Below, piece by piece: positions 1 to 64,000 of a DNA stretch of 64,000 nt. Source of the stretch: Streptomyces sp. NBC_01689. Its GTDB lineage: Bacteria; Actinomycetota; Actinomycetes; Streptomycetales; Streptomycetaceae. The stretch's first letter is position 1. Every line of letters starts with the position of its first letter. The DNA lies in the NCBI RefSeq assembly GCF_036250675.1, contig NZ_CP109592.1, positions 5,022,001-5,086,000 of the forward strand, read 5' to 3'. A model generated the notes under the pieces. The model was not told where the DNA came from, ran no database searches, and worked only from the letters and a program-made list of their open reading frames with translations. A program made the translations under genes and the position numbers.

Positions 1-1320
<1,320 letters not shown>

Positions 1321-1814
1321 GATGGGCCTCCCCTGACTCCTCTCGGAGCCACAAGACTGTTCGAGCCCACACCCCCCTTCAATACGGCCCGTTGCAGAAC
1401 TGGGTCAGAATCCGCAGACCCGGCGCAACAGTTTGCGGGAGAGGAAAGAAAAAGGTCAGGCCTCCGTCAAAAAGCCGGACCCGACGGGCGGAACCGCCGG
1501 GTCCGGAAAGAGCGGGAATACAGCATTCCATGGTGGTGATTCCAGCCTTCCCGCGAGTTTTCCGCGCCGCCGGAAGCCGGGTCGGCCGGAGTAAGGGGGC
1601 GGCGGCCGGAAGGCGGGGTCCATGACCGGAAGGCGGGCTCCCCGTCCGGGCTCCGGGAACCCCCCTTCCTCGCGCGGCGACGCGGAAGGGGCCACCGGCG
1701 CGCGGGATCCCCGGCGCCGTGCGGGCCCCCCGCGCCGTGCCGCCACCCCCGGCGCCGTGCGGGCACCCTCCCGGCCGGGCACGGGGTACCCGCCCGGCGG
1801 GACCGCGGCCGCCC
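1321..1814. other. Intergenic region without a gene
   Basis: I see no gene here. It holds a rho-independent terminator, described separately, and a very GC-rich stretch with short direct repeats: CCGGAAGGCGGG at 1606 and 1626, and several imperfect copies of GCGCCGTGC between about 1710 and 1765. Open frames across it have no ribosome site and no recognisable protein. Confidence 0.6.
1467..1506 (-). terminator. Rho-independent terminator of the afsA-epimerase transcript
   Basis: Two nested arms pair: CCGGACCC (1475-1482) with GGGTCCGG (1499-1506), and inside them GGCGG with CCGCC around a 2-nt loop. A run of A at 1469-1473 becomes the U tract for leftward transcription. Confidence 0.75.
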
Positions 1815-2750
1815 TCAGCCCGCGTGCAGGGCCTTGCGGTACCAGGGCACGGCAGACGCGAAATCGGTGTCGAACCCCGGGCCGGGAACGCGGCGCAGAT
1901 CGGACCAGAGCGGGGTGCTGTCGAAGACGTGGTCGGTGGTGAACATGTCGAGCCCCGACGCCGGTACGCCGCGTTCCGCCAGGACCGCCCGCGCCCGGCC
2001 GGCGGTCAGTTCCCGGTCCGGCCACGCGACGCCGACGCACGCGGCCACCGCGCGCAGCAGGGCGTCCACGGCGACGGGCTCCGGGTGCGCCGCGTGATAG
2101 ATGGAGGCCGTCAGGGCGGCGGCCGGGGCGAGCGCGGTCGCCACCAGCAGCGCGGCCAGCTCGGACACCTCGATCACCGACGTCCGGGACGGCCAGCCCT
2201 CCACCGTGCCGGGCAGCGCGGAGAGCAGCCGGGCCAGCCCCGGGACCACCCAGGCGTCGCCCTCCCCGTACACGAGGTGCGGCCGCAGGACGATGCCGCC
2301 GGCCGCGAGAACGGCGTCCTCGGCCGCGGCCCGGGTGCGGGAGGTGGGCGATCCCGGGTTGCGCGTCAGGTCCTCGGGGCGGCTCCCGCGGAAGGTACCG
2401 CGGCCGTAGACGGAGGCGGTGCTGAGCTGAACGATGCGCGCCACCCCCGCGCGGCACGCCTCCTCCACGAGGGCGGCCGTCCCGCGGGCGTTGACGGCCT
2501 CGTTGGCCTCGGCGTCCCCGCCGATCCGCGAGGCGCAGTGGATCAGCACGTCGACGCCGTCGCAGACCCCGCGCAGGGAGGCGGGTTCGCCCAGGTCGGC
2601 CCGTACGGTCCGGACACCGGACCCGGAAAGGGAACCGGGGAGCGGACTGCGGTGCGACATCAGTCTCGCCTCGACCGGCAGCCGCTCCGCCTCGCGGGTG
2701 ACACGGCTGCCGACGAAACCGGCCGCGCCGGTGATCAGAAGGGTGGGCAC
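1815..2750 (-). CDS. NAD(P)-dependent epimerase/dehydratase (extended SDR), GBL-associated
   Basis: A Rossmann-fold protein of 311 residues. The dinucleotide-binding motif GAAGFVGS lies near residues 8-15 and a typical LSTASVYG strand near 109-116. The start is a GTG with GAGGAG about 8 nt upstream; a longer frame to 2801 lacks a ribosome site. It lies 55 nt downstream of the afsA-type gene and is probably co-transcribed, so it may act on the butenolide intermediate, as reductases or epimerases beside AfsA homologues are thought to do. The catalytic Tyr-x-x-x-Lys of the family is not seen. The aligned stretch before the conserved AAAED helix reads T136-S-R-T-R140, so both Tyr and Lys appear replaced. 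Substrate and even catalytic activity are therefore uncertain. Confidence 0.85.
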   Translation of the reverse strand: MPTLLITGAAGFVGSRVTREAERLPVEARLMSHRSPLPGSLSGSGVRTVRADLGEPASLRGVCDGVDVLIHCASRIGGDAEANEAVNARGTAALVEEACRAGVARIVQLSTASVYGRGTFRGSRPEDLTRNPGSPTSRTRAAAEDAVLAAGGIVLRPHLVYGEGDAWVVPGLARLLSALPGTVEGWPSRTSVIEVSELAALLVATALAPAAALTASIYHAAHPEPVAVDALLRAVAACVGVAWPDRELTAGRARAVLAERGVPASGLDMFTTDHVFDSTPLWSDLRRVPGPGFDTDFASAVPWYRKALHAG

Positions 2751-2805
2751 GGAACACTCTCCTCGGATGGGAACGCTCGCCAAGTGGCCCGGACGGTGCA
2801 CCGGT

Positions 2806-3825
2806 TCAACGTCCGCGCGGGCTCAGGAGGAGCTCGGCGGTGAAGACCGTCTCAGCGTGCTGTGTGCCGCACACCCGCACCAGTACGCCGCCGTCGGCGC
2901 CGTGCGGTTCCACGCTCGGTTCGATCCAGCAGGGGGCGTCGAACTCCGCGTAGCGCGTGAAGTTGCTCTTGAGACCCAGCAGCAGGGCGTCGGGCATGCC
3001 CGTCGAGACGAGGGCGGCCTGCCGGGCCGCCTCCAGCAGGACCATGCCCGGTATGTGGTCGACGGGGTGGTCGAAGAAGGTGGGATGGGCGGTGTCGACG
3101 CGCAGCTCCCAGCGGTCGCCGGTGCCGGGCGCCGCCCCGGCCCCCGGCTCCGCGAGCAGCACATGGCGGTCGCCGGAGTGCCCGACGGCCGCGGGATCGA
3201 TCCCCGGCGGCGCGACGCGGTCGGTGGTGGTGGGCCGGCCGGCCCGCAGCCTGCGGTGCACCGCAGGACTGGTGCAGCTGAACGCGGCGCCCCCGGTGGC
3301 CAGGGCCTCCCCGTCGCGCAGCACGGTGACGTCGTAGCGCATTCCGCCGAGCGAGCGGCCCCGGCGGACGATGTCGCGGCAGACGGTGCGCAGTTCGACC
3401 TCGGTGGGCACGGCGTCCGCGACGAGAAGTTCGGGCGAGGTGCTGAACGACATGTCCCACATCAGGAACTGGTGCCCGAAGGGGACGCCGAACTCGGCGT
3501 GCGCGAGCAGGGAGCCGATCTGGCGGACGGACTCGATCAGCAGCATCGGGTCCTGATAGCCGCCGGACTGGGTGAAGAACGAGTGGCTGCGCGGCCATTG
3601 GGCACTGACCGCGAAGACGTCGGAGCGGTCGGGCCCGGCCGGGCCCGTGGCGGCTTCCCAGCCGGTCAGCAGCACTTCGGAGACCGCCGCGCGATGGACG
3701 TACTCGCGCGGAACCGTCGTGGTCAGCCGGGGCTGCGGAGCCCTCACGGTGGTGCGGGGCGCCTTCGTGGCCACCGACGCGACATCGCCAGCGACCGACA
3801 CACGGGTGGAGGTGGTGTACGACAT
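2806..3825 (-). CDS. AfsA-family gamma-butyrolactone biosynthesis protein
   Basis: AfsA-type enzymes join dihydroxyacetone phosphate to a beta-ketoacyl chain, the committed step of A-factor-type signal synthesis. The 339-residue protein has the two diagnostic AfsA hotdog halves. The first is around residues 80-105, with FFTQSGGYQDPMLL followed by IESVRQIG. The second is near the C-terminus, with FFDHPVDHIPGM followed by LLEAARQAA; each half keeps the family glutamate. The ATG chosen has AGGAG 8 nt upstream; the frame extends 40 codons further but would cover the promoter. It is first in a two-gene operon with the epimerase and divergent from the response regulator. Its promoter contains the perfect 14-bp palindrome ACAGACATGTCTGT, so repression by a receptor of the ArpA type encoded nearby is expected. 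Confidence 0.93.
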   Translation of the reverse strand: MSYTTSTRVSVAGDVASVATKAPRTTVRAPQPRLTTTVPREYVHRAAVSEVLLTGWEAATGPAGPDRSDVFAVSAQWPRSHSFFTQSGGYQDPMLLIESVRQIGSLLAHAEFGVPFGHQFLMWDMSFSTSPELLVADAVPTEVELRTVCRDIVRRGRSLGGMRYDVTVLRDGEALATGGAAFSCTSPAVHRRLRAGRPTTTDRVAPPGIDPAAVGHSGDRHVLLAEPGAGAAPGTGDRWELRVDTAHPTFFDHPVDHIPGMVLLEAARQAALVSTGMPDALLLGLKSNFTRYAEFDAPCWIEPSVEPHGADGGVLVRVCGTQHAETVFTAELLLSPRGR

Positions 3826-3914
3826 GTACGGCACTCCTGTCTGTTTCCGAGCAGGGGGCAGCAATCCGTACGGTCGGCAGCCACCCCCCGTGGCCGACGT
3901 TCTCTTGCTCGCAC

Positions 3915-3945
3915 AAGATACAGACATGTCTGTTCGGTTCTTCAA
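3915..3945 (-). promoter_or_regulatory. afsA promoter with GBL-receptor operator (site A)
   Basis: Reading leftward, TTGAAG (3945-3940) and TATCTT (3920-3915) are separated by 19 nt. The spacer holds ACAGACATGTCTGT (3920-3933), a perfect inverted repeat of the kind bound by A-factor receptor proteins. It overlaps the first base of the -10 element. Confidence 0.7.
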
Positions 3946-3982
3946 GTAAAGCTTTAGTATCCCTCTAGGTTCAGGCCGCCCT

Positions 3983-4053
3983 TACCGGCCGGTACGACCC
4001 GATCGCGCCACTTGCGCCTCCACCTCCTCGAAACCGTGCAGACCTGCACGGTT
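3983..4053. repeat. Two inverted repeats in the afsA-regulator divergent region
   Basis: TACCGGCCGGTA at 3983-3994 is a perfect 12-bp palindrome. AACCGTGCAG and CTGCACGGTT (4032-4041 and 4044-4053) form a 10-bp inverted repeat around 2 nt. Neither resembles the five GBL operators, and neither has a T tract, so they are possible extra operator sites rather than terminators. The 473-nt divergent region contains no gene. Confidence 0.45.
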
Positions 4054-4205
4054 AGAGGACGGAAGCCGGGCCGAAGACGGGATCGGCGCCGAGCAGAGGG
4101 CGCACCGGACCTGGCCCCGAAAGGGCGAAGAAGTGCGTGTCTACGCAGGTCAGTTGATGATTTCCGGTGGAGGAACGAGGCGGCGCGCGGGCGGCACGGA
4201 ACACG

Positions 4206-4236
4206 TTGACAATCAGACAAGTCTGTTTGCTATCGT
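4206..4236 (+). promoter_or_regulatory. Response-regulator promoter with GBL-receptor operator (site B)
   Basis: A perfect TTGACA (4206-4211) is followed after 19 nt by TATCGT (4231-4236). The spacer contains TCAGACAAGTCTGT (4213-4226). The 24 bases 4206-4229 recur exactly at 7594-7617 in front of the kinase-like gene. Confidence 0.75.
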
Positions 4237-4298
4237 CCTCAAGGTGAGCGTTCAGCAGTCCGTTCCGTGATGACGAGACTGTGCCTCAGGAGGAGCAG

Positions 4299-5093
4299 AT
4301 GAATCGGCAAGCCGTGGATCTACTCGACGTCCGATCGCAGCGCAATCTCCCGCACCGACCCACGATTCCGCACCCCGGGCGGCCGGTTGCCGCACACGCC
4401 GCCACCGACCGCCCCGGCCCGCCGGCCGGAGCCCTGCGCGTCCTGGTCGTGGAGAACGACGCGCGGGCCGCGGACTCCCTGGTCCAGGGCCTGTTGCGGC
4501 AGGGGTACGCCGCGCAGAGCGTGGCGACCGGCACCAAGGCGCTCCAGGCGCACCGCGACGCCGATCTCCTGCTGCTCGACCTCGACCTGCCCGACCTGGA
4601 CGGGCTGGAGGTGTGCCGGGGCATCCGGGCGGTCTGCGACACCCCGGTCATCGCCGTCACCGCGCGCGGCTCCGAGCTCGACCGCGTGCTCGGACTGCAG
4701 GCCGGCGCCGACGACTACCTGGTCAAGCCCTACGGCTTCCGTGAACTGCTGGCCCGGATGGAGGCGGTGATGCGTCGGGTACGACAGCAGCCGGCGTCCG
4801 CCCAGGTCATCACCCACGGGCCGCTGCGCATCGACGTCGGCACCCGGGTGGCCACCCTGGACGGGGAGCCGGTGGACCTGACCCGCAAGGAGTTCGACCT
4901 GCTGCACCTGCTGGCCTCGCAGCCCGGCACCGTGATGCCGCGCCGCCAGCTCATGGCCCAGGTCTGGGACGACACCTGGTCCCACCGGGGCCGCACGATC
5001 GACACCCATGTCAGCAGTCTGCGCGGCAAGCTCGGTTCGAGCGGCTGGATCATCACCGTCCGGGGGGTCGGCTTCCGGCTCGGCCACCCGTAG
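4299..5093 (+). CDS. OmpR-type response regulator with altered acidic pocket
   Basis: A two-domain DNA-binding regulator of 264 residues: an N-terminal tail (1-45), a receiver domain (about 46-155) and a winged-helix DNA-binding domain (about 165-262) with the RGVGFRL signature. The ATG at 4299 has a perfect AGGAGG 5 nt upstream. The receiver keeps the phospho-acceptor D94 (LLLDLDLPDLDG), T121 and K143. The acidic pair that binds magnesium reads E52-N53 where E/D-D is usual, so phosphorylation may be weak or absent, as in atypical regulators such as JadR1. No cognate OmpR-type histidine kinase is adjacent. Its promoter carries the shared GBL operator, which makes it a likely pathway activator under receptor control. 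That role is inferred. Confidence 0.9.
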   Translation: MNRQAVDLLDVRSQRNLPHRPTIPHPGRPVAAHAATDRPGPPAGALRVLVVENDARAADSLVQGLLRQGYAAQSVATGTKALQAHRDADLLLLDLDLPDLDGLEVCRGIRAVCDTPVIAVTARGSELDRVLGLQAGADDYLVKPYGFRELLARMEAVMRRVRQQPASAQVITHGPLRIDVGTRVATLDGEPVDLTRKEFDLLHLLASQPGTVMPRRQLMAQVWDDTWSHRGRTIDTHVSSLRGKLGSSGWIITVRGVGFRLGHP

Positions 5094-5148
5094 CCCCGGG
5101 CGGTCGAAGGCGGCCGCCCGGGACGCCCCGGACCCACCGCGGGGCCGC

Positions 5149-5200
5149 CCCGTGCACCCGCACACCCCGTACGGCCCGTGCACCCGCACACCCCGCACGG
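5149..5200. repeat. 26-bp tandem duplication
   Basis: Two adjacent 26-bp copies, 5149-5174 and 5175-5200, differ by a single base (GTACGG against GCACGG at the end). Each contains GTGCAC. The array lies just after the response-regulator stop codon; its function is unknown. Confidence 0.8.
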
Positions 5201-5233
5201 GGCCGTCGCCGCAGGACGGCCGAAGTCCTGCTC

Positions 5234-5277
5234 AAGGCTCACTGAAGGCCGGTTGCAGGCCGGTTGAAGGCCCACTG
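5234..5277. promoter_or_regulatory. Four 11-bp direct repeats, candidate OmpR/SARP-type binding array
   Basis: The units AAGGCTCACTG, AAGGCCGGTTG, CAGGCCGGTTG and AAGGCCCACTG follow each other without gaps at 5234, 5245, 5256 and 5267. An 11-bp period places the same bases on one face of the helix, the layout used by OmpR-fold activators including SARPs. The target promoter is not obvious, because the tetR -10 box lies about 115 nt downstream. Confidence 0.55.
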
Positions 5278-5365
5278 AAGTGCCCTCCACGGACAACGTC
5301 CCGGACCGACCGAAAACCGAGCCGAACCGGAAGCGAATACTCCCGCCCCCTGGCGGCGTGCCGCC

Positions 5366-5397
5366 TTGCCGATACAATACAGACCAGTCGGTAAAAT
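5366..5397 (+). promoter_or_regulatory. tetR1 promoter with GBL-receptor operator (site C)
   Basis: TTGCCG (5366-5371) and TAAAAT (5392-5397) are 20 nt apart. The spacer carries ACAGACCAGTCGGT (5379-5392), an imperfect version of the shared inverted repeat that overlaps the first base of the -10. Autoregulation by the encoded repressor is likely. Confidence 0.65.
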
Positions 5398-5424
5398 TTT
5401 GGTGGGCGAGAGCAAGGACCTGGC

Positions 5425-6045
5425 ATGGCGACACAAGAACGCGGAACGAGGTCGAGGCACTCGATCCTGGAGTCCGCGGCCCGGGTGTTCGACGAGCGCG
5501 GCTACGACGCGGCGAGCACCAACGACATCCTGGCGCGCACGGGTCTCACCCGAGGCGCCCTCTACCACCACTTCCCCTCCAAGGAAGCGATCGCCGTGGC
5601 CCTGGTCACCGCGCACAGCGAGGCACTCGTGGTGCCGGACCGTGCGGTGAAGCTCCAGGCGGTCATCGATCTGACCCTGGAGTTCGCCCAGCGTCTCCAG
5701 CACGACCCGGTGCTGCGCGCGAGCGTGCGGCTCGCGGTCGAGCAGACGTCCTTCTCACGCCCGCCGCAGACCGCGTACGAGCAGTCCGGCGCGGCCATCC
5801 TGGCGTTGCTGCGGCAGGCCGACGAACAGGGCGAGATCCTGCCGGGCGTCGACATCCGGGAAGCCACCTCGACCATCGTCGGCGCCTTCACCGGGCTGCA
5901 GTTGATGTCGCAGGTGTACAGCAACCGCGCGGACCTGCCCGAACGCATCGGCGCGTTCTGGCGTTTCGTGCTGCCCGGCCTGGCCACCCCCGGCCTGCTC
6001 GGCCGCCTGCGCACGTCCGTCACGGCGCCCTCCGAGGACGCCTGA
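5425..6045 (+). CDS. TetR-family gamma-butyrolactone receptor-like repressor (1)
   Basis: A 206-residue regulator with an N-terminal HTH (about 10-52, ending TRGALYHHFPSKEA) and an ArpA-like ligand domain, recognised by VLRASVRLAVEQ near 96-107 and FTGLQLMSQVYSNRADLPER near 155-174. The ATG is preceded by AAGGA at 7 nt. Receptors of this family repress target promoters until a GBL binds. The protein is slightly acidic by residue count, as true receptors usually are. The region around residues 115-122 (QTAYEQSG), where ArpA-type receptors carry a ligand-contacting Trp (W119 of ArpA), has no Trp here; W179 is the only one. It may therefore see a different ligand or be a pseudo-receptor. It converges on the second TetR gene. 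Confidence 0.9.
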   Translation: MATQERGTRSRHSILESAARVFDERGYDAASTNDILARTGLTRGALYHHFPSKEAIAVALVTAHSEALVVPDRAVKLQAVIDLTLEFAQRLQHDPVLRASVRLAVEQTSFSRPPQTAYEQSGAAILALLRQADEQGEILPGVDIREATSTIVGAFTGLQLMSQVYSNRADLPERIGAFWRFVLPGLATPGLLGRLRTSVTAPSEDA

Positions 6046-6703
6046 GCACCACCGGACCCGGCCGGCCGCACCCCGCCGGTCACGCCGGCCCCATCGGCCT
6101 CACGCATCCCGCAGACCACGCGCATCCCGACGGTCCGGACCGGTCCTCGCCGGACAGGACAGACCGCACCGCACCGGCCCCGCCCGGCCGGACGGAACCC
6201 GGCTCGACGCCGCCGAGCGGCCAGGCTCCCCCAAGCCTCCGCCCGGCCCCGCGACCGACCACGCTCCCCACCCGGTACGGGAACGCGACCCGGGCCCCGG
6301 AACCGCGACACCCGCCCGCGCCCGCCCGCGTATCCACGCACCCGAGGACGGCCGCCGCGCACTCCCGGCCCGTAGCGCGTCACCGACGCCCCGCCGCACC
6401 CCGTCCCCGTCCGCGGCCGCACCCGGGCACCGCCGCACGGCTCACCCCAGCGCCCGGGCTCCTGACCCCTCGCGCCCGTCGCCTGACGCCTGCTCACAGG
6501 CACTCGTCCGGACGGCACACGGCCGATCCACGCTCCCGGGCGGCACGGACCCTCCCGCCCCACCCCCACGCGGGGACGACTCGCACGCCCGGCCGCACCC
6601 CGGCGCCATGCGGGCACCCCCGCGCCGCACGCCCCCGGCACGGCTACCTCACCGCGCAGCCGCCCGCCCCTCCACCGGCGCACGCACGCCACACGGAGAC
6701 ATC
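6046..6703. other. 658-nt gap between convergent tetR genes
   Basis: I find no gene. The plus strand is strongly C-rich (for example about 6300-6350), which gives long proline/arginine-rich open frames on both strands that have no ribosome site and no domain. No clear terminator hairpin stands out, although two convergent transcripts must end here. Confidence 0.5.
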
Positions 6704-7369
6704 TCAGACCCGCTCCCCTTCCCCACGCCGTCCCGCCCCCTCCGTACCCCCGACACCCACGGCACCCACGGCACCCAGTGAGTCGTCGGCACCGGGGCCG
6801 ACCGCGCCGCCCCCGGCCCGCCCCGCGAACAGCGGCCGCAACAGCGCCCACAGCCTCTTGGACGTCCTGGCGTCCCACCAGTCGGCGTCGGTGTGCCCCA
6901 GGGTCTCCAGCCCCGCGGCCACCACCACCGCGAGGTCGGCGAGGTCCTCCGGGGCGGGCACCGCGCCCCGGTGCGTGGCGGCGACGCGCTCGCGTACGAG
7001 CGACAGGACGTCGTCGCGCAGCCTGGGCGGCCCCACCGAGCCGTCGACCGCCAACTGGATGCCGGCCCGCACGAGTTCCTCCGTCCGCAGGGCCTCGCAG
7101 AAGGCGATCAGGAGGCGCTCGGGGGCGTCCTCCAAGGGACCGCTCCCGAAGGCCTCGTCCATGAGCGCGACGACCCGCTCGTGCGCCCGCTCGTAGACGG
7201 CCGCGTTCAACTCCGCGATGGAGGAGAAGTGATGGTAGAGAGCCCCCCGGCTCACTCCGGCGCGGCGGCAGATGTTGACCAGACCCGCATCGGCGAGCCG
7301 GCCGTTCGCTATCAGTTCCGCCGCGGCACGGACGAGAGCCTGACGGGTCTGTTCGGACCGAGTCTGCAT
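6704..7369 (-). CDS. TetR-family gamma-butyrolactone receptor-like repressor (2)
   Basis: A 221-residue regulator of the same family as the first TetR protein: an HTH in residues 1-48 (ending GVSRGALYHHFSS), then a ligand domain with LVRAGIQLAVDG near 98-109. A glycine-rich, probably disordered tail follows residue 185. The ATG at 7369 is preferred because it starts directly before the HTH; 28 extra codons upstream have no family match and would overlap the promoter. The stretch after the AGIQLAVDG motif lacks the Trp typical of A-factor receptors. It is divergent from the kinase-like gene, and both promoters hold the shared operator. A receptor plus pseudo-receptor pair is usual in GBL clusters (ScbR/ScbR2, JadR3/JadR2). 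Which of the two is which cannot be told here. Confidence 0.88.
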   Translation of the reverse strand: MQTRSEQTRQALVRAAAELIANGRLADAGLVNICRRAGVSRGALYHHFSSIAELNAAVYERAHERVVALMDEAFGSGPLEDAPERLLIAFCEALRTEELVRAGIQLAVDGSVGPPRLRDDVLSLVRERVAATHRGAVPAPEDLADLAVVVAAGLETLGHTDADWWDARTSKRLWALLRPLFAGRAGGGAVGPGADDSLGAVGAVGVGGTEGAGRRGEGERV

Positions 7370-7444
7370 CAGGCTGCACCTGCCTATTCCTGCGCTTGGC
7401 ATGAAGGAGCGCGCGGGTGCCCATGGGCGCCAGCAACAACCGGA

Positions 7445-7475
7445 ATCATACAACCATGCCTGTTTTACCTGACAG
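7445..7475 (-). promoter_or_regulatory. tetR2 promoter with GBL-receptor operator (site D)
   Basis: Reading leftward, CTGTCA (7475-7470) and TATGAT (7450-7445) are 19 nt apart. ACAACCATGCCTGT (7450-7463) fills the spacer and matches site A at 11 of 14 positions. It overlaps the -10 element by one base, as at sites A and C. Confidence 0.6.
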
Positions 7476-7593
7476 CCCTGTGAACGCAGACCTTCATCCG
7501 ATCCCCATACATTCTGCTGCTCTTACCCATGACCTGGCTCTTGACGGGACGGCGATCCCGTGGCCACACCTCACCCGGAACACCCGCCGACCC

Positions 7594-7624
7594 TTGACAA
7601 TCAGACAAGTCTGTTTGTTACGTT
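7594..7624 (+). promoter_or_regulatory. Kinase-like gene promoter with GBL-receptor operator (site E)
   Basis: TTGACA (7594-7599) and TACGTT (7619-7624) are separated by 19 nt. TCAGACAAGTCTGT lies at 7601-7614. The 24 bases 7594-7617 are identical to 4206-4229. Confidence 0.75.
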
Positions 7625-7678
7625 GGCGACGGCCCGTTGCCCCGGCACCCGAGCGTCACCCGAGCGTTGAGGAGTCCG

Positions 7679-8884
7679 ATGAGCGGCACGACCGCACCCG
7701 CGCCCGTCCCCCCGGCCGTCTCCGTTCCCCGCGCCGCGCCGGTCGTCGGCAGCGGATTCGGCGAAGCACTGCACGAGGGCCTGGTCCGTGCGGCGTCCCG
7801 GATGTCACCGCGCCGGGCCCCCGGCACCGGAGCGCCCGGCGACACCCTGGGGACCTGGGAGACCGGCGCCGTCCTGGACCGCTTCACCGCCGGGCTGCCC
7901 ACCGTGCTCGACCCCGCCGAGGCGGAGGTACCGGCGCTGCGCGGCACGCTGACGGAGTTCGCGCGCACCGTCCTCGCGCGGGCCGCGGAGGCCCCCGCCC
8001 TCGCCACGCCGCCCGTGTCCCCCGCCGCGGACGGCCCGCCCGGCCCCGTCGCCCCGCCCGCGGCCTCCCCCCACCAGGTGGCGGCCGCCGTCGCGCTGCT
8101 CCTGGAGTGCGCCCTGCTGCACGTCCTGGAACACGGCATCGCCCACCGGGAGGGCGCGCTGCCGCGGGCGGTCGCGGTGGTCCGGCGCCTGGGCGAGGTC
8201 GTCCGGGAGACCGGCGAGGGGGCCTGGTCGGGCGACGACGGCCGTGGTGAGCGCCGCAGGCTGGCCAGGCAGCTCCACGACGAACTGGGCGGCGCCCTGT
8301 CCACGGCCCGCCTCAGCCTCGAAGCGGCCACGACGGCCGCCGCCACGGCCCCCGCGCCGACCACGACGCCACAACACACCCCCGGCGCCCCCACTCCCTC
8401 CGCCCTCACCGCCCATCTCGCCTCGGCGCAGCGGGCGTTGACGGAGGCGGCGAGACAGAACCAGGCGCTCATCGGCGGCCTGCGCCACCGAGCCGGCCTG
8501 CCGCCCCTGCGCGAGGCCCTGGAGGCCTTCCTCGCGGGCCCCCGCCCCCGCGCGGGCCTCGGCGTCCGGACGTCCGTCGAGGTCGTCGGGGACGAGCGGA
8601 CCCTCTCCGAGCGGTACCGGGAGGAGACCTTCCTCGCCCTGCGCGAGGCCCTGCGCGACCGCCTGGCCCGCTCGGGCGCCCGCCGGGTGGACACCGTCGT
8701 ACGCGTCACCAGACGGTGGCTCTACGCGAAGGTGACCGACGACGGGCCCGCGCCCCGCTCCGCCGAGTCCCTGCGCTCCCTGACGGACCGCATAGAAGAC
8801 CTCGGCGGCCGCACCCGCATCACCGAGGCCACCCCCACGGGCACCCTCCTGGAGATCCACCTGCCCCTGCGCGCCCACCTCTGA
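7679..8884 (+). CDS. Soluble DegS/NarX-type sensor kinase-like protein with degraded ATPase domain
   Basis: A 401-residue protein without a signal peptide or membrane segment. Residues 190-215 form a HisKA_3-type dimerisation helix with the phospho-acceptor H200 in RRRLARQLHDELGG. The C-terminal 100 residues resemble an HATPase_c domain, but the nucleotide-binding boxes are altered. The N-box reads REALRDRLARSGA, with Asp in place of the magnesium-binding Asn. The G1 box reads DDGPAP without its second glycine, and no G2 glycine run precedes LGGRT. It may not bind ATP and could instead sequester a partner. The ATG has GAGGAG upstream. The cpk cluster also carries a histidine kinase gene (orfB) near scbA/scbR. 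Its partner is unknown; the nearby regulator is OmpR-type, not the NarL type usual for HisKA_3 kinases. Confidence 0.75.
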   Translation: MSGTTAPAPVPPAVSVPRAAPVVGSGFGEALHEGLVRAASRMSPRRAPGTGAPGDTLGTWETGAVLDRFTAGLPTVLDPAEAEVPALRGTLTEFARTVLARAAEAPALATPPVSPAADGPPGPVAPPAASPHQVAAAVALLLECALLHVLEHGIAHREGALPRAVAVVRRLGEVVRETGEGAWSGDDGRGERRRLARQLHDELGGALSTARLSLEAATTAAATAPAPTTTPQHTPGAPTPSALTAHLASAQRALTEAARQNQALIGGLRHRAGLPPLREALEAFLAGPRPRAGLGVRTSVEVVGDERTLSERYREETFLALREALRDRLARSGARRVDTVVRVTRRWLYAKVTDDGPAPRSAESLRSLTDRIEDLGGRTRITEATPTGTLLEIHLPLRAHL

Positions 8885-8970
8885 TACCCGCTTCCGGCGG
8901 CCCGAGGAGGAGCTGAGGAAACCCCGGGGAAAAATTGAGAGACAGAACACACTCGGATCCCGCGCCGGCC

Positions 8971-9000
8971 ACCCGGGTCCACCCGGGTCCACCCGGGTCC
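8971..9000. repeat. Three tandem copies of a 10-bp unit
   Basis: ACCCGGGTCC is repeated three times without interruption. It lies between the kinase-like gene and the tRNA-Leu terminator, at the boundary of the accessory region. Confidence 0.9.
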
Positions 9001-9010
9001 GAGCATGCGG

Positions 9011-9044
9011 AAGAGGGCCCGTCGTGATCACGACGGGCCCTCTT
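9011..9044 (-). terminator. 34-bp perfect palindrome downstream of tRNA-Leu
   Basis: The two 17-nt halves are exact reverse complements, running AAGAGGGCCC outward to GGGCCCTCTT with TGATCA at the centre. It begins 4 nt past the encoded CCA end of tRNA-Leu, so it should end that transcript. It has no U tract but is symmetric and may also stop rightward reads. Confidence 0.75.
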
Positions 9045-9047
9045 CAC

Positions 9048-9134
9048 TGGTGCGCGAGGGGGGAGTTGAACCCCCACGCCCTTTCGGGCACTGGAACCTG
9101 AATCCAGCGCGTCTGCCTATTCCGCCACCCGCGC
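9048..9134 (-). tRNA. tRNA-Leu (anticodon CAG)
   Basis: An 87-nt type II tRNA with CCA encoded (complement of 9048-9050). The acceptor GCGCGGG pairs with the 3' end before A73. The anticodon stem CTGGA/TCCAG encloses the loop TTCAGGT, giving anticodon CAG. A long variable arm GTGCCCGAAAGGGCGT and the TPsi loop GGTTCAACTCC follow. It marks the change from the accessory island on its 3' side to the conserved core on its 5' side. Confidence 0.95.
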
Positions 9135-9191
9135 ATTGGGTGTGTCCTCCGGTGCCCCACCGTGCGGTGCTGGCCCCTTCCGACATGCAGA

Positions 9192-9220
9192 AGATTAGCA
9201 CGGTGGCCGGGGCGGATTCA
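9192..9220 (-). promoter_or_regulatory. Probable tRNA-Leu promoter
   Basis: Reading leftward, TGAATC (9220-9215) and TAATCT (9197-9192) are 17 nt apart, about 58 nt before the mature tRNA. The same -10 hexamer precedes tRNA-Ile. Confidence 0.45.
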
Positions 9221-9677
9221 CCTCGCTTTCCGAGCGGCCCCGGGGGCCCCGGAGCCGCGGGGGACCCCCGTACGCCGGGGCCCGAGCACATCGCCGCCGC
9301 TCCACGTATCGACGAGAACCGGTTCACGTATCAACCTCGTACCGGTCCAGGCCATCTCCCCTGCAGCAGGGCAGGGTGCACAGTCGGGTGCGGGACACTG
9401 GTCCCGGGCCGCCTCTACGATCCTTGGCAGGAGCAGTGCAGGGAAGAGTTCGAAAAGGCGCTTCGCAGGGAACTTCGGTGGGGGACTTCGCAAGGCGTCG
9501 ACAAGCCGTCGACCGGGCCGACAGGGGGAACCAGCCGATTTCCCGGCGCGTGGATACGATCAGTAAGCAGTACCAGCACGACCAGGACGACAGCGGCCGA
9601 CCGTACGCGGCGGGCCGTGCGCAGTACGGCACAGGCAGCACGCAGTACCAGGACGGCTACGACGGAGGAGGTGCCCC
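9221..9677. other. Upstream region of fhaA without a clear gene
   Basis: The region presumably holds the promoter of the fhaA-pknB operon. A frame from about 9376 to 9690 ends in a Tyr/Gln/Asp/Gly-rich stretch and overlaps the fhaA start, but it has no convincing ribosome site, so I do not call it a gene. Confidence 0.5.
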
Positions 9678-10520
9678 ATGGGAGTCCTGAAGAAATTCGA
9701 GCAGCGTCTCGAAGGTCTGGTCAACGGCACCTTCGCCAAGGTGTTCAAGTCCGAGGTCCAGCCCGTGGAGATCGCCGGAGCGCTGCAGCGCGAGTGCGAC
9801 AACAACGCGACGATCTGGAACCGCGAGCGGACCGTCGTACCGAACGACTTCATCGTGGAACTGAGCACACCGGACTTCGAGCGCCTCAGCCCGTACTCGG
9901 GCCAGCTCGGCGACGAGCTCGCGGGCATGGTGCGCGACTACGCCAAGCAGCAGCGCTACACCTTCATGGGCCCCATCAAGGTCCATCTCGAGAAGGCGGA
10001 CGACCTCGACACCGGTCTGTACCGGGTGCGCAGCCGTACGCTCGCCTCCTCCACCGACCAGCAGGCGCCCGAGCGCGCCCCCGCGGGTCCCCCGCAGGCG
10101 TCCCCGCGCGGCCAGGGCGGCTACGGCTACCCGCCGGCCGCCGCGCCTCCCATGCCGTCCGCGCCGCCGCCCGGGCGCCCGGGGCCCACGCCCATGGGGC
10201 ACCGGCCCGGCGCGAGCGCGGGACCGGCGGGCGGTGGCCGTACCCGCCACTGGATCGAGATCAACGGCGCCCGCCATCAGATCTCCCGCCCGACGCTGGT
10301 GCTGGGCCGCAGCACCGAAGCCGACGTGCGGATCGACGACCCCGGCGTATCGCGCCGGCACTGTGAGATCCGGACCGGAACGCCCTCGACGATCCAGGAT
10401 CTCGGGTCCACCAACGGCATCGTGGTGGACGGGCAGCACACCACCCGCGCTACGCTCCGCGACGGCTCGCGGATCGTCGTGGGCAGCACCACCATCATTT
10501 ACCGGCAAGCCGAAGGGTGA
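9678..10520 (+). CDS. fhaA: FHA-domain protein FhaA (DUF3662-FHA)
   Basis: A 280-residue adaptor that reads phosphothreonines laid down by PknB-type kinases. The N-terminal DUF3662 domain (about 1-115) starts MGVLKKFEQRLEGLVNGTF. A Pro/Gly-rich linker (about 130-185) and a C-terminal FHA domain (about 190-278, with LGRSTEADVRIDDPGVSRRH and LGSTNG) follow. GGAGGAGG precedes the ATG. It leads the operon fhaA-fhaB-pstP-ftsW-pbpA-pknB conserved in actinobacteria. In mycobacteria FhaA binds phosphorylated MurJ-associated pseudokinase MviN; such a pseudokinase is also encoded in this window, near 57 kb. Confidence 0.95.
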   Translation: MGVLKKFEQRLEGLVNGTFAKVFKSEVQPVEIAGALQRECDNNATIWNRERTVVPNDFIVELSTPDFERLSPYSGQLGDELAGMVRDYAKQQRYTFMGPIKVHLEKADDLDTGLYRVRSRTLASSTDQQAPERAPAGPPQASPRGQGGYGYPPAAAPPMPSAPPPGRPGPTPMGHRPGASAGPAGGGRTRHWIEINGARHQISRPTLVLGRSTEADVRIDDPGVSRRHCEIRTGTPSTIQDLGSTNGIVVDGQHTTRATLRDGSRIVVGSTTIIYRQAEG

Positions 10521-10530
10521 AGCGGGGGCA

Positions 10531-11055
10531 ATGTCAGAGCTGACCCTCACGGTCATGCGGCTGGGTTTCCTGGCCGTATTGTGGCTGTTCGTGATCGTGG
10601 CCGTGCAGGTCATCCGCAGCGACCTGTTCGGAACGCGTGTCACACAGCGCGGCTCGCGCAGGGACGCGGCCAGGCCGCAGCAGGCCGCGCGCCAGGCCGC
10701 GGCACCACCGCCGCAGCGCCAGCAGGCGCCGGCGGCCGGCGGCGGCCGCCAGCGCCGCGGCGCCCCCACCAAACTCGTCGTCTCCGAGGGCACCCTCACG
10801 GGCACCACGGTCGCGCTCCAGGGGCAGACCATCACCCTCGGCCGCGCGCACGACAGCACCATCGTGCTGGACGACGACTACGCGTCCAGCCGCCATGCCA
10901 GGATCTACCCGGACCGGGACGGCCAGTGGATCGTCGAGGACCTCGGCTCCACCAACGGCACGTATCTCGACCGGAGCCGACTGACGACTCCCACGCCGAT
11001 CCCGCTGGGTGCACCCATCCGCATCGGCAAGACCGTCATCGAGCTGCGGAAGTAG
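10531..11055 (+). CDS. fhaB: FHA-domain membrane protein FhaB
   Basis: A 174-residue protein: one N-terminal membrane helix (about 9-28, RLGFLAVLWLFVIVAVQVI), a basic Ala/Gln-rich linker (40-75) and a C-terminal FHA domain (about 90-172, with LGRAHDSTIVLDDDYASSRH and LGSTNGTY). It is expected to recruit phosphorylated partners to the septal peptidoglycan machinery. The ATG at 10531, 10 nt after the fhaA stop, begins just before the membrane helix. The upstream purine-rich GCGGGGGCA is a weak ribosome site, which suggests coupling to fhaA translation. Confidence 0.95.
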   Translation: MSELTLTVMRLGFLAVLWLFVIVAVQVIRSDLFGTRVTQRGSRRDAARPQQAARQAAAPPPQRQQAPAAGGGRQRRGAPTKLVVSEGTLTGTTVALQGQTITLGRAHDSTIVLDDDYASSRHARIYPDRDGQWIVEDLGSTNGTYLDRSRLTTPTPIPLGAPIRIGKTVIELRK

Positions 11056-11147
11056 TGCTACGTCATGAATGAGCGCGAGCGGAGCGAGCACGCAGCGGCG
11101 GTCCACACGAAGGACCCCGGCGCGCTCCCGACCGGAGGGTGGGCACC

Positions 11148-12728
11148 GTGCGGATGTACCCGGAGCCGACGGGCGAGGTGCGCATGAGTCTGTCACTGCG
11201 CTTCGCCGCCGGATCGCACAAAGGCATGATCCGCGAGGGCAACGAGGACTCCGGTTACGCCGGTCCCCGGCTGCTCGCGATCGCCGACGGGATGGGCGGC
11301 CAGGCCGCCGGTGAGGTCGCCTCCTCCGAGGTGATCTCCACCATCGTGGCGCTCGACGACGACGTGCCCGGCTCCGACATCCTCACCTCGCTCGGCACCG
11401 CCGTGCAGCGCGCCAACGACCAGCTCCGGATGATGGTCGAGGAGGACCCCCAGCTGGAGGGCATGGGGACCACCCTCACCGCGCTCCTGTGGACCGGCCA
11501 GCGCCTCGGTCTCGTGCACGTCGGCGACTCCCGCGCCTATCTGCTCCGGGACGGCGTCCTCACGCAGATCACCCAGGACCACACCTGGGTCCAGCGCCTC
11601 GTCGACGAGGGCCGGATCACCGAGGAGGAGGCCACCACCCACCCGCAGCGCTCCCTGCTGATGCGCGCGCTGGGCAGCGGCGACCACGTCGAACCGGACC
11701 TCTCCATCCGCGAGGTCCGCGCCGGCGACCGCTACCTGATCTGCTCCGACGGACTCTCCGGCGTCGTCTCGCACCAGACGATGGAGGACACCCTCGCCAG
11801 CTACCAGGGCCCGCAGGAGACCGTCCAGAACCTGATCGAGCTCGCGCTGCGCGGCGGCGGCCCCGACAACATCACCGTCATCGTCGCCGACGTCCTCGAC
11901 ATCGACTCCGGCGACACCCTCGCCGCCCAGCTCTCCGACACCCCCGTCGTGGTGGGCGCGGTCGCCGAGAACCAGCACCAGCTGCACGACAACGGCGCCA
12001 TGCAGACCCCCGCGGGCCGCGCCTCCGGCCTCGGCCGTCAGGTGCCCGGCCAGGGCGGCGGCGGCGAGTTCGGGCCGCCCGGCAGCGGCGAGGCCGACGG
12101 CTACGCCCCCGCGGGCGGCTTCGCCGACTACTCGGACGAGGACTTCGTCAAGCCGCGCACCGGCCGCAAGTGGCTGAAGCGATCCTTCTACTCCGTGCTC
12201 GCGCTCGCCGTGCTCGGCGGTGGCGCGTACGGCGGGTACCGGTGGACGCAGACGCAGTACTACGTCGGCAGCAACGGGCAGCACGTCGCGCTGTACCGCG
12301 GTATCAGCCAGGACCTGGCCTGGGTCTCGCTCTCGAAGGTGGAGAAGGACCACCCCGAGATCGAACTCAAGTACCTCCCGCCGTACCAGCAGAAGCAGGT
12401 CAAGGCGACCATCGCGGAGGGCGGTCTCGACGACGCCCGGTCCAAGATCGACGAGCTCGCGGTGCAGGCGTCCGCGTGCAGGAAGAACTCCGAGCGCCGC
12501 TCCGCCGAGACACAGAACAACGCCAAGACCGGTGAGAACGGGGCGGGTGGGACCACGGGAACCACCAGCACCTCACTCACGTCCAAGGCCACGTCCAGCG
12601 CGACGCCGTCACCGAACTCCTCGAGTTCGCCGTCGTCGAACCCGTCCAAGACCGCACCCACTCCCACACCCGGCCCCAGCCTCTCCGACGAGGAGCAGAA
12701 GCTGGTCTCGCTGTGCGGTAAGCAGTAA
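11148..12728 (+). CDS. pstP: PP2C-type Ser/Thr protein phosphatase PstP
   Basis: It removes phosphate from PknB and its substrates. The 526 residues comprise a cytoplasmic PP2C domain (about 15-250), a proline/glycine linker, one membrane helix (about 346-366) and an extracellular tail rich in Ser/Thr/Pro. Metal-binding motifs are intact: GNEDSG, IADGMGGQAAGEVAS, VHVGDSRAY, SDGLSG and GGPDNITVIV. The GTG at 11148 has GGAGGG 8 nt upstream; a GTG at 11139 is an in-frame alternative and an ATG at 11154 is also possible. Genes before and after belong to the same operon. Confidence 0.95.
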   Translation: MRMYPEPTGEVRMSLSLRFAAGSHKGMIREGNEDSGYAGPRLLAIADGMGGQAAGEVASSEVISTIVALDDDVPGSDILTSLGTAVQRANDQLRMMVEEDPQLEGMGTTLTALLWTGQRLGLVHVGDSRAYLLRDGVLTQITQDHTWVQRLVDEGRITEEEATTHPQRSLLMRALGSGDHVEPDLSIREVRAGDRYLICSDGLSGVVSHQTMEDTLASYQGPQETVQNLIELALRGGGPDNITVIVADVLDIDSGDTLAAQLSDTPVVVGAVAENQHQLHDNGAMQTPAGRASGLGRQVPGQGGGGEFGPPGSGEADGYAPAGGFADYSDEDFVKPRTGRKWLKRSFYSVLALAVLGGGAYGGYRWTQTQYYVGSNGQHVALYRGISQDLAWVSLSKVEKDHPEIELKYLPPYQQKQVKATIAEGGLDDARSKIDELAVQASACRKNSERRSAETQNNAKTGENGAGGTTGTTSTSLTSKATSSATPSPNSSSSPSSNPSKTAPTPTPGPSLSDEEQKLVSLCGKQ

Positions 12729-12754
12729 GAAGCCGTGAGGGGCCCTGTCACACC

Positions 12755-14203
12755 ATGAGCAGTAGTACGAACACGCCGACGCACCACACGTCGACGATCG
12801 GCTCCATCGGCACGCCGAGCCGGCGCAACACCGAGCTCGCGCTGCTGGTGTTCGCGGTCGTCATCCCGGTCTTCGCCTACGCCAACGTGGGCCTGGCCAT
12901 CAACGACTCGGTGCCGCCCGGCCTGCTGAGCTACGGCCTGGGGCTCGGCCTCCTCGCCGGCGTGGGCCATCTCGCGGTGCGCAAGTTCGCCCCGTACGCG
13001 GACCCGCTGCTGCTGCCGCTGGCGACGCTGCTCAACGGCCTCGGCCTGGTGATGATCTGGCGCCTCGACCAGTCCAAGCTGCTCCGGTCGCTGCCCAACT
13101 TCGCCCCGGCCGCGCCCCGCCAGCTGATGTACACCGCGCTGGGCATCGGCCTGTTCGTCGTCGTCCTGATTTTCCTCAAGGACCACCGGGTCCTGCAGCG
13201 GTACACCTACATCTCCATGTTCGGCGCCCTGATCCTGCTGCTGCTGCCGCTGGTTCCGGGCCTCGGCGCCAACATCTACGGCGCCAAGATCTGGATCTCG
13301 ATCCCCGGCCTGGGCACCCTCCAGCCCGGCGAGTTCGCGAAGATCATCCTCGCGGTCTTCTTCGCCGGCTACCTGATGGTCAAGCGCGACGCGCTGGCCC
13401 TCGCCAGCCGCCGCTTCATGGGCCTCTACCTGCCGCGCGGACGCGACCTCGGCCCGATCCTGGTGGTCTGGTTCGTCTCCATCCTGATCCTGGTCTTCGA
13501 GACCGACCTCGGTACCTCGCTGCTGTTCTTCGGCATGTTCGTGATCATGCTGTACGTCGCCACGGAACGGACCAGCTGGATCGTCTTCGGTCTGCTGATG
13601 TCGGCGGTCGGCGCAGTGGGCGTCGCGAGCTTCGAACCGCACATCCAGACCCGTGTCCAGGCCTGGCTCAACCCGCTGCACGAGTACAAGCTCAGCCAGG
13701 CCGGAACCCACGACGGCATCCTCCACTCCGAGCAGGCCATGCAGGCGCTGTGGGCCTTCGGCTCCGGCGGCACGCTCGGCACCGGATGGGGACAGGGCCA
13801 CTCCGAACTCATCCGGTTCGCCGCCAACTCCGACTTCATCCTCGCCAGCTTCGGCGAGGAACTCGGCCTGGCGGGGATCATGGCGATCCTGGTCATCTAC
13901 GGCCTGATCGCGGAGCGCGGCATCCGTACGGCGCTCGCGGCCCGCGACCCGTTCGGCAAGCTCCTCGCCGTGGGCCTCTCCGGCGGCTTCGCGCTCCAGG
14001 TCTTCGTCGTCGCCGGCGGCGTCATGGGCCTGATCCCGCTCACCGGTATGACGATGCCGTTCGTGGCCTACGGAGGCTCCTCCGTCATCGCCAACTGGGC
14101 GCTGATGGGCATCCTCATCAGAATCAGCGACACCGCCCGCCGCCCCGCGCCCGCGCCCGCACCCAGCCCCGACGCCGAGATGACCCAGGTGGTCCGCCCG
14201 TGA
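12755..14203 (+). CDS. SEDS-family peptidoglycan polymerase (FtsW/RodA-like)
   Basis: A 482-residue multi-span membrane protein of the SEDS family, which polymerises lipid II together with a class B PBP. About ten hydrophobic helices start at residue 27. The C-terminal part holds the conserved GLIPLTGMTMPFVAYGGSS signature and the ETDLGTSLLF loop with its catalytic Asp region. Its stop overlaps the pbpA start by 4 nt (GTGA), so the two partners are translationally coupled. Whether it serves division or polar growth cannot be told from sequence; the position in the pknB operon matches the Mycobacterium rodA gene. Confidence 0.95.
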   Translation: MSSSTNTPTHHTSTIGSIGTPSRRNTELALLVFAVVIPVFAYANVGLAINDSVPPGLLSYGLGLGLLAGVGHLAVRKFAPYADPLLLPLATLLNGLGLVMIWRLDQSKLLRSLPNFAPAAPRQLMYTALGIGLFVVVLIFLKDHRVLQRYTYISMFGALILLLLPLVPGLGANIYGAKIWISIPGLGTLQPGEFAKIILAVFFAGYLMVKRDALALASRRFMGLYLPRGRDLGPILVVWFVSILILVFETDLGTSLLFFGMFVIMLYVATERTSWIVFGLLMSAVGAVGVASFEPHIQTRVQAWLNPLHEYKLSQAGTHDGILHSEQAMQALWAFGSGGTLGTGWGQGHSELIRFAANSDFILASFGEELGLAGIMAILVIYGLIAERGIRTALAARDPFGKLLAVGLSGGFALQVFVVAGGVMGLIPLTGMTMPFVAYGGSSVIANWALMGILIRISDTARRPAPAPAPSPDAEMTQVVRP

Positions 14204-15690
14204 ACAAGCCCCTGCGCCGGATCGCGATCTTCTGCGGGCTCCTCGTCCTCGCCTTGCTGATCCGCGACAACTACATCCAGTACGTCCAGGCGGACAGTCT
14301 GCGGACCGACACCCACAACCGCCGCGTCGCCATCGAGCGGTACGCCACCCCGCGCGGCGACATCATCGTCGACGGCAACCCGATCACCGGGGCCGTCAAG
14401 TCGGCCAAGGGCGGCATCAACGACTTCGAGTACAAGCGCACCTACAAGGACGGCGCGATGTGGTCGCCCGTCACCGGGTACGCCTCCCAGGCCTTCGGCG
14501 CCACCCAGCTGGAGAGCATCGAGGACGGCATCCTCACCGGCAACGACGACCGGCTCTTCTTCCGCAACACCCTCGACATGCTCACGGGCAAGAAGAAGCA
14601 GGGCGGCAACGTCGTCACCACCCTCAACGCCGCCGCGCAGAAGGCCGCCTACCAGGGCCTGCTGAAGCAGGGCAAGGGCGCCGTCGCGGCGATCGACCCC
14701 AAGACGGGCGCGATCCTGGCACTGGCCTCCACTCCGTCGTACGACCCGTCGACCTTCGCCGGGAACTCCACCACGACGGACTCCAAGGCCTGGACCAAGC
14801 TCCTGAAGAAGAACAACCCCGACGACCCGCTGCTCAACCGGGCACTGCGCGAGACCTACCCGCCGGGCTCCACCTTCAAGGTGGTCACCGCGGCGGCCGC
14901 GCTGCAGAACGGGCTGTACTCGTCCGCCGACCAGAAGACGGACTCGCCGCTGCCGTACACGCTGCCGGACACCACGACCGAGCTGAAGAACGAGGGGAAC
15001 ATCCCCTGCAAGAACGCGACGATGCGGGTCGCGCTGCGCTACTCCTGCAACACGGTCTTCGGCAAGATCGGCGCCGACCTCGGCAAGGACAAGATGCTGG
15101 AGGAGGCCGAGAAGTTCGGCTTCAACGCGCAGCAGTTCACGCCCGTGCGCTCCAACGCCTCCGTCTTCCCCAAGTCGATGGACAAGCCGCAGACGGCGCT
15201 CAGCTCCATCGGCCAGTTCGAGACGGCCGCGACCCCGCTGCAGATGGCCATGGTCGCCTCGGCGGTCGCCAACGACGGCACGCTGATGAAGCCGTACATG
15301 GTCGACAAGCTGCAGGCCCCGAACCTGGACGTGGTCTCGCAGACCGAGCCGGAGAAGCTCGGCGAACCGCTGTCCAAGGACAACGCCCAGATCCTTCAGT
15401 CGATGATGGAGACGGTCGTCAAGCAAGGCACCGGCACCAACGCCCAGATCAACGAGAACGGCGTCACGGTGGGCGGCAAGACCGGTACCGCCCAGCACGG
15501 TGTGGACAACAGCGAGAACCCGTACGCCTGGTTCATCTCGTACGCGAAGCTCGCCGACGGCAGCTCTCCGGTCGCCGTCGCCGTGGTGGTCGAGGACGAG
15601 GGCGCCAACCGGGACGACATCTCCGGTGGCGGTCTCGCCGCTCCGATCGCCAGGAGTGTGATGAAGGCAGTAATCGACAGCAAGAAGTGA
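14200..15690 (+). CDS. pbpA: Class B penicillin-binding protein (transpeptidase) PbpA
   Basis: A 496-residue membrane-anchored transpeptidase that crosslinks peptidoglycan outside the membrane. An N-terminal signal anchor (about 8-25) is followed by a short PBP dimer domain and the transpeptidase domain. The catalytic serine is in S224-T-F-K, the SxN motif is S282-C-N, and K427-T-G completes the site. GTG at 14200 overlaps the stop of the SEDS gene; a much longer open frame upstream runs antisense-like through that gene and is ignored. It pairs with the SEDS polymerase immediately upstream. Confidence 0.95.
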   Translation: MNKPLRRIAIFCGLLVLALLIRDNYIQYVQADSLRTDTHNRRVAIERYATPRGDIIVDGNPITGAVKSAKGGINDFEYKRTYKDGAMWSPVTGYASQAFGATQLESIEDGILTGNDDRLFFRNTLDMLTGKKKQGGNVVTTLNAAAQKAAYQGLLKQGKGAVAAIDPKTGAILALASTPSYDPSTFAGNSTTTDSKAWTKLLKKNNPDDPLLNRALRETYPPGSTFKVVTAAAALQNGLYSSADQKTDSPLPYTLPDTTTELKNEGNIPCKNATMRVALRYSCNTVFGKIGADLGKDKMLEEAEKFGFNAQQFTPVRSNASVFPKSMDKPQTALSSIGQFETAATPLQMAMVASAVANDGTLMKPYMVDKLQAPNLDVVSQTEPEKLGEPLSKDNAQILQSMMETVVKQGTGTNAQINENGVTVGGKTGTAQHGVDNSENPYAWFISYAKLADGSSPVAVAVVVEDEGANRDDISGGGLAAPIARSVMKAVIDSKK

Positions 15691-15860
15691 CCCCTGTCAC
15701 GTCCCCTTCACATCGGTGCACGTTGCGATACCGGTCCTGTATCGGGTGGCGGGCTCGGCCAGGTCACACAAGTCGATCCGGGTACGGTATGCCCGGACGG
15801 CACACCGCCGGACCACACATGTGTGCGGTCGGGACCGACGGAGAGGGCTGGTAGGTAGCT

Positions 15861-17846
<1,986 letters not shown>

Positions 17847-17887
17847 CGGCTGACGGCCACTAGCGGCTAACAGGCACGGCCTTCCGT

Positions 17888-17923
17888 CAGGGGCCCGGTA
17901 CTCGTCCGAGTACCGGGCCCCTG
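17888..17923. terminator. Bidirectional terminator between pknB and the sortase operon
   Basis: A perfect 17-bp stem (CAGGGGCCCGGTACTCG with its complement) closes on a 2-nt loop. It separates convergent pknB and sortase genes. Confidence 0.9.
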
Positions 17924-17960
17924 GGCATTCCGGTGACCGCTCCGGGCGCAGCCGTGCCGG

Positions 17961-18710
17961 TCAGCCGCGCAGTTCCTTCGGCGGGGTCCGGGCGCTGTCC
18001 ACCTTGTCGACGCGCTCCAGCTCGCCCCAGACGATGTACCGGTAGCGGGACGTGTAGACCGGCGTGCAGGTCGTCAGGGTGATGTAGTGGCCCGGCTTCT
18101 TCCGGCCCGACTCCTCGGGGATCGCGCCGAGGACCTTGACGTTGTACTTCGAGGTCTCCGGGAGGATGCCGAAGACCTTGTAGACGTACCACTTGTCCTT
18201 GGTCTCGAAGACGATCGGATCGCCCTTCGCGACCTTGTCGATGTTGTGGAACTTGGCGCCGTGGCCGTCCCGGTGGGCGGCGAGGGTGAAGTTGCCCTCC
18301 TTGCCGGTCATCGGCAGGGACGACTTGACGGGGTCCGTGTAGTAGCCGGCGACGCCGTCGTTGAGGATCTCCGTGGAGGTGCCCTTCTCGACGAGCACCT
18401 CACCGTTCTTCATGGACGGGACGTGCAGGAAGCCGATGCCGTCCTTGGTGTCCAGCGCGCCGGGGCCCTTGTCCGACGCAGCCCAGTTGTCGCGGACCCT
18501 GTCGCCCTGCTTGTGCGCCTCGCGGTCCGCGACGACGTTCGTCCACCACAGCGAGTAGACGACGAAGAGACCGAGCACCAGGCCCGCGGTGATGAGGAGT
18601 TCACCGAGAACGCTGACCGCCGTCGCGACCGGGCCGGGACCACGCCGTCTCGGTGCGGGCGCCTCGGCGTCGGCGTCGGTGCGCTCGTCGTGGTCGGTCC
18701 TCGCTGCCAC
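17961..18710 (-). CDS. Class E sortase (SrtE-type), copy 1
   Basis: A 249-residue membrane transpeptidase that attaches LAXTG-type proteins, such as chaplins, to peptidoglycan. An N-terminal charged tail is followed by one membrane helix (about 33-55, ELLITAGLVLGLFVVYSLWW). The sortase domain has the catalytic His in LAAHRDGHG, Cys in TLTTCTP and Arg in YTSRYRYIVWG. The GTG start at 18710 sits before the charged tail. It is the last gene of a leftward run of three sortases. S. coelicolor has SrtE1 and SrtE2 at this place. Confidence 0.93.
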   Translation of the reverse strand: MAARTDHDERTDADAEAPAPRRRGPGPVATAVSVLGELLITAGLVLGLFVVYSLWWTNVVADREAHKQGDRVRDNWAASDKGPGALDTKDGIGFLHVPSMKNGEVLVEKGTSTEILNDGVAGYYTDPVKSSLPMTGKEGNFTLAAHRDGHGAKFHNIDKVAKGDPIVFETKDKWYVYKVFGILPETSKYNVKVLGAIPEESGRKKPGHYITLTTCTPVYTSRYRYIVWGELERVDKVDSARTPPKELRG

Positions 18711-18791
18711 TGTGCATCTGCCCCGTCTGGTCTGTCTCAGGTTGTCTCACGTGCTCGCCCCCGGAGGCCGACAGCGCACCGCTGGGTGCGC

Positions 18792-20255
18792 CTACCCGAT
18801 GAGGGCGTCCGGCTTGCCCTTGCTGCGCGGGCGTTCCTCGACCATCTTGCCCCACACGATCATCCGGTATTTGCTCGTGAATTCCGGCGTGCAGGTGGTC
18901 AGGGTGATGTAGCGGCCGGGACCCGTGAAGCCGGAGCCCTTGGGGACCGGGGCCAGCACACTTGTGTTCGAAGGAGACGTCACGGGGAGGATCGACGCCA
19001 TCTTGTAGACGAAGTAGTCGTCCTGCGTCTCGACGACGATCGCGTCGCCCGGCTTGAGGCGGTTGATGTAGCGGAACGGTTCACCGTGGGTGTTGCGGTG
19101 GCCCGCCAGACCGAAGTTGCCCGTCCTGGCGTCCGGCATCGCCGTCTTGAGGCTGCCCTCGCCGTAGTGGCCCACCATTCCGCGGTCGAGCACCTTCGTC
19201 TTGCTGGTGCCCTCCGCGATCGGCGCGACGACGTCCAGCTTCGGGATGTGCAGGATGGCGAAACCCTGTCCCGGCTCGAACGTCCCCGGGCTCCGCCTGC
19301 CGCTCGCCCAGTCCTCCTGCAGATGGTGCGCGGCACTGCCGGCCTGCTGGTGCGCCCGCACGTTCGACCACCACAGCTGGTAGGTCACGAACAGCAGCAT
19401 CAGGACGCCGGTGGTGATGAAGACCTCGCCGATCATGCGGCTCACCACGACCGCGGCGCCGGGCTTCCGCGCCTGCGCCGCACGCCGGGCCGCCACACGG
19501 CTCAGCGGCGCTCCAGCGGCCTCCTGGGCCCCTTCCTGGGGCATCTGGGACTCCGGGGACTCCGGGGACTCCAGGGGCCCTCCGTGGCGCCCATGGCGCC
19601 GTGCGGCCTTGCGTCGCGCCGCGCGTCCCCCGGGCTCGGCCGCGGCCTCGTCCGCCGCGGCCGTACGGGCCGGGGGCCCCGCCATGAGCCGTGCCTGCGC
19701 GACCTCGGGAGCGCGCAGCGCCACGGTCTCGTCGTCCGGCGGTCGGACCACCGCGGAAGGCGCGTCGTAACCCGGCCCGGCCATCGGGCCGGGCGAGGCC
19801 GTGGGGGCCCCGTACGCCGGCGCGGACGGGCCCCCGGGCGCCGCGTACGGGGGCAGGGGAGCGGACGCCCCGTACGGGGGCGCGGGCTCCTGGAAGGCCG
19901 GTGTGACCGGCATGGCCGTCGTCGCCTGTCCGGTGTACGGCTGCCGCTGCCGCTCGGCGTCGTGGCCCCCCGCCGGGGCGCCCTGCCACCGCTGCGCGTA
20001 TCCCGCGGAGTCGCCCGCGTACTGGTGATGACCGGTCCACTGCTGTTCCGGTCCGACGGTGGGCCCGGCCGGCGCGGCGGGGCCGGGGGCCGGGGCCGTG
20101 CCCGGGAGGGGATCGGTGAGCGGGTCCGCCAACTGCTCGACCGCGACCTCGAACGCGCCGGGCGCCCCGTACGGCTGCTGCCCGTACGAGGACCCGTCTC
20201 CTCCGGCGGCACCGTAGGCGGCGCCGGACTCGCGCTCGGGGCGCAGCGCGGTCAC
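18792..20255 (-). CDS. Class E sortase (SrtE-type), copy 2, with long disordered N-terminus
   Basis: A 487-residue sortase. The first 270 residues or so are low-complexity and rich in Pro, Gly, Ala, Tyr and Gln, with repeats of AYGA/PYGA type, and would lie in the cytoplasm. A membrane helix (IGEVFITTGVLMLLFVTYQL) and the catalytic domain follow, with LAGHRNTHG, TLTTCTP and FTSKYRMIVWG carrying the His, Cys and Arg. The GTG overlaps the trpG/pabA stop as GTGA. The extension is far longer than in the two neighbouring sortases; it may bind cytoplasmic partners, but nothing in it is diagnostic. Confidence 0.92.
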   Translation of the reverse strand: MTALRPERESGAAYGAAGGDGSSYGQQPYGAPGAFEVAVEQLADPLTDPLPGTAPAPGPAAPAGPTVGPEQQWTGHHQYAGDSAGYAQRWQGAPAGGHDAERQRQPYTGQATTAMPVTPAFQEPAPPYGASAPLPPYAAPGGPSAPAYGAPTASPGPMAGPGYDAPSAVVRPPDDETVALRAPEVAQARLMAGPPARTAAADEAAAEPGGRAARRKAARRHGRHGGPLESPESPESQMPQEGAQEAAGAPLSRVAARRAAQARKPGAAVVVSRMIGEVFITTGVLMLLFVTYQLWWSNVRAHQQAGSAAHHLQEDWASGRRSPGTFEPGQGFAILHIPKLDVVAPIAEGTSKTKVLDRGMVGHYGEGSLKTAMPDARTGNFGLAGHRNTHGEPFRYINRLKPGDAIVVETQDDYFVYKMASILPVTSPSNTSVLAPVPKGSGFTGPGRYITLTTCTPEFTSKYRMIVWGKMVEERPRSKGKPDALIG

Positions 20256-20890
20256 GCCGTGGCCCTGCCCACCACCGGGGCGAGCCCCGCCGACCTCGCC
20301 ACGGCACCCTGGTCGCCACACTCCACCAGCCAGTTGGCGAGCATCCGGTGCCCGTGCTCCGTCAGCACCGACTCGGGGTGGAACTGGACGCCCTCGACCG
20401 GCAGTTCACGGTGTCTGAGGCCCATGATGATCCCGTCGTGGGTGCGCGCGGTGACCTCCAGCGCGGGCGGCACGGTCTCCGGCTCGGCGGCGAGCGAGTG
20501 GTAGCGGGTCGCCGTGAAGGGGGACGGCAGTCCGGCGAAGACGCCCCTGCCCTCGTGCTCCACCAGCGAGGTCTTGCCGTGCAGCAGCTCGGGCGCGCGG
20601 TCCACGACCCCGCCGTACGCCACCTGCATCGACTGCATGCCGAGACAGACGCCGAAGACGGGCACCCCGGTGTCCGCGCAGTGCCGGACCATCTCGACGC
20701 AGACGCCGGCCTGCTCGGGAGCGCCCGGGCCGGGCGACAGGAGCACTCCGTCGAACCCGTCCTGGGCGTGCGCGGTCGACACCTCGTCGTTGCGCAGCAC
20801 CTCGCACTCGGCGCCCAGCTGGTAGAGGTACTGGACCAGGTTGAAGACGAAGCTGTCGTAGTTGTCGACGACGAGGATCCGCGCGCTCAC
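20252..20890 (-). CDS. Class I glutamine amidotransferase (anthranilate or aminodeoxychorismate synthase component II)
   Basis: A 212-residue glutaminase that supplies ammonia to a chorismate-using partner. The start motif is ILVVDNYDSFVFNLVQYL, the oxyanion strand LLSPGPGAPEQAG, the nucleophile Cys lies in FGVCLGMQ, and the His-Glu pair in VEGVQFHPES. The GTG start overlaps the preceding small gene's stop, and its own stop overlaps the next sortase start, so all three are coupled. The same gene (trpG/pabA) sits beside pknB in Mycobacterium. The partner subunit is not in the window, so anthranilate versus folate use is open. Confidence 0.92.
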   Translation of the reverse strand: MSARILVVDNYDSFVFNLVQYLYQLGAECEVLRNDEVSTAHAQDGFDGVLLSPGPGAPEQAGVCVEMVRHCADTGVPVFGVCLGMQSMQVAYGGVVDRAPELLHGKTSLVEHEGRGVFAGLPSPFTATRYHSLAAEPETVPPALEVTARTHDGIIMGLRHRELPVEGVQFHPESVLTEHGHRMLANWLVECGDQGAVARSAGLAPVVGRATA

Positions 20891-21048
20891 TGGTTGTTCA
20901 CCGTCACATCGTTGAAGGGCAGCAGCGGTTCGGCCCAGGGGAAGACGTACTGGAAGAGCACGTAGACCACCGCCAGGACGAGCACGAGTGAAATCAGCGC
21001 CTTCACCCACACGTTGCCCGGCAGATGCCGCCAGATGAAGCCGTACAT
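20887..21048 (-). CDS. Small membrane protein (53 aa)
   Basis: A short single-span protein: MYGFIWRHLPGN, a hydrophobic helix about residues 15-37 (KALISLVLVLAVVYVLFQYV) and an acidic tail ending DVTVNNQ. The ATG has AAGGGA upstream and the stop overlaps the GTG of the glutaminase gene (GTGA). I recognise it only as a conserved position in this Streptomyces operon, not by function. Confidence 0.85.
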   Translation of the reverse strand: MYGFIWRHLPGNVWVKALISLVLVLAVVYVLFQYVFPWAEPLLPFNDVTVNNQ

Positions 21049-21119
21049 GCCGTCCCTTCCGTCGCACCACGGCGTCAGAGCCACCCTGCACCACCGGACC
21101 CACGCCGTACGGGACCAGA

Positions 21120-21845
21120 CTAACGGCGGAGCGCCCCGGGTTTCCCGGCCTCCACAGGCTGTGTGGAATCCAGATGTGCCCAGACGATCAGCCGGTGGCT
21201 GTGCCCCCACTCCGGGTCGCAGGTGGTCAGCGTCAGGTAGCGGCCCGGAGCCGTATACCCGGACTTACGTGGCACAGGGTCGATCACCTCAACGTCCGTG
21301 GGCACGGTTTTGTAGGGGCCTTTGTCGATCCGATACGTGAACCAGGTGGTTCCGTCGGTCAGCACCACCGCGTCACCGCGTCGCAGCTCCGGGAAGTCCT
21401 CGAAGGGGTCGCCGTAGGTCCGGCGGTGTCCCGCGACGGCGAAGTTCCCCGTCTGCCCCAGCTGTGCCGTCCCCCGGTAGTGGCCGAGCCCCTTCTTCAG
21501 GACACTCGTTCCGGTGCCTTCGAGCACGGGTTTGTTCCACGTGAAACCGAGGCGCGGGATGTACATCACCGCGAAGGGCTTGCCGTAGGCGTACGAGGGC
21601 GGGCGCTTCGGGGTCCCGCCGGCCGCCGGTCGACCGGTCGCCGTCGGGGCGGTGGCGGGCTCCCCCGGCGGCCGCGCGAGTGCCCCCTTCGACCACTGCC
21701 GCTGCAGCTGGTCGATCTGGTGGTCCATCTCGCTGTCGGCCTTCACGCCCGTCCAGAACAGCAGGTAGACCACGAAGAGCACGATCAGCGTGCCGGTGGT
21801 GATGCAGAGCTCGCTCACCGTCCTGACGACCACTCGCACCGACAC
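21120..21845 (-). CDS. Class E sortase (SrtE-type), copy 3
   Basis: A 241-residue sortase with an N-terminal membrane helix (about 10-33) directly at the start. A Pro-rich linker (57-85) and the catalytic domain follow, with His in VAGHRRTYG, Cys in TLTTCDP and Arg in WGHSHRLIVWA. The GTG is preceded by GGGGGG. It lies 26 nt after the DUF881 gene, first of the three sortases. A parS-like sequence is embedded in its coding region at 21534-21547. Confidence 0.93.
   Translation of the reverse strand: MSVRVVVRTVSELCITTGTLIVLFVVYLLFWTGVKADSEMDHQIDQLQRQWSKGALARPPGEPATAPTATGRPAAGGTPKRPPSYAYGKPFAVMYIPRLGFTWNKPVLEGTGTSVLKKGLGHYRGTAQLGQTGNFAVAGHRRTYGDPFEDFPELRRGDAVVLTDGTTWFTYRIDKGPYKTVPTDVEVIDPVPRKSGYTAPGRYLTLTTCDPEWGHSHRLIVWAHLDSTQPVEAGKPGALRR
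21534..21547. promoter_or_regulatory. parS-like site inside a sortase gene
   Basis: GTTCCACGTGAAAC differs from the palindromic Streptomyces parS GTTTCACGTGAAAC at one position. It lies about 21 kb from oriC. Confidence 0.7.
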
Positions 21846-21871
21846 AGGCCCCCCAGCGGCAGCGGCTCCGG

Positions 21872-22651
21872 CTACTCCACAGGCTTCGCGTAGTGCAGAT
21901 CCACTGTGCCCGAGTAGCCGGGAAGAGTCACCGTCCCGTTCTCCTCGACTTTCCAGCCGAGCCCGTAGACGTTGACGTACACCATGTAGTTCTGGATCGC
22001 CGGGGAGTCCGCGAGCGCCTTCTGGAGCTTCTCCGGGTCACCGACCGCGGTGATCTTGTAGGGGGGCGAGTAGACGCGTCCCTGCAGAATCAGCGTGTTG
22101 CCGACGCAGCGCACGGCGCTGGTGGAGATCAGCCGCTGGTCCATGACCTTGATCCCCTGGGCGCCGCCGAGCCACAGGGCGTTCACCACGGCCTGCAGGT
22201 CCTGCTGGTGGATGACCAGATAGTCGGGCTGCGGTTCGGGGTAGCCGGGCAGCTTGGCCGTCGCGTTCGGCGGGGCGTCGTTGAGGGTGACCGTGACGGC
22301 CTTGCCCTTGAGCGGCTTGGTGCCCGCCTTCTTCTCCAGCGCGGCGACCTTGTCGGTCTCGGCCCGGCTGCTGCCGTTCTCCCGCCCGGCGAGGCCGTCG
22401 ACCTGGCCGCGCAGCGCGCCGTTGGAGTCGTCGAGCGACGCGTTCTTGTGGCTCCGCTCCTGGATCAGGTCGGAGAGCTTCAGCAGGGACGCGTCCGTGC
22501 GGATGTTGGTGCCCTTGGCCGTGTCGAAGCTGGTGAAGAAGATCAGCCCGGCGAGGGCGAAGACGGCCGCGGTGAGGACCCGAACGGGCCGGAAACGGCG
22601 CGAACCGGCAGGACTGGGACCCGTCCCTGGAGAGTCGGCAGAATTGCTCAA
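21872..22651 (-). CDS. DUF881-family membrane protein
   Basis: A 259-residue protein with one N-terminal membrane helix (about 24-42, [19 protein letters not shown]), a coiled-coil-like segment (about 55-105) and the DUF881 domain (about 115-255, ending [14 protein letters not shown]). The start is a TTG with AAGGAG upstream. The family sits next to crgA across actinobacteria (Rv0012 in M. tuberculosis) and is suspected of a role in division, but its biochemical function is unknown. It heads the leftward sortase operon and is divergent from crgA. Confidence 0.9.
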
Positions 22652-22793
22652 CGTACCCTTATCTCCTTCGGCGCCGCGGAAGCACTACGCTAACGGACGC
22701 CCGGGGGAGCGCTCAGTGTCCCCTTGTACGCTGCCCCGGAGCCCGCCCCAGTTCCCTGCGCGGCCACGCAGCGCATCGACAGGAGAGACCCTC

Positions 22794-23048
22794 GTGCCGA
22801 AGTCACGTATCCGCAAGAAGGCCGACTACACGCCACCCCCGGCGAAGCAGACGACCAACATCAAGCTCACCAGTCGCGGCTGGGTCGCGCCGGTCATGCT
22901 GGCCATGTTCCTCATCGGCCTCGCCTGGATCGTCGTCTTCTACGTGACCGACGGCTCGCTGCCGATCGACGCGCTGGACAACTGGAACATCGTGGTCGGT
23001 TTCGGCTTCATCGCGGCGGGATTCGGCGTCTCCACGCAGTGGAAGTAG
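22794..23048 (+). CDS. crgA: Cell division inhibitor/organiser CrgA
   Basis: An 84-residue protein with two membrane helices (about 34-54 and 66-83) after a basic N-terminus ([13 protein letters not shown]). In Streptomyces CrgA coordinates septation with aerial growth and influences FtsZ ring timing. The GTG has AGGAGAG upstream, and the length matches the family. Confidence 0.97.
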
Positions 23049-23096
23049 CGCTCCGCGACGGACACTCCGGCCGTTCCCGGACAGCTCTCCCCAGGG

Positions 23097-23309
23097 TTAT
23101 CCACTGAGTTATCCACAACTGTTTTCCACAGGTGGAAAAAGAACGACGATCTGTGGATAACTCATCCAGGGTTGACGCCGGTGTGACTGGCCTACCGGGA
23201 TCCGCAAGTCTGTTCGCCCCCTGTCCGACCTGGGAAAACTCGGGTCAGCGACAGGGGGCACAGCTGTTCCCACACAGCGTGCACAAGATCCGCGACCGTC
23301 TGTGGACAA
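23097..23309. promoter_or_regulatory. DnaA-box cluster outside oriC
   Basis: Boxes at 23097 (TTATCCACT), 23109 (TTATCCACA), 23122 (TTTTCCACA), 23131 (GGTGGAAAA) and 23152 (TGTGGATAA) lie within 64 bp; a further TGTGGACAA is at 23301. Two are perfect for the E. coli-type consensus. The stretch lies between the 3' ends of crgA and the rhomboid gene, so it is not an obvious promoter. It could titrate DnaA near the origin. Confidence 0.75.
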
Positions 23310-23330
23310 CAGAGCGACGACCAGGGCCGC

Positions 23331-24245
23331 TCAGGTGAGCTGAGCCGTCCTGACCAGCGTCGCGACCACCACCAGGGCGAGCACCAGCGCACAGACCCCG
23401 TACTGGACCAGGTTCCGCCGCTCGCGCGGTGCGTGGACCATCGCGTAGCCCACGACGACACCTCCCACGAGACCGCCGATGTGCGCCTGCCAGGAGATGC
23501 CGAAGGCGGGGGTGAAGGTGAAGATCAGGTTGATCACGAGCAGGGCGATCAGGGGGCGCAGGTCGTAGTTGCGACGGCGCATCAGGACGCCGGTGGCGCC
23601 GAAGAGACCGAAGATCGCGCCGGAGGCGCCGAGCGACGGCTGGTTCGGCGCGGCGAGGAGATACGTGAGCGCGCTGCCGGCGAGCCCCGACACGAAGTAC
23701 AGCGCGAGGTAGCGGGCCCGGCCGAGGACCGCCTCCAGGGGGCCGCCGATCCACCAGAGGCTGAGCATGTTGAACAGGATGTGGACGTAGTTGCCGTGCA
23801 GGAACATCGACGTCAGCAGCCGGTACCACTGGCCTTCCGCGATGCCCTCGACCGAGCCGAGGACCGGCACGTACGCCCGGCCGATGAGGTCGAAGCTGTC
23901 GGTGAAGCGGTCGCCCACCGCCTGCTGCACCAGGAAGAGGGCGAGGTTGATCCCGATCAGGACCTTGGTGAGGAGCCGGGGGTCCGCGGCGACGGTGCCG
24001 CCCGCCAGGGTGCGCGGCCGGGAGGCCGACGGCGGATGTCCCGTGCCGGAGCCGCCCCGGACGCATTCGGGGCACTGGAAGCCGACGGCGGCGCTGACCA
24101 TGCACTCGGGGCAGATCGGGCGCTCGCAGCGGCTGCAGCGCACACCGGTCTCGCGGTCCGGGTGCCGGTAGCAGGTCGGCGTCTTCCCGGTGTCCTGCGA
24201 TCCCTGGTCCTGCGGGCCCTGTGGGCTGCCTGGTGCCTGGTCCAT
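23331..24245 (-). CDS. Rhomboid-family intramembrane serine protease with N-terminal zinc finger
   Basis: A 304-residue protein. Residues 23-62 form a B-box-like zinc finger (CYRHPDRETGVRCSRC, then CPEC twice). The rhomboid domain of six to seven helices follows, with the catalytic Ser in GASGAIFG, His in SWQAHIGG and the loop motif HGNYVHILFNM. The ATG at 24245 has GAGGGG upstream; 16 upstream codons are not needed. Substrates are unknown. The gene is monocistronic and convergent with crgA. Confidence 0.93.
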   Translation of the reverse strand: MDQAPGSPQGPQDQGSQDTGKTPTCYRHPDRETGVRCSRCERPICPECMVSAAVGFQCPECVRGGSGTGHPPSASRPRTLAGGTVAADPRLLTKVLIGINLALFLVQQAVGDRFTDSFDLIGRAYVPVLGSVEGIAEGQWYRLLTSMFLHGNYVHILFNMLSLWWIGGPLEAVLGRARYLALYFVSGLAGSALTYLLAAPNQPSLGASGAIFGLFGATGVLMRRRNYDLRPLIALLVINLIFTFTPAFGISWQAHIGGLVGGVVVGYAMVHAPRERRNLVQYGVCALVLALVVVATLVRTAQLT

Positions 24246-24354
24246 GGGGTCCCCTCGATCGGTCGTACACACTGCACCGCCCCGTCCATCCATACGGATG
24301 AACGGGGCGTTTGGTTCCCCGCTGGAGTCCTCGGGACCCCGCGGTCGGCCGGGC

Positions 24355-24888
24355 TCAGCCCTCGCGGGTCTCGACCACGACCGACTCGATGACGACGTCG
24401 TTGACCGGACGGTCGGTGCGCGGGTTGGTCTGGGTGCCCGCGATGGCGTCCACGACCTTCTGGCCGGCCGGGTTGACGACCTCGCCGAAGATGGTGTGCT
24501 TGCGGGTCAGCCACGCCGTCGGGGAGACGGTGATGAAGAACTGGGAGCCGTTGGTGCCGGGGCCCGCGTTCGCCATCGCCAGCAGATACGGCTTGTCGAA
24601 GGCGAGGTCGGGGTGGAACTCGTCCTCGAACTGGTAGCCCGGGCCACCGGTGCCGTTGCCGAGCGGGTCACCGCCCTGGATCATGAATCCGCTGATCACC
24701 CGGTGGAAGACCGTGCCGTCGTAGAGCTTGTCCGTGGACTTCGCACCCGTCTCCGGGTTGACCCACTCCCGCTCACCCGTGGCGAGCTCGACGAAGTTCC
24801 GGACCGTCTTGGGCGCGTGGTTCGGCAGGAGCCGGACTTCGATGTCGCCTTGGTTGGTCTTCAGGGTGGCGTAAAGCTGCTCGGCCAC
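24355..24888 (-). CDS. Cyclophilin-type peptidyl-prolyl cis-trans isomerase
   Basis: A 177-residue cytosolic isomerase; the whole protein is one cyclophilin domain. Active-site strands are FHRVISGFMIQGGDP, YLLAMANAGPGTNGSQFF and HTIFGEVV, and the family Arg, Phe and Gln residues are present. The GTG has GGAAGG 8 nt upstream. It corresponds to the ppiA gene beside crgA in mycobacteria. Confidence 0.95.
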   Translation of the reverse strand: MAEQLYATLKTNQGDIEVRLLPNHAPKTVRNFVELATGEREWVNPETGAKSTDKLYDGTVFHRVISGFMIQGGDPLGNGTGGPGYQFEDEFHPDLAFDKPYLLAMANAGPGTNGSQFFITVSPTAWLTRKHTIFGEVVNPAGQKVVDAIAGTQTNPRTDRPVNDVVIESVVVETREG

Positions 24889-25200
24889 GATCTGCCTTCC
24901 GTTGCCTTCTTTTGACCCCCCGATCCTCGCACGGCCCGGACCCCGCGTCGCCCGACCGCCACCTCCGGGCGAACATCCCGTCCTCCCTCTTGCGGAAAAC
25001 GCGTCGATTCCTCGCGCGGGCGGCGCCCGGAGCCGCGATCCGTGGCAGGGTCGGCGGCAAGGCCCGGTTGCCCCGTATGCCCCATCTCGCATGCCCTCCG
25101 GACGCGCGAGGGGCATGATCTCGAAAAGGGTGGAAAGGTGGACTGTGCCTGTTTGGGGTACTCGAACGCCCAAGTACGCCACCGAGGAGGAGGAAAACCC
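24889..25200. other. Divergent promoter region, no gene
   Basis: A 312-nt region between the cyclophilin and DUF5324 genes. The right end holds the strong ribosome site CGAGGAGGAGG. I could not assign -35/-10 elements with confidence. Confidence 0.5.
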
Positions 25201-25911
25201 GTGACCCGCATTGACAGCGTGCGCGCCGCGACCGGCTCGGCGAAGGACAGCGTGCTGCACGCCGCGGAAGTGGTGGCGCCTTACGCCGACACGGCCAAGG
25301 ACCGGGCCTCGCACTACGCGAACGAGGCACGCGTACGGCTCGCGCCCAAGATGACGCTGGCCGCAGAGCAGGCCCGCGTGCAGTACGACGCCCGTCTCGC
25401 GCCGCGGCTCGAGCAGGCGCGCGCCCATGTGCCGCCCAAGGTCGATCACGCCGCCCACGCCGCCCACACGGCCGCCGTCCGCACCCGCCAGGCGGCGCTC
25501 CAGGCCGCCGACTACACCAAGCCGAGAATCGAGCAGGCCGTGGCCGCGGCCCAGCCGGTGCGCGAGGAGGCCGCGGCACGAGGCGCGGCGGCGCTCGCGG
25601 CACTGCGCGGGCAGGTCTCCCCCAAGGAGATCGAGAAGCTGGTCCGCAAGCACCGGCGGCGGGCGAAGGCCGGCCGCGCGGTGAAGGGGCTGGCCGTCCT
25701 GGGCCTGCTGGCGGGTGGCGCCTACGCCGCCTGGAAGTGGTGGGACAAGCAGGCCAACCCCGACTGGCTCGTGGAGCCGCCCGCGGCGACGGAGGTGCCC
25801 GAACCGGGCCGCCTGACGTCGGTCGACGGCAGCGCCCGGACCGACCTCGACCCCGAGGTCCAGGCCAAGCAGGCCGAGGAGGAAGCGGCGAAGCGCGACG
25901 ATCGCCACTGA
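25201..25911 (+). CDS. DUF5324-type membrane-associated protein
   Basis: A 236-residue protein typical of Streptomyces. It begins TRIDSVRAATGSAKDSVLHAA, runs as long Ala-rich amphipathic helices (about 10-150) with many Lys/Arg/Glu, then a basic patch KHRRRAKAGR and one hydrophobic helix (about 162-178, GLAVLGLLAGGAYAAWKWW). An acidic tail follows. The GTG has GGAGGAGG upstream. No enzymatic motif is visible and the function is unknown; a membrane-surface scaffolding role is possible. Confidence 0.85.
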   Translation: MTRIDSVRAATGSAKDSVLHAAEVVAPYADTAKDRASHYANEARVRLAPKMTLAAEQARVQYDARLAPRLEQARAHVPPKVDHAAHAAHTAAVRTRQAALQAADYTKPRIEQAVAAAQPVREEAAARGAAALAALRGQVSPKEIEKLVRKHRRRAKAGRAVKGLAVLGLLAGGAYAAWKWWDKQANPDWLVEPPAATEVPEPGRLTSVDGSARTDLDPEVQAKQAEEEAAKRDDRH

Positions 25912-25944
25912 ACCCCCGCCCGGACCGGTCCGGGCAGAGGCTTC

Positions 25945-25996
25945 AACAACGCTGTGGGGCAGGAGACTTGAGGGTCTCCTGCCCCACAGCGTTGTT
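25945..25996. terminator. Long hairpin terminator after the DUF5324 gene
   Basis: A perfect 23-bp stem (25945-25967 with 25974-25996) closes on a 6-nt loop and is followed by TTTC. The downstream arm overlaps a parS site by three bases. Confidence 0.9.
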
Positions 25997-26008
25997 TCAC
26001 GTGGAACA
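25993..26008. promoter_or_regulatory. parS site
   Basis: TGTTTCACGTGGAACA is identical to the 16-bp parS sequence of B. subtilis in inverted orientation. It lies in intergenic DNA directly abutting a terminator hairpin. Confidence 0.85.
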
Positions 26009-26352
26009 GGACGAGGGGGGCCCGGCGCCTGGCGCGTCGGGAAGGCGGCGGAGAACACGGGGAAGCTGCCCGTTTACGGGTTCCGTCCGTGATGACGTTT
26101 GCAACGACCCTCACGCACAACATCCACACAGACTCTCTTCACCGTGCGCATGGCCTTGATTACCCACCTCTGCTTGCGCCAGTTCACGCACGGCGCCGAT
26201 GACGGACCACGAGGCCCGCCACGGGGCGCCGGCCACCCGCCGGGCGGCCCCGGCACCCTTCGACAGCACACCTCTTTGCGCAAACAAATGCAACGCCTGC
26301 GAATTCTCTCCTGTGACGCAGGTCACCAAGAGAGCCTCAAAGTGGGGCATAC
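26009..26352. other. Intergenic stretch without a recognised gene
   Basis: I see no gene between the parS site and the tRNA-Ala terminator. Short frames on both strands (for example 26074-26283 minus) have no convincing ribosome site or known relatives. Confidence 0.5.
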
Positions 26353-26389
26353 GAAAACCGGCCGGTCGCCCTGAAGGCGTCCGGCCGGT
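26353..26389 (-). terminator. tRNA-Ala terminator
   Basis: ACCGGCCGG (26357-26365) pairs with CCGGCCGGT (26381-26389), with an inner CGCC/GGCG stem. The adjoining AAAA gives a U tract for leftward transcription. Confidence 0.8.
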
Positions 26390-26396
26390 CCGAGTG

Positions 26397-26469
26397 TGGA
26401 GCCTAGGGGAGTCGAACCCCTGACATCTGCCATGCAAAGACAGCGCTCTACCAACTGAGCTAAGGCCCC
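26397..26469 (-). tRNA. tRNA-Ala (anticodon TGC)
   Basis: A 73-nt tRNA without encoded CCA. Acceptor GGGGCCT pairs with AGGCTCC and includes the G3:U70 pair that marks alanine tRNAs. The anticodon stem CTGTC/GGCAG encloses TTTGCAT, giving TGC. The TPsi arm GGGGTTCGACTCCCC is intact. Confidence 0.96.
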
Positions 26470-26520
26470 GAAGAGAAGCGTCCGGCCGGTGCATTCCGCC
26501 ACCGACTGGCGCCGGGCACC

Positions 26521-26551
26521 AGAGTACCGGGTCACCCCCGGTATCTCGCAA
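26521..26551 (-). promoter_or_regulatory. Probable tRNA-Ala promoter
   Basis: Reading leftward, TTGCGA (26551-26546) and TACTCT (26526-26521) are 19 nt apart and about 50 nt before the tRNA. A GC-rich inverted repeat (TACCGGG/CCCGGTA type) fills the spacer. Confidence 0.4.
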
Positions 26552-26649
26552 AAAGATTGGGGGTCCCCGTGGGCGACCACTCTCCGTAAGATGCTCGACG
26601 TGGTTCGCGATGGCGAACCACGGTATTGGGGAAGCGATGGGGAGACGCA

Positions 26650-27198
26650 ATGGACGCCGCACAGCAGGAAGCAACCGCAAGAGCCCAGGAGCTGCAGCGG
26701 AACTGGTACGGGGAGCCGCTGGGGACGCTCTTCCGTAGGCTCATAGACGATCTGGGCCTCAACCAGGCGCGTCTTGCCGGGGTACTGGGCCTGTCCGCGC
26801 CCATGCTGTCGCAGCTGATGAGCGGCCAGCGTGCCAAGATCGGCAATCCCGCGGTGGTCCAGCGGGTCCAGCTGCTGCAGGACCTGGCGGGGCAGGTCGC
26901 GGACGGCAGTGTCAGCGCCGCCGAGGCGACCGAGCGCATGGACGAGATCAAGAAGTCCCAGGGGGGCTCCGTGCTCAGCAACACCACGCAGTCGACGAGC
27001 AGTTCGGGTGCGCCCACGGTCAAGCGCGTGGTCCGCGAGATCCAGTCGTTGCTGCGCTCGGTGGCGGCCGCCGGGGACATCATCGAGGCCGCCGACACCC
27101 TCGCTCCCACCCACCCGGAACTGGCAGAGTTCCTCCGGGTGTACGGCGCCGGCCGCACCTCGGACGCCGTCGCGCACTACCAGTCGCACCAGAACTGA
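26650..27198 (+). CDS. Helix-turn-helix DNA-binding protein
   Basis: A 182-residue regulator. Residues 28-65 form a Cro/Xre-like HTH (LNQARLAGVLGL, then SAPMLSQLMSGQRAKIGNP). An alpha-helical middle part and a C-terminal region (about 120-180) with VKRVVREIQSLLRSVAAAGD follow. The ATG has GGGGAG upstream; an earlier start at 26626 lacks one. The family is conserved at this place in Streptomyces. Its targets are unknown; it may regulate the kinase gene just downstream. Confidence 0.88.
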   Translation: MDAAQQEATARAQELQRNWYGEPLGTLFRRLIDDLGLNQARLAGVLGLSAPMLSQLMSGQRAKIGNPAVVQRVQLLQDLAGQVADGSVSAAEATERMDEIKKSQGGSVLSNTTQSTSSSGAPTVKRVVREIQSLLRSVAAAGDIIEAADTLAPTHPELAEFLRVYGAGRTSDAVAHYQSHQN

Positions 27199-27347
27199 GC
27201 CGACGGCCCGCAACCGAGCCGACGGTCCGGCCGACCGCACGCCCCGCGCTGGAGGGCCCGCAACGCCGTCCAGCGCCGCGTCCCGGGTCACCGGGCACCT
27301 CGCGGAAGCCGTAAGGACCGACTGCCGAAGGGGAGCGACGCACGACC

Positions 27348-29222
27348 ATGGGTGAGGTCTTCGCCGGACGGTACGAGCTGGTCGACCCGATCGGCCACGG
27401 GGGAGTCGGAGCCGTGTGGCGCGCCTGGGACCGGCGGCGGCGCCGGTACGTGGCCGCCAAGGTGCTCCGGCAGAGCGACGCGCACGCGCTGCTGCGCTTC
27501 GTGCGGGAACAGGCGCTGCGGATCGACCATCCCCATGTCCTGGCGCCGGCCAGCTGGGCCGCCGACGACGACAAGGTCCTGTTCACGATGGACCTGGTCG
27601 CGGGGGGTTCCCTGGTCCACCTGGTCAGCGACTACGGCCCGCTGCCCCCCGCCTTCGTCTGCACCCTGCTCGACCAGCTCCTCTCGGGGCTCGCCGCGGT
27701 CCACGCCGAGGGGGTCGTGCACCGGGACATCAAGCCCGCCAACGTGCTGCTGGAGGCGACCGGGACGGCCCGGCCGCGGCTGCGGCTGTCCGACTTCGGC
27801 ATCGCGATGCGGCTGGGCGAACCGCGGCTGACCGAGACCGACTACGTGGTGGGGACGCCCGGTTACCTCGCGCCCGAGCAGATGATGGGGTCCGAGCCGG
27901 ACTTCCCCGCCGACCTGTTCGCCGTCGGCCTGGTCGCCCTGTACCTGCTGGAGGGCGCCAAACCGGACACCAAGGCGCTGATCGAGTACTTCGTCGAGAA
28001 CGGCACGCCGTCCGCGCCCCAGGGCATGCCCGAGCCGCTGTGGCAGGTGGTGGCCACGCTGCTGCAGCCGGACCCCGCCGCGCGGTTCCGCACCGCGACG
28101 GGGGCACGCAAGGCGCTGGCCGCGGCCGCCGAACTGCTGCCCGAGCCCGGCCCCGACGACGAACTCGTCGAGGTCTTCGACCAGGTCGGCCCGCTCCCCA
28201 CGGGGTTCGACCCCACGGGACCGGCCGGCACGGCGACCCGCCCCACCGCCGAATCCACGGCTTCCGGGCGCACGGATACCGGGTCCACTGCTTCCCAGTC
28301 CACGGCTACCGGGTCCCCCGGGGCCTTCTCCGGGCCGGCCTCCGGCCGGGGTACGGACCCCGCCCGAGGAGCCGCGCCCGGCCAGGGGTTCACCCCCTCC
28401 CAGGTCCCTGACCCGGCGCAGGCGCCGGGTTCCGGCCCTGACCCCGGTGCCGCCGCTGGTCCCGGCTCCCTGCCCGGTCCGGACACGGGCTCGGGCCCGG
28501 ACGCCGACGGGGGCGCCGGTGGGGACGGATGGCCCGGGACGACCTCCAGAGGCGTGCTCCGGGGTCCTGGACCGGAGGCCGCGCGTCCGGAGCCCGACAC
28601 CGGTGACGCACACCCCGAGGCCGCCCCGGGGGACGTACCGCCGCCTCCCGCACCGGACTTCGTCCCCCCCGAGTCCACGGACCCGGACTCCGCGCCCCCG
28701 AGGCCGTCCACGATGTCGGACACCGGGAGCTTCCATCTGCCGCCGCCCCGGGCGGCCACCCCGCACGCGCCCACCCGTCCGCATCACCAGCCCCAGGCGC
28801 AGCCACAGCCGCAGCGACAGCCCGAGCCCCGGTCCCCCGGCCACCCGCGGCAACCGGACCAGCCCCAACCGCACCCCCAACCGCAGCAGGCCTGGCACGA
28901 GACCCAGCGGCATCCCGTCCCGGGCCACCCGTGGCGTCCGCCCGAGCAGCCGCCCACTCCCCCCACCGCGGTCACCGTGCCGCACACGGCCCCCGTGTAC
29001 GCGCAGCCCTTCGGTCCCCCGTCCGTGCCGGCCCCCGCCCCTCAGAGGCCCGTGGAACCCACCGTCGTGGAGCACCGGCACGCGCACGGCTCCGCCGGTT
29101 CGCACCGGGCCGTGCACCGGCGTGCGGTCCGTCCCGGACCACCGGCCCGGGTGGCCGTCCCGGTCCTGCTCCTCGCGCTGGCCTGCCTCGCGGTGGGTTT
29201 CTGGGCACTGACGCGGATCTGA
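27348..29222 (+). CDS. Tail-anchored Ser/Thr protein kinase
   Basis: A 624-residue Hanks-type kinase. The kinase domain covers about 7-265: GHGGVGAVW, the ATP lysine in [28 protein letters not shown] and the PEQMMG region are intact. A disordered region of about 320 residues rich in Pro, Thr, Gly and Gln follows. The last 20 residues form a single membrane helix (VLLLALACLAVGFWALTRI), so the protein is anchored by its C-terminus with almost no outside part. That differs from PknB, which carries external PASTA sensors; this kinase must read an internal or membrane signal. Its substrate is unknown. Confidence 0.92.
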   Translation: MGEVFAGRYELVDPIGHGGVGAVWRAWDRRRRRYVAAKVLRQSDAHALLRFVREQALRIDHPHVLAPASWAADDDKVLFTMDLVAGGSLVHLVSDYGPLPPAFVCTLLDQLLSGLAAVHAEGVVHRDIKPANVLLEATGTARPRLRLSDFGIAMRLGEPRLTETDYVVGTPGYLAPEQMMGSEPDFPADLFAVGLVALYLLEGAKPDTKALIEYFVENGTPSAPQGMPEPLWQVVATLLQPDPAARFRTATGARKALAAAAELLPEPGPDDELVEVFDQVGPLPTGFDPTGPAGTATRPTAESTASGRTDTGSTASQSTATGSPGAFSGPASGRGTDPARGAAPGQGFTPSQVPDPAQAPGSGPDPGAAAGPGSLPGPDTGSGPDADGGAGGDGWPGTTSRGVLRGPGPEAARPEPDTGDAHPEAAPGDVPPPPAPDFVPPESTDPDSAPPRPSTMSDTGSFHLPPPRAATPHAPTRPHHQPQAQPQPQRQPEPRSPGHPRQPDQPQPHPQPQQAWHETQRHPVPGHPWRPPEQPPTPPTAVTVPHTAPVYAQPFGPPSVPAPAPQRPVEPTVVEHRHAHGSAGSHRAVHRRAVRPGPPARVAVPVLLLALACLAVGFWALTRI

Positions 29223-29244
29223 AAACGCGCCCGCAGGATCGTTT

Positions 29245-30720
29245 CTACGGGCCCGGCGGCGCCCCGTGGTCCCCTGGCAGGGCGGGGGACGCCACGGGCG
29301 GAGCGGTCACTGCCGTGTCCCCCGCGGCCGACCACGCCCTCGCCCGTCGCCGTGCGATCGCCGTCCACACCGCGAGCACCAGCAGCAGCGCGGTTCCCGT
29401 GCCGAGGCCGCCCGCGGCGACCAGCTTCATGCGCGGGTCCGTGGCGCTGCCGACCGCGCCCGCCGCACGGTCTCCGCTGCCGTCCGCGCCTGCCGCCCCG
29501 CCGGAGATCCCCGCCGGGGCGGCGGCGGGCGGCGCGTCGAACACGTCCCGGGGGGCCGTCCGTCCCGCGTACGCCGGGCCAGCGTGGGCCGAACCCTCCA
29601 CCCGTACGCGCAGCGTCAGCCCGAACGGCCCGTCGCCGAACCGGTCGGCGACCTGCCCGGCGAGGTGCACGGCGAGGTAGTAGGAACCAGCGAACCGCAT
29701 GCTGCTGGTCCGGTCGTTGAGGGAGTAGCGGTTGTCGTAGGCGACGGGCGGCAGCGGATCCAGCGCCGTGGCCCGCTGGCCGCCGTCGTATCCGCTGCCC
29801 ACGTCGTCGACGAACCCCCGGACGGGGTTGTAGAGGGACACCACGAGGGCCGTGCCCACGAACCCGTCACCGGCGGCCGAACTGCCCAGCTCCACGCCCG
29901 CGTAGACCTGCTGTCCCCAGTCGACCGGCACTCTGTAGAAGAGCGTCTGCCCCGGACTGATCCCGTCCTTCCAGACCCCCTTCCCGAGGGCGGTGGCCGT
30001 GGCGAACCCCGCACCGCCCGCCCGGGTCCGCGCGTCGCCCTGCAGGGCCTCGGGCGAGGCGGAGTTCCACGCCTCGGGGGCCTTCGTCGAACCGGCCTTC
30101 GTCAGGGCGGGTTCCGACACGTAGCCGAGTTCGAGATCCCAGTCGCCGGGGGAGGAGGACGCGGACGCCGACGAGCCGGACGTGTCGACGCGCTCGACGA
30201 CCGCGTAGTACGTCCCCGCCGCCTGGCAGGAGTACTCGTCGGGGCCCGTCTCCCGGGAGGCCCAGGCGGCCAGGGGGCGCGAGCTCTCGGAGGCGCCGAA
30301 CCGGGCGGCCGCCGAGGAGGAGCAGCGGCGGCCGTTGTCGTCCTGGACGGAGACCTTGACGCCGGCCGCGTAGGAGACCGTGGCACCCGGCCGGGGCACG
30401 GCGGTGGCGGAGACGTACGCGTCGGACGTGGCGTCCAGCGCGAGGCGGTAGTAGAGCCGGCCGCCCTCGCCGATCGAACTGCGGTACGTCTTCCCGGGCT
30501 CCAGCCGCGCCGCGTCCGTGGTGCTCGTGGCGCCCTCGACCGTCGTGTCGTCCTCGGCGTAGGCGTACGGCTTCGGTGTGCCGGTCCCGGTCAGGGGCGA
30601 GGCGGCCGAGGCGGTCCCCGCCGTCGCGGCCGTCACACCCAGCGCCGCTCCCAGGGCCAGGGCCCCGAGCGCCCGCCCGTACCGCGACGGTGCCCGCCGT
30701 CCCACCGTGCGCCGCCCCAT
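29245..30720 (-). CDS. Secreted, C-terminally membrane-anchored protein of unknown function
   Basis: A 491-residue protein. It has a signal peptide (about 1-40, ending TAGTASAASP), two beta-rich pre-peptidase-like regions with YRSSIGEGGRLYYRLAL and TLFYRVPVDWGQQVYAG, and a Gly/Ala linker. A C-terminal membrane helix (about 435-458) followed by Arg-rich RRRARA anchors it. The ATG at 30720 is chosen because it lies just before the basic signal peptide; a start at 30759 is possible. I do not recognise an enzyme. It converges on the kinase gene 22 nt away. Confidence 0.85.
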   Translation of the reverse strand: MGRRTVGRRAPSRYGRALGALALGAALGVTAATAGTASAASPLTGTGTPKPYAYAEDDTTVEGATSTTDAARLEPGKTYRSSIGEGGRLYYRLALDATSDAYVSATAVPRPGATVSYAAGVKVSVQDDNGRRCSSSAAARFGASESSRPLAAWASRETGPDEYSCQAAGTYYAVVERVDTSGSSASASSSPGDWDLELGYVSEPALTKAGSTKAPEAWNSASPEALQGDARTRAGGAGFATATALGKGVWKDGISPGQTLFYRVPVDWGQQVYAGVELGSSAAGDGFVGTALVVSLYNPVRGFVDDVGSGYDGGQRATALDPLPPVAYDNRYSLNDRTSSMRFAGSYYLAVHLAGQVADRFGDGPFGLTLRVRVEGSAHAGPAYAGRTAPRDVFDAPPAAAPAGISGGAAGADGSGDRAAGAVGSATDPRMKLVAAGGLGTGTALLLVLAVWTAIARRRARAWSAAGDTAVTAPPVASPALPGDHGAPPGP

Positions 30721-30912
30721 CACACGCCACCCCTCGTCGTCACCCCGGATCGTGGCCATCCTGCCCCGCCGGCCACGGCTTCGCCCTTGCTATCCCCACA
30801 AACGGCCGAAATCCCGTGCCGGGACAGCGAGAGACTTCACTCCAGCAATCACTTCATACGCGAAAGCGAAGGGTACGGGGGCTCCGGCCGCGGGGCGACC
30901 GGTCCCGGGCAA

Positions 30913-30943
30913 CACAAAACCCCGACCGCGAGGCGGCCGGGGT
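30913..30943 (-). terminator. Terminator of the DLW-39 gene
   Basis: ACCCCGACCGC (30919-30929) pairs with GCGGCCGGGGT (30933-30943) with one mismatch and a 3-nt loop. AAAA at 30916-30919 gives the leftward U tract. Confidence 0.75.
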
Positions 30944-30967
30944 CTGCTCTGAGACTGGTGTCGGTAC

Positions 30968-31096
30968 TCACGAACCCGTGGGCACGGAGTCAGTCGCCTC
31001 CGTCCACAGATCCTGCTCGGCGCGATCCGCCTGGATCTGGCGGTACACGAGGAGTCCGCCGATGGCGGCCAGTGCGACCAGGAGAAGCTTCTTCAC
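30968..31096 (-). CDS. DLW-39 family small membrane protein (42 aa)
   Basis: A 42-residue frame starting with GTG and preceded by GAGG at 7 nt. It reads VKKLLLVALAAIGGLLVYRQ, a hydrophobic helix, and then an acidic tail QADRAEQDLWTEATD. The Asp-Leu-Trp motif near residue 30 defines a tiny actinobacterial family found close to gyrA. A terminator follows and a TATAGT -10 precedes it, so it is a complete transcription unit. Function unknown. Confidence 0.88.
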   Translation of the reverse strand: MKKLLLVALAAIGGLLVYRQIQADRAEQDLWTEATDSVPTGS

Positions 31097-31140
31097 CGCG
31101 CGACCTCGTCTTTCTTGACGTAGGGGACCTCTGGCGCCCG

Positions 31141-31146
31141 ACTATA
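31141..31146 (-). promoter_or_regulatory. -10 element of the DLW-39 gene
   Basis: TATAGT on the minus strand lies 45 nt before the GTG. The matching -35 (ACCGAT, 17 nt upstream) is weak. Confidence 0.45.
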
Positions 31147-31434
31147 CACACCGCCCGATATCGATCGGTGACCTGCGTCGACCCCCAACTCCCCACCGGT
31201 GGAGCGCAGTAGGACGGGGTGCGACCGCACCGATCTCAGGGTGATCACACCTCACACACGGTGACCCTTCCCTGTCTTTTCGTCCTCTTTCATGGTCTCC
31301 CGAGAGGCTTTGCGGCCATACGGGTGGTGTTCATCGGAACATCAACGCGCCATGAGCGTCGGTCCACCACTTCGCGGCCCGCTTACACATCATGAGGAAA
31401 GTACGCAAATCGCCTGACCCGAAAGTGAGGGGCC
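31147..31434. other. Intergenic region, no gene
   Basis: About 290 nt between the DLW-39 promoter and the small secreted protein. GAGGGG just before 31435 is the ribosome site of the next gene. Nothing else is recognisable. Confidence 0.5.
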
Positions 31435-31803
31435 ATGACCCAGAACAAGGTCATGAAGCTGTGGACCGTCCTCGTGACCGCCTTCCTGGCGCTCTGCACG
31501 ACGCTCGGATTCATCACGACGACCGCGGCCGCCGCGGTACCGCAGTCCGGAACGACGCACGAGAGCACGGCCCCCGCGGCGGTGCCGGCGGCGACGGCTC
31601 CATGGACGGCCTCCTACAGCCGGGCCCTGCCCCCCACGATGAAGCAACGCATCCGCGCCGAGGCCCACGGCTCCTCACCGAGCTGCCGGCACCGCCCGCG
31701 GGTCGATGCCGAGGCGAGCGGCCTCGGCGCCCTCTGCGCCCCCGAGGCCATGACGGACCGCGACACGAGCCTCCAGCACGGCGAGGCGCCCCTCCAGCGC
31801 TGA
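31435..31803 (+). CDS. Small secreted or membrane-anchored protein (DUF6344-like)
   Basis: A 122-residue protein. Residues 1-34 (MTQNKVMKLWTVLVTAFLAL, then a TTAAAA end) form a signal peptide or anchor. The rest is Ala/Pro/Arg-rich without cysteine pairs or enzyme motifs. The ATG has GAGGGG at 5 nt and a T-tailed terminator follows. The N-terminus resembles a Streptomyces family that I recall as DUF6344, an assignment from memory. Function unknown. Confidence 0.7.
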   Translation: MTQNKVMKLWTVLVTAFLALCTTLGFITTTAAAAVPQSGTTHESTAPAAVPAATAPWTASYSRALPPTMKQRIRAEAHGSSPSCRHRPRVDAEASGLGALCAPEAMTDRDTSLQHGEAPLQR

Positions 31804-31885
31804 GGCGCACCGCTCCACCCCGACTTCCCCGCCCCTCCTGCCCGATGTAGCGGCGACTTGCGTACACCGCCACACCTGACCGAAG

Positions 31886-31916
31886 GCCCGGCACCTCGAA
31901 AGAGCTGCCGGGCTTT
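31886..31916 (+). terminator. Terminator after the small secreted protein
   Basis: GCCCGGCA (31886-31893) pairs with TGCCGGGC (31906-31913), followed by TTTCTCC. Confidence 0.75.
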
Positions 31917-32243
31917 CTCCTGTGCGGACGCCGGCGGGGAAACCCTGGGGAAAGGCTCCTTGCGGCCCCGGAGGATCGGTTCATGGCCGGTCGGCACGCC
32001 TCCGGGAAGCCGCCGGACGAGAACCGGACGGGGAGCACGTCCACGGTCCCGGGCTCCGGTGCGCGCCAGGACGGTGAACTCCCTGGAGGGGCCGGTCCCG
32101 GAGGGCCTGATCCCGGCTCGCACCGCTCCAGGGACCGTCGTGGCGGGGCCGTCAGCGCCGAACCACCGCCGGCTCCATGGAACTCGGTCGTCCCGCCCCA
32201 CGGCCGAGGCTCATCACCCCACGGCGGAGACCCGTCACTCATG
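31917..32243. other. Intergenic region, no gene
   Basis: No coding frame with a ribosome site or recognisable product is visible before the tRNA-Ile terminator. Confidence 0.5.
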
Positions 32244-32280
32244 ACGAAACCCCCGGTCCATGGGGACCGGGGGTTTTCGT
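32244..32280. terminator. Bidirectional terminator downstream of tRNA-Ile
   Basis: ACGAAACCCCCGGTCC pairs with its complement across ATGG with a one-base bulge. A/T tracts on both sides allow termination in either direction. Confidence 0.85.
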
Positions 32281-32282
32281 AC

Positions 32283-32359
32283 TGGTGGGGCTAACAGGAT
32301 TTGAACCTGTGGCCTCATCCTTATCAGGGATGCGCTCTAACCAACTGAGCTATAGCCCC
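32283..32359 (-). tRNA. tRNA-Ile (anticodon GAT)
   Basis: A 77-nt tRNA with encoded CCA. Acceptor GGGGCTA/TAGCCCC is followed by the anticodon stem CATCC/GGATG around CTGATAA, giving GAT. A promoter with TTGGGA (32428-32423) and TAATCT (32405-32400), 17 nt apart, lies about 40 nt upstream. Confidence 0.96.
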
Positions 32360-32399
32360 GCCGCGCTCTGCGGTGTGTGTCCCGCGCGCTGACCTCTGA

Positions 32400-32428
32400 A
32401 GATTAGCGCACGACGCGGTCAGTCCCAA
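32400..32428 (-). promoter_or_regulatory. Probable tRNA-Ile promoter
   Basis: TTGGGA and TAATCT are separated by 17 nt reading leftward. The -10 hexamer is the same as at tRNA-Leu. Confidence 0.45.
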
Positions 32429-32463
32429 AATCGGTATCCCGGGCCCCTGACGGAGGCCCGGGA
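32426..32463 (-). terminator. Terminator of the gyrB-gyrA-DUF3566 operon
   Basis: TCCCGGGCC (32437-32445) pairs with GGCCCGGGA (32455-32463). AAAA at 32427-32430 provides a short leftward U tract that overlaps the tRNA-Ile -35. Confidence 0.7.
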
Positions 32464-32470
32464 GCCGCGG

Positions 32471-33250
32471 TCATTCGTCTTCGGCGAGCGTCAGCTCGAT
32501 ACCCCCGACGAAGCCCGCGGAGAGGTTGTAGATGAAGGAGCCGAGGGTCGCGAGCGCCGTGGCGAGCACGACGTCGATGACCGCGATGATCGACGTGAAC
32601 AGCAGGACGTTCGGCAGGGAGAGGAACGACTGCAGGTCGAAGCCGTTCGACTCGTTCGACCCCGTCGCCTCGGAGATCGTGCCGCCGACCGTCGAGAAGA
32701 CGCCCATGGCGTCCATGACCATCCACAGCACCGCCGACGCCACGATCGTGCAGATGCCGAGCGCGATGGAGAGCAGGAAGCTGACCTTCATCACCGACCA
32801 CGGGTCGGTCTTGGCCACCCGCAGCCGCGCCTTGCGGGTGCGCGGTGTGGTGCGCGCCCCGGTCCGCGGCCGGCGCACGGCGCCCGACGGCGTCTGCGCC
32901 GCGTACGCCTGCGGCGGGTGATACGGCTGCGAGGACTGCTGCGGCTGCCGCTCCCCCGGCAGTGCGGAGTCGGGCGCCGGAGCGGCCGTCGCGGAGGCCG
33001 CGGGCGCGGCCGGCGGAGCGGTCGGCGCGCCGGGCGCCGCCTTGGTCGTGGCGGGACCGGCCGCGGCCGGTCCGCCCGGAGCCGCGGGGCCCGCTCCGGC
33101 CGCGTACTGCTGGCCCTGCGGACCTCGGGTGTCCGTCACAGTTCCCCCCTGGGATCCATGAGTGTCATGGGAGTCAGCCGATCCCGTGGCGGAGCCACGG
33201 CCGCCGTCCGTATCCCTACCGGCCGATCCGGCGCCCGTGGCTCCGCTCAC
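32471..33250 (-). CDS. DUF3566 transmembrane protein
   Basis: A 259-residue protein: an N-terminal disordered region (1-135) rich in Gly, Ala, Pro and Gln, a basic patch RTRKARLRVAK, then the DUF3566 domain (about 140-255) with two long membrane segments (VSFLLSIALGICTIVASAVL and the IIAVIDVVLATALATLGSFI region). It ends VGGIELTLAEDE. The GTG lies 18 nt after gyrA with GAGGAG upstream, so it belongs to the gyrase operon. The gene follows gyrA across actinobacteria (Rv0007 in M. tuberculosis); its function is not established. Confidence 0.92.
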   Translation of the reverse strand: MSGATGAGSAGRDTDGGRGSATGSADSHDTHGSQGGTVTDTRGPQGQQYAAGAGPAAPGGPAAAGPATTKAAPGAPTAPPAAPAASATAAPAPDSALPGERQPQQSSQPYHPPQAYAAQTPSGAVRRPRTGARTTPRTRKARLRVAKTDPWSVMKVSFLLSIALGICTIVASAVLWMVMDAMGVFSTVGGTISEATGSNESNGFDLQSFLSLPNVLLFTSIIAVIDVVLATALATLGSFIYNLSAGFVGGIELTLAEDE

Positions 33251-33268
33251 GATGACTCACTCCTCGCG

Positions 33269-35863
<2,595 letters not shown>

Positions 35864-35905
35864 TGCTGGTGAAGATCCTTTCTGCTGCGGTCAGCTGAGA
35901 CCGAC

Positions 35906-38391
<2,486 letters not shown>

Positions 38392-38964
38392 TCACCCGTA
38401 GGTGTCGCCCGGACCCGTGCTGCCAGGAGCGCGGAGGGGCCCGAACCGGCGCGCGGGACCCCCCGGACCCTGCACCTTGATCAGCCTCACCGTGCCGTGC
38501 CCGAGGTCCTGGTTCAGCCGCGCGACCAGCTGCGGGGCGAGCAGCCGCAGCTGGGTGGCCCAGGCGGTCGAGTCGCACTGCACGGTCAGCACCCGCTCGG
38601 CCGGGTCGTCGTCGTACCGCAGCGGGACGCAGTGCTTGGCCAGGTCGTCGCCGACGATCTGCGGCCAGCGCCCCATCACCCCGCCCACCGCGGCCGGGGT
38701 CTCCCACCCTCGCTCGGTCAGCAGCCGGTTGATCGCGGCGCCCAGTGCCATCGGGTCGCGCCCGTCGGCGCGCGCGCCGGAGCGCAGCCCGCCGCGGCGG
38801 GCCTGCCTCTTCTGCTGGGCCGCGTCCCCCCGCGCGCGGGCCTGTTCCTTCGCGGCGCGCAGTGCCACGCGCGCGAGGTCGACGCCACTCGGCTCGGGGG
38901 TCTTCCCGACGCCCTGGCCGGACGGCTTCGACGGCTCCGGGATCAGTGGTGTGTTCTCCGTCAT
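38392..38964 (-). CDS. dciA: DciA-like protein (DUF721), replicative helicase loader candidate
   Basis: A 190-residue protein of the DUF721 family. A disordered N-terminus with basic [20 protein letters not shown] precedes the core domain (about 72-165), with [37 protein letters not shown] and [20 protein letters not shown]. DciA proteins assist DnaB helicase at the origin in bacteria that lack DnaC/DnaI. The ATG overlaps the recF stop (ATGA). The place between recF and gyrB is the standard actinobacterial one. Confidence 0.9.
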
Positions 38965-40085
38965 ACCCGCTCCACCGTGCCCTCCGAGACGGCGTAGCGG
39001 GTCCCCGCCAGGACACCCGGCACGTCGTCGTCGACCGCCGCCGTCACGAGGACCTGCTCGCCGGGGGCCACGAGCTCCGCGAGGCGCTCCCGCCGGCGGC
39101 TGTCCAGCTCGGCGAAGACGTCGTCGAGGACCAGGACCGGCTCGTTGCCCTCGGCCCTCAGCAGGTCGTAGGAGGCGAGGCGCAGCGCCAGGGCGTACGA
39201 CCAGGACTCGCCGTGCGACGCGTATCCCTTGGCGGGCAGTTCGCCCAGCTTGAGCAGCAGCTCGTCCCGGTGCGGGCCCACCAGGGTGACGCCCCGTTCG
39301 ATCTCCGGCTTACGGGACTCCGCGAGGGCCTCCATCAGCTGCTCGTACAGCTCCTCGCGGGTGTGACCGGTGAGGACGGCCGAGGAGGGCTTGTACTCCA
39401 GGGCGACGGGGCCCCCGCCCGGCGCGAGCTGTTCGTACGCCTTGTCGGCCAGCGGCTGGACCGCGGCGACCAGGTCGAGCCGCTGGGCGAGCAGTTCGGC
39501 GCCCACCCGCGCGAGGTGCTGGTCCCACACGTCGAGCGTGGAGAGATCCATGGTGCGGCCGCCGTGCCGACGGGCCAGCGCGGCCGACTTCAGGAGGGTG
39601 TTGCGCTGCTTGAGGACCCGGTCGTAGTCGGAGCGGACGCCCGCCATCCGCGGCGAGCGGGCGGTGATCAGCTCGTCGAGGAAGCGGCGGCGCTCCCCGG
39701 GGTCGCCCTTGACCAGCGCGAGGTCCTCGGGCGCGAACAGCACCGTGCGCACGATGCCGAGCACGTCACGGGGCCTGACCTGCGAGGACCTGTTGATACG
39801 GGCACGGTTGGCGCGCCCGGGGTTCAGCTCCAGTTCGACGAGCTGCTGCCGTTCGCCCTGTCTGACGCTCGCACGGATGATCGCCCGCTCGGCGCCCATC
39901 CGCACCAGGGGCGCGTCGGAGGAGACGCGGTGGCTGCCGAGGCTCGCGAGATAGCCGACCGCCTCGACCAGGTTCGTCTTGCCCTGTCCGTTGGGGCCCA
40001 CGAACGCGGTGACGCCCGGGTCGAGCGGGACCTCGACCCGGGCGTAGGAGCGGAAGTCGGCCAGCGACAGATGCGTGACGTGCAT
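38961..40085 (-). CDS. recF: DNA replication and repair protein RecF
   Basis: A 374-residue SMC-like ATPase that helps load RecA at gaps. It has Walker [10 protein letters not shown] near residue 30, a signature region with [14 protein letters not shown] and Walker [13 protein letters not shown], and begins [27 protein letters not shown] lies 12 nt before the ATG. The stop overlaps dciA. Confidence 0.98.
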
Positions 40086-40168
40086 GGTCGTTCGCCGACC
40101 TCCCCCAGGGGTGCGGATCCCCGGCCCTGCGGCCGGTGGATCTGTGGATGCGGATGTGGATCTGTGGA

Positions 40169-41044
40169 TTACTTCGGCTCGACGGCGTGGCCGCCGAACT
40201 GGTTGCGGAGTGCGGCGATCATCTTCATCTGCGGGGAGTCGTCCTGGCGGGAGGCGAATCGGGCGAAGAGGGAGGCGGTGATCGCGGGGAGGGGTACGGC
40301 GTTGTCGATGGCGGCCTCGACGGTCCAGCGGCCTTCGCCGGAGTCGTCGGCGTAGCCGCGGAGTTTGTCGAGGTGTTCGTCGTCGTCGAGGGCGTTGACG
40401 GCGAGGTCGAGGAGCCAGGAGCGGATGACGGTGCCTTCCTGCCAGGAGCGGAAGACCTCGCGGACGTCGGTGACGGAGTGGACCTTCTCCAGGAGTTCCC
40501 AGCCCTCGGCGTAGGCCTGCATCATGGCGTACTCGATGCCGTTGTGGACCATCTTGGAGAAGTGGCCGGCGCCGACCTTGCCGGCGTGGACGAAGCCGGA
40601 GTCGCCTTCGGGCTTGAGGGCGTCGAAGACGGGCTGGACGCGGGCGACGTTCTCGGCGTCGCCGCCGACCATGAGGGCGTAGCCGTTCTGCAGGCCCCAG
40701 ACGCCGCCGGAGACGCCGGCGTCGACGAAGCCGATGCCCTTGGCGGCGAGTTCGTCGGCGTGCTTCTCGTCGTCGGTCCAGCGGGAGTTGCCGCCGTCGA
40801 CGACGGTGCCGCCGGGTTCGAGGAGGTCGCCGAGCTGGTCGATGGTGGACTGGGTGGCGGCGCCGGCCGGGACCATCACCCACACCACGCGGGGGGCTTC
40901 GAGCGCGCCCACGAGTTCTTCGAGGCTGTGGACATCGGCGAGTTCCGGGTTGCGGTCGTATCCGATGACGGTGTGGCCTGCGCGGCGGATCCGCTCGCGC
41001 ATGTTGCCGCCCATCTTGCCGAGGCCGACGAGACCGAGCTCCAT
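40169..41044 (-). CDS. gnd: 6-phosphogluconate dehydrogenase, decarboxylating (short form)
   Basis: It oxidises 6-phosphogluconate to ribulose 5-phosphate in the pentose phosphate pathway. The protein has 291 residues, the short bacterial form. The nucleotide-binding motif is [24 protein letters not shown] and [14 protein letters not shown] carry the substrate-binding Ser/Lys/Asn residues. AAGGA precedes the ATG. The insertion of gnd between dnaN and recF is typical of Streptomyces. The local sequence uses a simple GGCGTCG/GACGTC-rich codon pattern. Confidence 0.96.
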
Positions 41045-41169
41045 CAGTTGTTCCTTAGGTTTTCGACGTGGCGTGAGGGCACTTTCGTACCTGTGTCCGA
41101 GCCTAAACCCGGACTCTCACGCACACCTGTGGGCATAGCCGCTCAGGCGTACGTCCCACCTGCGGATTC

Positions 41170-41196
41170 GCCCGCCGGTCCGGTCGGCCGGCGGGC
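41170..41196 (-). terminator. dnaN terminator
   Basis: GCCCGCCGG (41170-41178) pairs with CCGGCGGGC (41188-41196). There is no U tract. Confidence 0.55.
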
Positions 41197-41205
41197 TCGC
41201 ACCGC

Positions 41206-42336
41206 TCAGCCGGACAGGCGCACCGGCATGATCAGGTACTTGTAGGCCTCGTCCGCCTCGGCGTCCACGGCGGGCTTGCCGCTCAGCAGCGCGGGCTTCG
41301 TGGAGGTCGTGAACGACAGCTGCGCGACCGGGGAGTCGATGGCGCTCAGGCCGTCGAGCAGGAAGGTCGGGTTGAAGGCGATCGAGACGTCGTCGCCCTC
41401 CAGCTGCGCGTCGACCCTCTCCACAGCCTGTGCGTCGTCGCTGGAGCCGGCCTCCAGGATCAGCACGCCCTGCTCGAAGCTCAGCCGCACCGGGGTGTTG
41501 CGCTCGGCGACCAGGGCCACGCGCTTGACGGCCTCCACGAAGGGGGCGGTCTCGATCACGGCGATCGAGTTGAACTCCGTCGGGAACAGCGAGCGGTACT
41601 TCGGGAGGTCGCCCTCCAGCAGCCGGGTCGTGGTACGGCGGCCGGCGCCCTCGAAGCCGATGAGCCCCTCGCCCGCGCCGGAGCCGGACAGGGCCAGGAT
41701 CACGCTGTCGCCGCTCGTGAGGGCCTTGGCGGTGTCCAGGAGCGTCTTGGCGGGCACCAGGGCGACCGCGGACGCCTCCGGGTTCTCCGGCTTCCACAGG
41801 AACTCGCGGACCGCGAAGCGGTAGCGGTCGGTCGAGGCCAGCGTGACCGTGTCGCCCTCGATCTCGATGCGCACACCGGTGAGGACGGGCAGCGTGTCGT
41901 CGCGTCCGGCGGCGATGGCCACCTGGGCGGCGGCCGAGGCGAAGACCTCGCCCGGGACGGTGCCGGTCGCCGACGGCATCTGCGGCAGGGCCGGGTACTC
42001 CTCCACAGGCAGGGTGTGGAGGGTGAACCGGGAGGAGCCGCAGACCACGGTCGCCCGTACACCGTCTGTGGAGATCTCCACCGGGCGGTTGGGGAGGGCG
42101 CGGCAGATGTCCGCGAGCAGGCGGCCGGAGACCAGGACCGTGCCCTCTTCCTCGATCTCCGCGTCCACGGAGACCCGCGCCGAGACCTCGTAGTCGAAGC
42201 TGGAGAGGCTCAGGGCACCCTCCTCGGCCTTCAGAAGGAGGCCGGCGAGCACAGGCGCCGGTGGACGGGCCGGGAGGCTGCGAGCCGCCCAGGCCACTGC
42301 CTCCGCGAGTACGTCGCGTTCCACCCGGATCTTCAC
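41206..42336 (-). CDS. dnaN: DNA polymerase III beta subunit (sliding clamp)
   Basis: A 376-residue clamp, the normal length. It begins MKIRVERDVLAEAVAWAARS and ends with the hydrophobic-pocket strand YLIMPVRLSG. Three repeated clamp domains are visible by their LPVEEYPALP and FPTEFNSIAVI strands. The GTG has GGAGG at 9 nt; an upstream frame to 42447 has none. It lies on the dnaA-distal side of oriC. Confidence 0.98.
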   Translation of the reverse strand: MKIRVERDVLAEAVAWAARSLPARPPAPVLAGLLLKAEEGALSLSSFDYEVSARVSVDAEIEEEGTVLVSGRLLADICRALPNRPVEISTDGVRATVVCGSSRFTLHTLPVEEYPALPQMPSATGTVPGEVFASAAAQVAIAAGRDDTLPVLTGVRIEIEGDTVTLASTDRYRFAVREFLWKPENPEASAVALVPAKTLLDTAKALTSGDSVILALSGSGAGEGLIGFEGAGRRTTTRLLEGDLPKYRSLFPTEFNSIAVIETAPFVEAVKRVALVAERNTPVRLSFEQGVLILEAGSSDDAQAVERVDAQLEGDDVSIAFNPTFLLDGLSAIDSPVAQLSFTTSTKPALLSGKPAVDAEADEAYKYLIMPVRLSG

Positions 42337-42579
42337 CGTTGCCGCCTCCGTCTGTTGCCGGCGCTCTCGCCCTGCTGGCCTTCGTCGTCTGACTCGGTGT
42401 CTTCGGACCCTGTGAGGGGAAGGACACCGGGGAACAGTCTGACGCACCGCACTGACAGTCGGTGCCCCTCGGGGTCAAGTCGTACCGGGCGGCAGTCGGG
42501 GCTCCGGGAGCGAGTTGTGCACAGCCCCCGCTTCGAAACGATTCCCAGGCTCTCTCTAGTTGGTCTTAGTAGTAGGGCC

Positions 42580-43061
42580 TGTGGATACCGTGGATAACCC
42601 TGTTTTCGCAGGTCAGACCGGATTTTTTGTCCACCGTGCCTGTGGGCGGAGGCGGTGGAAAACCGGGGGCGTCTGTGGACGGCGAAAAGTTCTGCACACT
42701 CGATGCACAGCCTCGGGCCACTTCTCCCCAGCGCCGTCCCCAGCTTTACCCCGGTTCCCCACAGCCCAACCCGGCACCTTGGTGTGACGCCTTTCACTCG
42801 ACACGGTGAGGGAGCGCGTCTCGTTGCCGAACAGTGGACAGGGGTGTGGAGAAGCTGGGGTTCACTGGGGAAAACGGGCGCCGACCTGTGGGTTGTCGGT
42901 GGACAACTGCCTGCACACCCTGTGGATCATTTCCTTGTCCACAGTCTGTGGAAAGCCTTCGTCCACGAATCCACAGGCAGTTGACCTGGCTCGATGGTCC
43001 TACGGCCGCACGCCCTGTGGACACGATCGGGACAACTTCGCGGTCCCCAGGGTGTGGACGC
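42580..43061. promoter_or_regulatory. oriC: Chromosomal origin of replication oriC
   Basis: The 1.19-kb gap between dnaN and dnaA is packed with DnaA boxes near the Streptomyces consensus TTGTCCACA. A perfect copy is at 42935-42943. Copies with one mismatch are at 42627, 42845, 42898 and 43016. Copies with two mismatches are at 42580, 42589, 42674, 42755, 42833, 42921, 42947, 42959 and 43053. Orientation is mixed. A T-run at 42623-42628 adjoins one box. Boundaries given are the outer boxes counted. Confidence 0.93.
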
Positions 43062-43099
43062 CAGAAAGTCACCGAATCTGTGGAGGGTGGCCGTAACCC

Positions 43100-43469
43100 T
43101 GCTTGTATTCGAACAGACGGTGCCGAGTACATGACCTTCGCGCGGCGCCGCACGGCCGCCGGACGCGGGGGCGGAGGGCTCCGGAGCGCGTCAGGGAGCG
43201 CCGGAACGGTCCTCATGGGCACGCGCGGACGGTGCTTCCAGGGGCCTGGGCGAAGCGGAGCACGGGTGGGGAGCCGTCGGCGGGGCGTCCGGGCGGGGTC
43301 GGTCGGACGGCGGGGCAGGAGGAGCAGGGGAGGCAGGGGAAGCCGAGGGGCCGAGGCGCGCTGAGCGGCGATGAGGGGCGCTGAGGGCGGTGCCGCGTGG
43401 GCCGGCCGATGAGGATGCCGCGGAGGGGGACGACGCACGGAGCGGGACGAAGGGGGACGGGAAACAGAG
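43100..43469. other. dnaA-proximal gap, no gene
   Basis: A G-rich region between oriC and the dnaA terminator. It has no further DnaA boxes and no coding frame with support. Confidence 0.5.
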
Positions 43470-43499
43470 GGCGCCCGCGGGAACCTGTCCCGGGGCGCC
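43470..43499 (-). terminator. dnaA terminator hairpin
   Basis: GGCGCCC and CGGGA (43470-43482, one bulged G) pair with TCCCG and GGGCGCC (43488-43499) around a 5-nt loop. There is no U tract. Confidence 0.65.
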
Positions 43500-43527
43500 G
43501 TGGGCGGGCGGCGTACCGCCGCGTCCG

Positions 43528-45570
43528 TCAGCCGTTCTTGATGCGGTTGGTGAGCTCGGTGACCTGGTTGTAGATCGAGCGGCGCTCGGCCATCAGCGCG
43601 CGGATCTTGCGGTCGGCGTGCATGACGGTCGTGTGGTCGCGGCCGCCGAACTGCGCACCGATCTTCGGCAGCGACAGATCCGTCAGCTCGCGGCACAGGT
43701 ACATGGCGATCTGGCGCGCCGTCACCAGGACGCGGCTGCGCGAGGACCCGCACAGGTCGTCCACCGTGAGCCCGAAGTAGTCGGCGGTCGCCGCCATGAT
43801 CGCGGTCGCGGTGATCTCCGGGGCCGAGTCCTCGCCGCCCGGGATGAGGTCCTTCAGGACGATCTCCGTCAGACCGAGGTCCACGGGCTGCCGGTTGAGC
43901 GACGCGAACGCCGTCACCCGGATCAGCGCGCCCTCCAGTTCGCGGATGTTGCGCGAGATCCGCGAGGCGATGAACTCCAGGACCTCCGGCGGGGCGTTGA
44001 GCTGCTCCTGCACCGCCTTCTTGCGGAGGATCGCGATCCGGGTCTCCAGCTCGGGCGGCTGGACGTCCGTGATCAGGCCCCACTCGAAACGGTTGCGCAG
44101 CCGGTCCTCCAGCGTCACCAGCTGCTTGGGCGGCCGGTCGCTGGAGAGCACGATCTGCTTGTTCGCGTTGTGGAGGGTGTTGAAGGTGTGGAAGAACTCC
44201 TCCTGCGTCGACTCCTTGTCCGCGAGGAACTGGATGTCGTCGACCAGCAGGATGTCCATCTCGCGGTAGCGCTTGCGGAAGCTGTCGCCCTTGCCGTCGC
44301 GGATGGAGTTGATGAACTCGTTGGTGAACTCCTCGGAACTCACGTACCGCACCCGGGTGCCCGGGTAGAGGCTGCGGGCGTAGTGCCCGATCGCGTGCAG
44401 CAGGTGCGTCTTGCCGAGGCCCGACTCCCCGTAGATGAAGAGGGGGTTGTACGCCTTCGCCGGCGCCTCGGCGACGGCGACCGCGGCGGCGTGCGCGAAG
44501 CGGTTCGAGGCGCCGATCACGAAGGTGTCGAAGAGGTACTTCGGGTTGAGGCGCGCGGTGGGCTCACCCGGGCCGGAGGCCGGCGCGGGCTTGGCGGCCA
44601 GGGGGCCGGGGGCGCCGCTGGAACTCGGCAGCGCGGGGCCGCCGCGGTGCAGCGGGCCGCCGCCCGAGGACGGGTCCTGGAGGTCGCGGCGGTCGGGACG
44701 CTGGTCGTAGTCGGAGCGCGGCTGGTCGTAGTCCTGGCGCTGCTGCTCGTAGGGCGGGCGCTCCATCGACTGCGGTCGGTAGTCCTGCGACGGCGAGGCG
44801 TACGGGTCGCGCTCGGGGAAACCGAGGCGCTGCTGCTGCCAGCCGTAGTCGTCCTGCCCGTGCCGGGGCCAGGCGCCGGGTTCCGGACGCTGGTAGTCCG
44901 GGTACGCGGGGCGGGCGGTCGGCAGCTGGTCGCCGGGAGCGCCGGGAAGCTGGTCGCCGCGGCCTCCTCGGTGATCGCCCCGGTGGTCGCCGCGGTGGTC
45001 CTCACGGCGGTCGTCACGCCGCTCTTCCCGCCGGTCGTCGGCGCGGTGGCGTCCGTATCCCTCGTAACCGTCGCGGCGCGGGGGCTCGTACACGGTGCGG
45101 TCCTCGCGGCGCGGCTCGTAGCCGTTGTGGTCGTCACGGCCCTGGGTGTCGTAGCCCGAGCGCTCGTCGCGGGCCTGACCGCCGAAGGAATTGCGGTCCT
45201 CGCCGCCCTGGCCGTCGTATGTGTCACGGCCCTGGCCCTGCGAGGCCTCGGGCTCCTCGTACCGGGGCGGGACGGGAGGCGGCGGGGGCTCGCCGGCCGA
45301 GTCGTCGACGGTGATCGCGATACGGATCGGCCGCCCGCACTCGCGGCTCAGCGTCTCGCTGACGATCGGCGCGAGGCGTCCTTCCAGGACGCCCTTCGCG
45401 AACTCGTTCGGAACGGCGAGCAGCGCCGTGTCCGCGACCAGGGCCAGGGGCTGGCACCGCTTGATCCAGTGCTCGTCCTTCACCTCGACACCCTGACCGC
45501 GGCCCTCACCGAGGAGTTGTTCGAGTACTCGTGGCCACACTGCGGCAAGATCGGCAGGTACGTCAGCCAC
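43528..45570 (-). CDS. dnaA: Chromosomal replication initiator DnaA
   Basis: The 680-residue initiator that binds DnaA boxes and melts oriC. Domain I (about 1-90) starts [20 protein letters not shown]. Domain II (about 90-330) is very long and disordered, full of Asp, Arg, Gly, Tyr and Gln, with repeats such as [12 protein letters not shown]. Domain III has Walker [10 protein letters not shown] and Walker [14 protein letters not shown]. Domain IV carries the DNA-binding signature [15 protein letters not shown]. The GTG start matches the Streptomyces norm. Two DnaA boxes upstream suggest autoregulation. Confidence 0.98.
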
Positions 45571-45965
45571 AGGGCACGCTCTCTCACGGGTCCCACGAAC
45601 GTGTGGTTCTGGGAACAGGTTGGGAAGTCAGTCGGGTGGGACGGGGAACAAAACCGCTGGGGCGGGGGGAAGGGAACGAATCGGAGTTCAGCCACGGTAG
45701 TCAGGGCGACCGCTGTGGTTCAAGTTGTTGTCCCCAGCCTGTGGACAGTGTCTCTCGCCAGGTGCTGGTTTGACCGAATGGCGGAGCCGCGCGTACCGTA
45801 ACCAGGTCGAGTTGTCGATGGCTGCTGCCGCCTGCCTCCGATGGGCACAGATCGCGAAAAGTGATCGGGAAGCGGTGCACTCGGGCGTAATGCGAGCTAC
45901 TCGTGGGCGCACGGTGACAGCCAGGACGGCACCCCGCCACCACCGATTCTTTCTGGAGCCCCCGA
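45571..45965. promoter_or_regulatory. dnaA-rpmH divergent region with two DnaA boxes
   Basis: TTGTCCCCA (45728-45736) and TGTGGACAG (45740-45748, opposite orientation) each differ from the consensus by one base. Paired boxes of this kind lie in the Streptomyces dnaA promoter and allow self-repression. Promoters for dnaA (left) and rpmH (right) must both be here; no gene is seen. Confidence 0.7.
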
Positions 45966-46103
45966 GTGAGCAAGCGCACCTTCCAGCCGAACAACCGTCG
46001 TCGCGCCAAGACCCACGGCTTCCGCCTGCGGATGCGCACCCGTGCCGGCCGCGCGATTCTCGCGAACCGCCGTGGCAAGGGTCGCGCGAGCCTGTCCGCC
46101 TGA
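45966..46103 (+). CDS. rpmH: 50S ribosomal protein L34
   Basis: A 45-residue, strongly basic ribosomal protein: [20 protein letters not shown] and then [19 protein letters not shown]. The GTG has GGAG upstream. It is the first gene of the rightward rpmH-rnpA-yidD-yidC-khpB operon. Confidence 0.98.
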
Positions 46104-46121
46104 TCATTTACAGGTCATGAC

Positions 46122-46493
46122 GTGCTGCCTTCCGAGCATCGGCTGAGGCGGCGCGAGGACTTCGCGACCGCGGTACGCCGAGGACGCCGGGCCGGACGCC
46201 CGCTCCTCGTCGTCCACCTTCGTAGCGGTGCAACGGACCCGCACGCGCCTGGGGAGAGCGCTCCCCCGACGCGTGCGGGTTTCGTCGTGAGCAAAGCCGT
46301 GGGTGGAGCCGTCATACGCAACGTGGTGAAGCGCAGACTCCGCCATCTCATGCGTGACCGGATCGGCCTGCTGGCCCCCGGTAGCCTGGTAGTCGTACGA
46401 GCGTTGCCCGGTGCGGGCGACGCCGACCATGAACAGCTGGCCCAAGACCTGGATGCCGCTCTTCAGCGGCTGCTGGGAGGGGGCGCGCGATGA
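46122..46493 (+). CDS. rnpA: Ribonuclease P protein component
   Basis: The 123-residue protein cofactor of the tRNA 5'-processing ribozyme. The signature [18 protein letters not shown] is complete and the N-terminus [13 protein letters not shown] is typical. The GTG lies 18 nt after rpmH; the stop overlaps the yidD ATG. Confidence 0.97.
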
Positions 46494-46843
46494 AGTACCC
46501 GCTGCTGGCTCTCATAAAGCTGTACCAGTGGACGATCAGCCCGCTGCTCGGGCCGGTGTGCAAGTACTACCCGTCGTGCTCCCACTACGGCTACCAGGCC
46601 ATCGACCGGCACGGTGCGATCAAGGGAACGGCACTCACCGCCTGGCGCATCCTCCGGTGCAATCCGTGGTCACCGGGCGGCGTGGACCATGTCCCGCCGC
46701 GCAAGCGTCCGCGGTGGCACGAGATGGTGCGCAACGCCTGGCGCGCACGCAAGGGCGGGACCTCCGCCGCCGAACCGGCCACCGGGGAGACCACTGCCCC
46801 GGGCCCGGCCGCCGAGACCCCGTCCCATGCTCAAGGAGCCTGA
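46490..46843 (+). CDS. yidD: Membrane protein insertion efficiency factor YidD
   Basis: A 117-residue protein: an amphipathic N-terminal helix, the conserved core [19 protein letters not shown] (residues 24-42) and [16 protein letters not shown] Streptomyces-type Ala/Pro tail follows. It aids YidC-dependent insertion. ATGA overlap with rnpA. Confidence 0.96.
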
Positions 46844-46846
46844 TTA

Positions 46847-48142
46847 GTGGACACGATTGCCGGTTTTTTCAGCTTCATCACGACACCCGTTTCCTGGGTC
46901 ATCGTCCAGTTCCACGCCGTGTACGGGAAGATCTTCGGTCCTGATACGGGCTGGGCCTGGGGCCTGTCGATCGTGTCCCTGGTGATCCTGATCCGTATCT
47001 GCCTGATCCCGCTCTTCGTGAAGCAGATCAAGGCCACTCGGGCCATGCAGACCCTGCAGCCCGAGATGAAGAAGATCCAGGAGCGCTACAAGAACGACAA
47101 GCAGCGCCAGTCCGAAGAGATGATGAAGCTGTACAAAGAGTCGGGTACCAACCCGCTCTCCTCGTGCCTTCCCATCCTGGCGCAGTCGCCGTTCTTCTTC
47201 GCCCTGTACCACGTGCTCAACGGCATCGCGACGGGCAAGACGATCGGCGTCATCGACGATCAGCTGCTCGCCAGCGCCCGTAAGGCGCACATCTTCGGCG
47301 CTCCGCTCGCCTCCAAGTTCACGGACAGCGCCGACAAGGTCGGCCAGCTCAGCGCGCAGATCACGGATGTCCGCGTCGTCACCGCGATCATGATCGTGCT
47401 GATGTCGGGATCGCAGTTCTACACCCAGCGTCAGCTGATGACGAAGAACGTCGACACCACGGTGAAGACGCCCTTCATGCAGCAGCAGAAGATGCTGATG
47501 TACGTCTTCCCGGTCATGTTCGCCGTCTTCGGCATCAACTTCCCGGTCGGTGTCCTCGTGTACTGGCTCACCACCAACGTGTGGACCATGGGTCAGCAGA
47601 TGTACGTCATCCGCAACAACCCGACCCCGGGCAGCAAGGCCCAGGCCGCCTACCTGGAGCGCCTGCAGAAACACGTCACGCACCACGGCAAGGCCCGCAA
47701 CCGGCGCGAGAAGACGATCATCAAGACGATCGTCGGCAAGGGCCGCGACCGCAACGAGTTCGAGCGCAGGTTCATCAACGGCCTGACCAAGGCGGGCCTC
47801 GTCGCCCAGCCCGACGGCGTCGTGGTGAAGGGCGACAGCACGACGGTCGTCGAGACCGAGGACGGCACCACGGTCACCACCGGCGGTGCTCCCAAGCGTC
47901 AGCAGCCGAAGCGCCAGTCCAAGTCGCAGCGCCAGTCGGGAGCGGCGGCCGGTACGGCCAGGACGGCGGCGGACGAGTCCGAGCCGAAGACCTCGCTGAC
48001 CAAGTCCGACCAGCCGCAGGACGCCAAGGCCACCCCCAAGCCGGCGGGCGGCGGCAGCAAGCCGGGCAACGGAACCCGCAGCAAAGCCCAGTCCGGACAG
48101 CGCAAGGGTCCGCAGCGGCCCAAGTCCCCGTCCAAGAAGTAA
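46847..48142 (+). CDS. yidC: Membrane protein insertase YidC
   Basis: A 431-residue insertase of the Oxa1 family with five membrane helices (about 10-30, 35-55, 110-130, 180-200 and 220-245). A positively charged, disordered tail rich in Lys, Gln, Ser and Thr (about 270-431) may contact the ribosome. The GTG at 46847 is 3 nt after the yidD stop. It lacks the large periplasmic domain of proteobacterial YidC, as usual for Gram-positives. Confidence 0.96.
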
Positions 48143-48157
48143 GAAGGAGTCCATCCC

Positions 48158-48667
48158 GTGACGGAAGGCACCACCTCCGCCGCCACCGAGGGCGACACCC
48201 TGACCCGCCTGGAGCAGGAAGGCGAGATCGCGGCGGACTACCTCGAGGGTCTGCTGGACATCGCCGACCTCGACGGCGACATCGACATGGACGTCGAGGC
48301 GGACCGCGCCGCTGTCTCGATCATCAGCGACGTCGCCGGCCGCGATCTGCAGAAGCTCGTCGGCCGTGACGGCGAGGTGCTCGAGGCCCTCCAGGAGCTC
48401 ACGCGCCTGGCCGTGCACCGGGAGACCGGGGACCGCAGCCGGCTGATGCTGGACATCGCGGGCTACCGGGCCAAGAAGCGCGAGGAGCTCTCCGAGCTCG
48501 GCGCCAAGGCCGCGGCCGAGGTCAAGAGCTCCGGCGAGCCCGTGAAGATGAAGCCTATGACGCCTTTCGAGCGCAAGGTGGTCCACGACGCGGTGAAGGC
48601 CGCGGGTCTGCGCAGCGAGTCCGAGGGCGAGGAGCCGGAGCGCTTCGTCGTCGTGCTCCCCGCCTGA
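48158..48667 (+). CDS. khpB: KhpB/Jag-like RNA-binding protein (KH-R3H)
   Basis: A 169-residue RNA-binding protein with a KH domain (about 30-95, GRDLQKLVGRDGEVLEALQE) and an R3H domain (about 100-168, MKPMTPFERKVVHDAV). The Jag-N domain of firmicute homologues is absent. AAGGAG lies before the GTG. It closes the operon. Confidence 0.93.
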   Translation: MTEGTTSAATEGDTLTRLEQEGEIAADYLEGLLDIADLDGDIDMDVEADRAAVSIISDVAGRDLQKLVGRDGEVLEALQELTRLAVHRETGDRSRLMLDIAGYRAKKREELSELGAKAAAEVKSSGEPVKMKPMTPFERKVVHDAVKAAGLRSESEGEEPERFVVVLPA

Positions 48668-48684
48668 TCGACAGGTATGTTCCC

Positions 48685-48720
48685 CGGCCCCGTCTGTTGA
48701 GCAGGCGGGGCCGAACTTTG
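48685..48720 (+). terminator. Terminator of the rpmH-khpB operon
   Basis: CGGCCCCGTCTG (48685-48696) pairs with CAGGCGGGGCCG (48702-48713, one G:U), followed by AACTTTG. Confidence 0.75.
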
Positions 48721-48784
48721 TCAGCCCGATGGTTCTGGTGATCAGCGCTCAAGGCGCTTATGCGGTACGGAAGGACGGTCCCCC

Positions 48785-49501
48785 GTGACGGAGGCAGCGG
48801 AGCTTCCTCCCGCGCCCGAGCAGGCGCGTGAGGTATTCGGTGATCGCTTCGCGGACGCGGTCCGGTACGCGGAGCTCCTGGCGGAGGCCGGAGTGCAGCG
48901 GGGCCTGATCGGCCCGCGTGAAGTGCCCCGGCTGTGGGAGCGGCACCTGCTGAACTGCGCGGTGCTCTCCGAGGTCGTACCCGAGGGCGTGACGGTGTGC
49001 GATGTCGGCTCGGGCGCCGGACTGCCCGGCATTCCGCTGGCGCTCGTCCGTGAGGACATCAAGATCACGCTCCTTGAGCCGCTGCTGCGCCGGACGAACT
49101 TCCTCACCGAGGTCGTGGAGCTGCTCGGGCTCGACCATGTGACGGTCGTCCGTGGGCGGGCGGAGGAGGTCATGGGCAAGCTGCCTCCCGTACACGTCGT
49201 GACGGCGCGTGCCGTGGCACCCCTGGACCGCCTGGCCACCTGGGGGATTCCGCTGCTCCGCCCGTACGGGGAGATGCTCGCGCTCAAGGGCGACACCGCG
49301 GAAGAGGAGCTGAAGAGCGCCGCGACGGCACTCAGTAAGCTCGGAGCCGCGAAGACCTCTGTCCTCCACGTGGGTGAGGGAGTGGTCGATCCCCTCTCCA
49401 CCGTGGTGCGCGTCGAGGTCGGGGAGAGCCCGGGCGGTGTGCGCTTCGCGGCCAAACGGGCGAAGGCGGCGCGGACCGGGCGGACACGGCGCCGACGCTG
49501 A
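48785..49501 (+). CDS. rsmG: 16S rRNA (guanine527-N7)-methyltransferase RsmG
   Basis: A 238-residue SAM-dependent methyltransferase. Motif I is [16 protein letters not shown], with [12 protein letters not shown] and [13 protein letters not shown] following. The C-terminus is rich in Arg and Lys. The GTG starts 118 nt after khpB and behind a terminator, so it has its own promoter. The hairpin at 49522-49554 ends it. Confidence 0.96.
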
Positions 49502-49521
49502 TCACGATGCTGGTCGGCCTG

Positions 49522-49554
49522 GACTCCCGGCTCCGTCATCCGGAGCTGGGAGTC
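49522..49554 (+). terminator. rsmG terminator
   Basis: GACTCCCGGCTCCG pairs with CGGAGCTGGGAGTC (one G:U) around a 5-nt loop. Confidence 0.7.
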
Positions 49555-49678
49555 TCTGTCACCGCGGTTGATCCGGCCTGAGCTGATCCGTCCTGACGAT
49601 CAGCCGTACTCCACACAAGCTGCCCCACCATGTCACTCGGAGTGTCGCGCCGTCGCGGCCGGTGCGTCCTTGCATCGT

Positions 49679-49692
49679 GTTTCACGTGAAAC
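49679..49692. promoter_or_regulatory. parS site upstream of parA
   Basis: GTTTCACGTGAAAC, a perfect palindrome and the Streptomyces ParB-binding consensus. It lies in the rsmG-parA gap. Confidence 0.93.
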
Positions 49693-49850
49693 GTCGCTCA
49701 CTGTTGCACGGCATCATCAGTCGGGGCCGGGCCGCGGCCGAACCCCGCGACCGGCAGCCTCTCGGTTCACTCCGAGAGGGTGGAGAGGTGTCCACAGAGG
49801 TGGATTTCTCCACAGAAGAACGGGCCTCGCTGGTTCACGACCCCGAAGGC

Positions 49851-50924
49851 ATGGGAGGCTCTGTTCATTGCGAGCCTGAAGTCGAGGAGAGTGAATCCTT
49901 GCGGTCCGACGCCAACATCGCGGGACCGATGACCGATCCGGTCCCCGGCCCCCGTACCGAATCGATGGGGGCGGATGTTTCACGTGAAACACCGCCTCCG
50001 ATGGACGACACTCCCATCGGTCGTGCTGCCCAATTGGCGGTGGAGGCGCTTGGCCGCGCCGGCGAGGGCCTGCCCCGGCCCGAGCAGACCCGCGTCATTG
50101 TGGTCGCCAACCAGAAGGGCGGGGTGGGCAAGACCACCACGACGGTCAATCTCGCCGCCTCGCTGGCCCTGCACGGCGGTCGGGTCCTCGTGATCGACCT
50201 CGACCCTCAGGGCAATGCCTCCACCGCGCTGGGTATCGATCACCACGCCGAGGTTCCCTCCATCTACGACGTGCTGATCGACAGCAGACCGCTCTCCGAG
50301 GTGGTTCAGCCGGTGCCGGATGTGGAGGGACTCTTCTGCGCGCCCGCCACGATCGATCTCGCCGGTGCGGAGATCGAGCTGGTCTCCCTGGTGGCACGTG
50401 AGAGCCGGCTGGAACGCGCGATCCAGGCCTATGAGCAGCCGCTGGACTACGTCCTCATCGACTGCCCGCCCTCACTCGGTCTCCTGACGGTCAACGCCCT
50501 GGTCGCGGGTGCAGAGGTCCTCATCCCGATCCAGTGCGAGTACTACGCGTTGGAAGGACTGGGGCAGCTCCTGCGCAACGTCGACCTGGTACGAGGGCAC
50601 CTCAACCCCAACCTTCATGTCTCGACGATCCTCCTCACCATGTACGACGGCCGGACCCGGCTGGCGTCGCAGGTCGCGGAAGAGGTGCGCAGTCACTTCG
50701 GTGAGGAGGTGCTGCGGACGAGCATTCCTCGCTCGGTCCGTATCTCCGAGGCCCCCAGTTACGGTCAGACGGTGCTGACCTACGATCCAGGGTCAAGCGG
50801 TGCTCTCTCGTACCTTGAGGCGGCACGAGAAATCGCCCTCCGAGGAGTTGGTGTGGCGTACGACCCGCAGAACGCCCACGTGGGCGGACAGAACAGTCAG
50901 AACCTTGTGGAGGGGATCCAGTGA
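49851..50924 (+). CDS. parA: Chromosome partitioning ATPase ParA
   Basis: A 357-residue ParA/Soj ATPase that moves ParB-bound origins to the hyphal tip. A disordered N-terminus (1-85) precedes the deviant Walker A KGGVGKTTTTVNLA, then LVIDLDPQGNAS and YVLIDCPPSLGLLT. The ATG at 49851 gives the length I recall for S. coelicolor ParA; a GTG at 49788 with GAGGG upstream is an alternative. A parS site lies inside the N-terminal coding part, where it encodes Val-Ser-Arg-Glu-Thr. The stop overlaps parB. Confidence 0.95.
   Translation: MGGSVHCEPEVEESESLRSDANIAGPMTDPVPGPRTESMGADVSRETPPPMDDTPIGRAAQLAVEALGRAGEGLPRPEQTRVIVVANQKGGVGKTTTTVNLAASLALHGGRVLVIDLDPQGNASTALGIDHHAEVPSIYDVLIDSRPLSEVVQPVPDVEGLFCAPATIDLAGAEIELVSLVARESRLERAIQAYEQPLDYVLIDCPPSLGLLTVNALVAGAEVLIPIQCEYYALEGLGQLLRNVDLVRGHLNPNLHVSTILLTMYDGRTRLASQVAEEVRSHFGEEVLRTSIPRSVRISEAPSYGQTVLTYDPGSSGALSYLEAAREIALRGVGVAYDPQNAHVGGQNSQNLVEGIQ
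49977..49990. promoter_or_regulatory. parS site inside parA
   Basis: GTTTCACGTGAAAC, perfect palindrome, within the parA coding region near codon 43. Confidence 0.93.
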
Positions 50925-52021
50925 GCGAGCGACGACGAGGGCTGGGGCGGGGCCTCGGCGCACTGATCCCCGCGGCTCCGACAGGGGAGAAGGCGGTTCC
51001 CTCACCGGCGGGTGGACTCTCCACCTCGTCGGCGGGCACCCCCCTGCTGACCGCGGAGCGTGGCGTGGCGGCGGCGAAGGTGGCCACTCTGCCGCCCGTG
51101 TCCCAGGAGACCGAGGACTTCTCGACCGGCGGAAGCCAGGAGACGCCCGCTCCACCGGTAGGTGCCCACTTCGCCGAGCTGCCGCTCGACTTCATCACGC
51201 CCAACCCGCGCCAGCCCCGCGAGGTCTTCGACGAGGACGCTCTGTCCGAGCTCGTCACCTCCATCAAGGAGGTCGGGCTCCTCCAGCCCGTCGTCGTGCG
51301 TCAGGTGGGGCCGACGCGCTACGAGCTCATCATGGGTGAGCGACGCTTCCGGGCCTGCCGCGAGGCCGGGCTCGACGCCATCCCGGCGATCGTGCGCGCC
51401 ACGGATGACGAGAAGCTCCTTCTGGACGCGCTGCTGGAGAACCTGCACCGCGCCCAGCTGAACCCGCTGGAGGAGGCCGCGGCCTACGACCAGCTGCTGC
51501 AGGACTTCAACTGCACCCACGACCAGCTGGCGGACCGGATCGGGCGGTCGCGCCCGCAGGTCTCCAACACGCTGCGGCTGCTGAAGCTCTCGCCGGCGGT
51601 CCAGCGCCGTGTCGCCGCAGGAGTTCTCTCCGCCGGGCACGCCCGGGCTCTCCTCTCCGTCGCCGACTCGGAGGAGCAGGACCGGCTGGCCCATCGCATC
51701 GTGGCCGAGGGGCTGTCGGTGCGGGCCGTCGAGGAGATCGTCACGCTGATGGGATCCCGTCCGCAGACCTCTCAGCGGTCCAAGGGTCCCCGGGCAGGTG
51801 CCCGCCTCTCCCCGGCGCTCAGTGACCTCGCCACGCGCCTCTCGGACCGCTTCGAGACGCGGGTGAAGGTCGACCTGGGGCAGAAGAAGGGGAAGATCAC
51901 CGTCGAGTTCGCGTCGATGGACGACCTGGAGCGGATCCTCGGCTCTCTGGCCCCCGGCGAAGGGCCCGTCCTGCAGAGGAGTCTCCTGGACGGCGACTCG
52001 GAGGACGACACCGAGGAGTGA
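50921..52021 (+). CDS. parB: Chromosome partitioning protein ParB
   Basis: A 366-residue CTPase/DNA-binding protein. The N-terminus RRGLGRGLGALIP binds ParA. The CTP-binding domain holds EVGLLQPVVVR and GERRFRACREAG, followed by ENLHRAQLNPLEEA, the HTH (DRIGRSRPQVSNTLRLLKL) and a C-terminal dimer domain. The GTG overlaps the parA stop (GTGA). It recognises the parS sites listed in this window. Confidence 0.97.
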   Translation: MSERRRGLGRGLGALIPAAPTGEKAVPSPAGGLSTSSAGTPLLTAERGVAAAKVATLPPVSQETEDFSTGGSQETPAPPVGAHFAELPLDFITPNPRQPREVFDEDALSELVTSIKEVGLLQPVVVRQVGPTRYELIMGERRFRACREAGLDAIPAIVRATDDEKLLLDALLENLHRAQLNPLEEAAAYDQLLQDFNCTHDQLADRIGRSRPQVSNTLRLLKLSPAVQRRVAAGVLSAGHARALLSVADSEEQDRLAHRIVAEGLSVRAVEEIVTLMGSRPQTSQRSKGPRAGARLSPALSDLATRLSDRFETRVKVDLGQKKGKITVEFASMDDLERILGSLAPGEGPVLQRSLLDGDSEDDTEE

Positions 52022-52059
52022 GCATCCCGGGCCGGGAGATCACGGATCGACCGAGCACG

Positions 52060-52107
52060 AGAGCGGGCCATGTCCGGTGTGTACCGGAACACGGCCCGCT
52101 CTTTGCT
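52060..52107 (+). terminator. parAB terminator
   Basis: AGAGCGGGCC (52060-52069) pairs with GGCCCGCTCT (52093-52102), with an inner CCGGT/ACCGG stem, and is followed by TTGCTTT. Confidence 0.8.
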
Positions 52108-52199
52108 TTCTGGCGGTATCGATGGAATCGCATCGTGGATACGATGCGATCGGGTACGGCGCATTCACCTGGGGCACCTTCATCGGGGAGGCGGGGGCC

Positions 52200-52457
52200 A
52201 TGAACGGCGTGAGCCGTACCGGACTGGTGACCGCGGGTCTGAGTCTGGGGGCGGTCGGCGGGTTCGTCGGGAGCCTGCTCAGGGAGCGAAGCGCTCTGAC
52301 TGCCGTCCGCGGCGCCGCGGACGAAGGAAGCGAGGAACATCCTTCATGGGCCGTCGGCTCGTACCGCTCACGCTGGACAACCTTCCGGATCTTCCCCAGC
52401 GCTGTCGGGCGTGCGTCTTCTGGGAGCTGGACCCGGTCAGCGGGGAAGCCGCGGTAA
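52200..52457 (+). CDS. Possible small Gly-rich protein overlapping the GNAT start
   Basis: An 85-codon frame with an ATG preceded by GGGGAGG. Its first 35 residues (NGVSRTGLVTAGLSLGAVGG and onward) look like a short hydrophobic helix. The second half overlaps the GNAT gene by 112 nt and reads like a shadow frame. It could be a real small membrane protein whose frame has lost its original stop; support is weak. Confidence 0.3.
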   Translation: MNGVSRTGLVTAGLSLGAVGGFVGSLLRERSALTAVRGAADEGSEEHPSWAVGSYRSRWTTFRIFPSAVGRASSGSWTRSAGKPR

Positions 52458-52963
52458 AGGCGGGAAGGTCCGAGCTGGAGAAGGAGTCGTGGATCTCCGC
52501 CGTCCTGCTGGAATGGGGATCCTGCGGTCGCGTGGTCTATGTGGACGACGTGCCGGTCGGCTTCGTGCTGTACGCACCTCCGGCGTATGTCCCCCGCGCC
52601 ACCGCCTTTCCCACGAGTCCGGTGTCACCGGACGCCGTCCAGCTGATGACGGCCTTCATCCTGCCGGGCTACCAGGGCCAGGGACTGGGCCGGGTGATGG
52701 TCCAGACGGTCGCCAAGGATCTCCTGCGCCGGGGCTTCAAGGCGATCGAGGCTTTCGGGGACGCACGCTGGAAGGAGCCCGCCTGTGTGCTTCCGGCGGA
52801 CCATCTCCTGGCGGTGGGTTTCAAGACGGTGCGGCCCCACCCCGCGTACCCGCGTCTGAGGCTGGAGCTGCGGACGACGCTCTCCTGGAAGGAAGACATG
52901 GAGATGGCGCTGGACCGTCTGCTCGGGGTGGTACAGAAGGAACCGGCGCTCCGTCCGCTGTAG
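52346..52963 (+). CDS. GNAT-family N-acetyltransferase
   Basis: A 205-residue acetyltransferase. The acetyl-CoA-binding motif A is FILPGYQGQGLGRVMVQTVA (near residues 95-114). It begins MGRRLVPLTLDNLPDLPQRC and holds CVFWELDPV in the first 35 residues. The ATG has GAGGAA upstream; frames extending further left have no family match. The gene sits between parB and trx in Streptomyces. The substrate is unknown. Confidence 0.88.
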   Translation: MGRRLVPLTLDNLPDLPQRCRACVFWELDPVSGEAAVKAGRSELEKESWISAVLLEWGSCGRVVYVDDVPVGFVLYAPPAYVPRATAFPTSPVSPDAVQLMTAFILPGYQGQGLGRVMVQTVAKDLLRRGFKAIEAFGDARWKEPACVLPADHLLAVGFKTVRPHPAYPRLRLELRTTLSWKEDMEMALDRLLGVVQKEPALRPL

Positions 52964-53040
52964 TCGGCGTCGCTGCGGGTGGCGGCCACTGGACGTCAGG
53001 TCCTGGAGCCAGGAACGTCGAGCTGGACGACATGCATGAA

Positions 53041-53066
53041 GGGGCCGGCCCATCTGGGCCGGCCCC
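53041..53066. terminator. Bidirectional terminator between GNAT and trxA
   Basis: GGGGCCGGCCC pairs perfectly with GGGCCGGCCCC around ATCT. It lies between convergent genes. Confidence 0.8.
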
Positions 53067-53071
53067 TCCAT

Positions 53072-53085
53072 GTTTCACGTGAAAC
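53072..53085. promoter_or_regulatory. parS site
   Basis: GTTTCACGTGAAAC, perfect palindrome, in the GNAT-trxA convergent gap directly beside the terminator. Confidence 0.93.
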
Positions 53086-53115
53086 ACGCGCCGCTGGTGC
53101 GCGTCTGGTCGTCGA

Positions 53116-53448
53116 TCACTCGGCGATGAAGTCCTCGAGGTCCCGCACGATCGCGGCCTTCGGCTTGGCACCGACGATGGTCTTGGCGACCTCGCCACCC
53201 TGGTAGACGTTCAGGGTCGGGATGGACATGACGCCGTACTTGGCGGCCGTACCCGGGTTCTCGTCGATGTTGAGCTTGACGATCTCGATCTTGTCGCCGT
53301 ACTCGGCGGCGATCGCCTCGAGGGACGGCGCGATCTGGCGGCAGGGACCGCACCAGGCGGCCCAGAAGTCCACCAGGACGGGCTTGTCGCTCTTGAGGAC
53401 GTCCTGCTCGAAGGAATCGTCGGTCACGTTCTTGAGGGTGCCGGCCAC
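53116..53448 (-). CDS. trxA: Thioredoxin
   Basis: A 110-residue thioredoxin with the active site WAAWCGPCRQIAP, the cis-proline in MSIPTLNVY and the usual length. The GTG has AAGGAG at 6 nt. It follows trxB in a two-gene unit. Confidence 0.98.
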   Translation of the reverse strand: MAGTLKNVTDDSFEQDVLKSDKPVLVDFWAAWCGPCRQIAPSLEAIAAEYGDKIEIVKLNIDENPGTAAKYGVMSIPTLNVYQGGEVAKTIVGAKPKAAIVRDLEDFIAE

Positions 53449-53489
53449 GGCGGGCTCCTTAACTCGTTGGTGCGGTGGGGCGGACGGGA

Positions 53490-54452
53490 TCAGACGGTGG
53501 CAGCCGCGGCGGTCTCGCTGTCCGCGAGGGCAGCGAGGTAGCGCTCGGCGTCGAGGGCGGCGGAGCAGCCGGTGCCGGCCGCGGTGATGGCCTGGCGGTA
53601 GGTGTGGTCGACGACGTCACCGGCGCCGAAGACACCGGTCAGGTTCGTGCGGGTCGAGGGAGCCTCGACCTTCAGGTAGCCCTCGTCGTCCAGGTTCAGC
53701 TGGCCCTTGAAGAGCTCGGTGCGCGGGTCGTGGCCGATGGCGATGAACAGACCGGTCACCGCCAGGTCGGAGATCTCGCCCGTCTTCAGGTTGCGCAGCT
53801 TGAGGCCGGAGAGCTTGGGGTCACCCTCGATCTCGGCGACCTCGCTGTCCCAGACGAACTTGATCTTCGGGTCGGCGAAGGCGCGCTCCTGCATGGCCTT
53901 GGAGGCACGCAGGCTGTCACGGCGGTGGACGATCGTCACGGACTTGGCGAAGCGGGAGAGGAAGGTCGCCTCTTCCATCGCGGTGTCACCGCCGCCGATC
54001 ACGGCGATGTCCTGGTCCTTGAAGAAGAACCCGTCACAGGTGGCACACCAGGAGACGCCGCGTCCGGAGAGGGCGTCCTCCCTGGGCAGGCCCAGCTTGC
54101 GGTGCTGCGAGCCCGTGGTGACGATGACGGCCTTGGCGCGGTGCACCGTACCGGCGGTGTCCGTGACGGTCTTGATCTCGCCGGACAGGTCGACGGCGAC
54201 GATGTCGTCCGGGACCAGCTCGGCACCGAAGCGCTCGGCCTGGGCGCGCATGTTGTCCATGAGCTCGGGGCCCATGATGCCGTCCTGGAAGCCGGGGAAG
54301 TTCTCCACCTCGGTGGTGTTCATCAGCGCGCCACCGGCGGTGACGGCGCCCTCGAAGACCAGCGGCTTCAGCGACGCGCGCGCGGTGTAGAGCGCTGCCG
54401 TGTAGCCGGCAGGCCCGGACCCGATGATGATCACGTTACGGACGTCGCTCAC
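53490..54452 (-). CDS. trxB: Thioredoxin reductase
   Basis: A 320-residue NADPH-dependent flavoprotein. FAD motif [19 protein letters not shown], redox-active CATC in [17 protein letters not shown] motif [12 protein letters not shown] and FAD-binding GVFGAGDV are all present. The GTG at 54452 has GAGGAA upstream. It reduces the thioredoxin encoded 41 nt downstream. Confidence 0.98.
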
Positions 54453-54635
54453 GGCTTCATTCCTCGTCTCTGGAGACTGCACGTACTGCCGGTGGGAGCC
54501 TCTCTCAGAACTCTCACCCCACCCAACGGATCCTAAGGGGCGTGCATTCCCGCTGTGTCCGGGCACACGGAGATGGGACACAGCACAGAGATCCCGTGGC
54601 ATTCCTGGGGAGGGAGCGATCCCCTGAGCACGACC

Positions 54636-55616
54636 TCAGGAGCGTGCGTACGAGTGGGTCAGCAGGAGCTTGCCGGGTGATGGTCCCCCCGGTTTCTCGC
54701 AGGCCGCGTCCACGAGGTACGCCGTCACCTTGGCGCTGTCCGAGGTGTCCGGCAGCACGACGAGATAGACGCTCGTTCCCTTGTACGTGCCCTTCTCCGC
54801 GGCGAGGACGGCTCCGGTGCTGCCCGTCCCCTGCTGGATGCAGTCGGGGATCTTCACGGCGGGTGTGATCAGGGTGTCCACCCCGGCCGACTCGTTGTCC
54901 GCGCCATTGGACTCCACCCCCCACGGATGGTTCGAGCCGCCGGAGCGTTCGCCGCCGTTCTTCTTCTGGTTCTTGGCGAGAAGATCGGTGACCCGGGTTC
55001 CCAGGGTTCCCTCGGAATAGGTGTCCTTCGGCCCCTGCCGCTGGGCCGTCTGGTGGCTCCCGCCGGAGCTGTCGTCGCCCATCGTCTGGAAGAAGATCGC
55101 ACCCAGTCCCAGAGCGGCGGCGGTGACCGCCGTGCCGAGAAGGGCCGCCTTGCGGCGGCTCGGGCGGCCTCGGCGTGATCGGCCCGGTCCGGTGGCCGCG
55201 TGGGAGTGTCCCGAGGGACGGCTCACGGGCGAGGGCGAACCAGGGGTGGTCTGCGGGTCGGAGACTCCGGTGACCGGTGTTTCAGGTGCATCGGTGACCG
55301 ATGTTTCACGTGAAACATCGTGACTCGGTTCGTCGGCCCGGGGCGCGTGTCGTGGTGTCGTGCCGCCCGGCGGGGCCTCCGCGGCCAGTGCGGCATCGAT
55401 GCGGCCGGCTACGTCGTCGGGCATGCGGGTCGGCCCCGGCAGGGTGCCGAGCAGGCCGCGGATCTCCTCCAGGGAGTCGCGGACCTCGGCGCAGAGCGCA
55501 CAGCCGTCCAGATGCTGCCGCACCTCAGCGGCACGGGAGGGCGAGAGCACGCCTTCGGTGAGCTCGGAGATCTCCGCGACATCCGGGTGCCCAGCCGTCT
55601 CCGTCGTGGATGTCAC
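54636..55616 (-). CDS. Transmembrane anti-sigma factor for the adjacent SigM-type sigma
   Basis: A 326-residue protein. The N-terminal zinc-binding anti-sigma domain has HLDGCALC (HxxxCxxC) near residues 35-42 and SLEEIRGLLG after it. A disordered linker, one membrane helix (about 155-175, ALLGTAVTAAALGLGAIFF) and an extracellular domain ending PGKLLLTHSYARS follow. The GTG overlaps the sigma stop as GTGA. A perfect parS lies in the linker at 55303-55316, where it again encodes Val-Ser-Arg-Glu-Thr. Confidence 0.9.
   Translation of the reverse strand: MTSTTETAGHPDVAEISELTEGVLSPSRAAEVRQHLDGCALCAEVRDSLEEIRGLLGTLPGPTRMPDDVAGRIDAALAAEAPPGGTTPRHAPRADEPSHDVSRETSVTDAPETPVTGVSDPQTTPGSPSPVSRPSGHSHAATGPGRSRRGRPSRRKAALLGTAVTAAALGLGAIFFQTMGDDSSGGSHQTAQRQGPKDTYSEGTLGTRVTDLLAKNQKKNGGERSGGSNHPWGVESNGADNESAGVDTLITPAVKIPDCIQQGTGSTGAVLAAEKGTYKGTSVYLVVLPDTSDSAKVTAYLVDAACEKPGGPSPGKLLLTHSYARS
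55303..55316. promoter_or_regulatory. parS site inside the anti-sigma gene
   Basis: GTTTCACGTGAAAC, perfect palindrome, within coding DNA about 12.5 kb from oriC. Confidence 0.93.
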
Positions 55617-56371
55617 GCGCGCCCACCTCCGCCCTTCACCGCAGCTGAATCGCTTGGCCCTGCGTCCTGGGGACCCGCCTCGTGCGGACCCGCTGCCGGT
55701 GGGACGGATGCCCCCTGAGTCCGGTTCCTTCCGTCCTCGGAATGGTTGCCGTGCCCGCCGTCGCTGCCGCTTCTGCCCCTCGCCGCGCTTCCGTTCCCGG
55801 AACGGAGATGGGTCAGGAGGGGGAGAAGCCTGGCTCTGCCCCGGGCGCAGCGGCTCTTCACGGTACCGACGGGGATGCCGAGGATGACCGCTGCCTCGGC
55901 CACGGGGTAGGCCTGCATGTCCACGAGGACGAGCGCCGCGCGCTGGTCGGCCGGGAGTGTGCCCAGGGCTGTCACCAGTTCCCGGTGCAGGTCGTTGCGC
56001 TCCGCCGGGGCGGAGGCGGACTCGTGGGGCTCGAGGAGCTGTTCCAGCCGTTCGGTGTCGTCGACGGGGGAGGTCTTCCTGGAGGCCGCCTTGCGGGCGC
56101 GGTCCAGACAGGCGTTCACAGTGATGCGGTGCAGCCACGTCGTGACGGCCGACTGGCCACGGAAGGTGTGGGCGGCCCGGTAGGCGGAGACCAGTGCGTC
56201 CTGGACGGCGTCAGCGGCCTCCTCGCGGTCTCCCAGTGTCCGCAGGGCCACCGCCCAGAGCCGGTCGCGGTGACGCCGCACCAGCTCACCGAAGGCCTCC
56301 GGATCGCCGTCCACATGACGGGTGAGGAGGTCCTGATCGCTGGTGTCGGCGTACGCGGCTTCATCGGCCAT
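55613..56371 (-). CDS. sigM: ECF sigma factor, SigM type
   Basis: A 252-residue ECF sigma. Region 2 (about 12-80) has DPEAFGELVRRHRDRLWAVA and DREEAADAVQDALVSAYR; region 4 (about 125-178) has LPADQRAALVLVDMQAYPV, then AEAAVILGIPVGTVKSR. A long disordered tail follows. GGAGGGGGAGGG precedes the ATG. Neighbours trxB/trxA and the anti-sigma gene match the sigM locus of other actinobacteria, which suggests a redox or envelope-stress input. Confidence 0.93.
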   Translation of the reverse strand: MADEAAYADTSDQDLLTRHVDGDPEAFGELVRRHRDRLWAVALRTLGDREEAADAVQDALVSAYRAAHTFRGQSAVTTWLHRITVNACLDRARKAASRKTSPVDDTERLEQLLEPHESASAPAERNDLHRELVTALGTLPADQRAALVLVDMQAYPVAEAAVILGIPVGTVKSRCARGRARLLPLLTHLRSGNGSAARGRSGSDGGHGNHSEDGRNRTQGASVPPAAGPHEAGPQDAGPSDSAAVKGGGGRA

Positions 56372-56398
56372 CAGGCCCCCTCCCCCTCCGCGTGAACG

Positions 56399-58111
56399 TC
56401 AGCCGGTGAACTTCACGTCGGTGATGGCCTGCTTGTAGCCGGCGTTGCTGTACTGGTCACCGGACGCGTAGGGCATCGCCGTGATCCAGAGCAGTACGTA
56501 CCGTGTCTTGACCTTCTTGGTGACCGTGATCTTCGCGGTCGTACCGGTGGTGGTGACGGTCCCGATCCTCGTCATCGAGTCCACGGGAGTCGACGAACCC
56601 GCCGAGTCGGTCGCGTACAGCCCGATCGTGGTGTGGTCACCGGAGTACCGGAGCCCTATGGAAGCCGCCGTGACGGTCTGCTGCGTGCCGAGGTCGTAGA
56701 CGATCCCGACGCCGGGCTTGAACGCCGGATTCATGTTCGGGCCGTCCACGAAGCTCTTGCTGCGCCAGAACGTCGAGCTGTTCCCGTCGTACGTCTTGCC
56801 CACGTCGGCGGCCGCCTGGGGGGAGCCCTTGGCGACGTACTCCTGGGCGGCCTTGATGGTGACCGGCCTGACCGGCTTGGTCTTCTCGCTGTTCTTGTCG
56901 TTGCCGTCCGTCGTGCGTGTCGGCTGGGTGTCGTCGGACTTTCCGTGGTCCATCAGCGCGTCGGCGAGCTGCCAGCTGCCGAGTCCCAGGGCGGCGATGA
57001 GGAGTGCCGACACGGTCCACTTGAGGGCTTTGCCGGTACGGCTCTGCAGCGGGGGCGGCGGGGCCGAGACCGGCTGCGTGGCGTGTGACGTGGGGCGGCC
57101 GTAGCTGCCCTGCTGGTACGACGTGCGCTGGTACTCCGGGGGTGCGGTGAACGCGGGCTCCGGCGGCCGGATGCGGGGCATCTCGGCGATCGCCTTGACC
57201 AGTTCCTCCGGTGTCGTGCACGGGGACTCGTGGCGGGAGGCGGTCGCGCCGTCGTTGGCGAGCGCGCGCATGGCGAGCTCGGACAGGCCGCGGTGGACGC
57301 CGGCGCGCACCTGGTCCGGCGCGATCAGGCCGACTCCCTTGGGCAGCCCGGACAGGCCGTACGCGTCGTTCTCGTACGGCCAGCGCTGGGTGAGCGCCGC
57401 GTACAGCAGTGCGCCGATCGCCTCGGTGTCCGTGCGCTGCGGGGTGTCGGAGCTGATGCCGCGAAGGGCGGCGTTCACCGCGAGCCCGCGGATGCGCCAC
57501 TGGCCGGTCGACGTGCGCAGCACGGCGCTCGGGGTCAGCCGCAGATGCGCGAGGCCCTCCCGGTGTGCGGCCGCCATGGCCTGGGAGACCTGGGTGACCA
57601 TCTGGTAGGCCTCGTGGACCTCCAGCGGGCCCACGGCCAGGAGGGCCGTCAGCTCCGTGGCGTCCGGCAGCCATTCGTGGACGACGTAGACGAGATCGTT
57701 CTCCTCGACGGCGTCCAGGACCTGGACGAAGCGGGGATCGCCCAGCAGGGCGGAGGAACGCGCCGCGGCCAGCACGGAGCGGGCCCGCGGATGGTCGGCG
57801 GGCAGCAGATGCACGCCGACGGCGCGACGCAGCTTCTCGTCCACCGCACGCCAACTGCTGAAGCCGTCCAGACGGGTGACGCACTCCTCGAGGCGATACC
57901 TTCTGGCCAGCTTGTGGCCGCTGTGCAGTTCCGGCGCCGAGACCTTCCCAGGACCCTCGGTCCCGCCGCTCCCCTGTGCCTCTTCGCTGTCCGTGTCCCG
58001 CTCCTGGTCCTGGGCCACCCCGTCGGACGTGGACTGGCCCGCCTTGGCGGTCAGCGGCTCATCGCCACTGTTGTCTGCCACGTCGACGGCAGCCGTGCTC
58101 CGTTCCGCCAC
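56399..58111 (-). CDS. MurJ-associated pseudokinase with external discoidin-like domain
   Basis: A membrane protein of about 570 residues. The kinase fold (about 60-290) has no functional catalytic motifs: the ATP Lys strand reads AVGVHLL, the HRD position reads AHLRLTPSAVL and the DFG position IRGLAVN. A Pro/Tyr/Gln linker, one membrane helix (about 352-372) and an extracellular F5/8-type domain (about 410-570, with TYDGNSSTFWRSKSF and YDLGTQQTVTAASIGLRYS) follow. In M. tuberculosis the equivalent pseudokinase is fused to MviN/MurJ and binds FhaA when phosphorylated by PknB; here it is a separate gene just downstream of murJ. GTG at 58111 is preferred; ATG at 58135 is possible. Confidence 0.88.
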   Translation of the reverse strand: MAERSTAAVDVADNSGDEPLTAKAGQSTSDGVAQDQERDTDSEEAQGSGGTEGPGKVSAPELHSGHKLARRYRLEECVTRLDGFSSWRAVDEKLRRAVGVHLLPADHPRARSVLAAARSSALLGDPRFVQVLDAVEENDLVYVVHEWLPDATELTALLAVGPLEVHEAYQMVTQVSQAMAAAHREGLAHLRLTPSAVLRTSTGQWRIRGLAVNAALRGISSDTPQRTDTEAIGALLYAALTQRWPYENDAYGLSGLPKGVGLIAPDQVRAGVHRGLSELAMRALANDGATASRHESPCTTPEELVKAIAEMPRIRPPEPAFTAPPEYQRTSYQQGSYGRPTSHATQPVSAPPPPLQSRTGKALKWTVSALLIAALGLGSWQLADALMDHGKSDDTQPTRTTDGNDKNSEKTKPVRPVTIKAAQEYVAKGSPQAAADVGKTYDGNSSTFWRSKSFVDGPNMNPAFKPGVGIVYDLGTQQTVTAASIGLRYSGDHTTIGLYATDSAGSSTPVDSMTRIGTVTTTGTTAKITVTKKVKTRYVLLWITAMPYASGDQYSNAGYKQAITDVKFTG

Positions 58112-58229
58112 CGTCGTTCCCGCCTCCCCATTCATTGCGCGCTGTCCGACGCAGAAACCAATTGTGCCCACAGTCCGGCGCTATGCACGACACACGGCGA
58201 CGGGCGATGGTTGTGCGCGTACCCCCGCC

Positions 58230-60524
58230 TCAGCGCCCCAGGCGCCCGCGGACCATTCCGACCATCGAGTTGAGTTCTTCGATGCGCATCTTCCGCGCGG
58301 CGACGTAGAAGACGCCGAACAGGACGACGCTGCCGCCGAGCAGGGCGGCGAACGAGCCGCCGACCCCCTGTCCCAGCGTCTGCGCGATGCCGTAGCAGGC
58401 GGCACCGCTCAGCAGTGCCGCCGGGACCGAGGCGATACCGAGCCTGGCGTAGGTACGCAGGACACGGGCTCCGTCCAGGTCGCCGCCCAGCCTCGTGCGC
58501 AGCCTGCTCCAGGCGACCCCGACGCCGATCGCGTAGGCGAGGCCGTAGGAGGCGGCCATGCCGACGACGGCCCAGCGGGCGGGGAGCACGAAGTAGCACA
58601 CGGCGGAGGCGACGGCGTTGAAGACCGCCACGATCACCGTGTTGTAGAAGGGGGTCCGGGTGTCCTCGTACGCGTAGAACGCACGGAGCACGACGTACTG
58701 CACGGAGAACGGGATGAGGCCGAGACCGAAGGCCATCAGCATGTAACCCATGTTGGTGGCCGGCGCGATGCCGGAGGACCCGAAGATCAGGGTGCACATC
58801 GGGATGCCGAGGGAGAGGAAGCCGAAGGCGATCGGCACGATCGCGACGGCCGTCGTCCGCAGTCCCTGCGAGATGTCGTCGCGGACCGCGCCGCTGTCGC
58901 CCTCGTGCGCCGACCGGGAGATGCGCGGCAGCAGGGCGGCCATCAGGGAGACGGTGATGATCGCCTGCGGGAGACCCCAGATCAGCTGGGCGTTGGCGTA
59001 GGCGGCGAAGCCGGTTCCCTTGACGGAGTGCTCGCCCGCGGCGGTGGACAGCTGGGTGACGACCATCGCGCCCGCCTGGTTGGCGAGGACGAAGAGCACG
59101 GTCCACTTGGCGAGCATCGCTGCCTTGCCGAGCCCGTGGCCCCTCCAGTCGAAGCGCAGCCGCAGCCTGAACCCGGTCTCCCGGAGATACGGGATCATCG
59201 CGAGGGCCTGGACGACGAGACCGAGGAGCACACCGACGCCGAGGAGCCGCTGTCCCTCCGGCGGGATGTTCTGGACGGACATGTCGGAGTCCGCCGCGGT
59301 GCCGTACACCCAGATGAACAGGCCGAGCGTCACGATGATGACGATGTTGTTCAGGACCGGGGTCCACATCATCGCGCCGAACTTCCCGCGGGCGTTGAGG
59401 ACCTGGCCCATCACCACGTGGATGCCCATGAAGAAGATCGAGGGCAGGAAGTAGCGGGTGAAGGTGACGGCCACCTCGTTGGCGGCGGGGTTGCTGGCGA
59501 CGGGATTCGACAGCATGCGGACAAGAAGGGGCGCGGCGAGCATCGCGAGCGCGGTCAGCAGACCGAGCGCCACCATGACGAGGGTCAGCAGCCGGTTGGC
59601 GAAGGCCTCGCCGCCGTCCTCGTCGTCCTTCATGGCGCGCACCAGCTGCGGCACGAAGACGGAGTTGAGTCCGCCGCCCACGGTCAGGATGTAGATCATG
59701 GTGGGCAGCTGGTAGGCGACCTGGAAGGAGTCACCGAGGAAGCCGAGACCCAGCGCGGAGACGATCAGCGCGGAGCGGATGAAGCCGGTGAGCCGGGACA
59801 CCAGGGTGCCGGCCGCCATGACGGCGCTCGACTTCATCAGACCCGAGGCACGTCCGCCCTTCTTCGGGGCGGCCGCGGGGGTGGGCTTCGCCGTGGGCGT
59901 GAGCTGCATCGTCTGCTCGGCCATCGGGCCGGGCGGAGGCGCCCCGGGGCCCTGACGCGGGGCGGGCGCCGGAGTGGCGGGGCCGTCCGGGAACGGGCGG
60001 GCGCCCCCTTGCCGCTGGTCGCGGAAGAGGTGGGCGAAGGCGTCGGTCTCGGGCTGCTGGTCGGCCGCCTGGGTGACGAGGTCGTCGACACCGACGAACT
60101 GGGTCGTGCGCGCGTCCTCGCCGTACGGAAGGTGCCGGCTGGGGCCCGCCGGCTCCGGCGGGGGCGTCTGGGCCCACACGCGGGGGTCGGGGGCGTGCTG
60201 CGCGGTGGGCGGCTGGGCGTAGAGCTGCTGCTGCGGAGGGAACGTCCCGGCCGGCGGCGGGGGGTGCGCGGCACGGTCGTAGAGCGCCTCCGTCACCGGG
60301 TCCTGGGCGGCGAGATCCTGCCTGCCGTAGGGGTCCTGGTCGTAGGCGTCCTGGAAGTACATGTCCGGGTAGTGCCCCTGCGGGGCCTGACCGGGCTCGG
60401 CCGGAGGTCCCTCCGGGTAGCCCTCGGGGTAGCCGGAGTTCCCCGCGCCCTGCCGGGGGCGGCCCTCGGGCTGCCCCGAGCTGCCCGCGCCCTGACCGCG
60501 GTCACCGTCGTACGGCGCGTTCAT
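58230..60524 (-). CDS. murJ: Lipid II flippase MurJ (MviN)
   Basis: A 764-residue protein: a cytoplasmic disordered region (1-225) rich in Pro, Gln, Tyr and Gly, then about 14 membrane helices of the MOP superfamily starting at SSAVMAAGTLVSRLTGFIRS. It flips lipid II to the outer face. GAGGTGGGG precedes the ATG. It lies between the pseudokinase and the DUF6049 gene, as in the Rv3909-Rv3910 locus. Confidence 0.96.
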   Translation of the reverse strand: MNAPYDGDRGQGAGSSGQPEGRPRQGAGNSGYPEGYPEGPPAEPGQAPQGHYPDMYFQDAYDQDPYGRQDLAAQDPVTEALYDRAAHPPPPAGTFPPQQQLYAQPPTAQHAPDPRVWAQTPPPEPAGPSRHLPYGEDARTTQFVGVDDLVTQAADQQPETDAFAHLFRDQRQGGARPFPDGPATPAPAPRQGPGAPPPGPMAEQTMQLTPTAKPTPAAAPKKGGRASGLMKSSAVMAAGTLVSRLTGFIRSALIVSALGLGFLGDSFQVAYQLPTMIYILTVGGGLNSVFVPQLVRAMKDDEDGGEAFANRLLTLVMVALGLLTALAMLAAPLLVRMLSNPVASNPAANEVAVTFTRYFLPSIFFMGIHVVMGQVLNARGKFGAMMWTPVLNNIVIIVTLGLFIWVYGTAADSDMSVQNIPPEGQRLLGVGVLLGLVVQALAMIPYLRETGFRLRLRFDWRGHGLGKAAMLAKWTVLFVLANQAGAMVVTQLSTAAGEHSVKGTGFAAYANAQLIWGLPQAIITVSLMAALLPRISRSAHEGDSGAVRDDISQGLRTTAVAIVPIAFGFLSLGIPMCTLIFGSSGIAPATNMGYMLMAFGLGLIPFSVQYVVLRAFYAYEDTRTPFYNTVIVAVFNAVASAVCYFVLPARWAVVGMAASYGLAYAIGVGVAWSRLRTRLGGDLDGARVLRTYARLGIASVPAALLSGAACYGIAQTLGQGVGGSFAALLGGSVVLFGVFYVAARKMRIEELNSMVGMVRGRLGR

Positions 60525-60570
60525 GGTTACCCCACCTCATCGTCCCCGGGCCCACCGGCCACGACATCGC

Positions 60571-63066
60571 TCAACGGTCCACTCTCTCACCCGTGCCGGA
60601 CGGGTCGGTGCTTTCCGGTGCGGTGTCCGGGGCGGGGTCACTCGGCTGCTCCGGGGTGTCTGCCCCGGGCCGCGCCGTGGATTCCCCGTCGGGACCGTCC
60701 TTGGAGCGCTCGGCGTTCTCAACAGTGTCTACGGTGCCTGCGGCGGCCTTGTTCACGCCGTTCCCGGCTTCCGTCCCGGCCTCATCCGTGGGCCCGGCGT
60801 CGGCCGGGTCCACGGTGTCCGGGGTGTCTGTGGTGTCTGTGGTGTCTGGAGTGTTCCCCTGCTCCTCCTCGGCCTGCCGGGCCGCCGCGCGCTTGCGCTG
60901 CGTGTACATCCGGAAGCCCGCGAGTACGAGGAGCAGCACGCCGCCGCCGATGACCAGCATGACGGTGGGGGTGATCTCGGTGACCTTCACCTCGAAGGGC
61001 ACCGCGGAACCGTACGTCTGGCCGTCCTCCGTGTACAGCTGCGCGACCACCTCCACGGGACCGTTGGCCTTGGCCGAGGTGGTGAACTTCACCGACTGGC
61101 TGTGCTCGCCCGCGACCTGGATCTGCCGCTCGGTGTAGGCGTCATTGCCGATCTTGAGGCGGGTCGGGTGCCTCGAGGTGAGGCGCAGCACCAGGTGGTG
61201 GACGCCCTGCACGAGGTTGTTCTGCACCGTCACGGGGATCGTGGCACTGCGGCCCGAGAGCTTCGCGTCGGACTTGTCGATCAGCCGGACGAGACCGGTG
61301 AGGTCTTTGAGATACGACTTCACGCCTTCCCGGAAAGCCTGTCCCTGATCGTGCCGGCCGCGCCAGGACGTCGACATCCCGCGGTCCATGGCCCGGCCGA
61401 AGGGGGTGACCACGCGGGACTTGTCGGTGAGGATGACCTCGAACTTGTCGAGGTCGGCCTGCGTGTCGTGGATCGTCTGGAAGGCCTTCGGGGGCAGCTC
61501 CTGATTGCCGAGCGCCTTCGGGTACGAGTCCCCGGAGGGGATCCTCGTCGTGGCGTCCGGGTCCGGTTTGGCCTTGGCGGCCGCGGACAGGCCCTGGGTG
61601 TCGGACCAGTTCCCGCTCTGGAGGGCCTTCACCGCCGTCGCCATGGCCTGCGCCTGGCCCGCGGTGGGCATGCGCTGCGGAGCGACGACGATGCTGCGCT
61701 GGTCGTTCGGCTCCTGCAGGTTGAGCGCGAGGGACTGGGCGAGGAACTCCTGCACGGCCAGGGTGGAGTTCTCGGCCTTCGTCATGTCGCCCTGGAACTC
61801 GGTCGACAGCCGGTAGTCCGAGACGACCGCGGTCGTGCCGCCGCCGATGGGGCGGGCCGCGCTGGGGGTGTAGGTGAGGTCGCCGGTCTCGCGGAGGCTG
61901 TCGCTGCGGGCGATCACCTTGTCCGCGCCGGCGGAGGTGGCGACCTGGACGATCGACGGGTCGATGGCGCCGTTCACCGGCCAGGCGAAGTCGGTCTCGG
62001 GCTTCACGTGCACGATGGTGTCGACCGTGTCGGAGGCGACGTTCGTGGCGTCCTTGAGATGGTTCAGGGAACCGGGGATGCCTTTGCCCTGGTGCGCCAG
62101 CGAGGCGAGGTCCGGGTCGGCGAAGGGGAGCGCGACCACTTCCTTGCCGGCGACCGTCTTCTCCAGCTTGTCGAGCCACTCCTTGGCGACGGCCTGGTTC
62201 TTGCCGGCGGTCGTGGTGTCGCCGTCCTGGATCCGGTAGGTGCCCGTCATGGCGTCGACGGAGGCCAGCAGGTCCGGGTCGAGGACCCAGGTGACGTCGA
62301 GATCACCGCCCAGTGACAGCAACCGGTCGAGGCGGCCGCCGGGGGCGATCTCCTTGGCCAGGTCGTCGTTCTGGAAGACGGGGGTCTGCCGGGCGTCCGA
62401 GCCGGTCTGGGCACTGAGGTGGACCGTCGAGATCAGCGGCCAGAGGTAGGTCGTCTTCGTCCTGGTGTCCACGCTCTCGGGCTGCCAGGGCAGGAACGTC
62501 CGCTCGATCCCGAGCACGTGCTCCCACGGTTCGGCGGAGGTCTGGCCCGAGAGGGAGACACCCAGCTGGTAGACCCCGTCGGAGCCGAGGTCGAGTTCCT
62601 TGACGGGTACCGAGATGCTGAACGGCTGCGAGGCTCCGGCGGGGAGCTGGGCGAACTTCTGGACGTACTTGCCGCCGATCTCCAGCGGGTCGAGCCCCGG
62701 CTGGAACCCGGTGCGCTCGGCGGCGTCGTCGATGGCCCCCCGTCCGGTGAGGGAGGGGCCGACCCGCAGCCCCACGTGGGCGTCGGTGACCGTCTGCTTG
62801 CCCTTGTTGGTGATCGAGCCGGAGACGGTGATCGTGTCGCCGTCCGTGGGCGCGCTGGGGGTCAGAGAGTCGAGGGAGACGTCCACGGTCCTGGAGCCGC
62901 CGGCGGCGGCCACAGCGGCCGTCTGCGCGGCGTGTGCGGCCGGGGAGACGGGCAGCTGGAGTACTCCGGCCAGAAGGGGCGCCCCGGCCAGCAGTGCGCC
63001 GGCGCGCCGCAACCACCGGTGGGCAGGTGAGGGACTGGTCCCCTGGAAGTCTGCCGCCTCGGCCAC
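60571..63066 (-). CDS. DUF6049 family secreted membrane-anchored protein
   Basis: An 831-residue protein: a signal peptide (about 18-47, LLAGAPLLAGVLQLPVSPAA), a large extracellular part with an Ig-like N-terminal domain (DGDTITVSGSITNKGKQTVT), a C-terminal membrane helix (about 700-720, TVMLVIGGGVLLLVLAGFRM) and an acidic Thr/Asp/Pro cytoplasmic tail with short TDT repeats. The GTG start lies before the signal peptide. The family is always found beside murJ in actinobacteria; its role is unknown but probably in the envelope. Confidence 0.9.
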   Translation of the reverse strand: MAEAADFQGTSPSPAHRWLRRAGALLAGAPLLAGVLQLPVSPAAHAAQTAAVAAAGGSRTVDVSLDSLTPSAPTDGDTITVSGSITNKGKQTVTDAHVGLRVGPSLTGRGAIDDAAERTGFQPGLDPLEIGGKYVQKFAQLPAGASQPFSISVPVKELDLGSDGVYQLGVSLSGQTSAEPWEHVLGIERTFLPWQPESVDTRTKTTYLWPLISTVHLSAQTGSDARQTPVFQNDDLAKEIAPGGRLDRLLSLGGDLDVTWVLDPDLLASVDAMTGTYRIQDGDTTTAGKNQAVAKEWLDKLEKTVAGKEVVALPFADPDLASLAHQGKGIPGSLNHLKDATNVASDTVDTIVHVKPETDFAWPVNGAIDPSIVQVATSAGADKVIARSDSLRETGDLTYTPSAARPIGGGTTAVVSDYRLSTEFQGDMTKAENSTLAVQEFLAQSLALNLQEPNDQRSIVVAPQRMPTAGQAQAMATAVKALQSGNWSDTQGLSAAAKAKPDPDATTRIPSGDSYPKALGNQELPPKAFQTIHDTQADLDKFEVILTDKSRVVTPFGRAMDRGMSTSWRGRHDQGQAFREGVKSYLKDLTGLVRLIDKSDAKLSGRSATIPVTVQNNLVQGVHHLVLRLTSRHPTRLKIGNDAYTERQIQVAGEHSQSVKFTTSAKANGPVEVVAQLYTEDGQTYGSAVPFEVKVTEITPTVMLVIGGGVLLLVLAGFRMYTQRKRAAARQAEEEQGNTPDTTDTTDTPDTVDPADAGPTDEAGTEAGNGVNKAAAGTVDTVENAERSKDGPDGESTARPGADTPEQPSDPAPDTAPESTDPSGTGERVDR

Positions 63067-63275
63067 GCGCTCGCCCGTCCCTCGTCGTCGTCAGTGGTCG
63101 TCGGAATGTGCGTCCACGCATGGTAACGATGTGCGCTGAGGGGAAGTGCCGCGGAGGGCTCCACAAGATCGGGAGACTGGGCCGACTGTCCTGTATGTGT
63201 GTGTATTGAGGCCCCTATAAAGGGGACGACGCCTGTGCACGTTTTATGGAGGCGCCCCGGGGTGCCCCGGCCACG

Positions 63276-63281
63276 TACCCT
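63276..63281 (+). promoter_or_regulatory. -10 element of cca, likely leaderless transcript
   Basis: TACCCT ends 8 nt before the GTG start, and no Shine-Dalgarno sequence lies between. Transcription would start at or next to the start codon. Confidence 0.5.
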
Positions 63282-63289
63282 TTTCTGTT

Positions 63290-64000
63290 GTGCCGAACGC
63301 CAACGAAGACAATTCCAGTGCCCTGAGTCAGGTGCAGCGACGCGCGGTGAGTGAGCTGCTGCGGGTGTCCCCTGTCGCCGACGATCTCGCCCGCCGGTTC
63401 CAGGAGGCAGGATTCTCCCTCGCTCTCGTGGGCGGCTCGGTCCGGGACGCGCTCCTCGGCCGGCTCGGCAACGACCTGGACTTCACCACCGACGCCCGCC
63501 CCGAGGACGTACTGAAGATCGTGCGCCCCTGGGCGGATGCCCTCTGGGAGGTCGGGATCGCCTTCGGCACCGTCGGCGCGCAGAAGGACGCGCTCGTGGA
63601 CGGCGTACGGCAGTCCTTCCAGATCGAGATCACGACGTACCGCTCCGAGGCGTACGACCGCACCTCCCGCAAGCCCGAGGTGTCCTACGGCGACTCGATC
63701 GAGGAAGACCTCGTCCGTCGCGACTTCACGGTGAACGCGATGGCCGTCGCGCTTCCGGAGAAGACGTTCATCGACCCGCACGGTGGCCGTGACGATCTGG
63801 CCGCCCGGGTGCTGCGCACCCCGGGAACCCCCGAGCAGTCCTTCTCCGACGATCCGCTGCGGATGATGCGGGCCGCGCGGTTCGCGGCGCAGCTCGACTT
63901 CGAGGTGGCCCCGGACGTCGTCGCGGCGATGACGGACATGGCCGGACGTATCGAGATCGTCTCCGCGGAACGGGTGCGTGACGAGCTCAACAAGCTGCTT
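63290..64000 (+). CDS. cca: CCA tRNA nucleotidyltransferase (partial)
   Basis: The first 237 residues of a class II nucleotidyltransferase that adds or repairs the tRNA CCA end. The head domain has LVGGSVRDALLGRLGNDLDF with the catalytic Asp pair, followed by RRDFTVNAMAV, the PHGGRDDL loop and DPLRMMRAARFA. The gene runs off the window, so the C-terminal HD domain usual in actinobacteria cannot be seen. It is divergent from the DUF6049 gene. Confidence 0.95.
   Translation, partial: MPNANEDNSSALSQVQRRAVSELLRVSPVADDLARRFQEAGFSLALVGGSVRDALLGRLGNDLDFTTDARPEDVLKIVRPWADALWEVGIAFGTVGAQKDALVDGVRQSFQIEITTYRSEAYDRTSRKPEVSYGDSIEEDLVRRDFTVNAMAVALPEKTFIDPHGGRDDLAARVLRTPGTPEQSFSDDPLRMMRAARFAAQLDFEVAPDVVAAMTDMAGRIEIVSAERVRDELNKLL

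Follow-up and report, generated by a model that had tools for sequence, protein, structure and literature searches.

A probable two-tier circuit of autoregulator and response regulator beside a type II polyketide cluster in Streptomyces sp. NBC_01689

Described autoregulator systems and the present cassette

Among the closest described systems, several combine two TetR proteins with shared operators. In Streptomyces avermitilis, the homologous AvaR1 and AvaR2 bind the same sites at five promoters, those of three receptor genes, the avenolide synthesis gene and the cluster activator, with the consensus AWWCCRBBHDDNMSGTWT (PMC5744401). In S. filipinensis, the receptor SfbR and the pseudo-receptor SfbR2 share the operators of five genes of the γ-butyrolactone (GBL) cluster (both regulators, the synthase and two further regulators); the dyad consensus is AAACVGNNBVNNCSGTTT, and the antibiotic genes are under indirect control (PMC7480387). 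In the auricin system (aur1/sag, pSA3239, S. lavendulae CCM 3239), a GBL receptor and a pseudo-receptor bind the aur1P promoter, and Aur1P is an atypical response regulator activating a type II polyketide synthase (PKS) operon (PMC8910723). The JadR1/JadR2/JadR3 cascade of jadomycin is mentioned in PMC8910723, PMC12632262 and PMC7480387.

The window analysed here is a stretch of 64,000 nucleotides (contig NZ_CP109592.1, positions 5,022,001 to 5,086,000). It quite probably holds a cassette that regulates a type II polyketide cluster and would form a two-tier circuit leading from an autoregulator to a response regulator (RR). The topology is not new, as AvaR1/AvaR2 and SfbR/SfbR2 are already known (PMC5744401, PMC7480387); what is new is the probable output, the type II polyketide cluster, reached through RR. 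The features, with KIN for the kinase-like protein, are as follows.

1..1320, minus strand: accA-type biotin carboxylase; frame open from GTG 1320, extending left to genome position 5021548
1394..1470, minus strand: candidate RR boxes, two 11-bp-periodic direct repeats (TGAC-N7-TGAC and TGAC-N7-TG) with starts 62 bp apart
1815..2747, minus strand: NAD-dependent epimerase/SDR (PF01370, PF01073), adjoining afsA on the same strand
2806..3825, minus strand: afsA, ScbA/BarX-family autoregulator synthase (NF041195, PF03756)
3915..3945, minus strand: afsA promoter with operator, core 3921-3932 (CAGACATGTCTG); boxes, written on the plus strand, CTTCAA 3940-3945 and AAGATA 3915-3920; 19-nt spacer
4206..4236, plus strand: RR promoter with operator, core 4214-4225 (CAGACAAGTCTG); -35 TTGACA 4206-4211, -10 TATCGT 4231-4236; 19-nt spacer
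4299..5093, plus strand: RR, OmpR-type atypical response regulator (pseudo-receiver), Aur1P/JadR1-like (PF00072 and PF00486)
5366..5397, plus strand: tetR1 promoter with operator, core 5380-5391 (CAGACCAGTCGG); -35 TTGCCG 5366-5371, -10 TAAAAT 5392-5397; 20-nt spacer
5425..6045, plus strand: TetR1, ScbR-family receptor-like regulator (NF041196); nearest solved relative AvaR1
6704..7369, minus strand: TetR2, second, divergent ScbR-like regulator (NF041196 below cut-off)
7445..7475, minus strand: tetR2 promoter with variant operator, core 7451-7462 (CAGGCATGGTTG in the tetR2 direction); boxes, written on the plus strand, TGACAG 7470-7475 and ATCATA 7445-7450; 19-nt spacer
7594..7624, plus strand: KIN promoter with operator, core 7602-7613 (CAGACAAGTCTG); -35 TTGACA 7594-7599, -10 TACGTT 7619-7624; 19-nt spacer
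7679..8884, plus strand: KIN, probable HisKA_3-type pseudo-histidine kinase (PF07730 its sole Pfam match; DHp and CA fold predicted)

The cassette resembles AvaR1/AvaR2 in its two TetR proteins and five promoters with a shared site. However, the AvaR1/AvaR2-aco-aveR system uses aco instead of afsA, has aveR as output and, as described, no RR/KIN pair; furthermore, the half-site here is CAGAC, and the C and S that its consensus has at symmetric positions are replaced by A and T (PMC5744401). The S. filipinensis system differs in that, as described, its further regulators are of StrR and SARP type and both receptors have the tryptophan; against its consensus, the RR, tetR1 and KIN sites show three mismatches, and those of afsA and tetR2 more than four (PMC7480387). 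The auricin cluster comes close in that the presumed aur1P promoter has an operator-like repeat in its -35/-10 spacer and the same 62-bp repeat pair is found by presumed aur1A (the presumed Aur1P-dependent promoter). In contrast to our locus, the partner described there is Aur1O, not a kinase relative, and SARPs are present (PMC8910723); presumed Aur1R also carries the helix PGALHFHF and the tryptophan.

Operators, their conservation and their frequency

The sequence-only reading had placed five inverted repeats close to CAGACAwGTCTGTT at these promoters, each within a -35/-10 spacer of 19 nt (20 at tetR1). All are present, with 12-bp cores at most 1 nt from where they had been placed, and the spacers agree; its two layouts, one for afsA, tetR1 and tetR2 and another for RR and the kinase-like gene, likewise hold on reading the window promoters. 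Among the five, only RR and KIN have a perfect -35, and the tetR1 and tetR2 sites are each off the 14-mer motif at 3 of 14 bases.

The cassette was found again in 13 other Streptomyces loci, mostly with its operators; the loci were found partly via KIN or the promoter, not via AfsA. The RR core is identical in all 14 cassettes. At least 10 of 12 core bases are kept at afsA in 14/14 and at tetR1 in 13/14 (L084 being the exception), and at least 11 of 12 at KIN in the ten loci that have the gene. Promoter layouts at afsA, RR, tetR2 and KIN are retained in nine aligned loci, in which the tetR1 -35 and -10 show no clear conservation. At tetR2, a different version of the operator, CAGGCNNGGYTG, is conserved and shared by 13 of the 14 loci (L071 differs). 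One operator for all, as had been proposed, is true of the synthase, the receptor and both effectors, in relatives too, but not of tetR2. A further 17.7-kb locus, L074, has RR and a TetR and no AfsA.

All three copies of the exact 14-mer in the 9.96-Mb genome lie within the cluster; at up to 2 mismatches there are 24 matches against 10 for a reversed-pattern control, palindromes being counted on both strands. A scoring matrix was built from 40 sites in 11 other loci, excluding the window and its two nearest relatives. With it, the five window operators take ranks 1 to 5 in 99 kb (33.3, 33.3, 31.6, 21.9 and 11.4; next best 7.85), although the matrix is not wholly independent, since its training sites were chosen by likeness to the motif of the sequence-only reading near matching genes. 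In 2 Mb of simulated sequence, the maximum score was 17.5, and 11.41 was attained 4 times. Four sites are far beyond chance; the weak tetR2 site on its own would not be. Genome-wide rarity, the check suggested for the motif, is thus borne out by the exact 14-mer, but a degenerate pattern spanning all five sites stays at background (20 matches against 21 for the control). Outside the cluster, 15 places match at up to 2 mismatches; four were inspected, three of them overlapping predicted coding regions and one lying beside an unrelated MFS/TetR pair, and the other 11 all have 2 mismatches, giving no strong further site in this genome. The promoter search also matched G178 and G031; L075, the locus matched in G178, lacks a cassette homologue. 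CAGAC palindromes in promoters thus also occur outside this cassette family.

Receptors, signal and the proposed circuit

AfsA belongs to the AfsA-family synthases (NF041195, 339.4 bits against a cut-off of 200), and the adjoining SDR is the probable autoregulator reductase. An ARE-type palindrome with the variant half-site CAGAC stands at both receptor and synthase promoters. TetR1 falls within the ScbR family (NF041196, 195.3 bits against 150) and matches AvaR1 at E 2.5e-40. Both TetRs have R and H at the positions of the CprB base contacts K43 and F48 described in PMC4150764, in 14/14 loci each, whereas another receptor encoded in the same genome has K and F there and canonical AAACCG..CGGTTT sites nearby. 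The altered base-contact residues of both proteins thus appear to go with the altered operator. This would be a second vocabulary of operator and recognition helix alongside a canonical-looking system in one genome, so that insulation of the two autoregulator circuits becomes directly testable.

Whether both TetRs serve the same sites, and what they sense, admits more than one reading. The TetRs may divide the work, TetR1 alone occupying the CAGAC sites and TetR2 its own divergent site (perhaps others) in response to a different ligand, e.g., a polyketide product. The tetR2 variant described above speaks for this, as do the score of TetR2 under the ScbR cut-off (93.2 bits against 150), its best solved matches, which stop at about residue 115, and a receptor/pseudo-receptor pair with different ligands on record (PMC7480387). 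Yet the recognition-helix residues of the two proteins are the same, both proteins use the same sites in two studied systems as described (PMC7480387, PMC5744401), and the pI of TetR2 (5.6; 4.8-6.7 over 12 loci) is not the basic one said to mark pseudo-receptors, a criterion with named exceptions (PMC7480387). We regard the division as a real possibility, though not the expected arrangement. Rather unlikely is a signal other than a butyrolactone, TetR1 having lost ligand binding or binding another molecule and the operators being released otherwise. In its favor, TetR1 has no tryptophan in the usual ligand-site region in any of the 14 loci; this residue, present in AvaR1 and in the other receptor of this genome, is described as ligand-binding and highly conserved (PMC7480387). 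We therefore do not claim classical GBL binding, and a classical GBL is no more than a candidate ligand. However, afsA carries the same operator in 14/14 loci, which would be odd if its product went unsensed here, and AvaR1, the nearest solved relative, is described as a butenolide receptor (PMC5744401).

The genes, the operators and their conservation, the polyketide genes, the kinship of RR with presumed Aur1P, the repeat pair and the missing residues can be read directly in the DNA; which protein occupies which site, what the ligand is, in which direction control runs and what KIN does are inferred. The product of AfsA and the SDR would be an autoregulator resembling butyrolactones or butenolides. 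In its absence, TetR1 (perhaps TetR2) would sit between -35 and -10 of afsA, RR, tetR1 and KIN and keep these promoters off, tetR2 being controlled by its own operator variant. As the signal accumulates, the four promoters would open together and afsA would amplify the signal. In the second tier, RR would activate independently of phosphorylation, in the manner of JadR1 and Aur1P, by binding the 11-bp-periodic direct repeats that precede accA and the neighboring polyketide operon, while KIN, a degenerate histidine kinase, would most likely be a protein partner of RR and not a phosphodonor. Most likely, the shared switch would thus turn on the adjoining antibiotic-type cluster through an activator and a probably inactive kinase-like partner. 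Switch-like behavior has been modelled for ScbA/ScbR (PMC2444045); for the present circuit it is not demonstrated by sequence. The motif sighting thereby becomes a testable two-step circuit of signal, receptor, operator, activator, promoter repeat and polyketide genes, and deletion of tetR1 may wake a silent polyketide cluster.

Response regulator, kinase-like protein and polyketide output

RR combines a receiver with a winged-helix OmpR domain. The jadomycin cascade of S. venezuelae likewise has an atypical response regulator as cluster activator together with autoregulator receptors, and we know of no kinase relative in it. In the window RR, the second acid-pocket residue is Asn, and the phospho-Asp, Thr and Lys are retained; across the 15 RRs read, this position is invariably occupied by N, S, T or P. 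Atypical response regulators are defined as missing at least one of five receiver catalytic residues (PMC12632262), as is the case for RR. As to the lack of an accompanying sensor kinase gene, another mark of the class, a co-regulated but degenerate kinase relative is encoded here, and four of the 14 cassettes have none. It is 67.9% identical over 218 aa to presumed Aur1P of pSA3239, whose gene precedes presumed aur1O; the two genes measure 771 and 882 bp, the sizes given for aur1P and aur1O (PMC8910723).

KIN retains a phospho-accepting His box (ARQLHDELGG; PF07730, 30.2 bits against a cut-off of 24), and its predicted structure suggests the DHp and CA fold of the HisKA_3 class. Its N-box, reading LREALRDRLARSGA, has lost the Asn, its glycine boxes are degenerate, and a Pfam scan of the window protein at E 0.001 gave no HATPase_c match. 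In this lineage, KIN is probably a pseudokinase; the kinase-like effector of the sequence-only reading stands as gene and promoter, but probably not as a working kinase. Four Aur1O-like queries, used for Aur1O/OvmZ homology, found no match in the window; one of them, with none in this genome either, had matches in five of 13 searched genomes, including the one it came from.

How RR and KIN relate can be weighed on these data. An ordinary two-component pair, in which the autoregulator raises only the amounts and KIN phosphorylates RR on a second signal, would suit the near-identical promoters, the His box of KIN and the phospho-Asp, Thr and Lys of RR; moreover, the N-box is intact in KIN of five of the ten loci (L030, L031, L032, L034 and L083), and even N-box losers partly retain the first glycine box. 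We consider it improbable, as the window lineage has neither N-box Asn nor HATPase_c match, the KIN of L029 has lost the His as well, and RR lacks the second acid-pocket residue also where KIN looks intact. Furthermore, HisKA_3 kinases usually partner NarL-type, not OmpR-type, regulators. The block TTGACAATCAGACAAGTCTGTTTG, identical at RR and KIN in the window, could also simply have been copied, by duplication or gene conversion, with no joint regulation of the two genes. This is highly improbable: in L028, L029, L030, L031 and L083 the RR copy has A at the core centre and the KIN copy G or T, although the block is otherwise mostly fixed, and the flanks are unrelated; moreover, the RR copy is kept in the four of 14 cassettes that lack KIN. 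Tentatively, and with some doubt, we propose a pseudo two-component pair under one quorum-type operator, with protein contact but no phosphotransfer, KIN replacing an Aur1O-type coactivator; the N-box keepers and losers would then form a series from kinase to structural coactivator. The pairing is suggested only by co-regulation. KIN would be a kinase-derived candidate partner for a pseudo-receiver, a class whose activating mechanisms are called a mystery (PMC12632262).

Directly left of the window lie genes for KSalpha, CLF, ACP, KR, a cyclase and an oxygenase, and a type II polyketide cluster starting from the left edge is the probable output, reached via RR. The regulon, which had been taken as closed, would thus be closed at most in its first tier. 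The probable target gene is accA. Upstream of it, the repeat pair offers a predicted binding site for activators of the Aur1P/JadR1 class: all 14 positions and the spacing are shared by the window, L033, L035, L083 and the region upstream of the gene after presumed aur1O on pSA3239, and L032 and L034 match at 13. In L030 and L031 the pair is altered (10 and 11 positions, 73 bp apart), and at accA of L072 and L073 it is absent (8 positions, the null level). Taken singly, the repeat YTGACN6CTGAC shows no enrichment across the genome (29 matches against 32 for the control); the pair has a single 0-mismatch match in this genome. On a plasmid of NBC_00239, a type II polyketide set lies next to this cassette, and an accA homologue (91.6% identity; annotated 'biotin carboxylase N-terminal domain-containing protein') occupies the same place. 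The cassette of the Mg1 plasmid has a cluster of fatty-acid/desaturase type as its neighbor; the target is therefore not always a type II PKS.

Five operator repeats in the cassette

The window spans bases 5,022,001-5,086,000 of the main contig in a Streptomyces genome of 9.96 Mb. At its left end it carries genes for a biotin carboxylase, an SDR/epimerase, AfsA, RR, TetR1, TetR2 and KIN, in that order. The genes most referred to here are as follows:

1-1320, minus strand: biotin carboxylase (accA)
4299-5093, plus strand: RR, an OmpR-type atypical response regulator
5425-6045, plus strand: TetR1, a ScbR-type receptor-like regulator
6704-7369, minus strand: TetR2, a second TetR protein
7679-8884, plus strand: KIN, a HisKA_3-type kinase-like protein

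AfsA scored 339.4 bits with the ScbA/BarX model (cut-off 200); with the ScbR model (cut-off 150), TetR1 passed at 195.3 bits and TetR2 fell short at 93.2 bits. HisKA_3 was the sole Pfam match of KIN, and the fold search barely covered the region before about residue 185. After KIN, at 9050-9135, a tRNA-like sequence is followed, by eye, by FHA- and phosphatase-type genes, and from there on the DNA looks like ordinary chromosome.

The sequence-only reading had placed repeats close to the 14-mer CAGACAwGTCTGTT in the promoters of afsA, RR, tetR1, tetR2 and KIN. This five-operator observation is confirmed: direct reading of the sequence recovered all five repeats where it had placed them, the -35/-10 spacers of 19 nt (20 nt at tetR1), and the two layouts of the repeat relative to the -10 element that it had described. 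The exact 14-mer occurs three times in the genome, always in the cluster, and allowing two mismatches gave 24 matches against 10 for a reversed control, but a degenerate pattern spanning all five sites stayed at background level (20 matches genome-wide versus 21 for the control). Therefore, a matrix built from relatives' sites was used instead (40 sites from 11 other loci, none of them the window or one of its two closest relatives). The five operators were the top five sites in 99 kb, scoring 33.3, 33.3, 31.6, 21.9 and 11.4 (next best, 7.85), in a test that is not fully independent, since the training sites were chosen by motif likeness near matching genes. Simulated sequence (2 Mb) scored 17.5 at most and reached 11.41 four times; thus, the tetR2 site is supported by its conservation and not by its own score.

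Outside the cluster, the 14-mer occurs at 15 places with at most two mismatches. Four of these were opened (genome positions 7969455, 1063266, 7826561 and 8174410) and none was accepted into the regulon. In three, the match overlaps a predicted coding region, the last two reaching bases into a start or lying close to one; the fourth adjoins an MFS gene followed by that gene's own TetR gene; the gene calls were mechanical, from ORF length and codon-position G+C, and not from annotation. Midway between afsA and RR, at 4032-4053, lies a 22-bp near-perfect inverted repeat, AACCGTGCAG AC CTGCACGGTT. It has one change in locus L033 and two in L035, and is not kept in more distant loci. It could be the site of a further regulator.

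Conservation of the operators across cassettes

An alignment search with the KIN family returned 12 loci, eight of them with the cassette (L028-L035), and a protein search of 61 genomes of the genus gave a match in two, the genome studied here included. Ten of 295 genomes gave a match to the promoter pattern TTGACAATCAGACANGTCTGTTTGNTA, with up to three mismatches allowed, and the control gave none; in the genome studied here the pattern occurs exactly twice, at RR and at KIN. The 10 genomes are this one, those of L028, L029 and L030, those of three new cassettes (L071-L073), that of L074, where RR and a TetR gene stand without AfsA, and G178 and G031, both matching at three mismatches. A plasmid search added two cassettes, L083 and L084, bringing the total to 14, window included.

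Across these 14 cassettes, the 12-bp operator core at RR is identical, and the one at afsA differs at no more than two of 12 bases in any of them. At tetR1, at least 10 of 12 bases are kept in 13 of 14, L084 being the exception, and at KIN at least 11 of 12 in all 10 loci having that gene. In nine-locus alignments, the block from -35 to -10 is ungapped at afsA, RR and KIN, while the DNA flanking it has diverged except in the three nearest loci. The claim of one operator common to five genes is upheld by cores kept across cassettes, except that the tetR2 site is a distinct variant, CAGGCNNGGYTG, in 13 of 14 loci (L071 differs). The interpretation built on it, in which synthase, both receptors and both effectors answer to one signal, is partly supported.

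KIN-type operators are also kept at L073:14695 and L084:16173, with no KIN gene found beside either, and look like remnants of a lost KIN gene. L084, at 376000-408000 of the Streptomyces sp. Mg1 plasmid pSMg1-1, is a KIN-less cassette beside desaturase, acyl carrier protein and fatty acyl-AMP ligase genes, so type II polyketide clusters are not the only kind that the cassette can serve. In G178, no cassette homologue was found at the matching locus (L075, G178:C1:2596500-2615500), where similar-looking, promoter-embedded CAGAC palindromes lie beside genes non-homologous to the cassette. Thus, this operator shape is not restricted to ScbR-type regulators.

DNA recognition, ligand and known systems

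The nearest solved relative of TetR1 is AvaR1 (E 2.5e-40). Base contacts of the CprB recognition helix include K43, Y47 and F48, according to the available text of its description (PMC4150764). In CprB numbering, TetR1 and TetR2 each have R at position 43 and H at 48 in 14 of 14 loci, whereas the receptor of the other AfsA system of this genome, present in two copies, has K and F there, and canonical AAACCG..CGGTTT sites lie close by, one of them exact and the other off by one base. Therefore, altered operator and altered helix go together. With the same helix residues, both cassette TetR proteins could read one and the same site. Furthermore, the conserved tryptophan is missing from TetR1 in all 14 loci, which counts against a classical GBL receptor, and its ligand may thus differ from a classical GBL. 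The two AfsA homologues of the other system (42% identity each; L081, genome 9578536-9579435, and L082, 330261-331082) each stand beside a canonical receptor gene, in mirrored order and near both contig ends. They are probably terminal repeats bearing a second autoregulator system.

Five promoters with one operator read by two homologous TetR proteins is a topology already described, for AvaR1/AvaR2 and SfbR/SfbR2 in the available texts (PMC5744401, PMC7480387), and bistability has been modelled for ScbA/ScbR (PMC2444045, in the part available). The order receptor, atypical response regulator, type II polyketide genes is also that of the auricin cascade. The present cassette is set apart by three features: the variant operator with its variant helix, a TetR1 without the tryptophan, and a regulon that includes a degenerate kinase. 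Most worth pursuing are the pairing of RR with KIN and the paired repeats proposed for RR, neither of which could be seen from the window alone.

RR, its candidate site and KIN

Directly left of the window lie genes for KSalpha, chain-length factor, ACP, ketoreductase, cyclase and an FAD aromatic hydroxylase. The operator core (at least 10 of 12 bases) occurs at one isolated place only in the 37 kb left of the window, so RR is probably the route by which the polyketide genes are reached. The NBC_00239 plasmid carries the genes from biotin carboxylase through KIN in the same order, next to a type II polyketide set, and the RR homologue of L074 (57.8% identity), whose promoter is related, stands among genes that by eye resemble polyketide genes. 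Over 218 residues, RR shares 67.9% identity with the response regulator of pSA3239, whose gene (771 bp) is followed by one of 882 bp; these are the sizes given for aur1P and aur1O (PMC8910723, available text). The 882-bp gene matches Aur1O-like genes of L072 (45%) and L074 (42%). According to the same text, Aur1P directly activates the aur1A promoter, and the aur1P promoter is bound by SagR and Aur1R. From gene order, the gene after aur1O on pSA3239 is presumed to be aur1A.

A candidate RR site lies upstream of accA at 1394-1470 and consists of two direct repeats of 11-bp periodicity, the start of one lying 62 bp from that of the other. The 14 positions that define it all recur in L033, L035 and L083 and upstream of the presumed aur1A, the last being the most independent match, since the pattern was derived from these promoters. 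L032 and L034 keep 13, L031 keeps 11 and L030 keeps 10, while L072 and L073 are at the null level of 8. Among 3000 random 300-bp pieces of the same region, scores were 11 or less except for two at 14, which presumably cover the site itself. This genome has one exact match and another elsewhere with a single mismatch (control, one match). The spaced pair alone is informative; a single repeat by itself is not, YTGACN6CTGAC giving 29 matches genome-wide versus 32 for the control, and TGACN7TGAC three in 99 kb versus 2.6 simulated. The polyketide operon has a single box ahead of it, at genome position 5,021,455, and similar boxes lie at L035:2147 and L083:3493. Upstream of accA in L030 and L031, candidate boxes stand, by eye, 73 bp apart instead of 62, one extra 11-bp repeat unit, so that helical phase would be kept. 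RR-box-like direct repeats also occur at L029:11176 and L071:12241, some 90 bp ahead of Aur1O-like genes, as if RR controlled its own coactivator gene there.

Among 13 genomes, seven have KIN only, three an Aur1O-like gene only, two both and one neither; in these genomes, which are related to each other, mutual exclusivity is not significant (one-sided Fisher p 0.12). Judged by title and opening of the abstract, none of the open-licence papers listed deals with this cassette or describes a kinase relative within an AfsA cluster. SspH was rejected as published kin of KIN, having the HATPase domain only in the available text (PMC9137472), and the saquayamycin system as kin of the circuit, a strong synthase candidate not having been found in that strain according to the part available (PMC11019849). 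In G004, a KIN relative lies beside accA (L076:9323-10414), with no AfsA or RR homologue found in 19.5 kb. Its ATP site looks intact by eye, and it is possibly an ancestor form.
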